DNA from: Tychonema litorale BBK16
Lineage (GTDB): Bacteria > Cyanobacteriota > Cyanobacteriia > Cyanobacteriales > Microcoleaceae
Assembly: GCF_021648855.1 (NCBI RefSeq)
Contig: NZ_JAKJHX010000030.1
Coordinates: forward strand, 1 to 40,485
Reading direction: 5' to 3'
DNA length: 40,485 nt
Under the pieces are notes generated by a model. It did no database searches and was not told the DNA's origin. It saw only the letters and a program-made list of their open reading frames with translations. Both the position numbers and the translations under genes were made by a program. Below, piece by piece: positions 1 through 40,485 of the stretch. How positions within the stretch are numbered: position 1 is the stretch's first letter; the number at the start of each line of letters is the position of its first letter.

Positions 1-103
1 AGGAAGAAGGAAGAAGGAAGAAGGAAGAAGGAAGAAGGAAGAAAGCCCTTCGACTCCGCTCAGGGAACGCTTCAGGAAGAAGGCCCTTCGACTCCGCTCA
101 GGG
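1..103. repeat. GGAAGAA tandem repeat plus two palindromic repeat copies
   Basis: Bases 1-44 are a near-perfect tandem of AGGAAGA units. They are followed by two copies of the palindrome CCCTTCGACTCCGCTCAGGG (46-65 and 84-103). The same combination recurs at 27999-28045 and 38622-38720, and the palindrome alone at 39988-40039. I read it as a dispersed, non-coding intergenic repeat family of this genome. Confidence 0.8.
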
Positions 104-175
104 TACAAATTCTATTACTATAGGGTACAAGTTCTATTATTATTACTGATGAGGATTTATTGCAGGTAGCCCAAA

Positions 176-916
176 GTGAAACTTTTTATTTACCATACTC
201 CCGAACTTACCCCGACGGATAATTTGCCTGTATGCGCGATCGCAGTTGATGTACTGCGGGCGACAACAACAATGGCAACTGCCCTCAACAATGGGGCGGA
301 AGCTGTCCAAGTTTTCAGCGACTTAGATAAGCTGATGACTGAGAGTGAAAAATGGCCAGCAGACAAGCGGATTCGCGCAGGAGAACGCGGTGGCGCAAAA
401 GTTGACGGATTTGATATGGGGAATTCCCCTTTCGATTGTACGCCAGAAAACATCGGAGGTAAGCGAATTTTCATTAGTACAACTAATGGTACTCGCGCTC
501 TGCAAAGAGTGGCAACTTGTCCCATAGTTTTAACAGCGGCTTTAATTAATCGTAAAGCAGTAGTGGATTTTTTGTTAGATAAACAACCGGAAACTATTGG
601 CATAGTTGGTTCTGGTTGGGAAGGGAGTTATTCGTTGGAAGATACTGTGTGTGCTGGCGCGATCGCCCACAGCCTCTTGACAGAAAGTGGAATTCCTGCT
701 ACTGATTTTGCTGGTAACGATGAAGTATTTGCAGCGATGGCGCTGTATCTCCAGTGGCAAAATCAATTGCTTCAATTGCTAGAATCTGCTAGTCATGGTC
801 AAAGACTGCTCCGTTTAGGGGTGATTGAAGATTTGAAGTATTGCGCGCAAACCGATATTTTAGATGTAGTGCCAATTCAACGAGAATCTGGGGTTCTGGT
901 GAAAAATCTACCATAA
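176..916 (+). CDS. comB: 2-phosphosulfolactate phosphatase family protein (ComB-like)
   Basis: The 246-residue product reads as a ComB family protein along its whole length, with the family segments [17 protein letters not shown] near the N terminus, the RAGERGG stretch, GNSPFDC and the STTNGTRAL segment. ComB hydrolyses 2-phospho-3-sulfolactate in coenzyme M biosynthesis in archaea. Cyanobacteria commonly encode a homologue although they do not make coenzyme M, so the physiological substrate here is uncertain. The start is GTG; a weak purine-rich AGGTAG lies about ten bases upstream. It is cytoplasmic by sequence (no signal peptide or membrane segment). It stands alone on its strand, convergent with the lpxB-like gene, with about 30 bases between the stops. 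Length is normal for the family and no key segment appears missing. Confidence 0.88.
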
Positions 917-946
917 AAAATATAGAAATAAGGACAAAAGTCCTGA

Positions 947-2326
947 CTAAAAGCTGTTGACAAATCGGTCAATTAAACAATTGGCAATCCGTCGCGCTGC
1001 ACCGGGTTCTCCCATGCGGCGCTTGCCGTTTTCATAAATTAGTTCTAATCTGTCCGGTTCTCGGAATAATAACTGTTTTATGGTGCTAGCAACTTCACTG
1101 GGATGGTTGACTAAAATTAGGGATGGCCCTAGGAGACGACTTTGAGCTTCAGCAAAAGCTGGTGTAAATTGTGGGCCGCTGCCGGAAATTGCGATCGCAG
1201 GTTTTCCTAAACCGACAAATTGTTCGGTAGCAGTACCAGCCATCGCCACGGCCAAATCGGCTTCGTATAAATAATCGTTGAAATTTTGCTGGCTCAAAAT
1301 CATGGTTGCCTTTCTGTTTACAAAGGTCAAAGGTAATTGGAAATTAGGAGACTCTTTTTGCATTTCTTGGGGATCAAATACAGGAGGTCGCAAAATACTT
1401 CCTTCTCGGTGCTGCGTTAGAATTGTGCCCTCTTGATTCCAGCCGAAATATTCTAAAATAGATCGCAAAGCTTCTAAATTTAATTCAGGGGAAATTGCTC
1501 CCAAAAATAACAACTTGCGATCGCCAAAAGTCGATAAAATTACTGCCACAGCCTCGATAATTAACTGCCAATTAGCATAGGCTTCTGGCGCTCTAGAACC
1601 CGGTAGCAAGGTGATTACGAGCGATCGCGATCTTTCCCCAAACCCCCCGCCACCTCCGTAAAAACCGGGGGCTGGGTTTTCCGGTTCCAGTTCGTCCATC
1701 ATCGGATTTCCGAGGTTATAAGCGCGAATTCCCAATTTTTCCAAAGTCTCCGTGGTCAGAGCGTCCCTCGGAAAAACAGCCCGACAGCGCTTTCTGGTCA
1801 TCAACCAGCGTTCCCAAGGCAAATAAACTGAGCCAGACCAAGCTTCCAAACTAATGCCCCCCGATTGGCTAGCCAGAGGCCCGTTTTCGTCTCGCAAATA
1901 ATAGTCAGACTTGGCGGTGCCGACAAATACATAGGGCGCGCCACTCAGCCAAGCAAACAGCAGTGGCACAATATCTCCCACAGCTAAAATCACGGCGTTT
2001 TGATTTTGTGAATCATTGTGCGATCGCACCCAAGCCCGAATAGCTTTAAATTGAGCGATTGTCAACTGAAGCAAACCACCTTTGACATCGCGCAACAACT
2101 CCCTGCTATCCATGTAAATAAAGCCACCAGAAGGCATCCGCTGCACCGGGCCGATGACGGGGGCGTTTTCCAGTTGAGCGAAAGCTTGCCCTTCGCCTAC
2201 AAGTGGAAAGACGGCTAATTCTGGGGGATGTGGCTGTTGTTGCAGTTCCCGTAAGATGCGAAGGGCGATCGCATCTTCTCCATGACCGTTACTGAGGCAA
2301 AGTATTTTCAATCCCAAATCTCTCAA
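947..2326 (-). CDS. Lipid-A-disaccharide synthase-related protein (LpxB-like)
   Basis: The 459-residue protein resembles the cyanobacterial/plant lipid-A-disaccharide synthase-related family, a GT-B glycosyltransferase fold related to LpxB. Visible marks are the N-terminal ILCLSNGHGEDAIA segment, the LLPGSRAPEAYAN segment that opens the second Rossmann half, and the C-terminal donor-side motif AMAGTATEQFVGLGKPA. Canonical LpxB condenses UDP-diacylglucosamine with lipid X; the substrate of this related family is not established. The chosen start is TTG at 2326 with GAGAGAG immediately upstream. An ATG at 2340 is out of frame and hits a stop after five codons, and TTG codons at 2317 and 2311 are possible alternatives. 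The protein carries a glycine-rich GGGGGFGE insertion near residue 225. Confidence 0.85.
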   Translation of the reverse strand: MRDLGLKILCLSNGHGEDAIALRILRELQQQPHPPELAVFPLVGEGQAFAQLENAPVIGPVQRMPSGGFIYMDSRELLRDVKGGLLQLTIAQFKAIRAWVRSHNDSQNQNAVILAVGDIVPLLFAWLSGAPYVFVGTAKSDYYLRDENGPLASQSGGISLEAWSGSVYLPWERWLMTRKRCRAVFPRDALTTETLEKLGIRAYNLGNPMMDELEPENPAPGFYGGGGGFGERSRSLVITLLPGSRAPEAYANWQLIIEAVAVILSTFGDRKLLFLGAISPELNLEALRSILEYFGWNQEGTILTQHREGSILRPPVFDPQEMQKESPNFQLPLTFVNRKATMILSQQNFNDYLYEADLAVAMAGTATEQFVGLGKPAIAISGSGPQFTPAFAEAQSRLLGPSLILVNHPSEVASTIKQLLFREPDRLELIYENGKRRMGEPGAARRIANCLIDRFVNSF

Positions 2327-2489
2327 AAACTCTCTCTCATATTATCGGGCATCGGGCATCGGGGATTGGGGATACCTCACTTTTTTGAGAACTGCTATAT
2401 AGCGGGAAAAAAAAGTAAGTAGACCCGCGTGAGTTTAGCAATTTTGGGTAAAATAGCAAGTGAAACTCCTATTTTAGAGGTAAAATCAG

Positions 2490-2585
2490 ATGGTACAAAC
2501 CCTGCCAAAGTCTTTGACACTCGAAGAGTTTCTGATAACTACGGACTCTCAATATATTGCTTTAAAAGAGTCCGAATTTGTTTGA
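2490..2585 (+). pseudogene. 5' remnant of a Uma2-family (DUF820) endonuclease gene
   Basis: An ATG at 2490 opens a frame whose first 15 codons read MVQTLPKSLTLEEFL. This is the characteristic N terminus of cyanobacterial Uma2-family (DUF820, PD-(D/E)XK fold) proteins. After that the similarity stops, the frame runs into the 3' end of the convergent kinase gene and ends at TGA 2583-2585. An AGAGG ribosome-binding-like sequence precedes the ATG. I infer that the body of a Uma2 gene was deleted and only its leader and first codons remain. The 31-residue product is unlikely to function. Confidence 0.6.
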
Positions 2586-5500
2586 TTCCAAACTTTTTAG
2601 CCAATTGACGTACGCGGGTAACAAGCAACATTAACTTTGGTTCTAAACTTTCAAGCTGAACCGCTTCATCAAAAATTCCTTCGATATCGCCCATAGCTGC
2701 TAATTTAAGCATTCTCACGACTGATTCAGCAACCGGAGGTAATAGATCAGAGTAATTTGGAAACTCAGATTTAGGTGATAAACTCGGTATTTTCCCCTTT
2801 TTGCCGTCCGAACAATCCTCATAAATCCATTCTAGTCCCAAATGTAAACGCAACTGTTCTAAAAAGTGATTTGCCTCGATCGGCTTCGACATAAAATAAT
2901 CACACCCAGCCAAAAGACTATCTTGTTGCGTGTTCTCAAAAACATTAGCTGAAAGCGCAATTAACACCACATCTTTTAATTCAGGCAACTGTCGCACTCG
3001 CCTCGCAGTTTCCAAACCATCTATCACAGGCATCAGCAAATCCAGTAAAATCACATTCGGTTTAAATTCCACTGCTTTGTCGAGACATTCTTGACCATTT
3101 TCCGCTTCCTCAATTTCAAATCCCAAACCCGAAAGCAGCCTGTGTAACATAGAGCGATTTACTTGATTGTCATCCACAATTAGCACTTTGCGTTTGTCGC
3201 CCACAAAACCGACTAGCCAGCGTCTTTCCTGCAAAGGAAGCACTTCAGAATAAAGTTTTGGTGCAGTTAAATCTAAGTCCAGCCAGAAAATACTACCCTT
3301 ATCCAAGGTACTTTTGACATGAATTTCGCTACCCATCAGTTTTACTAATTTTCGGCTAATTGAAAGTCCGAGACCAGTACCTTCAACAAATCTGTTCGAT
3401 CCTACTTGATGGAATGGCAAAAATATTTCTTCTAACTTACTTTCATCTATTCCAGTACCCGTATCTTCGACTTGAAAACGGATTTTGAGAGTATGTTTAT
3501 CAGACATCTCATTTTGTGAAAAACGCAAGTAATTTTGTTTGAGTTCAGAACTCGATTTCGAGAATTCACAACTTGCTTTTTGTCCCCGCATCCAAGCTTC
3601 TGTGCCAACATAGCCAACCTTGAAAGTTACTCCGCCACTATTAGTGAATTTGACAGCATTGCCAATCAAATTTATCAGAATCTGACGCAATCTTTTTTCA
3701 TCAACATAGACACAGTTAGGCAGGGGAGATACTTGTTCGTAACTAAATGCAATGTCTTTTTGGGATGCTCGCATTTGAAAGAGATCGGCAATGTTTTTAA
3801 TAAAGTTAGTAAAATTTAACTCTACGGGATAGAGTTCCATTTTCATAGCTTCGATTTTGGAAAGGTCTAAAACATCCTCGATCAGCATCAGCAGGTGTTG
3901 ACCGCACTGTTGAATGTTGCTGAGGCTTTCTTGGTGATCGGGGTTTAAAGTTTTATCTGTTTTGAGGATTTGAGCATAACCTAAAACACCATTTAAAGGT
4001 GTGCGGAGTTCATGGCTCATGTTGGCGAGAAATTCGCTTTTTGCCCGGTTCGCGGTTTCTGCGACTAATGCGGCTTTTTGGAGGGCTGCTTCTGCTTGTT
4101 TGCGATCGGCTATTTCGGTTTGCGCCTGTTGAAATAGTGTCGATTGCTGGATCGCGATCGCTAATTGTACACACAATTGTCTGAGGGATTCTATCTCTGA
4201 AGATTCCCAAGAACGCGGCCCGTTGCAATCCTGAGCAATCAGCAGTCCCCACAGTCGAGTTTTCGTGTTTTTTTGAGGGTGGCAAATGTTTTTTTCTGCT
4301 TCTAAAATCGGCACTATTAAATTAGCTTTAACTTCAAATTTTTCGAGAAATTTAATATGACATTCGCTCAAATCAGCCTGGTAAATATCTTCTATAGATC
4401 GAACCCAACCTTGTTGGTAAATATCTACCAACCTCTGTCTAAAGCAGGGGTCATCAATCTTTAAATTCCGCAGCGCTATCTGATTTTTAGCAACGGATTC
4501 CGTAACTACAGCCCCACTCCAGTCTGGATTAAAGCGATAAATAACTGTGCGGTCTGTTTGCAATAATTGTCGCACTTGTTCGACAGCAGTTGTCAAGATT
4601 TCTTCTAAATTGAGGGAGGAGCGAATGCGATCGAGCATCGCCACTACCAGCCGTTCTCGTCTTAATTGCTGCACCAATGCCATCTCCGCTTGTTTGCGAT
4701 CGGTGATGTCAGTAATTACTCCCACAAGCCCGATTAAATTGCCAGTTTCATCTTTAATGCAGTCAGCTCTAAATAGAGTTGTTACCAATTCGTTGGCTTT
4801 AGTTTTGATTTTGAGTTCCCCTTGCCAAGATTTGCCTTTGCGAAGGGTTTTAAACATTTCTAACAGCACTTTATTTTCTGGATAGATAACCATTGCCCCG
4901 CCTGCGACGTTGAGTTCTGCTGCTGTGTAGCCGTACCGCTGAATAAAGGCTTGATTATGATAAATAGATCGCCCTTTTAAGTCACCAATCACGATCGCAT
5001 CACTGGTGCTTTCCACGGCTTGAGTAACGCACAGTAGGTCTAATTCTGCTTGTTTGCGATCGCTAATATCAGTAATAGTGCCAACATAGCCTTTAATTTC
5101 GCCAGCACCTCCGATTTCCGCTACTGCTTGACCAATGACCCAACTCACAGCACCATCTGGACGCAAAAAGCGGTATTCTGATTTAAAAGGAACTCGATCA
5201 ATTACAGCCTGATACCATTCAGCATTCACCCGTTCCGCATCATCTGAATGTATAACATTCAACCAACCTGTTTCTGCTGCTAATTCTGTACTAATTCCCG
5301 TGATTTCATTCCACCGTTGATTCACGTAAAGACAATTTCCCAATAAATCAGTATGAAATATGCAAACTGGCGATGCTTCTGCTAAAGTTTGGTAGCGACG
5401 CTGACTTTCTCGCAGAGCTAATTCTGCTTGTTTTCTTCGGGTAATATCGCGAACAATACAAATTATCTCCCCACCTGCAAGCATCGTCATCGACAGTTCT

Positions 5501-7734
5501 TGAGGAAACTGAGTACCATTGCAGCGCTGACCTATTGCTTCTATATTACAGTGCCCTGTTTTCTTCAGGGCAGGTATTATATTTCGTTCAAAAATTGTAA
5601 TTTCTGCTTCGCCATAAAGTATTTTCCAGCTTTTACCAAATAATTGAGACGGACTAGCAATGCCGTATATTTTGAGATAAGCGTAATTTAAATAAATATA
5701 TTCTTCATTAGCATTGAGGATAGCGATGCCGTCATAAGCAGCATCCATTGCTACTGCTTGTCGCTGGAGTGTGGACTCTGCTTGTTTCCGTGAGGTAATA
5801 TCGTGACCGACTGAATAGATTAAGCCTTCTTCGCTAAATGGCGATGCCGTCCACAGCAAGCATTTGTAAGAACCGTCTTTACAGATATAGCGGTTTTCAA
5901 AGCAGATACTAGCCGTACCAGCTATTAATTTTTTCGCTTCGGCTAGAGTAGCTGCTCGATCGTCTGGATGAACAAATTCCAGCATCGGCTTAGCAAAAAG
6001 TTCAGCACTGCTGTAACCTAAAGCTGTTGACCAAGCGGGATTTAAGCGTCTAAAATAGCCGTCGAAACCGACAATACAAAGCAAGTCTAAGGAAATAGTA
6101 AAAAAGCGATCGCGCTCTGTTTGTGCCTGCTTCAATTCAGTAATATCCATCACTAAACCGTCCCAGAGAATATCAGATCGATTTCCAGCTTTTGTTTCAT
6201 TATTCACCACTTCTGGTCTCGAAGCTCCTTGCAGCCACTTCACTTTTCCTGATGGCAAAACTTGCCTCCACTGCTGCTGCCAAGGCTGCATAGTTGTGGC
6301 AGAAACTCCAATGGATTCTTCTACGTCTGAGATATCATCTGCATGAATTTGGTCAAAAATTATTTCTGCATTTCCCTCTATTACTTCAGGCTCTAATTCG
6401 TAGATTTCGCGGCTACCTGAAGAGACATAAGGAAAAGCTCTTTCTCCGCTAGCTGACAGGCGAAATTGATAAATTGCTCCCGGCAGGTTGGCAACCAGTT
6501 TTTGAAATCGAGCTTCACTTTGTTCTAAGGCTATTTGTTGGCATCTATACTCAGTGACATCTCGAATAGTACCTACTAATATTTGACTGCCATCGGGTTT
6601 CTGAAATACAGTTTTTTTTGTAGAAATAACGTGTTTTTCGCCTTGACTATCTGTAAAACTTTCTTCTATTTGATTAGGGATACCACTCTTAAATACTTCT
6701 TCATCTCTTGCCCAAAAAAAGTCGGCTTCTGCTTTCGGAAAAAAGTCATAATCTGATTTCCCAATCAGCTCTTGTCGCGATTTTCCGAGCAACTGACAAG
6801 AAGCATCATTTAATATCATCCAGCGGTGCTGCTCGTCTTTGACAAAAATTGGGTCGGGAATGACATTGATCGTGTGGTTTAAAAATTGCTCTGATGCTTC
6901 TAGTTGGGCTTCATAGCGGTAGCGATCGCTCACATCCAACACTACTTTAATCATCCGATCGATCGAGCCATCCCGACGACGAATACACCGTATAGAAACT
7001 CGCGTGTAAACTATTTCGCCGTCTTTTCGCAGCCACCTTTTATCTGAGATATAGCCGTCACCAGTACCTGCTAAAATTTGAGATAACTGTTCAATGTGAC
7101 TGCTATAATCCTCTGGATGAGTCAAATCCAGCCAATTTTTTTGGATCAGTTCATCACGTTCATAACCCAGCAAATGGCACAACGCACCATTAACTTCTAT
7201 CCAGTTGCAATTTTCAATAATTACGGGTTCAATAACTGGAACAATGATGGCAATTCCGATCAGAGAATTTTCAACTACCGATCGATATTTTTCTTCACTT
7301 TTTCGCAAAGCATCTTGGCTATTTTGACGCTCGATCGCATACCGGAGCGATCGCATTAAAAGTTCGCCATCTATTTTTCTTTTTACCAAATAATCTTGTA
7401 CACCCACCGAGATTAATCTCAATGCCAGTTCCTGATCGTTTTGAGCTGTCAGCACTACAATCGGCACATTTACTCCGTACTCTTGTACCCTAGCTACTGT
7501 CTCAATTCCCCAACTATCTGGCAGTGAAAGGTCTAATAAAATGATGTCAAAATTTTCTTGATTCAAACACAGTAGCGCTTCACTAAGACGCTCTACTTTT
7601 GTCAAAGATATCTGCTGTTCTTTGCTAATGCCTGACAACAAATCTTCAATCAATTCAGCTTCATAGGCGTTGTCTTCAACCAACAAAACTTTAAAGGAAG
7701 TAGGAGGTATAGCCAAATCAAAAACTGCTTTCAT
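2539..7734 (-). CDS. Hybrid sensor histidine kinase: REC, seven PAS, GAF, HisKA, HATPase, REC
   Basis: This 1731-residue protein has no membrane segment and is built as a long signal integrator. Residues 14-135 are a receiver (acidic pair E20/D21, phosphoacceptor D68 in ILLDLSLP). Seven PAS domains follow, roughly at 147-272, 282-396, 405-538, 543-648, 658-768, 778-895 and 905-1015, most ending in the linker motif (D/S)RKQAE. A GAF domain occupies about 1035-1198. The HisKA helix carries the phospho-histidine H1241 in MSHELRTPLNG, and the ATPase domain has LINLIGNAVKF and GTGLGLS. A second receiver near the C terminus has D1565 in ILLDLLMP, followed by a tail of about 110 residues with no domain I recognise. 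The GAF domain shows no obvious bilin-binding Cys-His pair, so I do not call it a phytochrome. It lies 256 bases downstream of the REC-kinase gene on the same strand; co-transcription or a private promoter are both possible. Confidence 0.92.
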   Translation of the reverse strand: MKAVFDLAIPPTSFKVLLVEDNAYEAELIEDLLSGISKEQQISLTKVERLSEALLCLNQENFDIILLDLSLPDSWGIETVARVQEYGVNVPIVVLTAQNDQELALRLISVGVQDYLVKRKIDGELLMRSLRYAIERQNSQDALRKSEEKYRSVVENSLIGIAIIVPVIEPVIIENCNWIEVNGALCHLLGYERDELIQKNWLDLTHPEDYSSHIEQLSQILAGTGDGYISDKRWLRKDGEIVYTRVSIRCIRRRDGSIDRMIKVVLDVSDRYRYEAQLEASEQFLNHTINVIPDPIFVKDEQHRWMILNDASCQLLGKSRQELIGKSDYDFFPKAEADFFWARDEEVFKSGIPNQIEESFTDSQGEKHVISTKKTVFQKPDGSQILVGTIRDVTEYRCQQIALEQSEARFQKLVANLPGAIYQFRLSASGERAFPYVSSGSREIYELEPEVIEGNAEIIFDQIHADDISDVEESIGVSATTMQPWQQQWRQVLPSGKVKWLQGASRPEVVNNETKAGNRSDILWDGLVMDITELKQAQTERDRFFTISLDLLCIVGFDGYFRRLNPAWSTALGYSSAELFAKPMLEFVHPDDRAATLAEAKKLIAGTASICFENRYICKDGSYKCLLWTASPFSEEGLIYSVGHDITSRKQAESTLQRQAVAMDAAYDGIAILNANEEYIYLNYAYLKIYGIASPSQLFGKSWKILYGEAEITIFERNIIPALKKTGHCNIEAIGQRCNGTQFPQELSMTMLAGGEIICIVRDITRRKQAELALRESQRRYQTLAEASPVCIFHTDLLGNCLYVNQRWNEITGISTELAAETGWLNVIHSDDAERVNAEWYQAVIDRVPFKSEYRFLRPDGAVSWVIGQAVAEIGGAGEIKGYVGTITDISDRKQAELDLLCVTQAVESTSDAIVIGDLKGRSIYHNQAFIQRYGYTAAELNVAGGAMVIYPENKVLLEMFKTLRKGKSWQGELKIKTKANELVTTLFRADCIKDETGNLIGLVGVITDITDRKQAEMALVQQLRRERLVVAMLDRIRSSLNLEEILTTAVEQVRQLLQTDRTVIYRFNPDWSGAVVTESVAKNQIALRNLKIDDPCFRQRLVDIYQQGWVRSIEDIYQADLSECHIKFLEKFEVKANLIVPILEAEKNICHPQKNTKTRLWGLLIAQDCNGPRSWESSEIESLRQLCVQLAIAIQQSTLFQQAQTEIADRKQAEAALQKAALVAETANRAKSEFLANMSHELRTPLNGVLGYAQILKTDKTLNPDHQESLSNIQQCGQHLLMLIEDVLDLSKIEAMKMELYPVELNFTNFIKNIADLFQMRASQKDIAFSYEQVSPLPNCVYVDEKRLRQILINLIGNAVKFTNSGGVTFKVGYVGTEAWMRGQKASCEFSKSSSELKQNYLRFSQNEMSDKHTLKIRFQVEDTGTGIDESKLEEIFLPFHQVGSNRFVEGTGLGLSISRKLVKLMGSEIHVKSTLDKGSIFWLDLDLTAPKLYSEVLPLQERRWLVGFVGDKRKVLIVDDNQVNRSMLHRLLSGLGFEIEEAENGQECLDKAVEFKPNVILLDLLMPVIDGLETARRVRQLPELKDVVLIALSANVFENTQQDSLLAGCDYFMSKPIEANHFLEQLRLHLGLEWIYEDCSDGKKGKIPSLSPKSEFPNYSDLLPPVAESVVRMLKLAAMGDIEGIFDEAVQLESLEPKLMLLVTRVRQLAKKFGIKQIRTLLKQYIESP

Positions 7735-7990
7735 AATAATTAGTTGTCAATCAAAAGATTATTTGTAAATCTAACTGGAAATGCACATTTTTTTTTGAGC
7801 TATTTGCAAAGTTGCAGCTACAGATAAATTAGTATTGTAATTGCCCTGCCAGGGAACCTCACAAAAATTTATTGAAACTACATGATCTTATCATGAACTA
7901 GCTGTGATGTCAACGTACAGTTGTGTGTATTACTTTTGATTTTACTCATCAACTAAAAAATTAATTTTTATGTAATTCAAAAAGTAAAAA

Positions 7991-9301
7991 TTACACACCC
8001 AAACTATTTTCATTGAGAGTAAAGTGAAAAGTTGAACCTTGACCTGGTTGTGAATCTACCCAAATTCGTCCGCCGTGACGTTCGACAATCTTTTGACAAA
8101 TTGCCAAACCAATACCTGTACCAGAATATTCTTTTTGAGTGTGTAATCGCTGGAAAATTTGAAAGATACGTTCTTGATGCTGTGTTGCAATCCCAATTCC
8201 ATTATCCGAAACAGAAAATAGCCAACTATCCTGCTGTTTGCAAGCACTAATACAAACAGCAGGCGGTGCATCTTGACGATATTTAATTGCATTGCCAACT
8301 AAATTTTGAAATAGCTGTATAAGTTGAGAAACATCACCAGTTACCACTGGCAATTCACTATAAGAAACAACTGCTTGAGTATCACGAATCACCGCTTGTA
8401 AATTGGCAAGGGCTTGCTCTACTACTTGATTACAATTACTAAGCTTAAAAGGCTTCTGACTTCTGCCAACTCGCGAATATTCGAGCAAATCGTCAATTAA
8501 AGCTTGCATTCTCGTGCAGCCTTGAACTATGTTGCCAATGAACTTATTAGCTTGACTATCTAATTGGTCTTTGTAGCGTTTTTCTAAAAGTTGAGAATAA
8601 CTAGCAATGGTAGCCAAAGGTGCTTGTAAATCGTGGGAGGCCACATAAGCAAATTGTTCCAGCTCGGCATTTGAACGAGCCAATTCTTGATTTGATTTTA
8701 AGAGTGCAGATTCGACACGGTGACGATTTTTAATCTCTTTTTGCAGCAATAAATTTTGTTCTTGAAGGGCTTTTTCAACAGCACGACGGCTGCTGATTTC
8801 TTGTTCCAAAATTTGATTTTTTTCTTGGAGAATTTCTTCGACTGCTAAGCGGTTGTTAATTTCGTCTTGAAGAAGTATATTTTGTTCTTTTAGCTGCTTT
8901 TGCAACTTCCGCAGGGTGAGATGACTTTCGATTCGTACCAAAACTTCTTCAAATTGAAATGGCTTGCTGATGTAGTCCACGCCTCCTACGGCAAAGGCAT
9001 TTACCTTGTCAAAAACTTCATCTTTAGCGCTGATAAAGATTACCGGAATATCGCTAGTTATAGCATCGGTTTTGAGGTTTTTACAGACTTCGTAGCCATT
9101 CATTTCAGGCATCATAATATCAAGCAAAATCAAATCCGGCGGATTAGAATTGCAGGCTCTGAGAGCCATTTGCCCGTTAATAACGCAGCGAGGCGTGTAA
9201 CCCCGCTGACTCAACATAGTAGATAAAAGACGCAGATTTTCAGGCGTATCATCCACTACTAAAATGTTTCCTAATGAGGTTTTCTCTTTGTCATTATTCA
9301 T
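7991..9301 (-). CDS. Response regulator-histidine kinase with coiled-coil linker
   Basis: The 436-residue soluble protein starts with a receiver domain (residues 12-130; D17/D18 acidic pair, phosphoacceptor D61 in LILLDIMMPEMNG, K113 in YISKPF). A linker follows that contains three consecutive 21-residue repeats beginning LKEQN (137), LQEKN (158) and LQEQN (179). Twenty-one residues are exactly three heptads, so this should be a parallel coiled coil. HisKA follows with H223 in ASHDLQAPLA, the type seen in phytochrome-associated kinases. The ATPase domain is intact (LVGNAIKYR, DNGIGIA, GTGIGLAI). It is 51 bases downstream of the TPR/methyltransferase gene and probably in one operon with it. 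Its receiver at the N terminus suggests that it is itself phosphorylated by another kinase, possibly the large hybrid kinase downstream. Confidence 0.92.
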   Translation of the reverse strand: MNNDKEKTSLGNILVVDDTPENLRLLSTMLSQRGYTPRCVINGQMALRACNSNPPDLILLDIMMPEMNGYEVCKNLKTDAITSDIPVIFISAKDEVFDKVNAFAVGGVDYISKPFQFEEVLVRIESHLTLRKLQKQLKEQNILLQDEINNRLAVEEILQEKNQILEQEISSRRAVEKALQEQNLLLQKEIKNRHRVESALLKSNQELARSNAELEQFAYVASHDLQAPLATIASYSQLLEKRYKDQLDSQANKFIGNIVQGCTRMQALIDDLLEYSRVGRSQKPFKLSNCNQVVEQALANLQAVIRDTQAVVSYSELPVVTGDVSQLIQLFQNLVGNAIKYRQDAPPAVCISACKQQDSWLFSVSDNGIGIATQHQERIFQIFQRLHTQKEYSGTGIGLAICQKIVERHGGRIWVDSQPGQGSTFHFTLNENSLGV

Positions 9302-9352
9302 GGGTGATTTTCCTGTTTCAACAAAAGATATTTGTGGATGTTTAGTTTAAAA

Positions 9353-11671
9353 TTAAATGCCTAAGAGTAAAGTCAGAGCATTATTATCCCAAGTTAATCC
9401 TTTATCTAAAACCTTAAATCCAGCTACTTTACACATAGCCTCCAAAGCAGAAGCTGTAGGGAGCCACCACCACGGCCCAAAGTCGTTGATGTCAAAAACT
9501 GCTTTTTCAGTTATCCCTATAATTGGCGAGCTATAGATATACGGCTGCCAATAAGCTGTTAAAATAGCTCGTTCTGCTTCGTCCAAAGCTGGAATAAATA
9601 TTACCCCAGAAGCTGAAACTTCGTAGCGTCCCCAGTCGTTTTCTATAACTTGTTGGGTAATAGCTGAAGTGAGAATTAAATACTCACGAGTTATTTGATG
9701 CAAGGCAACTAAAATCTGCAAGGGATGGGGGTGATGGTACAAAACTCCTGCACAGTGAACTATATCGTAAGGCTGGCCAATTTCGGCAAGCTTAATTTGA
9801 GTGATATCTTGACTGATACAATTATAATTAGTAATATTTAGATTTGTCATGCGATCGCGAAAATCTTGCCAAAAGTGATCGGAGATCGCCGTCACATCAA
9901 TCATGGTGAGAGAAGTGGCACCGTATTTGCTAGCTACAGATACTTTTTCGTTGACAGTTCCCCACAATCCGCCTACTTCTGCAAAAGTCTTGCCTTTGAC
10001 GACTCTGGCAATGTAGCGATCGCGAATATCATTAGCTTCTAACTCCAATAATAGACTAGATTCCCCTGTTTGACGCTGTTTTTCTAAAATATCCTCTAAT
10101 TTTTGGGATATTTCTGGATCTTTTGGTCGGATTTCTAATCCCATCAAGTACAATACTGCCGCTTCGTTAAGCCGATCGCTCTGTGCAAAATTTTTCGCTA
10201 CTTGACAGTAAAAATCCGGGGCGTGTAGCGACGGCATTTCGTGGTGATAGTAGCTAGTTGCTGTATCTAAATCTGCCGGAGTTCTTTTAATTAGAGCCTC
10301 ACCTAACTTTGTGTAAATTCCTGGAAGAGATGGTTCAATTTCCAGCGCGCAAAGATAGGCGGATACAGCATCATTCCAGGCGTGAAGTTTAGTCAAAGCG
10401 TCGCCTAAATTGTAATAAGACCAAGAAATACTGGGATTAAGTTCAATTGCTCGCTGGTAAGCGGTAGCTGCTGCTTTCCACTGTTGAGTTTTTAACAAGA
10501 TTTCTCCTAAATTGTGGTAAGTCCAAGAGAATTCTGGATTGAGTGCGATCGCCCGCCGATAAGCGAATGTTGCTGGTGCAAATTTCTGAAGTTTAACTAA
10601 AGTCAAAGCTAGGTTATAATGAGACCAAAATAAATCTGAACGAAGTGCGATCGCCCCTTCGTATGCAGCCTCAGCTTCTGACCATTTTTCAAGTTTAAAC
10701 AGAGCATCTCCCAACTTGTGAAAAGCTTCATAATAATTAGGGTCTAATTCAGTGGCGCGCTGGTAAGCTGCGGCGGATTCAGACCATTTTTCTAATTTGT
10801 CGCAAGCTTCACCGATGCTATAATAACACCAGGAAAAATCTGGGTTGATTTCAATACCTGTGCGGTAGGCAATGATCGCTTCTTGCCAGTTTTCTAATTT
10901 CAGCATAAGACTGCCTAAGTTGTAGTAAGACCAAAAACAATTGGGATTTAGATCAATACTTTCGCGGTAATTGGCAAGAGCTTCATACAAGAGTCCTTTT
11001 GCTTGTAAAGCATTGCCTAATTTGTAATAATACTCCGAAATGTCGGGCTGAATTTTGAGAGCTTTGCGGTAGTTGGCAATAGCTTCGTCCCAGTTTTGTA
11101 GTTCGGTAGCAGCTTCGGCTAATTTATAATAAGCTTCACAACAACTGGGGTTTAAATAAATGGTACGATGGTAACAAACCAATGCTAACTCCAGCTTGTT
11201 TTGTCCCAATAAAGTATTGCCTAAATCGAGATATTCTTCGGCTATTTCTACTGGTTCTACCATAAGTGCTTGATACCAGCAGTCAGCAGCTTCCTCGACT
11301 TTGCCAACTTGGGTAAATACCCGGCTCAAATTACGATAAAATCCTGCAAATTCCGGTTGTAGGGAGATTGCCTTTTGGTAACAGCCGATCGCATCTTGCC
11401 ACTGTTGCAAGGTAGCGCAGAGAGTACCGAGGTTGGCAAAAGCTTCGGCAAAATCGGGTTGGAGGTCGATCGCAACTTTATACCAATACCTTGCGTCTTC
11501 TAGTTTACCCTGAGCTTGCAGCGCCTTTCCTAGGGTTTTGCAAGTCGAGGCGGAATTTGGATCGGATGCCAAAATTTGTTGGCAAAGTGCGATCGCCTCA
11601 TCCAACTTCCCCACAGCCAAATAGAGTTCTGCCTGTTGCCAAAAATCAACTGCTGCTATTTCTGAATTCAC
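9353..11671 (-). CDS. TPR-repeat protein with C-terminal SAM methyltransferase-like domain
   Basis: The 772-residue protein begins with about thirteen good 34-residue TPRs and one or two degenerate ones (residues 8-530), with the usual W/Y, G, A, A and P positions (for example SWSYYNLGDALTKL). The last 220 residues are a Rossmann methyltransferase-like domain: motif I is seen as FAEVGGLWGTV, an acidic residue follows in TMIDVTA, and a post-core YDIVHCAGVLYHHPHP segment resembles the CmoB/DUF1698-type methyltransferases. The substrate is unknown. TPR-methyltransferase fusions of this sort often sit in cyanobacterial glycan loci, and the divergent neighbour is a glycosyltransferase, so a sugar or protein-bound glycan target is a reasonable inference. 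The start is GTG at 11671. It is the first gene of a probable unit with the downstream kinase. Confidence 0.85.
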   Translation of the reverse strand: MNSEIAAVDFWQQAELYLAVGKLDEAIALCQQILASDPNSASTCKTLGKALQAQGKLEDARYWYKVAIDLQPDFAEAFANLGTLCATLQQWQDAIGCYQKAISLQPEFAGFYRNLSRVFTQVGKVEEAADCWYQALMVEPVEIAEEYLDLGNTLLGQNKLELALVCYHRTIYLNPSCCEAYYKLAEAATELQNWDEAIANYRKALKIQPDISEYYYKLGNALQAKGLLYEALANYRESIDLNPNCFWSYYNLGSLMLKLENWQEAIIAYRTGIEINPDFSWCYYSIGEACDKLEKWSESAAAYQRATELDPNYYEAFHKLGDALFKLEKWSEAEAAYEGAIALRSDLFWSHYNLALTLVKLQKFAPATFAYRRAIALNPEFSWTYHNLGEILLKTQQWKAAATAYQRAIELNPSISWSYYNLGDALTKLHAWNDAVSAYLCALEIEPSLPGIYTKLGEALIKRTPADLDTATSYYHHEMPSLHAPDFYCQVAKNFAQSDRLNEAAVLYLMGLEIRPKDPEISQKLEDILEKQRQTGESSLLLELEANDIRDRYIARVVKGKTFAEVGGLWGTVNEKVSVASKYGATSLTMIDVTAISDHFWQDFRDRMTNLNITNYNCISQDITQIKLAEIGQPYDIVHCAGVLYHHPHPLQILVALHQITREYLILTSAITQQVIENDWGRYEVSASGVIFIPALDEAERAILTAYWQPYIYSSPIIGITEKAVFDINDFGPWWWLPTASALEAMCKVAGFKVLDKGLTWDNNALTLLLGI

Positions 11672-11831
11672 TTTTTGTGTTCCTATGGAATAATAATTAC
11701 TTGTAAAATTATATGCTACAACTTGCCAAAGTTCAAATTCATGTAAGTAGACCGACCCGCCTGCAAATAGTGTTCAATGTATGCGAAATTAAGATAAACT
11801 AGATAATCATAGGTTAACAGCGAGCTAAATA

Positions 11832-14800
11832 ATGTCAACAGCCAGTCAGACACCGCAAGTAAGCGTAATTATACCTGCATATAATGGCGATCGCTACATC
11901 GTGCAAGCGGTGGATAGCGTGCTATCCCAAACTTTTACTGATTTGGAAATTATCGTTGTAGACGATGGTTCGACAGATGGGACACATCAAGTATTAGAGC
12001 CTTATCTTGACAGAATTCGCTACATTTATCAAGAAAACCAAGGAGTAGCAGCGGGCCGGAATCGAGGAATTCAAGAATCCAAAGGTAATTTAATTGCCTT
12101 TTTAGATCAAGATGACTTTTTTTTGCCAGATAAGTTAGCAGCGCAAGTAGCACTATTTCGCTCATCACCTTCATTAGGAATTGTCAATAGTGGCTGGCGT
12201 TTAGTTAACGAGCAAGGAGATGCAATTTCTGATATTAAACCTTGGGAATATTTCCCAAACTTAGATTTGGAAACATGGATAGTCCAGATGCCCGTACTTC
12301 CTAGTGCGATGATGTTTTCGCGAAAATGGTTAGAACTTGTAGGGAGATTTAATTCTGAGTTTGATTCGGTAGACGATTCAGATTTAGTAATCCGTTTAGC
12401 ATTGTTAGGCTGCGAATCTGCTTGGTTATCACAGGTCACAGTCTGTTATCGCCAACATGACAAAAATGTGTCTATTCAAAAAGCTATAAAACAAGCAAAT
12501 CTATTTATTAAATTAAAACAAGAATTTTTCAACAAACCAGACTTGCCACAGCACATTCGCGAGTTAAAAAATCCTGCTTTCTACGAGGCATTGACATGGA
12601 TGGCATGGAAATTGTACTATAGCGGGTATCAGGTGGAAGCGGTTGAGTATTATCAAAAATCTTTCTGCTATACTCCTTACTCTCCTACAAAAACTGTAAT
12701 AGATTGGATAAATCGTTTGGTCGCTATTTCAAAAGCTTACGGATTGACCTTTGATATCCAATCTTTAAGAAACTTATCAGAATGGAAACAATTAATGTCT
12801 AGCATCCTTCCCCAAAAAACAGTAAAAGTCAGCGTAATTATCCCGGCATATAATTGCGATCGCTACATTGTTCAAGCCATAGAAAGCGTGTTTAATCAAA
12901 CTTACAAAAACTGGGAAATTATTGTCGTAGATGACGGATCTACAGACAATATTCGCCAAATACTAGAGCCATATAGTGATTTAATTCAGTATATTTATCA
13001 GGAAAACCAAGGGGCAGCAATAGCTCGAAATAATGCTTGTAAACTAGCAAAAGGGGAATTTTTAGCTTTCCTGGATGGAGACGACTTTTTTCTGCCAGAA
13101 AAACTAGAAAAACAAATTGCTTGTTTTGAGGCTGATCCATCTTTAGATATGCTACAGAATGGTTGGTTAATCGTCGATAAAAACGGCAAAGACCTCTATC
13201 CAGCCATGCCTTGGAACGAAGCACCAAAATTAGATTTAGAGGCATTTGTGATACACAAATCGGTACGTCCCAGCGCCATGATGTTGCGGCGCGAGTGGTG
13301 GGAACGCCTGGGAGGATTTGACCCTCGCTTTCCGCCAACTGAAGATTTAGATTTTGCCTTGCGTTTAGCTTTAAAAGGCTGCAAATCAGTTTGGTTGAAA
13401 GAGATATTAACCTGCTATCGTCAGCACGATAGCAATCTTATGGCGAGTGGTTCCAAAGTAATGAAAAGTATGGAAATTGTGATGGAGCAATTTTTCGCAC
13501 GACTAGACTTACCTCAGCACATCCGAGACTTGAAACAGGCAGAACGTTACAAATGTTTAGTCTGGATAGCATGGCGGATGTACTGCGATGGACATTTAGC
13601 AGAGATGGTTGAGTGTTTGGAGAAATCTCTGCATTACACTCCTTATACAGGCACGGAAACTGTTTTTAAATGGTTGGAAACTTTTAGAGTTTCTTCCCAA
13701 GAATATGGCGTTCCATTTGATTCTTATGCCTTAACTAATTTAAAAGAGTGGCAAGACATCGTAGTCATAGCTGTCAACAATCCTTATCAATTTCAATCTG
13801 CACAAAGTTCTATTTATAGCCAGTCGGCAGGGCGTGTACTCCTGTACGCAGAAGACCACGGAGTAGGTGGTTTGGCTCAGTTTAACCACTCGCTGATGTG
13901 TAAGTTAGCAGCCGATGGCTACCAAGTTATTAGCGTTCAAAGTCAAACCTCTAACCCTTTAATCACTGAACAAAAAAGCCTAGGTATCGAACATATTTGG
14001 CTAGAGTTCGACACGATGAAAGAGTTTTTACGAATTGCTTACAATTTGGGCGATGCTGAAAAGATTTATGCTCAGTCTCGACCAGATTTAATTATATTTA
14101 GTGATGGTTGGCCGATGGCAAATTTTGCGGCTAAACAAGTTGCTATTAAGCAAAATATACCATACATAATTACTCTCGGTTATATCGATCGCACTTATGA
14201 AACATTTAATCGTGGCGATCAGATTCCCTATTTTGATGCAGTCTCCTATCAGTATGACTTAGCCAAGGCAACAGTAGCAGTTTCACACGAAAACTTAAAC
14301 TTGTTCAGAAGTCTGTTTAAAGCGCCTCTAGAACGGGGGAAAGTAATCTATTATGGTAGACCTAATACTTATTTTGAACCACCGAATCTTTCAACTCGCC
14401 AACGCTTGCGTCAAGAACAAGGAATCCCCGAAGATGCTGTTATTTGTTTCACGGCGGCGAGATTGACTCCAATTAAAGGATATCAGTATCAATTACAGGC
14501 GATCGCACAACTCAAACAGTTGCCAATTTGGTCACAACTCTACTTCGTTTGGGCTGGCCCCGGTTCTGCAACTCACGACAATATGGAACCCGAATTGAGA
14601 GAAACTGTTAGCAAATTGGGAGTAAACGAACAGGTGAAATTCTTGGGACAGCGGTGGGATATTGCCGATTGGCTTGATGCCAGCGATATCTTTATTTTAC
14701 CTTCCGAAGCAGAGGGGATGCCACTAGCAATTATGGAAGCAATGGCGAAAGGATTGCCAGTAATTGCCACAGCAGTCAGCGGCATTCCCGAAGAGTTGGG

Positions 14801-15338
14801 AGACACAGGAAAGTTGCTACCAGATCCTAAAATAGACCCAGAAGGAACAGTCAAAGAGTTGGTGAAAATGGTGGAAATATGGGCAGAAAATTCCGAATTG
14901 CGACGACTTGCAGGACAAGGGTGTAAAGCGCGAGCTCAAGAACTATTCAAAGAAGAACGAATGCTGCTGGAATATGTAGAAATAATTGAACAGGAACTTG
15001 CAAATGATGAGAAAAGAGACAGTTTTCCTATTAGCCCGAAAGTTCAAAAGCAGATACAGCAAGTGGATAAGTTTCTCAAATACTATTATTTAGTATGGAA
15101 AGCTTGGGATGCTTGCAATCGCGGGGATCTGTCCGAGATGGTTAAGCATTTGCAATCATCTTGGGCTTGCACACCATTGTTTACCACAGAAACTATCTTG
15201 AGTTGGGTGAATATTTTTGCAATTTCATCTTCAGAAAAGGGCGTTACGCTTGATACTTGTACCCTAATTAACTCAGAAGAATGGAAACAATTTATGGAAT
15301 CAATACAGAGTTTTGAAGTTATTTCATCTGTTAGTTAA
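11832..15338 (+). CDS. Three-domain glycosyltransferase: GT2-GT2-GT4 fusion with repeated helical modules
   Basis: The 1168-residue protein fuses three glycosyltransferase domains. Two are GT-A, family 2: the first starts at residue 10 (VSVIIPAYNGDRY, VVDDGSTD at D44/D45, DQD at 92-94), the second near 333 (VSVIIPAYNCDRY, VVDDGSTD, DGD). The third, about 667-1060, is GT-B family 4, with GVGGLAQFNHSL, AARLTPIKGYQYQ and the donor-binding SEAEGMPLAIMEAMAKG. After each catalytic domain comes a similar helical segment of about 75 residues (about 251-327, 573-648 and 1085-1158) with the pattern (L)VWxAW, YTPY/CTPL, TET(I/V) and (S/K)EWKQ. The two GT2 units are clearly a tandem duplication, since DNA identity is visible around their starts. 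It is probably cytoplasmic or membrane-peripheral and builds a surface polysaccharide. Neighbours GH39-like glycosidase and rfbF support that role; substrates cannot be told. Confidence 0.9.
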   Translation: MSTASQTPQVSVIIPAYNGDRYIVQAVDSVLSQTFTDLEIIVVDDGSTDGTHQVLEPYLDRIRYIYQENQGVAAGRNRGIQESKGNLIAFLDQDDFFLPDKLAAQVALFRSSPSLGIVNSGWRLVNEQGDAISDIKPWEYFPNLDLETWIVQMPVLPSAMMFSRKWLELVGRFNSEFDSVDDSDLVIRLALLGCESAWLSQVTVCYRQHDKNVSIQKAIKQANLFIKLKQEFFNKPDLPQHIRELKNPAFYEALTWMAWKLYYSGYQVEAVEYYQKSFCYTPYSPTKTVIDWINRLVAISKAYGLTFDIQSLRNLSEWKQLMSSILPQKTVKVSVIIPAYNCDRYIVQAIESVFNQTYKNWEIIVVDDGSTDNIRQILEPYSDLIQYIYQENQGAAIARNNACKLAKGEFLAFLDGDDFFLPEKLEKQIACFEADPSLDMLQNGWLIVDKNGKDLYPAMPWNEAPKLDLEAFVIHKSVRPSAMMLRREWWERLGGFDPRFPPTEDLDFALRLALKGCKSVWLKEILTCYRQHDSNLMASGSKVMKSMEIVMEQFFARLDLPQHIRDLKQAERYKCLVWIAWRMYCDGHLAEMVECLEKSLHYTPYTGTETVFKWLETFRVSSQEYGVPFDSYALTNLKEWQDIVVIAVNNPYQFQSAQSSIYSQSAGRVLLYAEDHGVGGLAQFNHSLMCKLAADGYQVISVQSQTSNPLITEQKSLGIEHIWLEFDTMKEFLRIAYNLGDAEKIYAQSRPDLIIFSDGWPMANFAAKQVAIKQNIPYIITLGYIDRTYETFNRGDQIPYFDAVSYQYDLAKATVAVSHENLNLFRSLFKAPLERGKVIYYGRPNTYFEPPNLSTRQRLRQEQGIPEDAVICFTAARLTPIKGYQYQLQAIAQLKQLPIWSQLYFVWAGPGSATHDNMEPELRETVSKLGVNEQVKFLGQRWDIADWLDASDIFILPSEAEGMPLAIMEAMAKGLPVIATAVSGIPEELGDTGKLLPDPKIDPEGTVKELVKMVEIWAENSELRRLAGQGCKARAQELFKEERMLLEYVEIIEQELANDEKRDSFPISPKVQKQIQQVDKFLKYYYLVWKAWDACNRGDLSEMVKHLQSSWACTPLFTTETILSWVNIFAISSSEKGVTLDTCTLINSEEWKQFMESIQSFEVISSVS

Positions 15339-15471
15339 AAGTATTTCTGGGGTTATTTCGATGAGTGCAAGAGTGAAGCATTTCGGCTGACAATTGAATC
15401 AGCAGAGATTGACTGCCGGAATTCTTCACCCTACGAAGATATTTGCAAAATGATGAAGAGAATCAAACGAT

Positions 15472-16794
15472 ATGCAATTTACATTCAAGTTCCAGTCTCT
15501 TAATAAATTACTCCCAATTTGTTTAGGTATTGTCACTCTGCTGTTAATTATCTATTTGGGGCAGCAAAGATCGATCGCATTTGCGCGATCGAACGTTACA
15601 GTAGATTTCGGGATTCCAGCAGCCACAACATCCATGAGTGGCATCCTCCACGGAATCGACCCTACCAAGCCCCCAGATAACTTGGTAAAACCCTTACAGC
15701 CCAAACTTTGGCGGGCGGGGAGACTCGATATTTACGATCGCGTAATCGCCAGCGGATCTGAGTTTCAACTGTTAGTCAGCGACTTGTGGGGCTACGGCAG
15801 TAATCCTAAAGGTTGGCCCTATCAAAATTACCCTGCATGGGAAGCATTCGTGCGGCAATTAGCTCAACAAAATAAAGGCAAAAAAATTATTTGGGATGTC
15901 TGGAATGAACCAGATTTAAGAAACCCTTTTTGGAATGGTAGCAGAGAACAATTCTTTGAAACTTACAAAAGAGCTTACAAAATTCTGCGACAAGAATTAG
16001 GGCCATCAGCAATGATTGGTGGACCGAGTATTACTAACTACAATAAAGAATATCTCACCGCTTTTTTGAATTATTGCAAGGCGAACAAATTAGAAGTGAA
16101 TTTTCTGGCTTGGCATGAACTCAACGATAGCATGATTTTATTGATTGACGATCATGTGATTGATGCTAAACGCAATTTTCAAAGTGCTTATTATAAAGAA
16201 TTGAAACTGCAAAAAATTTATGTCAATGAAATTGTGGGCAACTTAGCACAATATCAACCAGGGGAAATTTTAGGTTATTTGTATAACTTGGAATATGCAA
16301 AAGCCGACGGTGCTTGCAGAGCTTGTTGGGACACAAGAGGGACAAATAAGGTGAGCAATTGCTTCAATAATACGCTGAGTGGGATGGTAACTCCCAATAC
16401 TTTTGAGCCGAGAGCGGCTTGGTGGGCTTATAAAGCTTATGCTGATGGAGTTAATTCACGGGTATTGAGTCGATCGGATAACGAGTATGTTGCCTCTTTA
16501 GCCAGCAAGTCAAATCCTGAAGGCAAGGCACAGGTGCTTTTGGGTTATTTTGATCGCGATTATTCATCAGTAACATCTGTCACTTTAAACCTCAAAAATT
16601 TGACACAGTTAGGTATCCAAAAAGGTCAAAAAACTCGTCTCAAATTAGAGAAAATTCCTAACAATCAAGAGGGTGCTGTGCGAAAGCTGATTACTATCAA
16701 AGAAGAAAGTTTGTCTGTCAATGGTGACAGCTTAAATTATATCATTCCAAATTTTAATGTACATGAAGGATACCTGCTGACGATTAGCAAATGA
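15472..16794 (+). CDS. GH39-like glycoside hydrolase, exported or membrane-anchored
   Basis: The 440-residue protein has a basic N terminus followed by a hydrophobic stretch (residues 13-31, LLPICLGIVTLLLIIYLG), so it is either exported or anchored by this helix. The body reads as a clan GH-A (beta/alpha)8 hydrolase of the GH39 type. The acid/base glutamate is E146 in WDVWNEPD and the likely nucleophile is E253 in IYVNEIVG, at the end of strands 4 and 7. Known GH39 members act on beta-xylosides or alpha-L-iduronides, and in other bacteria related proteins trim exopolysaccharide during export; the substrate here is unknown. It follows the fusion glycosyltransferase after 133 bases on the same strand, which fits trimming or release of the polymer made by that enzyme. 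A distinct C-terminal beta domain (about 350-440) is expected from the sequence pattern. Confidence 0.8.
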   Translation: MQFTFKFQSLNKLLPICLGIVTLLLIIYLGQQRSIAFARSNVTVDFGIPAATTSMSGILHGIDPTKPPDNLVKPLQPKLWRAGRLDIYDRVIASGSEFQLLVSDLWGYGSNPKGWPYQNYPAWEAFVRQLAQQNKGKKIIWDVWNEPDLRNPFWNGSREQFFETYKRAYKILRQELGPSAMIGGPSITNYNKEYLTAFLNYCKANKLEVNFLAWHELNDSMILLIDDHVIDAKRNFQSAYYKELKLQKIYVNEIVGNLAQYQPGEILGYLYNLEYAKADGACRACWDTRGTNKVSNCFNNTLSGMVTPNTFEPRAAWWAYKAYADGVNSRVLSRSDNEYVASLASKSNPEGKAQVLLGYFDRDYSSVTSVTLNLKNLTQLGIQKGQKTRLKLEKIPNNQEGAVRKLITIKEESLSVNGDSLNYIIPNFNVHEGYLLTISK

Positions 16795-16841
16795 TATCAA
16801 TTTCGGCAGCATCGGAATTATTAGTAGCCGAAATGAGGAGA

Positions 16842-16892
16842 CGGCAGTGCCGTTTCCCTACCACGGTTAATTGTAGGGAAACGGCACTGCTG
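16842..16892. terminator. 20-bp inverted repeat between convergent genes, possible bidirectional terminator
   Basis: CGGCAGTGCCGTTTCCCTAC (16842-16861) is repeated in inverse orientation at 16873-16892 with one mismatch and an 11-base loop. It lies between the ends of the GH39-like gene and the immunity gene. There is no clean T-run, so a terminator role is an inference. One arm recurs at 27721-27748, so it is also a dispersed repeat. Confidence 0.5.
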
Positions 16893-16902
16893 TGTCCTGA
16901 AT

Positions 16903-17202
16903 TTAGCTGGGATTTGTCAAAGTTTTTTGCACCGATTCTAACCATTCTCTGACTGTTTGATTGTCTGCTTCCGGGTTGTAGTAACACCCCAATTCATCGA
17001 GGATGAATGTTGCTAAGTCGGCTGGTGCGATCGGCATTTCTAGCAGTTTATTGAGTTCTGATAATGCAGCTTCAACACTTTCGGGCAATTCGCTATTACG
17101 GTAATTTTCCACTACTTCGCTGGAAGTATCAGCTTCTAGTGTCCAGTCTTGATGAAAGTAGGAACTAAAAAATTGCGTTAAATTAGGAAATTGATTGTTC
17201 AT
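16903..17202 (-). CDS. CdiI-type immunity protein for the RNase A-like toxin
   Basis: This small acidic protein of 99 residues has no signal peptide and so should stay in the cytoplasm. Its N terminus, with the FPNLTQFFSSYFHQDW segment, matches the pattern of the immunity proteins found beside contact-dependent inhibition toxins (CdiI_2-like, a family typically starting with F..L..FF..YFHQDW). The remaining sequence is helical and acidic (PESVEAALSELNKLL, ADLATFILDELG), suitable for binding a basic nuclease. Its ATG overlaps the stop of the toxin gene by four bases (ATGA), indicating translational coupling. The expected role is to bind and block the RNase domain made by this cell or delivered by kin. 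Family assignment is from recalled motifs and not from a search. Confidence 0.72.
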   Translation of the reverse strand: MNNQFPNLTQFFSSYFHQDWTLEADTSSEVVENYRNSELPESVEAALSELNKLLEMPIAPADLATFILDELGCYYNPEADNQTVREWLESVQKTLTNPS

Positions 17203-17729
17203 TCGGGATAAGCTGTGAGAATAAAGTATCCGGGAGATAATTTGATGCTACGCTGGAGGATGATTTTCACGCGAGATGCTGAAGTTGCTTTAGAGGTACC
17301 GCGCCTGAGAGTAATGCCAATTACTTTATGGGTATCGTATTTGATTGTATAACGATTACTTTCTTTTTTTACCCAGGAGTCGATCGCACTTTTCTTCTCA
17401 TTCATTGCTTCAGCAATCGCTGATTCGGCGACGGAACGATAGGTAAACGAAGATGCACCAGAAATTCTCTTCTCGTCGGCGAGTCGCTGTGCTAGTTGTG
17501 CTTCTGTTTTACCAACGTGTTTCTCTAAAGTGTGTCCTCCTGCGGCTTCGTGAAAGTCCAGTCCGCCACCTGGTATCCCCGGTGCAAAAGCTATGGTGGT
17601 TTGTGCCGGTTGACTTGATACATACTGCGCCGAAACAGGACTTATTCCAGGTTGAAATAAGACTATTATTGAGGCAATCGCGCACAGGATACTTAAAAAT
17701 TTTGTCCATCGATCGAGTTGAGTTTTCAT
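17199..17729 (-). CDS. Secreted RNase A-like toxin (CdiA-CT RNase A domain family)
   Basis: The 176-residue protein has a typical Sec signal peptide (residues 1-34: basic start, hydrophobic LSILCAIASIIVLF, cleavage expected after VSA34). The mature part of about 140 residues matches the bacterial RNase A-like toxin domain first described at the C terminus of CdiA: GGGLDFHEAAGGHTLEKHVG, a basic middle, and the C-terminal strand GYFILTAYPE. From memory, the Yersinia kristensenii toxin uses His175, Arg186, Thr276 and Tyr278. Here H71, R82, T172 and Y174 have exactly the same spacings (11, 90 and 2 residues). Cysteines are absent from the mature part, as in that bacterial branch. It is not joined to a CdiA filament; the domain is exported on its own. 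It is the first gene of a two-gene unit with the immunity protein and is divergent from rfbF. A TATACT-like element on the minus strand at 17756-17761 could be its -10 box. Confidence 0.75.
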   Translation of the reverse strand: MKTQLDRWTKFLSILCAIASIIVLFQPGISPVSAQYVSSQPAQTTIAFAPGIPGGGLDFHEAAGGHTLEKHVGKTEAQLAQRLADEKRISGASSFTYRSVAESAIAEAMNEKKSAIDSWVKKESNRYTIKYDTHKVIGITLRRGTSKATSASRVKIILQRSIKLSPGYFILTAYPE

Positions 17730-17899
17730 GACAGTTCGATATCTTTCTTATATTCAGTATAGCTGTGTACATTGAAAAAATTCCCAGGTTTAATCTATTT
17801 ACAAAGCTTAACTAACTATGAGAGAATGTTAATAATTCTTAGAAAAAATGACGACTGATTGATGCTAAGTTAATTGATTATCTTTAAAATTTTGAAAAA

Positions 17900-18676
17900 A
17901 TGCAAGTAGTTATCCTAGCCGGCGGTCTTGGTACTCGTCTCAGAGAAGAAACTGAATTTCGTCCTAAACCCTTAGTTGATGTCGGCGGATATCCGATTCT
18001 TTGGCACATCATGAAGATATATGCACACTACAACTTCCAAGACTTTATTGTGTGCTTGGGTTATCGGGGTAACATGATTAAAGAATATTTCCTTAATTAT
18101 GAAGCGATGAACAATGACTTTACGATCTGTTTAGGTCGCAAAAATAGCATCACTTATCAGGAGGAACATCGAGAACAAAATTTTAATGTTACCCTAGCTG
18201 AAACTGGTGCGGAAAGTATGACGGGAGGGCGGGTAAAACGGATCGAAAAATATATCGATCGCGATAATTTCATGGTGACATACGGTGATGGAGTTGCTGA
18301 TGTCAATATTGAAGAATTACTGGCTTTTCACAAAGCTCATGGTAAGCTGGCAACTGTGACGACGTTTCGCCCTATTTCTAGATTTGGAATTTTAGATGTA
18401 GATAGTGAAGGGCGCGTACTTGAATTTGCTGAGAAACCTCAAATAGATGGTTGGATTAGTGTTGGATATATGATATTGAATCGTCGGGTTTTTGAGTATT
18501 TGGATGGAGATGATTGTATCTTGGAACAGGAGCCGATGCAGCGTTTGGCAGCAGACGGAGAGTTAATGGCTTATCGTCATGAGGGATTTTTCTTTGCGAT
18601 GGATACTTTTCGAGAATACAAGTATTTAAATGAGCTTTGGGATCGAGGAGAAGCTCCTTGGAAGGTGTGGGAATAG
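17900..18676 (+). CDS. rfbF: Glucose-1-phosphate cytidylyltransferase
   Basis: The 258-residue protein makes CDP-glucose from CTP and alpha-D-glucose-1-phosphate, the first step towards CDP-linked 3,6-dideoxyhexoses and other CDP-sugars of O-antigen and exopolysaccharide. The nucleotidyltransferase signature is at the N terminus (VVILAGGLGTRLREET, then FRPKPLVDVG with the catalytic lysine), followed by GYRGNMIKEYF and VTYGDGVAD, all typical of RfbF. Full length and cytosolic. The usual partners rfbG (CDP-glucose 4,6-dehydratase) and rfbH do not follow; the next gene is an acyl-CoA dehydrogenase homologue. It is preceded by an AT-rich region shared with the divergent toxin gene, with no clear Shine-Dalgarno sequence before the ATG. 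Confidence 0.95.
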   Translation: MQVVILAGGLGTRLREETEFRPKPLVDVGGYPILWHIMKIYAHYNFQDFIVCLGYRGNMIKEYFLNYEAMNNDFTICLGRKNSITYQEEHREQNFNVTLAETGAESMTGGRVKRIEKYIDRDNFMVTYGDGVADVNIEELLAFHKAHGKLATVTTFRPISRFGILDVDSEGRVLEFAEKPQIDGWISVGYMILNRRVFEYLDGDDCILEQEPMQRLAADGELMAYRHEGFFFAMDTFREYKYLNELWDRGEAPWKVWE

Positions 18677-18682
18677 GGAATT

Positions 18683-18713
18683 GGGCATCGGGCATCGGGC
18701 ATCGGGCATTGGG
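18683..18713. repeat. GGGCATC short tandem repeat
   Basis: Four tandem units of GGGCATC/GGGCATT lie directly after the rfbF stop. A shorter version (three units) is at 2346-2363 upstream of the lpxB-like gene. This is a common low-complexity intergenic filler in filamentous cyanobacteria, with no coding role. Confidence 0.7.
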
Positions 18714-18785
18714 AATAGGTAGCTGTTTCTCTCTCTCCCCTCTCCCTCTTGCTAAGTAAACCAGTCTGAAAAAGCGGAATATCAA

Positions 18786-18816
18786 GATTCCCGACTTCTT
18801 TAAAAAGTCGGGAATC
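18786..18816. terminator. 12-bp perfect hairpin upstream of the acyl-CoA dehydrogenase-like gene
   Basis: GATTCCCGACTT (18786-18797) pairs perfectly with AAGTCGGGAATC (18805-18816) around a 7-base loop. No U-run follows, so it may be a palindromic repeat or a transcript-end hairpin for rfbF. It ends 35 bases before the next start codon. Confidence 0.5.
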
Positions 18817-18851
18817 TGACAGTCAAAGCATTTTATGTTAATTAGATTTAG

Positions 18852-19922
18852 ATGGATTTTCCAGATATTCTCAACAGCACAGAAACGTACCTAAAAAACT
18901 TCGTTGCAGGCGATGCTGAACTTATCGACAGCAACTCGGAAGTGCTGAAAAAAGCACTTATAGGGTTGGAAGAGCGATCGCTTTTAGTTTTGCGAGTTCC
19001 GCAAAAATGGGGAGGTGCAGATATCGATGCAGAAACTTTTTATGAATATCAGGAATTGACAGCGCGATATTCCGGCGCTTTAGGTTTTCTGCAAACTCAA
19101 CACTATAGCGCCACTTCGATGCTTGCTAATAGCGATAATGAAGTGCTAAAAAGTAGATGCTTGTCTGCGATCGCCCTGGGAGAGTTGCGATTGGGTGTTG
19201 GGTTTTCGCATTTAAGGCGATCGGGCAATCCTGCTGTGACAGCAACTCCCGCAAAAGATGGTTATTTACTGTCTGGACAAGTTCCTTGGGTAACAGGTTT
19301 TGGATTATTTCACAAGTTTATTGTCGCTGCTGTGCTTCCTGACAATCGCGCTGTTTTCGGCTTGCTACCATTGGCTAATGTTGAATCAGAATCTGGTAAA
19401 ATTGCTTGTGGCGAAATTATGCCATTAATTGCGATGAATTCGACTAATACTGTGGCAGTAACTCTGACTAATTGGTTGTTAGATGAATCACAAATTATTT
19501 CATTTCAACCCAAAGAGTGGATTAGGGAAAACGATCGCAAAAATGTACTTAATTTTCTCCCAGCTACTTTTGGTTGCATTCGAGCTGGATTGGATATAGT
19601 TGAAGCAGTAGCTAAGGCTAAAAATTCAGATTCGATCGCTGATGCTTGTCAAACACTCCAAAATAAGCTCGATCGCCTAAAACAGAATTTCCAACAATCT
19701 CAGTATAGCAGCACAGCCGAAAAACTAGCGCTGCGAGCCAAAGCCATTGATTTAGCGGTGCGCTGTGGGCACGCGGCGGTGGTGGTTTCCAGCGGTGCTG
19801 CTAACAGCAAAATGCACCCAGCGGGGAGGGTTTATCGAGAAGCTTTGGTGTATACTGTTTCGGGGCAAACTAAGGATGTGATGGCTGCAACGCTCGATCG
19901 GATTGTAGGGTGCGTCAGCTAG
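18852..19922 (+). CDS. Acyl-CoA dehydrogenase-like flavoprotein
   Basis: The 356-residue protein follows the acyl-CoA dehydrogenase fold order. There is an N-terminal helical region, then RVPQKWGGADIDAETFYEYQELTARYSG where substrate-pocket helices lie, a middle beta domain (GELRLGVGFSHLRR, GYLLSGQVPWVTGFG) and a shortened C-terminal helical part. The protein is shorter than typical members (about 380-400 residues), and the usual C-terminal catalytic Glu region is not obvious, so the reaction (alpha,beta-dehydrogenation or a flavin-dependent hydroxylase-type activity) is uncertain. The last six residues, IVGCVS, and the stop codon fall in a dispersed palindromic repeat, so the original C terminus has probably been replaced. 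The ATG lies 35 bases after a strong hairpin. Confidence 0.78.
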   Translation: MDFPDILNSTETYLKNFVAGDAELIDSNSEVLKKALIGLEERSLLVLRVPQKWGGADIDAETFYEYQELTARYSGALGFLQTQHYSATSMLANSDNEVLKSRCLSAIALGELRLGVGFSHLRRSGNPAVTATPAKDGYLLSGQVPWVTGFGLFHKFIVAAVLPDNRAVFGLLPLANVESESGKIACGEIMPLIAMNSTNTVAVTLTNWLLDESQIISFQPKEWIRENDRKNVLNFLPATFGCIRAGLDIVEAVAKAKNSDSIADACQTLQNKLDRLKQNFQQSQYSSTAEKLALRAKAIDLAVRCGHAAVVVSSGAANSKMHPAGRVYREALVYTVSGQTKDVMAATLDRIVGCVS

Positions 19923-19967
19923 CAGAACTTTTTCTATAATCGTCGGATATCGCCTGACGCACCCTAC
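19905..19967. repeat. Palindromic repeat GTAGGGTGCGTCAG...CTGACGCACCCTAC
   Basis: Fourteen-base arms at 19905-19918 and 19954-19967 are perfect inverted copies with a 35-base loop. A second element with the same arms is nested in the 22062-22186 palindrome. The left arm encodes the end of the acyl-CoA dehydrogenase-like gene, and the right arm encodes part of the convergent small reading frame. Confidence 0.75.
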
Positions 19968-20181
19968 GAATATGATTATTTCCGGGGCAGTGGTGAGAAT
20001 TAGGGAACCACTTACACTTAATGATTCCACCGGATATCTCTTCTAACTTAGCAGGAGTGTGACCTACACCGAATATATCAAGATTGAGATTGAGGGCTAC
20101 TTTCGCGGCGTAAGCAATGTACAAAATACAAGGTAGTGATACAGAAAATATTACTATTTTAGCAATTAGATTATTATTCAT
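19915..20181 (-). CDS. Small hypothetical protein with N-terminal membrane helix
   Basis: I do not recognise a family. The 88-residue frame starts with ATG and encodes one hydrophobic helix (residues 6-28, IAKIVIFSVSLPCILYIAYAAKV), followed by a segment with GVGHTPAKLEEISGGIIKCKW and a His/Cys patch (NSHHCPGNN). The last 18 or so residues (from RRVRQA) are encoded by the palindromic repeat and its loop, and the stop overlaps the end of the convergent dehydrogenase-like gene by eight bases. It may be a real small membrane protein whose tail has been rewritten by the repeat, or a remnant. No clear Shine-Dalgarno sequence is seen. Confidence 0.35.
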   Translation of the reverse strand: MNNNLIAKIVIFSVSLPCILYIAYAAKVALNLNLDIFGVGHTPAKLEEISGGIIKCKWFPNSHHCPGNNHIRRVRQAISDDYRKSSAS

Positions 20182-20187
20182 CAGATT

Positions 20188-20310
20188 GTGCTAGAAAATT
20201 TGGCTCATGTTGACCAGTTACCAGCCACAAACATCACTTTAGTTATTGGAATATTGTGTCTTTTAGGAGGTTCTGGCTCTCCGGTATCGGTGTTAGCTTT
20301 TGTGGCTTGA
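20188..20310 (+). CDS. Possible 40-residue membrane miniprotein or gene remnant
   Basis: A GTG-initiated frame of 40 codons encodes a short polar head followed by a hydrophobic stretch (ITLVIGILCLLGGSGSPVS) and ends at TGA 20308-20310, 46 bases before the DUF1995 gene. It is divergent from the small minus-strand frame. There is no clear ribosome-binding site and no recognised family. I list it because its composition is membrane-protein-like; chance or a remnant is about as likely. Confidence 0.18.
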   Translation: MLENLAHVDQLPATNITLVIGILCLLGGSGSPVSVLAFVA

Positions 20311-20356
20311 TGCTGTAAAATTAGATTGATATAATTTTAGTAGAAAAATCAGATTA

Positions 20357-21103
20357 ATGACCGAACTACCAAAGGATCTCGATGATGCGATCGCACAATC
20401 CCGCATTGCAACCGCAGCCGCCCTCTCAGATGGCAAAACTCTACTGCAAGTTGAATTAGTATTCCCAGAAATCGCACTCCAAGCACAGTTTATCGCCGCC
20501 CAATTCCTCCCTGAATTTGAAGACATTCACTCTGGGGTGAAAGTCTTCTTTCCCGATGCTGGTTCAGCAGCCCTCGCCCGTCGCGATTGGGGACAAACAG
20601 CCTTTAAGATAACAGACTTGGGAAGCAGCCGCACGGCTGTTGAAGATAAAATAGAACCGGAAGACCAACTGTTTTTATTGATCAATCCCGCAGCCGTGGA
20701 AGTTGCTCAAGTTGAAAGACTGTATGTAGCTGCGGCCGATCGCCCCGTAATTATACTTAACCCCCGCCTGGAAGACGTTGCTACTATAGGTATAGGCTAT
20801 GCAGGGCGTCAACTGCGCGATCGATTCCTTAGCAAAATCGAATCCTGTTACTACATCAGACCTCTAGAAGATGCAGCTCTATTCCGCTGCTACCCTCAAT
20901 CCTGGCAAGTTTGGCTGGAAACAAACGAAGAATATCAACTAATTTCCGAAACTGCCCAAAAACCGGTCGGAGACGATTTAGAACGGATTTTAGCTAGAGC
21001 CCAGGGAATAGCAGATCCTGATTCCACTGCGCCTGCAAAACCGATAAAAAAGAAAGGTTTTCTTGCGGAACTCCAGACATTTCTGAAAGCTTTGACTCAA
21101 TGA
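20357..21103 (+). CDS. DUF1995 family protein
   Basis: The 248-residue protein is a DUF1995 member, a family restricted largely to cyanobacteria and plastids; plant relatives include the LPA3-type factor linked to photosystem II assembly. Recognisable parts are the N-terminal PKDLDDAIAQSRIATAAALSDGKTLLQVELVFPE, quoted only as its key sections (DLDDAIAQ, LQVELVFPE), then FPDAGSAALARRDW and the central LLINPAAVEVAQVERL and VIILNPRLEDV strands. The C terminus is basic (PIKKKGFLAEL). No membrane segment is seen. A molecular function is not established; a role in photosystem maintenance is only by analogy. A good rho-independent terminator follows. Confidence 0.85.
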   Translation: MTELPKDLDDAIAQSRIATAAALSDGKTLLQVELVFPEIALQAQFIAAQFLPEFEDIHSGVKVFFPDAGSAALARRDWGQTAFKITDLGSSRTAVEDKIEPEDQLFLLINPAAVEVAQVERLYVAAADRPVIILNPRLEDVATIGIGYAGRQLRDRFLSKIESCYYIRPLEDAALFRCYPQSWQVWLETNEEYQLISETAQKPVGDDLERILARAQGIADPDSTAPAKPIKKKGFLAELQTFLKALTQ

Positions 21104-21130
21104 TAACGGTTGCGGAAACAGAATTAACAG

Positions 21131-21180
21131 CTTGCCAGTTTTGATGTAAGTAAATACTGGCGAGTTTTACTCAATTTTTA
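21131..21180 (+). terminator. Rho-independent terminator-like hairpin after the DUF1995 gene
   Basis: CTTGCCAGT (21131-21139) pairs with ACTGGCGAG (21155-21163), nine pairs including one G-U, with a 15-base loop. It is followed by TTTTACTCAATTTTT. It lies 28 bases after the DUF1995 stop. Confidence 0.55.
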
Positions 21181-21190
21181 TACAAAGCAG

Positions 21191-21226
21191 TATAATGGGT
21201 GAGACCCCTCTTAGGGACGAGAGGGG
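21191..21226 (+). promoter_or_regulatory. TATAAT box and 5' leader hairpin upstream of the phosphatase gene
   Basis: A perfect TATAAT lies at 21191-21196, with no good -35 element at the usual distance. A strong eight-pair hairpin follows in the predicted leader (CCCCTCTT 21205-21212 with GAGAGGGG 21219-21226, loop AGGGAC). Transcription would start near the foot of the hairpin, so the stem may protect the 5' end or act in regulation. Confidence 0.4.
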
Positions 21227-21298
21227 AAGAAGTCGCAGCAAAATTAGATGCTGTTACCTACGGGTTTGTTTTTGGAGTCAGGGAACCGAATAAGTACA

Positions 21299-22063
21299 AT
21301 GGAGCATCGGCGCATTGTTATTGGCGATGTACATGGGCATTATGATGGCTTAATGACCTTGCTGGAGGCGCTGGCCCCTGGCTCGGACGATCGCGTTTAT
21401 TTTCTGGGAGATTTGATCGATCGCGGGCCCAAGAGCGCTCAAGTATTAGAATTTGTTAAGGAAAGTTCTTATCAGACTCTGTTGGGAAACCACGAACAAC
21501 TGATGTTAAACGCTTTAGTGGATGGGCTTGTGGATGTACGAGCATGGCAAGCTTGGCTTTGCAGTGGCGGCGATACCACGATAGACAGTTACAGGGAGAC
21601 GGGGATGATGCCACACAAGCACTTAGAGTGGATGCGATCGCTCCCCACGCACCTTGACTTGGGCGATATCTGGCTAGTCCACGCGGGTGTTCATCCCACG
21701 ATCCCTATTGAGGAGCAGTCTAGCGAACAACTCTGCTGGATTCGGAAGGAATTTCACAATATCTCTAAACCATATTTTCCTGATAAATTAATTATTACGG
21801 GTCATACGATCACTTTTACTTTTGAGGGTGTTAGGCCTGGCGAATTAGTTAGAGGACAAGGGTGGTTAGATATTGACACGGGTGCTTATCATCCTAAGAG
21901 TGGCTGGCTAACAGGATTTGACCTCGATTACCGCCGAGTTTATCAAGTTAATGTATTTAATAATCAAGTCCGAATTTTGCCCTTTGATGAATTGGTGAGA
22001 CCGATGAAATCGCAGCTAACTTCATTACCTAAGCCTGTTCTGAGCGGAGTTTCTTCAGAGTAA
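21299..22063 (+). CDS. PPP-type metallophosphoesterase (serine/threonine protein phosphatase-like)
   Basis: From ATG 21299 the product has 254 residues and opens with MEHRRIVIGDVHGHYDG. The PPP-superfamily motifs are all present: GDVHG (metal site 1), GDLIDRGP (bridging Asp), GNHEQ (Asn and catalytic His), then HAGVHP and TGHT (metal-binding His). The layout matches the bacterial PrpA/ApaH-like phosphatases that dephosphorylate Ser/Thr proteins or nucleotides. An in-frame ATG at 21248 would add 17 residues (MLLPTGLFLESG...). I prefer 21299 because family homology begins there, although neither start has a strong Shine-Dalgarno sequence. It is a soluble cytosolic enzyme. The Ser/Thr kinases 2-4 kb downstream make protein phospho-Ser/Thr a possible substrate, but that is only inference. 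Confidence 0.9.
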   Translation: MEHRRIVIGDVHGHYDGLMTLLEALAPGSDDRVYFLGDLIDRGPKSAQVLEFVKESSYQTLLGNHEQLMLNALVDGLVDVRAWQAWLCSGGDTTIDSYRETGMMPHKHLEWMRSLPTHLDLGDIWLVHAGVHPTIPIEEQSSEQLCWIRKEFHNISKPYFPDKLIITGHTITFTFEGVRPGELVRGQGWLDIDTGAYHPKSGWLTGFDLDYRRVYQVNVFNNQVRILPFDELVRPMKSQLTSLPKPVLSGVSSE

Positions 22064-22186
22064 GCTGTAGAGCATTTAAACCACTAACTATCCAGGTAGG
22101 GTGCGTCAGTTAGAACACTAACTATACATGGGAAACGCCTTAAAACTGATGCACCCTACAATCGTCTTTTAAATGCGTAACAGCTT
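22062..22186. repeat. 125-bp nested palindrome (MITE-like element)
   Basis: An outer imperfect inverted repeat (22062-22080 against 22168-22186, AAGCTGT...GCATTTAAA) encloses an inner one, GTAGGGTGCGTCAGTT (22096-22111) against 22144-22159 with one mismatch. The inner arms are the same as those of the 19905-19967 element. It fills the space between the convergent phosphatase and M48 genes and may act as a terminator for both. Confidence 0.65.
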
Positions 22187-22202
22187 AGATTGAGAAAAAT
22201 GA

Positions 22203-23054
22203 TTAAGAACCAAGAAGTCTGCGAATTTCCTGTCTGTAAACTGCATTGTTCAAGCCTTCACCCGTAGCCAGATCCGGCTCGATTCGCTGTTCGATCGCAC
22301 TAATTCGAGAGGCTGTATCCGGGTGAGTGTTCAAAATGCTGGGAGGAGAAGGTTTGTTGAGCAACTTTTTCATGAAATCAACCATCCCAGATTGAGCGTA
22401 GCCCGATCGCCCCATTATTTGCAATCCCAACTGATCCGCTTCGTATTCAGCTTGGCGACTGCGGGGACGGCGCAAGGCCAGTTCCACCCCGATCTTTACT
22501 GCTTGAGAGCGATCGAGCCCAGTGGCCGAAGCTACACCAGAGGCGATCGCCATTTGACGCATTTGTTTAATCGCGTGGCGAGCACTAATGTGACCGATTT
22601 CATGGCTGATCACGCTGGCTAATTGAGCTTCATTGTCCGCCGCCGTCATCAAACCTTTGTTTACATAAACAAAACCGCCCATTGTCGCAAAAGCATTAAT
22701 ATTGTCGTCGTCTACCACCTGAAAAGTATAGGGAATATTTGGGCGATCGCTCTCTTCGGCCAGTCGCTGACCAATGCCGTTGATGTATGCTGTAGTAGCG
22801 CGATCGGTGTCAAGTTTAAACTCCTTACCCGCCAACTCCTGATTGATTTGTCTGCCAATAGCGACTTCTTGGCGATCGGACAAATTCGACAATTGAATAA
22901 CTTGAATACCTCGAAAAATCAGTTCTGGCAAAGAAAATGCTTGCATCGGTTCTGGGGAAACTAGCCAGATTTCCGCAGCTACAATCAGCGACAGAAACAG
23001 ATAAATTCCGCGACCATAAGTACGTCGAATTGTTAACCAAGATTTTTTAATCAT
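22203..23054 (-). CDS. M48 family zinc metalloprotease, membrane-anchored or exported
   Basis: The 283-residue protein carries the zinc site HEIGH at residues 151-155 and the third ligand E205 in EYEADQLG, as in the M48 peptidases of the BepA/LoiP/Oma1 type. An N-terminal hydrophobic segment (residues 16-32, GIYLFLSLIVAAEIWLV) after a basic start suggests export across the inner membrane, with possible cleavage, so it should act in the periplasm on outer-membrane or misfolded proteins. Upstream conserved parts include QINQEL and AFATMGGFVYVNKGLM, the latter being the family edge strand. No TPR tail, unlike BepA. It is a single gene convergent with the phosphatase. Confidence 0.92.
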   Translation of the reverse strand: MIKKSWLTIRRTYGRGIYLFLSLIVAAEIWLVSPEPMQAFSLPELIFRGIQVIQLSNLSDRQEVAIGRQINQELAGKEFKLDTDRATTAYINGIGQRLAEESDRPNIPYTFQVVDDDNINAFATMGGFVYVNKGLMTAADNEAQLASVISHEIGHISARHAIKQMRQMAIASGVASATGLDRSQAVKIGVELALRRPRSRQAEYEADQLGLQIMGRSGYAQSGMVDFMKKLLNKPSPPSILNTHPDTASRISAIEQRIEPDLATGEGLNNAVYRQEIRRLLGS

Positions 23055-23147
23055 AATGAATACGTGTTTGATTTCTTTGTTCGCGTAGAGTGATTCACTA
23101 TCTATCAGTTTAGTTATGGAAACGGAGAATAGGGCAGCGTCGTTTTG

Positions 23148-25340
23148 CTACTTGAGTTTTTCGATCTCAAATTGTGAATCTTTATAACCCCCAGTGAGTC
23201 CTTGATCGAGAAAGATTTTCCCGGCTTTTTGAAAGTCACTAATCGCTCCTGCTTTGTCTCCTAAAGAGCGCCGAACTACGGCTCTACCGTAGTATGCCGC
23301 AGCATAATTCGGATTGATTCTAATTGCTTGGACATAATCTGCGATCGCACTATTGTAATTATTTAACTGTTGATAAATCTTAGCTCGATTAGCGTAAGCT
23401 TCCGCATCATTGGGATTGAGGGCAATTGCTGAGGTAAAATCGGCGATCGCACCCTGTGGATCTCCCCCTGCGTTGCGAGCCAAACCCAGGTTGCTAAAAG
23501 CATTATAATCATTCGGATTGACTGTCACCGCTTGAGTGCAATCTTCAATTGCTTTCGGATAATTCTTCAAATTCAAATAAGCAATACAGCGATTGTTGTA
23601 AGGAATGGCATCCTTATCGCTGAGAGAAATAGCCTTAGTACAATCGTCAATTGCTGCTTGATGCGCTCCCAAATTCAACTGCGTACTGCACCGATTAGCG
23701 TAAGCATCTGCATTCTTGGGATCGATCGCAATTACCTGAGAATAATCCACGAAAGCCCCCTTATAATCTCCCAAATGAAAGCGAGCCCTCCCCCGGCTGT
23801 ACAAAGCTTTAGTATCTTGAGCATCGACTCGAATTGCCTCTGTATAATCCCCAATTGCTCCCTGCAAATCGCCAGCAGCAGCGCGAGCTAATCCCCGCGA
23901 ATGATAACCTTTAGCCAGAGTTGGTTCCAACCGAATCACCTCACTAAAGTCTTGAATTGCTGTCTTGTAATCTTGTAAATCTAAATAAACAAGACCTCGC
24001 TCATAATAAGTATCGACATCATTGGGCTGGAGACTCAAAGCCTGAGTATAATCTTCAAGAGCTCCTCGCTTGTCATTAAAATCGTAGCGAGCTAAACCTC
24101 GGTTAAAATAAGCCTGGAAATAATTAGGATTTAGAGAAATTGCCTGAGAATAATCTGCAATCGATTCCTGATACTTTTTCAAATCGTAATTAGCATTTGC
24201 CCGCCCATAAAAAGCCTCAGCATTATTAGGATTGAATTTAATTGAATTGGTAAAAGACTGGACTGCTCCAGCAGCATCTTGATTACGAGACTTGACTAAC
24301 CCCTGTTCGTAATATTCCTTAGCTTTAATAGGACTCGGACGGTTCCAGTAATTAAAAAACAATATTAAACCTAGTGCTGTCCCCAATCCAGCTAAAGCCA
24401 ATAACCAAAACTGGCTTCCTAGAAGCCAGCTAGCAGAAGACGTTAATTTCGACTGATAAGCGTTTGTCTTCTGAGCGTTATTTGCTGAATCTTGGCGACT
24501 TCGGATCTTACTCAAAGCCTCCAAAACTTCCTGTGCAGATTGATAACGCTTGCCAAATTGATGACAGACCATTTTGTCAATAATATTAGCCAGATTACTA
24601 GAACATTGAGCTCGGTTGCGCCAGACGATTTCTCCGGTATGAGAAGGGTTTGGATCTTGCAATTTTGGCAAATCTGTACCGGGTAATCCCGTAATAGCTT
24701 GGATTGCCATCATCCCGACTGCATAGAGATCGCTGCTAAATTGCGGGTTGCCTTGAAATTGTTCGATCGGCATATAAGCCGGAGTTCCTGTCGCAATTGT
24801 TCTCGGAAATTCTGTATCATATTCACCGAGGTGAGTCGTAACTTCTTTGACTGAGCCGAAGTCAATTAAAACTAATTTCCCGTCGGGTTTGCGACGAATC
24901 AAATTAGATGGATTGACATCACGGTGAATGACTCCCTGAGAGTGCACAAATCTGAGAAGTTCTAAGACTTCTTCTAATAGGGTTATGACTTGTTGTTCTA
25001 ACCAAGGTTTACCAGCTAAGATTTCTCTATTTAGTGGTTGTCCCGGCACGAATTCTTCGACGAGGTAGAACTGATTGCTGTCTTCAAAATATGCTAGTAA
25101 AAATGGAACTTGATCGTGTTTTCCTAGTTTTTCTAGAATTTCTGCTTCTTGTTTAAATAAGCGGTAAGCAGTTTTGAGGACTGTGGAAGTATTGCCTGGT
25201 GGCCGCAGTTGTTTGACTACACATTGAGGGTGGTTGGGGCGGCGAGTATCGACAGATAAATAGGTTTGTCCGAAAGCCCCGGAGCTGAGTATTTGGACTA
25301 CGCGGTAACGTCCGTCTAGAAGTTGACCAACCATGTTCAT
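23148..25340 (-). CDS. Membrane Ser/Thr protein kinase with eleven C-terminal TPRs
   Basis: From ATG 25340 the product has about 730 residues. The kinase domain is complete: glycine loop SSGAFGQTY, VAIK-type lysine K43 in CVVKQL, HRDVNPSN (D141), DFG at 160-162 and GTPAYMPIEQ. A transmembrane helix (about 310-330) separates it from eleven 34-residue TPRs that should face outside the cytoplasm. TPRs 7 and 8 carry NRC and DC cysteines. A TTG at 25409 would add 23 residues, SYQFPIPNYQFPIPN and so on, but that stretch is encoded by an AATTGGG tandem repeat, so I reject it; ATG 25334 is a second candidate. The upstream neighbour is a paralogous pseudokinase with the same architecture, 102 bases away, probably co-expressed. 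Confidence 0.9.
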   Translation of the reverse strand: MNMVGQLLDGRYRVVQILSSGAFGQTYLSVDTRRPNHPQCVVKQLRPPGNTSTVLKTAYRLFKQEAEILEKLGKHDQVPFLLAYFEDSNQFYLVEEFVPGQPLNREILAGKPWLEQQVITLLEEVLELLRFVHSQGVIHRDVNPSNLIRRKPDGKLVLIDFGSVKEVTTHLGEYDTEFPRTIATGTPAYMPIEQFQGNPQFSSDLYAVGMMAIQAITGLPGTDLPKLQDPNPSHTGEIVWRNRAQCSSNLANIIDKMVCHQFGKRYQSAQEVLEALSKIRSRQDSANNAQKTNAYQSKLTSSASWLLGSQFWLLALAGLGTALGLILFFNYWNRPSPIKAKEYYEQGLVKSRNQDAAGAVQSFTNSIKFNPNNAEAFYGRANANYDLKKYQESIADYSQAISLNPNYFQAYFNRGLARYDFNDKRGALEDYTQALSLQPNDVDTYYERGLVYLDLQDYKTAIQDFSEVIRLEPTLAKGYHSRGLARAAAGDLQGAIGDYTEAIRVDAQDTKALYSRGRARFHLGDYKGAFVDYSQVIAIDPKNADAYANRCSTQLNLGAHQAAIDDCTKAISLSDKDAIPYNNRCIAYLNLKNYPKAIEDCTQAVTVNPNDYNAFSNLGLARNAGGDPQGAIADFTSAIALNPNDAEAYANRAKIYQQLNNYNSAIADYVQAIRINPNYAAAYYGRAVVRRSLGDKAGAISDFQKAGKIFLDQGLTGGYKDSQFEIEKLK

Positions 25341-25343
25341 AGT

Positions 25344-25431
25344 GGGAATTGGTAATTGGGAATTGGGAATTGGGAATTGGTAATTGGGAATTGGGAATTG
25401 ATATGACAACTGTTAGCTGTTAGCTGTTAAC
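25344..25431. repeat. GGGAATT and GTTAGCT short tandem repeats
   Basis: Bases 25344-25400 are tandem GGGAATTG/GGTAATTG units, followed by three GTTAGCT-type units near 25410-25431. They fill the space between the two kinase genes and create a spurious in-frame N-terminal extension of the downstream kinase. Confidence 0.8.
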
Positions 25432-25442
25432 TGATTAAGAAT

Positions 25443-27644
25443 TTAGTTAAGCTGGTTAATCTGTACTTGCGCGTTTTGAAAATCATCGGCTTTTCCTTGT
25501 TCTAGAAATAGGGTTGCAGCTTTCTGAAAATCGTCGATCGCGCCATTGCGATCTTTGAGTTGGCGACGGACTAGCCCTCGGCTGTAGAAAGCTCCAGCAT
25601 TGTTGGGGTTGAGCTTCACTGACTGTGCAAAATCTTCAACCGCTAAAGTGTAATTTTTGAGTTCTGAGTAAATATTACCGCGATTGCTATAGGCAAGTGC
25701 ATCACTGGGATTGAGTCGAATTGCTTGAGTAAAATCGGCGATCGCCCCAGCCTTGTCTCCCGAACCCTGGCGAGCCAACCCTCGATTGCTGTATGCTTTG
25801 GAATTATTGCCGTTGAGTGCGATCGTTAAACTGCAATCTTGACCAGCTTTCTGAAATTGCTTTAAATTCAGATAAGCAATGCAGCGATTATTATAAGCAG
25901 CTTCATCTTTTGGATTGATCGTAATTGCTTGGGTACAATCTTCAATCGCTTTGTCGTAGGTTTCTAAGCTCAAGTAGGTATTGCATCGGTTGGTATAACC
26001 ATCAGCCTGATCGGGTGCCAATTCGATCGCCTTAGTGTAATCCGTCATCGCCCCTTGATAGTCTCCCATATTAAATCTCGATCGACCCCGCCCAGCATAA
26101 ACCCCAGCATCTTCGGGGCTAATTTGAATCGCTTGGGTAAAATCTGCCATCGCCCCAGTTTTGTCTCCCGCAGCCGATCGAGCTAAACCTCGGTTACTAT
26201 AAGCTCTAGGATCATTGGGAACCAATCGAAGGGCTTGGGTGAAATCTTCAATCGCCTTAGAGTTATTGGACAGATCGTAATAAGCCAGAGCGCGTTGATA
26301 GTAAGCGTTTACATCACTTGGATTCAGCCGAATTGCTTGGGTGAAATCTTCAACCGCCCCCTGCTTGTTGCCGAGATCGCGACGAGCAATACCTCGATTA
26401 TAAATGGCTTTACTGTGGCTAGGATTGACTTGAATTGCTTGCGTGTAGTCCTGTACTGCTTGCTCGCGAGCACCAAGCTCATAGCGAACATTCGCCCGCT
26501 TATAGAAAGCTTCGGCATCGGTAGCATTGAGGCTGATTCCTTGACTATAATCGGCGATCGCACCTGTTTTGTCTCCTTGCTCAGCCTTTTGCTGGCCACG
26601 GACAAACAATTCCTGCGATCGGGCGGGATCTTGAGTCTGCCAATAATAAATTAGTCCTGCTGTCAAGATTAAAGCGGAAACAGTTCCAGCGATACTCAGC
26701 AGGATGATTTGACTCGGCTTCAGAGGCTGTTGACTCATAGCGGGAGTAAGGGTGGTTGGTAGCGGTGGCTCAACCCTGATATTGAGTTTGATTTTCTTGA
26801 AGTCGGCTAAAACTTCTGCGGCACCCTGATAGCGTTCCTCAAAGTTGGAGCGCACCATTTTCTCAATAATATCTGCTAGAGCGACAGAACAAGTTACGAA
26901 ATCGCCAATATTAATTCCGCCTTTATGATTTTTCAAGGAAGCCAGTTCAACAATTGATAGTCCTGTTACTGCACGAAGAGCGATCGTTCCTAGGGCATAA
27001 ATGTCACTATTGTAGCGAGGGTTGCCGGCGGATTGTTCGATCGGCACATATACTGTATTAGCAACAGGCGACTCTTTTTTAGCACAAGACCATTTAGCTG
27101 AATTAGAGGAAGTTGGCGATGACAAATAACAATGAGCAATTTCCGGGTTCAGTTCCTTATCTAAGCTAAAATCAGTTAACACCAATTGGCCATCTGACTC
27201 GCGCCTAATCAAATTATGTGGTTGAATTCTGCCATGAATAAAGCCGTTCTCATGTATAAAAACTAAAACTTCTAATACTTCCTGAAGCAAAGCTATAACT
27301 TTCTTTTCAGCCCAAGGTTGACCGGGAATTAGTTCTTTGCTTAAAGCTTTTCCAGCAATGAATTCTTCAATTAAGTATAAATTGCGATTTTCCTCAAAAT
27401 ACGCCAACAATTCGGGGATTTTATTATGTTTACCCAATTTTTCAATCTTTTCTGCATTTCTTTGAAATATGGCTCTGACTGATCCTGGAATCTGCGAACT
27501 TTTTCCAGGGAGTCGCATTTTTATCACTTGGCATTGCGGAGAACCCGGACGGTGAGTATCTGCCGCCAAATAAGTTGTTCCCACCTCACTTGAGTCTGTG
27601 ACTTTAATGATGCGGTAACGTCTGTCTAGAAATTTACCAATCAT
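25443..27644 (-). CDS. Predicted membrane pseudokinase with eleven C-terminal TPRs
   Basis: The 733-residue protein is collinear with the kinase just downstream: kinase-like domain, transmembrane helix (about 313-335, IILLSIAGTVSALILTAGLIYYW) and eleven TPRs in the same register. The catalytic core is altered. The HRD motif reads H137-G138-R139, so the catalytic Asp is replaced by Arg; DFG reads D158-F159-S160; and the glycine loop is degenerate (TDSSEVGTTY). The ATP-anchoring K42 (QVIKMRL), N144 and the Asp of DFG remain, so nucleotide binding may persist without normal phosphotransfer. An insertion of about 25 residues (about 173-195, with SSPTSSNSAKW) interrupts the activation segment before TVYVPIEQ. 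It is the upstream member of a same-strand pair and may act as an allosteric or scaffold partner for the active kinase. Confidence 0.85.
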   Translation of the reverse strand: MIGKFLDRRYRIIKVTDSSEVGTTYLAADTHRPGSPQCQVIKMRLPGKSSQIPGSVRAIFQRNAEKIEKLGKHNKIPELLAYFEENRNLYLIEEFIAGKALSKELIPGQPWAEKKVIALLQEVLEVLVFIHENGFIHGRIQPHNLIRRESDGQLVLTDFSLDKELNPEIAHCYLSSPTSSNSAKWSCAKKESPVANTVYVPIEQSAGNPRYNSDIYALGTIALRAVTGLSIVELASLKNHKGGINIGDFVTCSVALADIIEKMVRSNFEERYQGAAEVLADFKKIKLNIRVEPPLPTTLTPAMSQQPLKPSQIILLSIAGTVSALILTAGLIYYWQTQDPARSQELFVRGQQKAEQGDKTGAIADYSQGISLNATDAEAFYKRANVRYELGAREQAVQDYTQAIQVNPSHSKAIYNRGIARRDLGNKQGAVEDFTQAIRLNPSDVNAYYQRALAYYDLSNNSKAIEDFTQALRLVPNDPRAYSNRGLARSAAGDKTGAMADFTQAIQISPEDAGVYAGRGRSRFNMGDYQGAMTDYTKAIELAPDQADGYTNRCNTYLSLETYDKAIEDCTQAITINPKDEAAYNNRCIAYLNLKQFQKAGQDCSLTIALNGNNSKAYSNRGLARQGSGDKAGAIADFTQAIRLNPSDALAYSNRGNIYSELKNYTLAVEDFAQSVKLNPNNAGAFYSRGLVRRQLKDRNGAIDDFQKAATLFLEQGKADDFQNAQVQINQLN

Positions 27645-27720
27645 GATATGCCCTCATCCCTGTTACTGATCAAATTTTCGCATATAATCAGGATAGTTAT
27701 CGCACAAGGCAACAAATTTT

Positions 27721-27748
27721 GTAGGGAAACGGCACTGCCGTGTCCTGA
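27721..27748. repeat. Dispersed repeat GTAGGGAAACGGCACTGCCG...
   Basis: This 28-base sequence is the same, with one mismatch, as 16873-16900. The first copy is part of an inverted repeat; this one is a single arm and lies just upstream of the small antitoxin-like gene. Confidence 0.7.
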
Positions 27749-27758
27749 CTATGTGAAC

Positions 27759-27974
27759 ATGAACATACAACTCGTTGACTCCCTAATTCAAATTATCTTA
27801 TCTTTGTCAGCAGATGAGCAATTAGCGATTGCGGACAAATTATTAGAAAACATCCCCTACCCTTCGACTCACCAATTAATGCAGCTTGCTCAAAGCGGTG
27901 GCTGTTTTGATTTTTTGTATAACGAACCTGATATTTACACCCTAGAAGATGGACAACCTATTTCGTCATACTAA
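27759..27974 (+). CDS. Small antitoxin-like hypothetical protein
   Basis: From ATG 27759 the frame encodes 71 residues with MNIQLVDSLIQIILSLSADE and then QLAIADKLLENIP. This helix-rich beginning resembles the short prevent-host-death or addiction-module components common in cyanobacteria, in which the segment up to LLENIP is typical; the C terminus (FDFLYNEPDIYTLEDGQPI) has no motif I recognise. A longer frame from 27648 would begin inside the region next to the pseudokinase start and run through the dispersed repeat at 27721, so I reject it. No toxin gene is adjacent on either side. Function is undetermined. Confidence 0.55.
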   Translation: MNIQLVDSLIQIILSLSADEQLAIADKLLENIPYPSTHQLMQLAQSGGCFDFLYNEPDIYTLEDGQPISSY

Positions 27975-27998
27975 AAAAAAAAGACTTAATTCATCTTA

Positions 27999-28045
27999 CC
28001 CTGAGCGAAGTCGAAGGGCTTTCTTCCTTCTTCCTTCTTCCTTCT
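27999..28045. repeat. Palindrome CCCTGAGCGAAGTCGAAGGG plus TTCCTTC tandem
   Basis: This is the same compound element as at the left edge of the window, in inverse orientation: palindrome at 27999-28018 followed by TTCCTTC units. It sits between the antitoxin-like gene and mnmE. Confidence 0.8.
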
Positions 28046-28062
28046 ATTTAAAACAATAAAAA

Positions 28063-29448
28063 ATGGCTGAATCATTAACAAAAGGAGGAACGATCGCAGC
28101 GATCGCAACTGCGATCGTCCCCCAACAAGGCAGTGTCGGAATTGTGCGAGTTTCCGGCTCCCAAGCCCTAAAAATTGCCGAAACTCTGTTTCGCAGTCCA
28201 GGTAAGCAAATTTGGGACTCTCACCGCATTATTTACGGCTACATCCACCACCCTAAAACTCAAGAATTAGTCGATGAAGCCTTACTGCTAATTATGAAAG
28301 CGCCACGTTCCTTCACTCGCGAAGATGTCGTAGAATTTCACTGTCACGGTGGGATTATGGCCGTGCAGCAAGTCTTGCAATTGTGTTTGGAAAACGGAGC
28401 GAAATTGGCACAACCGGGAGAGTTTTCCCTGCGGGCTTTTTTGAATGGAAGACTGGATTTAACTCAAGCTGAAAGCATTGCAGATTTAGTGGGAGCAAAA
28501 TCTCCGGCTGCTGCACAAAGTGCTTTGGCGGGGTTGCAAGGAAAATTGGCCAAGCCGATTCGCCTACTGAGAACAACTTGTTTGGATGTGTTAGCAGAAA
28601 TTGAAGCGAGAATTGATTTTGAGGAAGATTTGCCGCCTTTGGATGAAGCTCAAACAGTCTTGGAAATACAGCATATTTTAGATGAATTGTCAACAATTTT
28701 GGCAACAGCCGATCGCGGAGAATTACTCAGAACCGGTTTGAAAGTGGCGATAGTGGGCCGGCCGAATGTGGGAAAGTCGAGTTTGTTGAATGCGTGGAGT
28801 CGGTGCGATCGGGCGATCGTCACTGATTTGCCCGGTACAACACGGGATGTAGTAGAATCCCAGCTAGTTGTAGGGGGAATTCCGGTGCAAGTGCTAGACA
28901 CAGCGGGAATCCGGGAAACCGAAGACAAGGTAGAAAAGATTGGAGTTGAGCGATCGCGCATAGCAGCACAACAAGCCGATCTAGTATTATTGACAATTGA
29001 CGCAGAATCTGGGTGGACAGCAGGCGATTCAGAGATTTACGAACAAGTAAAACACCGTCAAGTAATCATCATCATCAACAAAATCGACCTAGTAAAAACA
29101 CCCCCAAAATTACCTTTTGCATCTGAAACTCACCGAATAGTAACCACAGCCGCCGCCCTAGATAGAGGCATAGAAGACTTAGAAACGGCAATTTTAGATG
29201 CCGTAAATTCCGACAATTTGCAAGCAGAAAACCTAGACTTAGCAATTAACCAAAGGCAAGCAGCAGCCATCACCAAAGCAAAGTTTTCTATAGAACAATG
29301 CCTAGTTACGATCAGCGATAAATTGCCCTTAGATTTCTGGACAATAGACTTGCGAGGTGCAATTCAAGCCCTAGGAGAAGTCACGGGAGACGAAGTAACA
29401 GAATCAGTATTAGATAGAATCTTTAGTAGATTTTGTATTGGGAAATAA
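28063..29448 (+). CDS. mnmE: tRNA uridine-5-carboxymethylaminomethyl modification GTPase MnmE
   Basis: The 461-residue protein is full-length MnmE (TrmE). With MnmG it installs the (carboxymethyl)aminomethyl group at U34 of tRNAs reading split codon boxes. The N-terminal tetrahydrofolate-binding domain begins [23 protein letters not shown], visible in the sections TIAAIATA and GIVRVSG. The inserted G domain has [12 protein letters not shown], a switch I with [13 protein letters not shown] in VLDTAGIRE, and NKID. The C terminus ends in the invariant FCIGK that carries the catalytic cysteine. It stands alone on the plus strand and no mnmG is in the window. Its upstream region is an intergenic repeat; no clear promoter was found. 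Confidence 0.97.
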
Positions 29449-29535
29449 GCATAGAGGCCCAAATTAGCTTCGCAAAGAGCTCGCAATGACATGATGGTGT
29501 TTATTTATGAGCAGCTACTTAACAACTAACAAACA

Positions 29536-31077
29536 TCAAGATCTCGGCCTACCCAAAGTAGTAATATAAAGCACCGCTTCATCAGCCGGAATTCCCAGAA
29601 CCTCATTCACCTTATCATCAAAAAATCCCGCAATCCCACTCACACCCAAACGCAATTGAATCGCCGCCAAATTCAGCCGCTGGCCCAAATGACCCGCATC
29701 CATGTGTAAATAACGATAAACCCGATCGCCATATTTAGCAACCGCCTTCTTCAAATCCGCCGTATGAAATAACAAAACCCCCGCATCTCTACCCAATTCT
29801 TGCCCCAAACACAAATAATGCAACTCCCTACGGAAATTCTTAAACCGAATTTGCCGCAACTCCTGAGCTTTAGGAGCATAATAATAACAGCCTTCTTCTA
29901 AACCATTCACACCAGAAACCGCCACAAAAGTCTCGATTAAACTCAAATCGAAATAATCAGGATCACCATCCAATCCTTGGTCAGTATAATGGTGTGGCTG
30001 ATAGGTAAAATCGAGCAGCGCTAGCAGTTCATCCAATTTCAACGAAGCACCAGTATAATAACGAGTCGAACGCCGTTTGAGAATTGTATTTTCTAAATTG
30101 TCTAAGTGAAAGCCCCAACTTATTGAAGGAGTTACCGTCGATACTTTAGTACAAAATGGGAAATTATATTTATCTTCTATTCCCTCTTCATTTTCATTGA
30201 TTTTCCAGCCATCCGCACCTGTAGTAGTATCTGAATCCAACTGCGTAGATTCATGCAGATATTCTAATAGTTGACCTTCGGGAATTTTCGGGTAATCTGT
30301 TGTGGTTTTTCCAGGTAAAGCGGTTCTGAACTTTGGCAAATTTTGCTTGATATCTAACAATTCCGCCAAAGCAACTACACAGATTGTTCCTTCTTGCTTT
30401 GAGTCGATATAAAGCAATTGATTTACCGCTTCATCTGCAAATCCTCCAATCAGGTGAGGTCGATAGTCATTCAGCGCCGCAGCTAATTCAATGTTGCTTA
30501 ATAAATGACCTGTATCTAAAAAAGTTCGTCTATAAGCTCGGTCTTCATAGCGCCAAGAAGAGCGGAAGAAAACATTTGTAATTGCAAGTGCCAATTTAGT
30601 ATCTTCTAAAGCTGGCGACCAAAAACAAGCCGCTTGCAATGCTGGCCAAACTTCGCTATCCCAAAAATGCACTAACGAATGAGTTCTCGCCTGATAATTA
30701 TAAAGTCCGGCTGGCAAATATGGAGTGCCACGGGATATCAAATAAACCTCTGCGGGGTAAAGCCCCCCAGCCGATGGAGCCGATCGCAAATAAAGCGGAC
30801 TCCCATCCATCGTGGACACCTTAGCAGTCAATCCATAGCTGCACAGCAATAAATTAGACAACCGATGCCACCAACTGCCATCAGGCTCGGTCTGTGACTC
30901 TTCTGATGTCTCTTTTAGATAAGGCTTGAGGTCAAAATATGCTCCAATTTTATATTCCTTAAAGGGGACGGGTTGCTCTCCCCAGTCTAGCTGTCTGCTT
31001 TTGGCAGCAATGGTTTGAGGGTCATATTTTGTCCGTTCGTGGTAGTGCTGAGCAATGGATACTGGAGTTTCTGGCAT
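29536..31077 (-). CDS. SagB/ThcOx-family FMN oxidoreductase (double nitroreductase-like)
   Basis: The 513-residue protein has the double nitroreductase layout of the SagB/ThcOx dehydrogenases. The N-terminal half contains SAPSAGGLYPAEVYLI and the FLDTGHLLSNIELAA helix. The C-terminal half repeats the pattern with ILKRRSTRYYTGASLKLDEL and MDAGHLGQRLNLAA. SagB-type enzymes oxidise thiazolines or oxazolines to azoles in ribosomal peptide biosynthesis using FMN. In this window no cyclodehydratase (YcaO), E1-like protein or precursor peptide is seen, so the azole role is unproven; lone copies occur in many cyanobacteria with unknown substrate. Cytosolic by sequence. It is transcribed away from the gene-poor region at 31.1-31.7 kb, where its promoter must lie. 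Confidence 0.85.
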   Translation of the reverse strand: MPETPVSIAQHYHERTKYDPQTIAAKSRQLDWGEQPVPFKEYKIGAYFDLKPYLKETSEESQTEPDGSWWHRLSNLLLCSYGLTAKVSTMDGSPLYLRSAPSAGGLYPAEVYLISRGTPYLPAGLYNYQARTHSLVHFWDSEVWPALQAACFWSPALEDTKLALAITNVFFRSSWRYEDRAYRRTFLDTGHLLSNIELAAALNDYRPHLIGGFADEAVNQLLYIDSKQEGTICVVALAELLDIKQNLPKFRTALPGKTTTDYPKIPEGQLLEYLHESTQLDSDTTTGADGWKINENEEGIEDKYNFPFCTKVSTVTPSISWGFHLDNLENTILKRRSTRYYTGASLKLDELLALLDFTYQPHHYTDQGLDGDPDYFDLSLIETFVAVSGVNGLEEGCYYYAPKAQELRQIRFKNFRRELHYLCLGQELGRDAGVLLFHTADLKKAVAKYGDRVYRYLHMDAGHLGQRLNLAAIQLRLGVSGIAGFFDDKVNEVLGIPADEAVLYITTLGRPRS

Positions 31078-31309
31078 AGTCAGAGTCGGAGCCTCTTTGG
31101 TTGCTGTTCTGATTCGATCTTGACATTACTAACGGCTTACTGGTACGGCAGGCTATAAATTTACAAATATAAAAAAAATCTTAGAGAAAATGCAATCTTT
31201 ACTATATAAGCTTAACATGAATAAATCCATAAGTATGAATACGCAAGATAATAGCCATCAATTTTTGTGATAAATTGACAGCACGAGCTGTACTTATAAA
31301 GGGGTAAAA

Positions 31310-31489
31310 ATGCAAAAGCTCAGCGCGAAGGAATTGCTCGTTCAGTATTCTGATTTAAGCAGAACTAATTTATAAAATGCCAAATTCACCAAGTCTCAAT
31401 TAGCTGGATGCAATTTATTTCGATCGCGTTTGGGAGACTTATCGGATGCTGAGTGCGATCGCACTACCATTGGCCCCGAAGGATATTAA
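31310..31489 (+). pseudogene. Broken pentapeptide-repeat-like gene
   Basis: An ATG at 31310, with AAAGGGG just upstream, opens MQKLSAKELLVQYSDLSRTNL and then meets TAA at 31373-31375. The same frame continues as NAKFTKSQLAGCNLFRSRLG and DLSDAECDRTTIGPEGY to a second stop at 31487-31489. The start resembles the leader of cyanobacterial pentapeptide-repeat proteins (AKELL..Y), and the part after the stop keeps an A(N/D)(L/F)-like spacing of five. I infer a decayed and shortened pentapeptide-repeat gene with an in-frame stop. Confidence 0.45.
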
Positions 31490-31509
31490 CTAGACCTAGA
31501 CCATATTTC

Positions 31510-31535
31510 TTGTGGAACAGGCATCCTGCCTGTTC
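31510..31535. repeat. Hairpin repeat CTTGTGGAACAGGC...GCCTGTTC
   Basis: GAACAGGC (31515-31522) pairs with GCCTGTTC (31528-31535). The 26-base segment is nearly the reverse complement of the tandem unit at 38156-38209, so it is a dispersed repeat that flanks the dynamin cluster on both sides in opposite orientation. Confidence 0.65.
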
Positions 31536-31725
31536 TTAACAGGCTTTTTGGGAAATGTTTACTGTTTTTGAGGGCAAAAGGGCGATCGACCTTTTCCCCT
31601 ATTTTTGATAATTCTTAATATTTCTGATACTGCTGAGACTCTAAGTTAAAATTGTAGATAATTTGCCGTTGAACAACATTTGCAATAACTAACAGACTTT
31701 CTGCCTGCAAAACCAGGTAAACCTT

Positions 31726-32052
31726 ATGAATGCTCCAAATAAGAAAGAAACAGAACTCCAGCGCCGGGAAAGAGAGCTTCAGGAACGCGAACACGCAATT
31801 CGACTCCGCGAACTAGAAGCAGAAATCTATCGGGAACCGCCGACATATCAAACCAGCAAGCACGAAGCATCGGACAGCAAACTCAAACAATTGCTCCGAA
31901 AACTGACAATTGCAGGTCAGTTTACAGGCATTGTAATTGCTGTCGGAGTTGCGGTCAAACTATCTTCTTGGCTGGCCACAGCGGTGATAGTTGGGGGATT
32001 GTCTTTCGTGATTTTCAGAATAGTCTTTGACAAAGACAGCCCGAAAAATTAA
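31726..32052 (+). CDS. Small coiled-coil membrane protein next to dynamin-like genes
   Basis: I do not recognise a named family. The 108-residue protein starts with a highly charged helix (residues 6-36, LQRRERELQEREHAIRLREL) with a clear heptad pattern. A polar linker and a second short basic helix (KLKQLLRKL) come next, then two hydrophobic segments (about 62-78 and 82-100, GQFTGIVIAVGVAVKL and WLATAVIVGGLSFVIFRIVF), likely a membrane hairpin, and a charged tail. It would display a cytoplasmic coiled coil from the membrane. It lies 60 bases upstream of the first dynamin-like gene on the same strand, which suggests co-transcription and a role as membrane adaptor for these GTPases; that role is inference. 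Confidence 0.65.
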   Translation: MNAPNKKETELQRRERELQEREHAIRLRELEAEIYREPPTYQTSKHEASDSKLKQLLRKLTIAGQFTGIVIAVGVAVKLSSWLATAVIVGGLSFVIFRIVFDKDSPKN

Positions 32053-32112
32053 GCTAAAATTGCTGTTTTTAATGTTTAATAAAAGCAACAAATAAACTAT
32101 CAGAAAAAACAG

Positions 32113-34191
32113 ATGAACCAGAAAATTGAAACGAGCAGTTTTATTGATGATTTAGAGCGAGTATCACAAGTGCGCCGAGAAATAGCTGATCGGCTCAGCA
32201 ATATCGCCGCCACCATCAATAAATCAGAATTAGAAGCAGCCGAAGCATCAGGGAAACTGGGTTTAGAAGCAGACAGCCAAGACATCAGCATCGCCAGCGA
32301 AAACTTGCGACAAGGAGTTTTTCGGCTGCTGGTTTTAGGAGACATGAAACGCGGCAAAAGCACTTTTCTAAATGCTTTAATTGGTGAGAAACTCTTGCCC
32401 AGTGACGTGAATCCTTGTACGGCATTGCTAACAGTTTTACGCTTTGGTATCACCAAAAAAGTCACAGTTTATTTCAAAGAAGGTAGACGACCAGAACAGC
32501 TTAGTTTTAACGCTTTTAAACAGCAATATACAATTGACCCCGACGAAGCTAAAAAGCTAGAAGCTCAAAACAAGTCAGCCTTTCCAAATGTCAGTCATGC
32601 CGTTGTAGAATATCCGTTGCCACTGCTCGAAAAAGGCATAGAAATCGTAGACACTCCGGGGCTGAATGATACAGAAGCGCGCAATGAAATTTCTTTGAGT
32701 TACATCAACAACTGCCACGCAATTCTATTTGTATTTCGAGCATCTCAACCTTGCACCTTGCAAGAACGTCGCTATCTAGAAAATTACATTAAAGGGCGAG
32801 GATTAACTACTTTCTTTTTGATTAACGGTTGGGACGAAATTCGTGAGGGATTGATTGACCCGGAGGATGTCGAAGAACTAGCAGAATCCGAGGAAAAATT
32901 GCATCGAGTTTTCCGCACAAATATCGGCGAATACTGTCAGATTGATGGCCAAGATATTTACAACGATCGAGTATTTGAAATCTCCTCTCTCAAAGCCCTA
33001 AGACTGCGATTAAAAGACCAAAATGCTACTCTTGACGGCACAGGATTTCCTGAGTTTATGGGAGTAATTAATACATTTTTGACCCAAGAAAGAGCGATCG
33101 CAGAAATACGTCAAGCTAGAAGTTTAGCGCGGCTGGGATGCGATCGCGTTCGCGAAGCCGTCGAGCGACGCATTCCTTTGTTAGAGCAAGATGTCAACGA
33201 GTTAAAACAACGAATTACTTCCGTTGAACCAGAATTTGGAAAATTGCATGAAATACGCGATCGCTTTCAGGAAGAAATCAAAATTATGCGCGATCGCAAA
33301 TCCAAGTCCGTAGCAGATTCTTTCAAGTCATACATTCTAAATTTAGGCAATACTTTCGACTCAGATTTTTTCCGCTACCAGCCCGAAATCAGCTTTTTCG
33401 ATTACCTAGAATCCCACAAGCGCGACTCATTTAATGCCGCCTTTAAAAAAGCATTCGAGCAATACATAAACGACAAAATTTCCGCATGGGAACTTACAGC
33501 CGAAGGAGAGATTCGATCAGCCTTCGCACAACTGGCTAAAAGTGCAGCCAGCTACAGCGCTAGTTACACACAAATCACAGATTCGATGACCGAAAAGTTA
33601 ATCGGACACAAAATGTATACTGGTACAAAAATAGATTCCGAAGACAGTTCCCCCGCCTGGGCAAAGTGGGCAATGGGATTTTTCTCCTTAGCTTCCGGTA
33701 ACGTAGCTGGCGTTGTTTTAGCTGGTGCCGGTTTTAATTGGCAAAATATCCTCGTCAACTGGATGGCTGTAATTGGAATTAGCAGTTTTTTACTGATGTT
33801 TACGGGAACTTTTTTGGGGCCACTAGGCATGGTTGCGATCGGTTTAGGTGTGGGTGCTTTGCAAGCGGATCAAGCTCGCAAAGAATTAATTCAAGCCACG
33901 AAAAAAGAGTTTGTGAAATATCTACCCCAGCTAGCACAGGAGCAATACGAATTGATACATCAAACTGTAGAAACCTGTTTTGACGAGTACGATCGAGAAG
34001 TGATTAAGCGGTTGAACAATGACATTAACTCTCGTAAAGCTGAGTTAGATAATTTGCTAGCTCAAAAAGAATCCCGCGAGATTAATAATCAGACGGAATT
34101 AAAGCGTTTAAAAAGTATCGATGCTGAGGTTCATTGCGAATTACAAAGTATTGAGTCTGTGTATCAAAATCTGCTGTCAGTTCCTGCTTGA
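32113..34191 (+). CDS. Bacterial dynamin-like GTPase, paralogue 1
   Basis: The 692-residue protein has the bacterial dynamin-like layout. The GTPase domain has P-loop GDMKRGKST (76-84), a switch threonine in NPCTALL (T103), DTPG (180-183) and NGWD (238-241) in the G4 position. Long coiled-coil helices forming neck and trunk follow (about 330-500), then a membrane paddle-like hydrophobic region (about 514-590, with two hydrophobic segments around AVIGISSFLLMFTGTFLGPLG), then a returning helix ending in NNDINSRKAELDNLLAQKES. Such proteins tubulate, fuse or repair membranes on GTP hydrolysis; in cyanobacteria thylakoid or plasma membrane maintenance is plausible. It has a tandem paralogue 43 bases downstream, almost collinear residue for residue in the GTPase domain. 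No strong ribosome-binding site precedes the ATG. Confidence 0.9.
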   Translation: MNQKIETSSFIDDLERVSQVRREIADRLSNIAATINKSELEAAEASGKLGLEADSQDISIASENLRQGVFRLLVLGDMKRGKSTFLNALIGEKLLPSDVNPCTALLTVLRFGITKKVTVYFKEGRRPEQLSFNAFKQQYTIDPDEAKKLEAQNKSAFPNVSHAVVEYPLPLLEKGIEIVDTPGLNDTEARNEISLSYINNCHAILFVFRASQPCTLQERRYLENYIKGRGLTTFFLINGWDEIREGLIDPEDVEELAESEEKLHRVFRTNIGEYCQIDGQDIYNDRVFEISSLKALRLRLKDQNATLDGTGFPEFMGVINTFLTQERAIAEIRQARSLARLGCDRVREAVERRIPLLEQDVNELKQRITSVEPEFGKLHEIRDRFQEEIKIMRDRKSKSVADSFKSYILNLGNTFDSDFFRYQPEISFFDYLESHKRDSFNAAFKKAFEQYINDKISAWELTAEGEIRSAFAQLAKSAASYSASYTQITDSMTEKLIGHKMYTGTKIDSEDSSPAWAKWAMGFFSLASGNVAGVVLAGAGFNWQNILVNWMAVIGISSFLLMFTGTFLGPLGMVAIGLGVGALQADQARKELIQATKKEFVKYLPQLAQEQYELIHQTVETCFDEYDREVIKRLNNDINSRKAELDNLLAQKESREINNQTELKRLKSIDAEVHCELQSIESVYQNLLSVPA

Positions 34192-34234
34192 TCCCCTTAT
34201 TTTCCATGCAGTCCTTCATAAAAATGCGATCGAC

Positions 34235-36316
34235 ATGAGTTACAAAATTGCCACCGAAAACTTCCTCAACGATTTAGATAGAGTCACCAAAACACGTTCT
34301 GAAGTAGCAGCCGGACTTCAAAACCTAGTCGAAACCCTGAAACAAGCAGAATCAGCATCAGAAAACAATTCCGGGAAACTAGGTTTAGAAAGAGACATAG
34401 AAGACATCACCACCGCGAGTCAAAACTTGCGCGGCGGTGTGTTTAGGCTGCTAGTTTTAGGCGATATGAAACGCGGCAAAAGCACTTTTCTCAATGCCTT
34501 GATCGGCGAGAATTTATTGCCCAGCGATGTAAATCCATGTACGGCTTTGCTCACGATTTTGCGCTACGGTTCTGAGAAAAAAGTAACTGTTTATTTCAAT
34601 GATGGCAAAAGTCCCAAACAGCTCGATTTTAAAAGTTTCAAACAGAACTATACTATTGACCCCGCTGAGGCAAAAAGGCTAGAACAAGAGCAAAAACCAG
34701 CATTTCCAGATATCGACTGTGCCATTGTCGAATATCCTTTATCCTTGCTAGAAAAAGGGATAGAAATAGTTGATAGCCCTGGACTGAATGATACAGAATC
34801 TCGCAACGAATTATCTCTCGGTTACATCAACAATTGCCACGCTATTTTGTTTGTACTCAGAGCAACTCAGCCTTGTACCCTTGGGGAAAGACGCTATCTG
34901 GAAAATTACATAAAAGGTCGTGGATTGAGCATTTTCTTTTTGATTAATGCTTGGGATCAGGTGCGAGAAAGTTTGATCGATCCGGATGATACTGAAGAAT
35001 TAGAAGAAGCTGAAGGGAAATTACACAGAGTTTTCAAAGCTAATTTAGCTGAATATTGCGTGACAGATGGACACGATATTTATGACGAACGGGTGTTTGC
35101 CATTACCTCAATTAAGGCGCTGAGATTGCGGGTGAAAAACTCCGATGCTGATTTGGAAGGTACGGGTTTTCCTGAGTTTATGGCTGCACTGAATACGTTT
35201 TTGACACAGGAAAGGGCGATTTCGGAATTGCGCCCAGCGAGAACTTTAGCGCGTCAAGTTTCTACTCGTGTCCGCGAAGCTGTTGAACGCCGCTTACCAT
35301 TACTCGATCGCGATGTCAATGAGTTGAAAGAAAAGATTAATTCAGTGGAGCCTGAATTTAACTCATTGACTCAAATTCGTGATGAGTTTCAAAAGGAAAT
35401 TATCAGTGTGCGCGATCGCAAATCAAGAGCAATTGCCGATTCTTTCCGAACTTTTGTACTCAATCTAGAAAATACCTTTGAAACTGATTTTTTGCGGTAT
35501 CAACCGGATCTGAGATTTATGGATTTCTTCAGCCAAGGTAAGCGAGAAGCCTTTGAACTATCGCTCAGACTAGCATTCGAGCAGTACATCAACGACAAAC
35601 TTTCAGCTTGGACACTCACTGCTGAACAAGAAATGACTTCAGCCTTTTCTCACTTATCGAAAAGTGCGGCAAATTACGGAGCATCTTACACGAAAGTGAC
35701 TGATAAAATTACCGAAAAACTGACTGGGCAAAAAATACCACCAGCACTCAATAACTCCAATGAAGATAACTCGCCCGGTTGGGCAAAATGGGCGATGGGA
35801 CTGTTTTCCTTGACCAGCGGAAATCTGGCTGGAGTGGCGATGGCTGGAGCGGGTTTTGATTGGAAAAATATCCTGCTCAATCTAATTACTGTGTTGAGTG
35901 TCAGTACGATTCTTGCTAGTATTACAGGTATTGTCTTAGGGCCGTTGTATTTAGCTTTGGTGGGGATGGGTGTTGGGATTTTGCAAGCGGATGGAGCTCG
36001 GAAAGAGTTAGTAAAAGCGGCGAAGAAAGAGTTGGTCAAATATCTACCGCAGGTGGCTCAAGAGCAATGGCAGCCTATCCATGATGCTGTCAAAGAGTGT
36101 TTTGATGTTTACGATCGCGAAGTGGGCGATCGCATGAATGATGATATCAATTCTCGGAAAGCGGAATTAGATAATTTGCTAGCACAAAAGGAGTCTCGTC
36201 AGATTGATTATCAGGCAGAATTGGAGCGGTTGAAAAAATTAGATACTGATGTCGCAGCCCAGTCTCAAAGTATAGAATCGGTATATCAAAACTTCTTGGC
36301 ATCTGCGGCAACCTAA
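34235..36316 (+). CDS. Bacterial dynamin-like GTPase, paralogue 2
   Basis: From ATG 34235 the product has 693 residues and aligns end to end with paralogue 1. Identical motif positions are GDMKRGKST (76-84), T103 in NPCTALL, DSPG (180-183, where paralogue 1 has DTPG) and NAWD (where paralogue 1 has NGWD). A hydrophobic paddle follows (AGAGFDWKNILLNLI, then VLSVSTILASITGIVLGPL), and the tail has NDDINSRKAELDNLLAQKES. An earlier ATG at 34121 would add 38 residues, but they overlap the end of paralogue 1 and match nothing in it, so 34235 is chosen. The pair is a tandem duplication; by analogy with two-component dynamin systems in other bacteria the two may work as a hetero-oligomer. No ribosome-binding site stronger than the context is seen. 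Confidence 0.9.
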   Translation: MSYKIATENFLNDLDRVTKTRSEVAAGLQNLVETLKQAESASENNSGKLGLERDIEDITTASQNLRGGVFRLLVLGDMKRGKSTFLNALIGENLLPSDVNPCTALLTILRYGSEKKVTVYFNDGKSPKQLDFKSFKQNYTIDPAEAKRLEQEQKPAFPDIDCAIVEYPLSLLEKGIEIVDSPGLNDTESRNELSLGYINNCHAILFVLRATQPCTLGERRYLENYIKGRGLSIFFLINAWDQVRESLIDPDDTEELEEAEGKLHRVFKANLAEYCVTDGHDIYDERVFAITSIKALRLRVKNSDADLEGTGFPEFMAALNTFLTQERAISELRPARTLARQVSTRVREAVERRLPLLDRDVNELKEKINSVEPEFNSLTQIRDEFQKEIISVRDRKSRAIADSFRTFVLNLENTFETDFLRYQPDLRFMDFFSQGKREAFELSLRLAFEQYINDKLSAWTLTAEQEMTSAFSHLSKSAANYGASYTKVTDKITEKLTGQKIPPALNNSNEDNSPGWAKWAMGLFSLTSGNLAGVAMAGAGFDWKNILLNLITVLSVSTILASITGIVLGPLYLALVGMGVGILQADGARKELVKAAKKELVKYLPQVAQEQWQPIHDAVKECFDVYDREVGDRMNDDINSRKAELDNLLAQKESRQIDYQAELERLKKLDTDVAAQSQSIESVYQNFLASAAT

Positions 36317-36373
36317 TCCCCCAGACAGAGTAGGTTTGTTTCATTCTTCGTAGGGTAATCCCCAAGGATCTTA

Positions 36374-36435
36374 GGTCACTGAGCGTAGTCGAAGTGTCCG
36401 CTTTATAGACTACACTTCGACTACGCTCAGTGACC
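36374..36435. repeat. Perfect 24-bp inverted repeat inside the dynamin cluster
   Basis: The arms GGTCACTGAGCGTAGTCGAA... at 36374-36397 and 36412-36435 are perfectly complementary with a 14-base loop. They contain the CTTCGACTACGCTCAG core of the dispersed family. It lies between paralogue 2 and the third dynamin-like gene and could attenuate read-through. Confidence 0.85.
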
Positions 36436-36457
36436 AGAAAAATGAGAATACAACAAT

Positions 36458-38128
36458 ATGCAACAACCCGAAAATTATCAAAATCTAACCGACAATCTCA
36501 AGTCAGCACTCGGTATTCTGGAACTCGATAAAAACTCCCAACTTTATCGAGATACAGCCTCAATCTGCGACTATCTAGCTAAACCAACTTTTCAAATCGC
36601 CGTCTTTGGCCCGTTTAATTATGGTAAGTCAACTTTGCTGAATGCTTTACTCGGAAATCGCAGTTTGCCGATCGACTTAGTTCCCACTACAGGTGCCGCC
36701 ATTTATGTCAACTACGGTGAGGAATTGCACGCCAAAATTACCTTAAAAGATGGCACAGAAATTAGCGAAAGTGGTACTGATGTTTTGAAACAGTATGCTA
36801 TCCTTGATGATGCGAGAAAAATGCGGGATGATGTCGCTGCTGTCAATGTTTATTGTCCCCATCCTTTTCTGAAAACAGGTGTGGAATTGCTAGATTTGCC
36901 TGGAACAAATGACAGGGAAGAACAGGATAATTTAGTCCGGGATAAATTGCTAACTGCTGATTTGGTTGTGCAGGTACTTGATGCTCGTAAGTTGATGACT
37001 TTAGGTGAACGAGAAAACTTGAGAGATTGGTTGAGCGATCGTCATATTCATACAGTTGTATTCGTTGCTAATTTTATCAATTTACTGGAACCGGAAGACC
37101 AAAAACAAGTTTATAATCGGTTGTTGTTTGTTGCCGAAAGTTTTCGCTCGAACTTGCCAAATAATATTAGTAATATCTACCGTGTCGATGCTTTGCCTGC
37201 TTTGAGAGCGAGACTGAAAGGAGATGTGGCGGCTGCACAAACTACGGGAATTGCGATGTTTGAATCGGCTCTCCAAAGTATTGCAACATTTCAACAGGAA
37301 AAGACGGCTGTGAAGTTGCCGCGAGTAGTAGCAATAGCTGGTCAGATTTGTCAATCTCTTCGAGCTAAAGCTGAAACTGTGGTAGCAGAAATTGAAGCAG
37401 AAAAACAGACGCGACAAGCCAAAATAGAAATCAAACAAAAAGCTGAAAAACTGATAACTAAAGGATTTGAAGCTAGTGTTTCCGATTTCGAGATTTGGCT
37501 TTATCAGCCGACATTGTTGCAACGATATCAAGCTGAAATGGCTGCATCACTTCAGGAAGCTAAATTTGATGCGTGGGAGACAAAATTTAAGCAAGAGGTC
37601 TTAGAGCAGCAGCAAACGATCGCAGAATGGATAAATAAAGCTTGTGAGTTTTTTGGAAAATCACAGCCGATCGCACTTTTGATCTCATTTCCAACCGCAC
37701 CACAGATAACCTTGCCGCCACCACCACCAACTCCGGTTCGGCAGTCAAGTGATAGTGAAGTGGCACCGGTGGCGATCGCAACTGGCTTAGGTTGGCTGTT
37801 AGGCGGGCCTGTGGGAGCCGCAGTAGTGGGGGGTGCGAGCTATATTTTGAACAAGACAACTGGCTACGAAAAGCCACCAGAATCCTCAGCAGCTTATCTA
37901 AATGATGTCACCGAAATTTGCAATGATGCTGCTAAAAACTATCTCACTCGTTTCAGCACGGAAACTTTTTCGATGCTGCAACACTATAAGGAAATAGCTG
38001 AAAAAGTTATCAATTTTGAAGATAGCAAAGAGCCGTTAAATATGAACGTTCAACAGTATCAGTTACAGTTGGTAAATAATTTAGTGGAGAACTTAGAGGC
38101 AGAATTGGATAGAATAAAAGTCATGTGA
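36458..38128 (+). CDS. Divergent dynamin-like GTPase, third member of the cluster
   Basis: The 556-residue protein is a dynamin-superfamily GTPase distinct from the tandem pair: P-loop GPFNYGKST (51-59), switch region PTTGA, DLPG (146-149) and a FVANFINLLEPED segment near the G4 position that lacks a canonical (N/T)KxD. A long coiled-coil part follows (about 290-420), then a proline-rich linker (about 417-425, LPPPPPTP), and a glycine-zipper hydrophobic stretch (about 437-466, ATGLGWLLGGPVGAAVVGG) that probably inserts in or lies on the membrane. It is shorter than the paralogues and has a different membrane anchor. It is on the same strand, 141 bases downstream of paralogue 2, with a strong hairpin between them. 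Likely partner in the same membrane process. Confidence 0.85.
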   Translation: MQQPENYQNLTDNLKSALGILELDKNSQLYRDTASICDYLAKPTFQIAVFGPFNYGKSTLLNALLGNRSLPIDLVPTTGAAIYVNYGEELHAKITLKDGTEISESGTDVLKQYAILDDARKMRDDVAAVNVYCPHPFLKTGVELLDLPGTNDREEQDNLVRDKLLTADLVVQVLDARKLMTLGERENLRDWLSDRHIHTVVFVANFINLLEPEDQKQVYNRLLFVAESFRSNLPNNISNIYRVDALPALRARLKGDVAAAQTTGIAMFESALQSIATFQQEKTAVKLPRVVAIAGQICQSLRAKAETVVAEIEAEKQTRQAKIEIKQKAEKLITKGFEASVSDFEIWLYQPTLLQRYQAEMAASLQEAKFDAWETKFKQEVLEQQQTIAEWINKACEFFGKSQPIALLISFPTAPQITLPPPPPTPVRQSSDSEVAPVAIATGLGWLLGGPVGAAVVGGASYILNKTTGYEKPPESSAAYLNDVTEICNDAAKNYLTRFSTETFSMLQHYKEIAEKVINFEDSKEPLNMNVQQYQLQLVNNLVENLEAELDRIKVM

Positions 38129-38155
38129 TTTCAGCTTTGAGATTGATTTTAAGAG

Positions 38156-38209
38156 AACAGGCAAGATGCCTGTGCCACAAGAAACAGGCAAGATGCCTGT
38201 GCCACAAGA
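38156..38209. repeat. 27-bp unit repeated twice in tandem
   Basis: AACAGGCAAGATGCCTGTGC (first 20 bases of the unit) with CACAAGA after it occurs at 38156-38182 and again, identically, at 38183-38209. Each unit contains the hairpin AGGCAAGATGCCT. The reverse complement is found at 31510-31535, before the dynamin cluster. Confidence 0.8.
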
Positions 38210-38230
38210 ATTTAAGCGATTTTAATTTCT

Positions 38231-38617
38231 CTAGGTTTCATATATTTCTAATGGTAAATTATCTGGATCTCTAAAAAAAGTAAACCGCTTGCCAGTAATT
38301 TCATCAAGTCGAATTTCTTCAACATCAATCTGTTTTGATTGTAAGTAAACAACTGTTTTGTCTATATCTTCTACTGCAAAAGCTAAATGTCTCAAACCGC
38401 AAGCTTCAGGATTGTTGACTCTTTCGGGAGGATGAGGAAATGAGAAAAGTTCAATCATGTCACCGTTTCCCACTTGTAAATCTAGTTTGTAAGAGTTCCT
38501 TTCGGTGCGGAAAGTTTCTTGGATGATTGCACATCCTAATACTTCTAGATAAAATTTCTTTGAGGCTTCGTAATTTGAGCAGATTATCGCTATATGATGT
38601 ATTTTTGTAATTTTCAT
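38231..38617 (-). CDS. VOC-fold (glyoxalase/bleomycin-resistance superfamily) protein
   Basis: From ATG 38617 the product has 128 residues with two beta-alpha-beta-beta-beta units, the metal-ligand pattern H8 (KIHHIAI), E56 (MIELF), H77 (LRHLAF) and E124 (LEIYE), and the RDPDNLPLEIYE C terminus typical of small single-domain VOC proteins of the GloA2/YaeR type. It probably binds a divalent metal; the substrate is not known, with lactoylglutathione lyase-like or other lyase/isomerase activity possible. A TTG at 38776 would add 53 residues that contain the twice-repeated SFSVPERSRRT, which is encoded by the 33-bp tandem repeat, so that extension is rejected. It is divergent from ilvC. Confidence 0.85.
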   Translation of the reverse strand: MKITKIHHIAIICSNYEASKKFYLEVLGCAIIQETFRTERNSYKLDLQVGNGDMIELFSFPHPPERVNNPEACGLRHLAFAVEDIDKTVVYLQSKQIDVEEIRLDEITGKRFTFFRDPDNLPLEIYET

Positions 38618-38621
38618 AGTT

Positions 38622-38720
38622 AAGAAGAAGGAAGAAGGAAGAAGGAAGAAGGAAGTCCTTCGACTACGCTCAGGAACCGAGAAGGAAGTCCTTCGACTAC
38701 GCTCAGGAACCGAGAAGGAA
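38622..38720. repeat. GGAAGAA tandem plus two 33-bp repeat units
   Basis: GAAGAAG units (38622-38654) lead into two tandem 33-base units (38655-38687, 38688-38720), each containing CCTTCGACTACGCTCAGG, with a third unit beginning at 38721. The element lies in the divergent region of the VOC gene and ilvC and belongs to the dispersed family. Confidence 0.85.
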
Positions 38721-38808
38721 GTCCAAGATCTAATGGTAACGTCAATTCCATGATAAAATGGGAGGTTTGCAGTCAATTACAATATTTTTACCGCAGGAGA
38801 CAACTACT

Positions 38809-39804
38809 ATGGCCCGTATGTATTACGACACCGACGCTAACCTAGACCTACTAGCCAACAAAACCATTGCGATTATTGGCTACGGTTCCCAAGGACACGC
38901 CCACGCCCTCAACCTCAAAGATAGCGGCATGAACGTCATTGTCGGCTTATACCCCGGTAGCAAATCGGCCGCCAAAGCAACCGCAGCAGGCTTAACGGTT
39001 CACCCGGTAGACAAAGCCGCCGCCGCCGCTGACTTCATCATGATTTTATTACCCGATGAAGTTCAAAAAACTATTTACAAAGAACAAATCGAACCGCATC
39101 TTTCAGCCGGGAAAGTTCTAGCATTTGCCCACGGTTTTAACATTCACTTCGGCCAAGTTCTTCCCCCAGCCGATGTAGACGTAGTAATGGTTGCTCCCAA
39201 AGGCCCCGGACACTTGGTGCGACGGACTTACGAACAAGGAGAAGGTGTTCCTAGCTTGTTTGCAATCTATCAAGATGCTTCTGGCCAGGCGCGCGATCGG
39301 GCAATGGCCTATGCTAAAGGTATTGGTGGCACTAGAGCCGGTATTCTGGAAACCACTTTCCGCGAAGAAACCGAAACAGATCTTTTTGGCGAACAAGTAG
39401 TTTTGTGTGGCGGTTTAACTGCTTTAATCAAAGCTGGATTTGAAACCTTAGTGAATGCTGGATATCAACCAGAATTAGCTTATTTTGAATGCTTGCACGA
39501 AGTCAAACTGATTGTTGACTTAATCGTAGAAGGAGGTCTCGCCACAATGCGTGATAGTATCTCTAATACAGCAGAATATGGCGATTTGACTCGCGGCCCT
39601 CGCATTGTCACCGATGACACCCGCGCCGAAATGCGGAAGATTCTGAGCGAAATTCAATCAGGTCAATTTGCCCGCGAATTCGTGCTCGAAAATCAAGCTG
39701 GCAAACCAGGATTTATCGCAATGCGCCGTCAGGAAGCTGAACATCCGATTGAAGAAGTTGGTAAAGATTTGCGCGCCATGTTTAGCTGGCTGAAGAAGAA
39801 GTAA
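38809..39804 (+). CDS. ilvC: Ketol-acid reductoisomerase
   Basis: The 331-residue protein from ATG 38809 is class I ketol-acid reductoisomerase. It converts 2-acetolactate and 2-aceto-2-hydroxybutyrate to the dihydroxy acids of valine, leucine and isoleucine synthesis, using NADPH and Mg2+. The NADPH loop reads [21 protein letters not shown], seen in its sections [10 protein letters not shown] and HALNLKDSG, followed by MVAPKGPGH and the metal-binding region ([23 protein letters not shown]). AGGAGA lies eleven bases before the ATG, which supports this start over the in-frame ATG at 38758. A single gene on the plus strand, full length and unremarkable. Confidence 0.97.
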
Positions 39805-39815
39805 AAGCTTGAAAA

Positions 39816-39893
39816 TTGGGGCATAGGTTATTATTTAGTTGTTAGTTGTTATTGGTTATTTGTTAGTTCTAATAACGAATAACCTATGCCCAA
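39816..39893. terminator. Inverted repeat GGGGCATAGGTTATT after ilvC
   Basis: TTGGGGCATAGGTTATT (39816-39832) and AATAACCTATGCCCAA (39878-39893) are inverse copies with one base missing, separated by about 45 AT-rich bases containing GTTAGTTGTTA. It starts 11 bases after the ilvC stop; it may end the transcript, but it also looks like common intergenic filler. Confidence 0.4.
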
Positions 39894-39987
39894 CTTCCTA
39901 TGCCTGTACACGATTTATGGCTAATTCATTGGACTTGATATATGGCAACTACCAAGTGTGTTAAGGTTTTGTTATTGTTCCTTTAGA

Positions 39988-40039
39988 CCCTTGGACTACG
40001 CTTAGGGTACTGCTCCGCTCCCTGAGCGTAGTCGAAGGG
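39988..40039. repeat. Imperfect palindrome of the CCCTGAGCGTAGTCGAAGGG family
   Basis: CCCTTGGACTACGCTTAGGG (39988-40007) and CCCTGAGCGTAGTCGAAGGG (40020-40039) are imperfect inverse copies, and each is also internally palindromic. It lies between ilvC and the small terminal gene. Confidence 0.75.
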
Positions 40040-40093
40040 CAGGGAGCCATGACTAAAGTGCCTTGGCGACTGCTATAACTCTTGTTTTTTCCA

Positions 40094-40318
40094 TCAACGT
40101 TTGGGACTGGGAGTTTTTTGTAGTTCGTCAAGTTCCCGTTGTCTTTGCTGGTTTAAATCCTTGGGTTTCACCCAAGATGGCCACAGCCCCAGTAGGAATT
40201 TTCGACTTGTGACGCTGGCATCTCTTGCGGGTTTGGGGAGAAATGTCCAACTGTCACCATAGGTAACAAACAGTGCTGTTACCAGTAGTAACAGCGGGAT
40301 GTAGTTTCTTTTAGGCAT
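40094..40318 (-). CDS. Small hypothetical protein with N-terminal signal or membrane anchor
   Basis: The 74-residue frame starts with ATG and has a basic tip (MPKRNY) followed by a hydrophobic stretch (residues 7-19, IPLLLLVTALFVT), then a basic, helix-prone tail (DLNQQRQRELDELQ) ending in TPSPKR. This pattern suggests a bitopic membrane protein or a signal peptide followed by a short secreted tail. I do not recognise a family, although a W-rich middle (GDSWTF, LLGLWPSW) looks conserved in style. It is a single gene; nothing further is seen in the remaining 167 bases to the window edge. Confidence 0.55.
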   Translation of the reverse strand: MPKRNYIPLLLLVTALFVTYGDSWTFLPKPARDASVTSRKFLLGLWPSWVKPKDLNQQRQRELDELQKTPSPKR

Positions 40319-40485
40319 GGCAGTTTTGAGTTGAGTTTTTTAAAGCCGTTAATATATATTTTGCCCTTCAGTAGCTAAAAAATATCATATTAATTCCGTT
40401 GTACCGGAATGATTTTTGATGTTGAGTGTTGACTGTTTTAAAAATACCAATGTGACCTAAACTATATTATTGTTGGGTTTCACTC

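Follow-up and report, generated by a model that had tools for sequence, protein, structure and literature searches.

Nearly all genomes examined in the genus Microcoleus carry, as a single-copy and mostly fixed-site trait, two overlapping genes encoding a predicted exported RNase A-type protein (PF18431) and a CdiI_2-type partner (PF18593). On balance, we regard the two as a barnase/barstar-like pair, in which an exported RNase would be matched by a cytosolic inhibitor that protects the producer. The pair was studied in the window, the whole stretch of 40,485 nucleotides that was analysed. A first-pass annotation of the letters had read two genes at 16903-17729, overlapping at an ATGA and lying between a GH39-like gene and rfbF. 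Both frames are found there, on the minus strand, the overlap is present at 17199-17202, and the two neighbours score above the cut-offs of their models (Pfam GH39, TIGR02623). The features, in window positions, are as follows.

17199..17729, minus strand: RNase A-type protein, predicted exported, 176 aa, PF18431 (profile match, sequence match, fold prediction)
17628..17729, minus strand: predicted Sec signal peptide, residues 1-34, predicted cleavage after V-S-A (32-34) (sequence, relatives)
17541..17627, minus strand: linker, residues 35-63, ending in a conserved PGGGLDFHEAA stretch (alignments)
17205..17537, minus strand: RNase A-type catalytic domain, residues 65-175
17517..17519, minus strand: His71 codon (His175 of the Y. 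kristensenii toxin)
17484..17486, minus strand: Arg82 codon (Arg186 of the Y. kristensenii toxin)
17214..17216, minus strand: Thr172 codon (Thr276 of the Y. kristensenii toxin)
17208..17210, minus strand: Tyr174 codon (Tyr278 of the Y. kristensenii toxin)
17199..17202, minus strand: ATGA start/stop overlap of the RNase and inhibitor genes
16903..17202, minus strand: CdiI_2-type protein, predicted inhibitor, 99 aa, without signal peptide
15472..16794, plus strand: GH39-type flanking gene, conserved neighbour (Pfam GH39 above cut-off)
17900..18676, plus strand: rfbF, glucose-1-phosphate cytidylyltransferase, conserved neighbour, divergent (TIGR02623, 339.2 bits, cut-off 300.25)

A promoter scan performed no better than on shuffles, a terminator scan found none, and no Rfam family reached the gathering threshold. 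The stretch between the GH39 and inhibitor genes, which converge, contains an imperfect palindrome (16826-16908), a member of a repeat family that has 97 matches in the genome, many places being counted on both strands because the repeat is palindromic; it corresponds to no Rfam family. On its other side, the GH39 gene adjoins a gene (11832-15338) whose 1168-aa product has two stretches of family-2 glycosyltransferase type and, after them, a part of group-1/family-4 glycosyltransferase type.

Enzyme, leader and partner

The 176-aa protein matched PF18431 over the full domain length (E 3e-32, 112.2 bits, cut-off 27; Pfam), and the 99-aa protein matched PF18593 over nearly its full length (E 4.7e-26, 91.8 bits, cut-off 26.7; Pfam). 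Both matches are well beyond chance; the profile search that the first-pass annotation had proposed as a check thus places both proteins far above cut-off and upholds the enzyme family and the CdiI-type partner it had named. By sequence, the nearest solved relatives of the two are the two members of one complex, CdiA-CT/CdiI of Yersinia kristensenii (PDB 5E3E), the toxin for the RNase (5.9e-19) and its immunity partner for the inhibitor (8.9e-7). The predicted folds agree, that of the RNase matching CdiA-CT, with 35-36% identity in structural matches, and that of the inhibitor matching 5e3e_A, as expected of a PF18593 CdiI_2 member.

Positions 71, 82, 172 and 174 of the RNase are H, R, T and Y. 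The active site of the Y. kristensenii toxin consists of H175, R186, T276 and Y278 according to excerpts of PMC9086364, so that the intervals (11, 90 and 2) are identical in the two proteins, confirming both the residues and the Yersinia numbering given in the earlier reading. Conservation was counted over the first 81 of 112 matches, the window protein included: the column of His71 contained His in 80 and Gln in one, that of Arg82 Arg in all 81, that of Thr172 Thr in 77, Ser in one and a gap in three, and that of Tyr174 Tyr in 77 and a gap in four. Alignment A1, of the enzyme, comprised 58 of the 112 matches and the window protein; alignment A2, of the inhibitor, comprised 34 of the 120 matches listed, six locus translations and the window protein.

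The N-terminus of the window RNase has classical n-, h- and c-regions that end in V-S-A at residues 32-34, followed by a short linker and the domain; the fold model has low confidence at residues 23-48. A V/A/T-x-A/G cleavage motif occurred in 79 of the 80 relatives with letters at this place (81 rows, the first 81 of 112 matches), and hydropathy revealed a strongly hydrophobic leader core in 78 of 80 relatives (the first 80 of 112 matches) versus none of five leaderless cyanobacterial relatives. No lipobox is present, as the predicted cleavage site V-S-A|Q is without Cys; the mature part of the window RNase is free of cysteine, and 79 of 81 relatives (the first 81 of 112 matches) have none beyond residue 38. 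Leader and motif support the export proposed in the first-pass annotation, and the predicted product of Sec export and cleavage after residue 34 is a basic, cysteine-free enzyme of 142 residues. In a diderm with thylakoids, Sec export may end in the periplasm or the thylakoid lumen rather than outside the cell.

Five other cyanobacterial genomes have stand-alone PF18431 genes that lack a leader and are paired with CdiI_2, one of these genomes having tandem copies; the starts of the leaderless genes are uncertain, several open frames having only GTG or TTG starts. Export is therefore not a fixed property of the pair, and such relatives would suit a toxin-antitoxin or programmed-death module whose leader is a membrane anchor or a thylakoid targeting signal. 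For the window pair we judge such a module very improbable, because the cleavage-like motif is conserved as counted above and because the pair is nearly fixed at one site, which is atypical of mobile toxin-antitoxin modules.

The mean pI was 10.1 for mature enzymes (n=80) and 4.2 for inhibitors (n=116). A basic enzyme and an acidic partner would fit tight electrostatic binding, and by analogy with CdiI in the Y. kristensenii complex the inhibitor may cover His71, Thr172 and Tyr174. The gene overlap probably couples translation of the two proteins.

Distribution, site and selection

PF18431 was present in one copy each in 28 of 29 genomes of the genus and in all 25 that are at least 90% complete and at most 5% contaminated; counts of PF18593 were the same (28/29 and 25/25). 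The genus is taken to be Microcoleus, and the set also includes genomes under the names Tychonema, Lyngbya, Phorm 6, Oscillatoriales, Oscillatoriaceae and Richelia. In the 29th genome (G022, 87% complete), the contig with GH39 ends inside the inhibitor gene, whose last 23 codons stand at the contig edge; a true loss was rejected, and an assembly gap is the best reading. The ATGA overlap was kept in 27 of the 28 genomes. In the other, G008, RNase and inhibitor genes are on separate contigs, and loss of the inhibitor was likewise rejected, as both coding sequences are complete and each has a partial IS605-type OrfB gene next to it where the contig ends (L073:94-1098 beside the RNase, L074:8859-9032 beside the inhibitor; Pfam OrfB_IS605 and HTH_OrfB_IS605). 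We infer a single IS605-type element between the two genes. A second OrfB_IS605 gene is located at L073:1860-2747.

Elsewhere in cyanobacteria the PF18431 domain is sporadic. It occurred in 30 of 243 genomes of the order sample, nine of them from the genus, and in 12 of 386 genomes of the phylum sample, six of them from the genus.

Among 24 named loci, which overlap strongly with the 28 genus loci and are not independent of them, GH39 and rfbF both adjoined the pair in 19, one of them in three and neither in two; at least one was thus kept in 22. In the three loci with one flanking gene, the other side runs into a contig end. In a genome of another genus of the family (G082), the GH39-rfbF interval holds an intact 318-aa Pfam GDP_Man_Dehyd ORF (L100:3304-4260) in place of the pair; this ORF fills the interval, and a degraded remnant of the RNase pair there was rejected.

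The absence of a CdiA carrier, claimed in the first-pass annotation, was borne out: a Pfam scan of the 142 predicted mature residues found no other domain or carrier, PF18431 alone being above cut-off. The genome of the window has this single PF18431 match together with nine TPS-domain and three ShlB matches, all on other contigs and none bearing PF18431. In a CDI system the toxin forms the terminal part of a TPS exoprotein and CdiB adjoins, and neither was found at the window locus; at a polymorphic toxin locus, related strains carry different toxin domains in the same place, whereas the same domain is present in 28 of 29 genomes here. With no carrier, no adjoining CdiB and no type switching, membership in either class was rejected.

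CDI toxins are usually regarded as swappable, strain-specific weapons, and a genus-wide, single-copy, mostly fixed-site pair speaks against such a use. This bears on the role that had been assigned to the pair, a diffusible or vesicle-borne antibacterial weapon in which the exported RNase would enter neighbouring bacteria that are not kin while the CdiI-type protein confers immunity. The RNase A and CdiI families behind that reading stood, and both are toxin/immunity families; the gene order is toxin then immunity, and the partner is present in every genus genome that has the RNase. A CDI-like, strain-specific use is made less likely by the distribution. No carrier or other domain accompanies the predicted mature enzyme, and the lack of type switching, with the same family usually at one site, would leave congeners wholly or partly immune; we therefore think the weapon rather unlikely.

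Purifying selection acts on the pair, and the cleavage motif and active-site residues of the enzyme are conserved. Median dN/dS was 0.32 for the RNase, 0.26 for the inhibitor and 0.10 for rfbF, and mean dS was 0.45, 0.51 and 0.52, respectively; dN/dS at about three times that of rfbF means that some relaxed or changing selection is possible. A functionless, decaying orphan CDI cassette might be suspected from a family known from CDI toxins with no carrier attached. It is disfavoured by the purifying selection (median dN/dS 0.26-0.32) and genus-wide retention, the active-site residues are kept, and 27 of 28 genomes have an intact RNase gene, that of the remaining one (G005) being truncated only because its contig ends there, which makes decay extremely unlikely.

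A recent arrival in the window genome was rejected as well, since the pair occurs throughout the genus and its dS values are close to the rfbF value. Sequences of rfbF came from 24 of the 28 genus genomes, and 24 were used for tree comparison. Distances of RNase, inhibitor and rfbF correlated (r 0.78-0.80, 24 genomes), with none of 2000 permutations as high, and only 5-7 of 21 splits were common to any two of the three trees. With so few splits in common, either exchange between members of the genus or the weak signal of such short genes is likely; a fair reading is that the pair has long resided in the genus and has undergone some exchange.

Relatives and comparable systems

A family tree of 52 selected rows (without L054, and without L085, in which the trimming motif was not found) separated four groups: the Microcoleus proteins, leaderless cyanobacterial proteins with an adjoining CdiI_2 gene, a second set of exported cyanobacterial proteins, and lipoprotein-like proteins; its deep branches are unresolved. 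Short PF18431 proteins with signal-peptide-like or lipobox-like starts occurred in several branches. The first-pass annotation had taken the free exported form to be exceptional, which does not hold: carrier-free, signal-like PF18431 proteins in several branches mean that the architecture is not unique to the window, and an NCBI lipoprotein model and Ribocin of Pseudomonas aeruginosa (excerpts of PMC13189344) contradict the claim as well.

In genome G086, the leaderless PF18431/CdiI_2 pair stands in tandem copies (L075:6085-7877), one RNase copy being interrupted. Genes of the second exported clade, in other cyanobacteria, are followed by an acidic gene of about 98 aa without Pfam family (L080:7764-8069, L081:2992-3285, L082:7371-7667 and relatives). 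It was downstream of the RNase in six of seven readable genomes and missing in L084; an eighth locus, L083, is cut by a contig end. Weaker relatives lie directly downstream of PF18431 in G043 and G187, and in a search of 243 genomes the gene type adjoined PF18431 in eight of the 11 genomes having such a gene. A profile comparison of this gene with CdiI_2 was not significant (probability 0.3%), and it is a candidate uncatalogued immunity family.

The closest known system is CdiA-CT/CdiI of Y. kristensenii, which has a homologous enzyme domain with the same active-site residues and a homologous partner, both predicted folds matching. It differs in that the Yersinia domain ends a CdiA exoprotein, whereas the window domain directly follows a predicted signal peptide, and in that the window pair is constant in its genus. 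Barnase/barstar shares the architecture and the presumed logic, namely a small exported RNase and a cytosolic inhibitor with neither carrier nor polymorphism, but belongs to unrelated sequence families; no barnase or barstar Pfam family was found in either window protein at E up to 1, only PF18431 and PF18593 being above cut-off. The NCBIfam model NF041883, RNase A-like domain-containing lipoprotein, describes another stand-alone exported PF18431-type protein and matches the window RNase with E 1.1e-15; at 58 bits versus a cut-off of 200, and without a lipobox, the window RNase is not a member. YxiD/YxxD of Bacillus subtilis (9v8i) differs in that YxiD is an LXG (type VII) effector, as given in excerpts of PMC12700104.

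Ribocin (RbcN) of P. aeruginosa is, according to excerpts of PMC13189344, a stand-alone protein with a signal peptide, an RNase A-type fold and a His/Thr/Tyr active site, and is 15% identical to the Y. kristensenii toxin. It differs from the window RNase in acting on eukaryotic ribosomes, and the excerpted text mentions no inhibitor partner. The window RNase might, comparably, be directed at eukaryotic grazers, given that Ribocin cleaves animal ribosomes and needs its His/Thr/Tyr set for the effect (PMC13189344, excerpts) and that an enzyme constant across the genus fits a standing defence. A conserved cytosolic partner, however, suggests harm to the bacterial cytosol too, while Ribocin does not cleave bacterial H69 (same excerpts), and we find an anti-eukaryote RNase improbable.

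NCBI already names the two proteins "RNase A-like domain-containing protein" and "contact-dependent growth inhibition system immunity protein". Literature searches and term look-ups in two Microcoleus genome papers, available as excerpts (PMC10923798, PMC8546630), found no paper on the pair; one of the two mentions toxin-antitoxin genes in the flexible genome.

Proposed role of the pair

As a barnase/barstar-like pair, the two proteins would act in sequence. The RNase precursor arises in the cytosol, a compartment in which the enzyme could do harm; translation coupled via the overlap would supply inhibitor with every precursor, and this partner would hold any folded enzyme inactive in the cytosol. 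Export would then separate the enzyme from the inhibitor, and RNA could be cleaved outside the cytosol, whether it belongs to competitors or grazers or lies free in the mat. That the pair is constant across the genus counts against competition between strains as the main use, and is compatible both with RNA turnover and with defence against unrelated bacteria or grazers.

We tentatively propose, as a serious possibility, that a CDI-type toxin/immunity pair was domesticated in the Microcoleus lineage, becoming a standing exported RNase and its cytosolic inhibitor, which would serve the whole genus in RNA turnover or standing mat defence, not in strain-against-strain conflict. If true, RNase A-superfamily parts would here make up a bacterial counterpart both to barnase/barstar and to the vertebrate RNase A/ribonuclease-inhibitor pair. 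Both parts were already known, as were free-standing exported RNase A-type proteins (the NCBI lipoprotein model and P. aeruginosa Ribocin); what is new is that a carrier-free enzyme with predicted export is retained together with a CdiI partner as a constant pair across the genus, along with the domestication hypothesis that results.

A module known from bacterial warfare is thus likely now a standing trait of the genus. A pair that is found throughout a genus in single copy, mostly at one site and constrained by purifying selection would clearly exemplify how such a module can take on a permanent role. With two small genes and no carrier, it offers a simple system in which to ask of what use an exported RNase is to these filamentous cyanobacteria, and why the enzyme is always accompanied by its partner.
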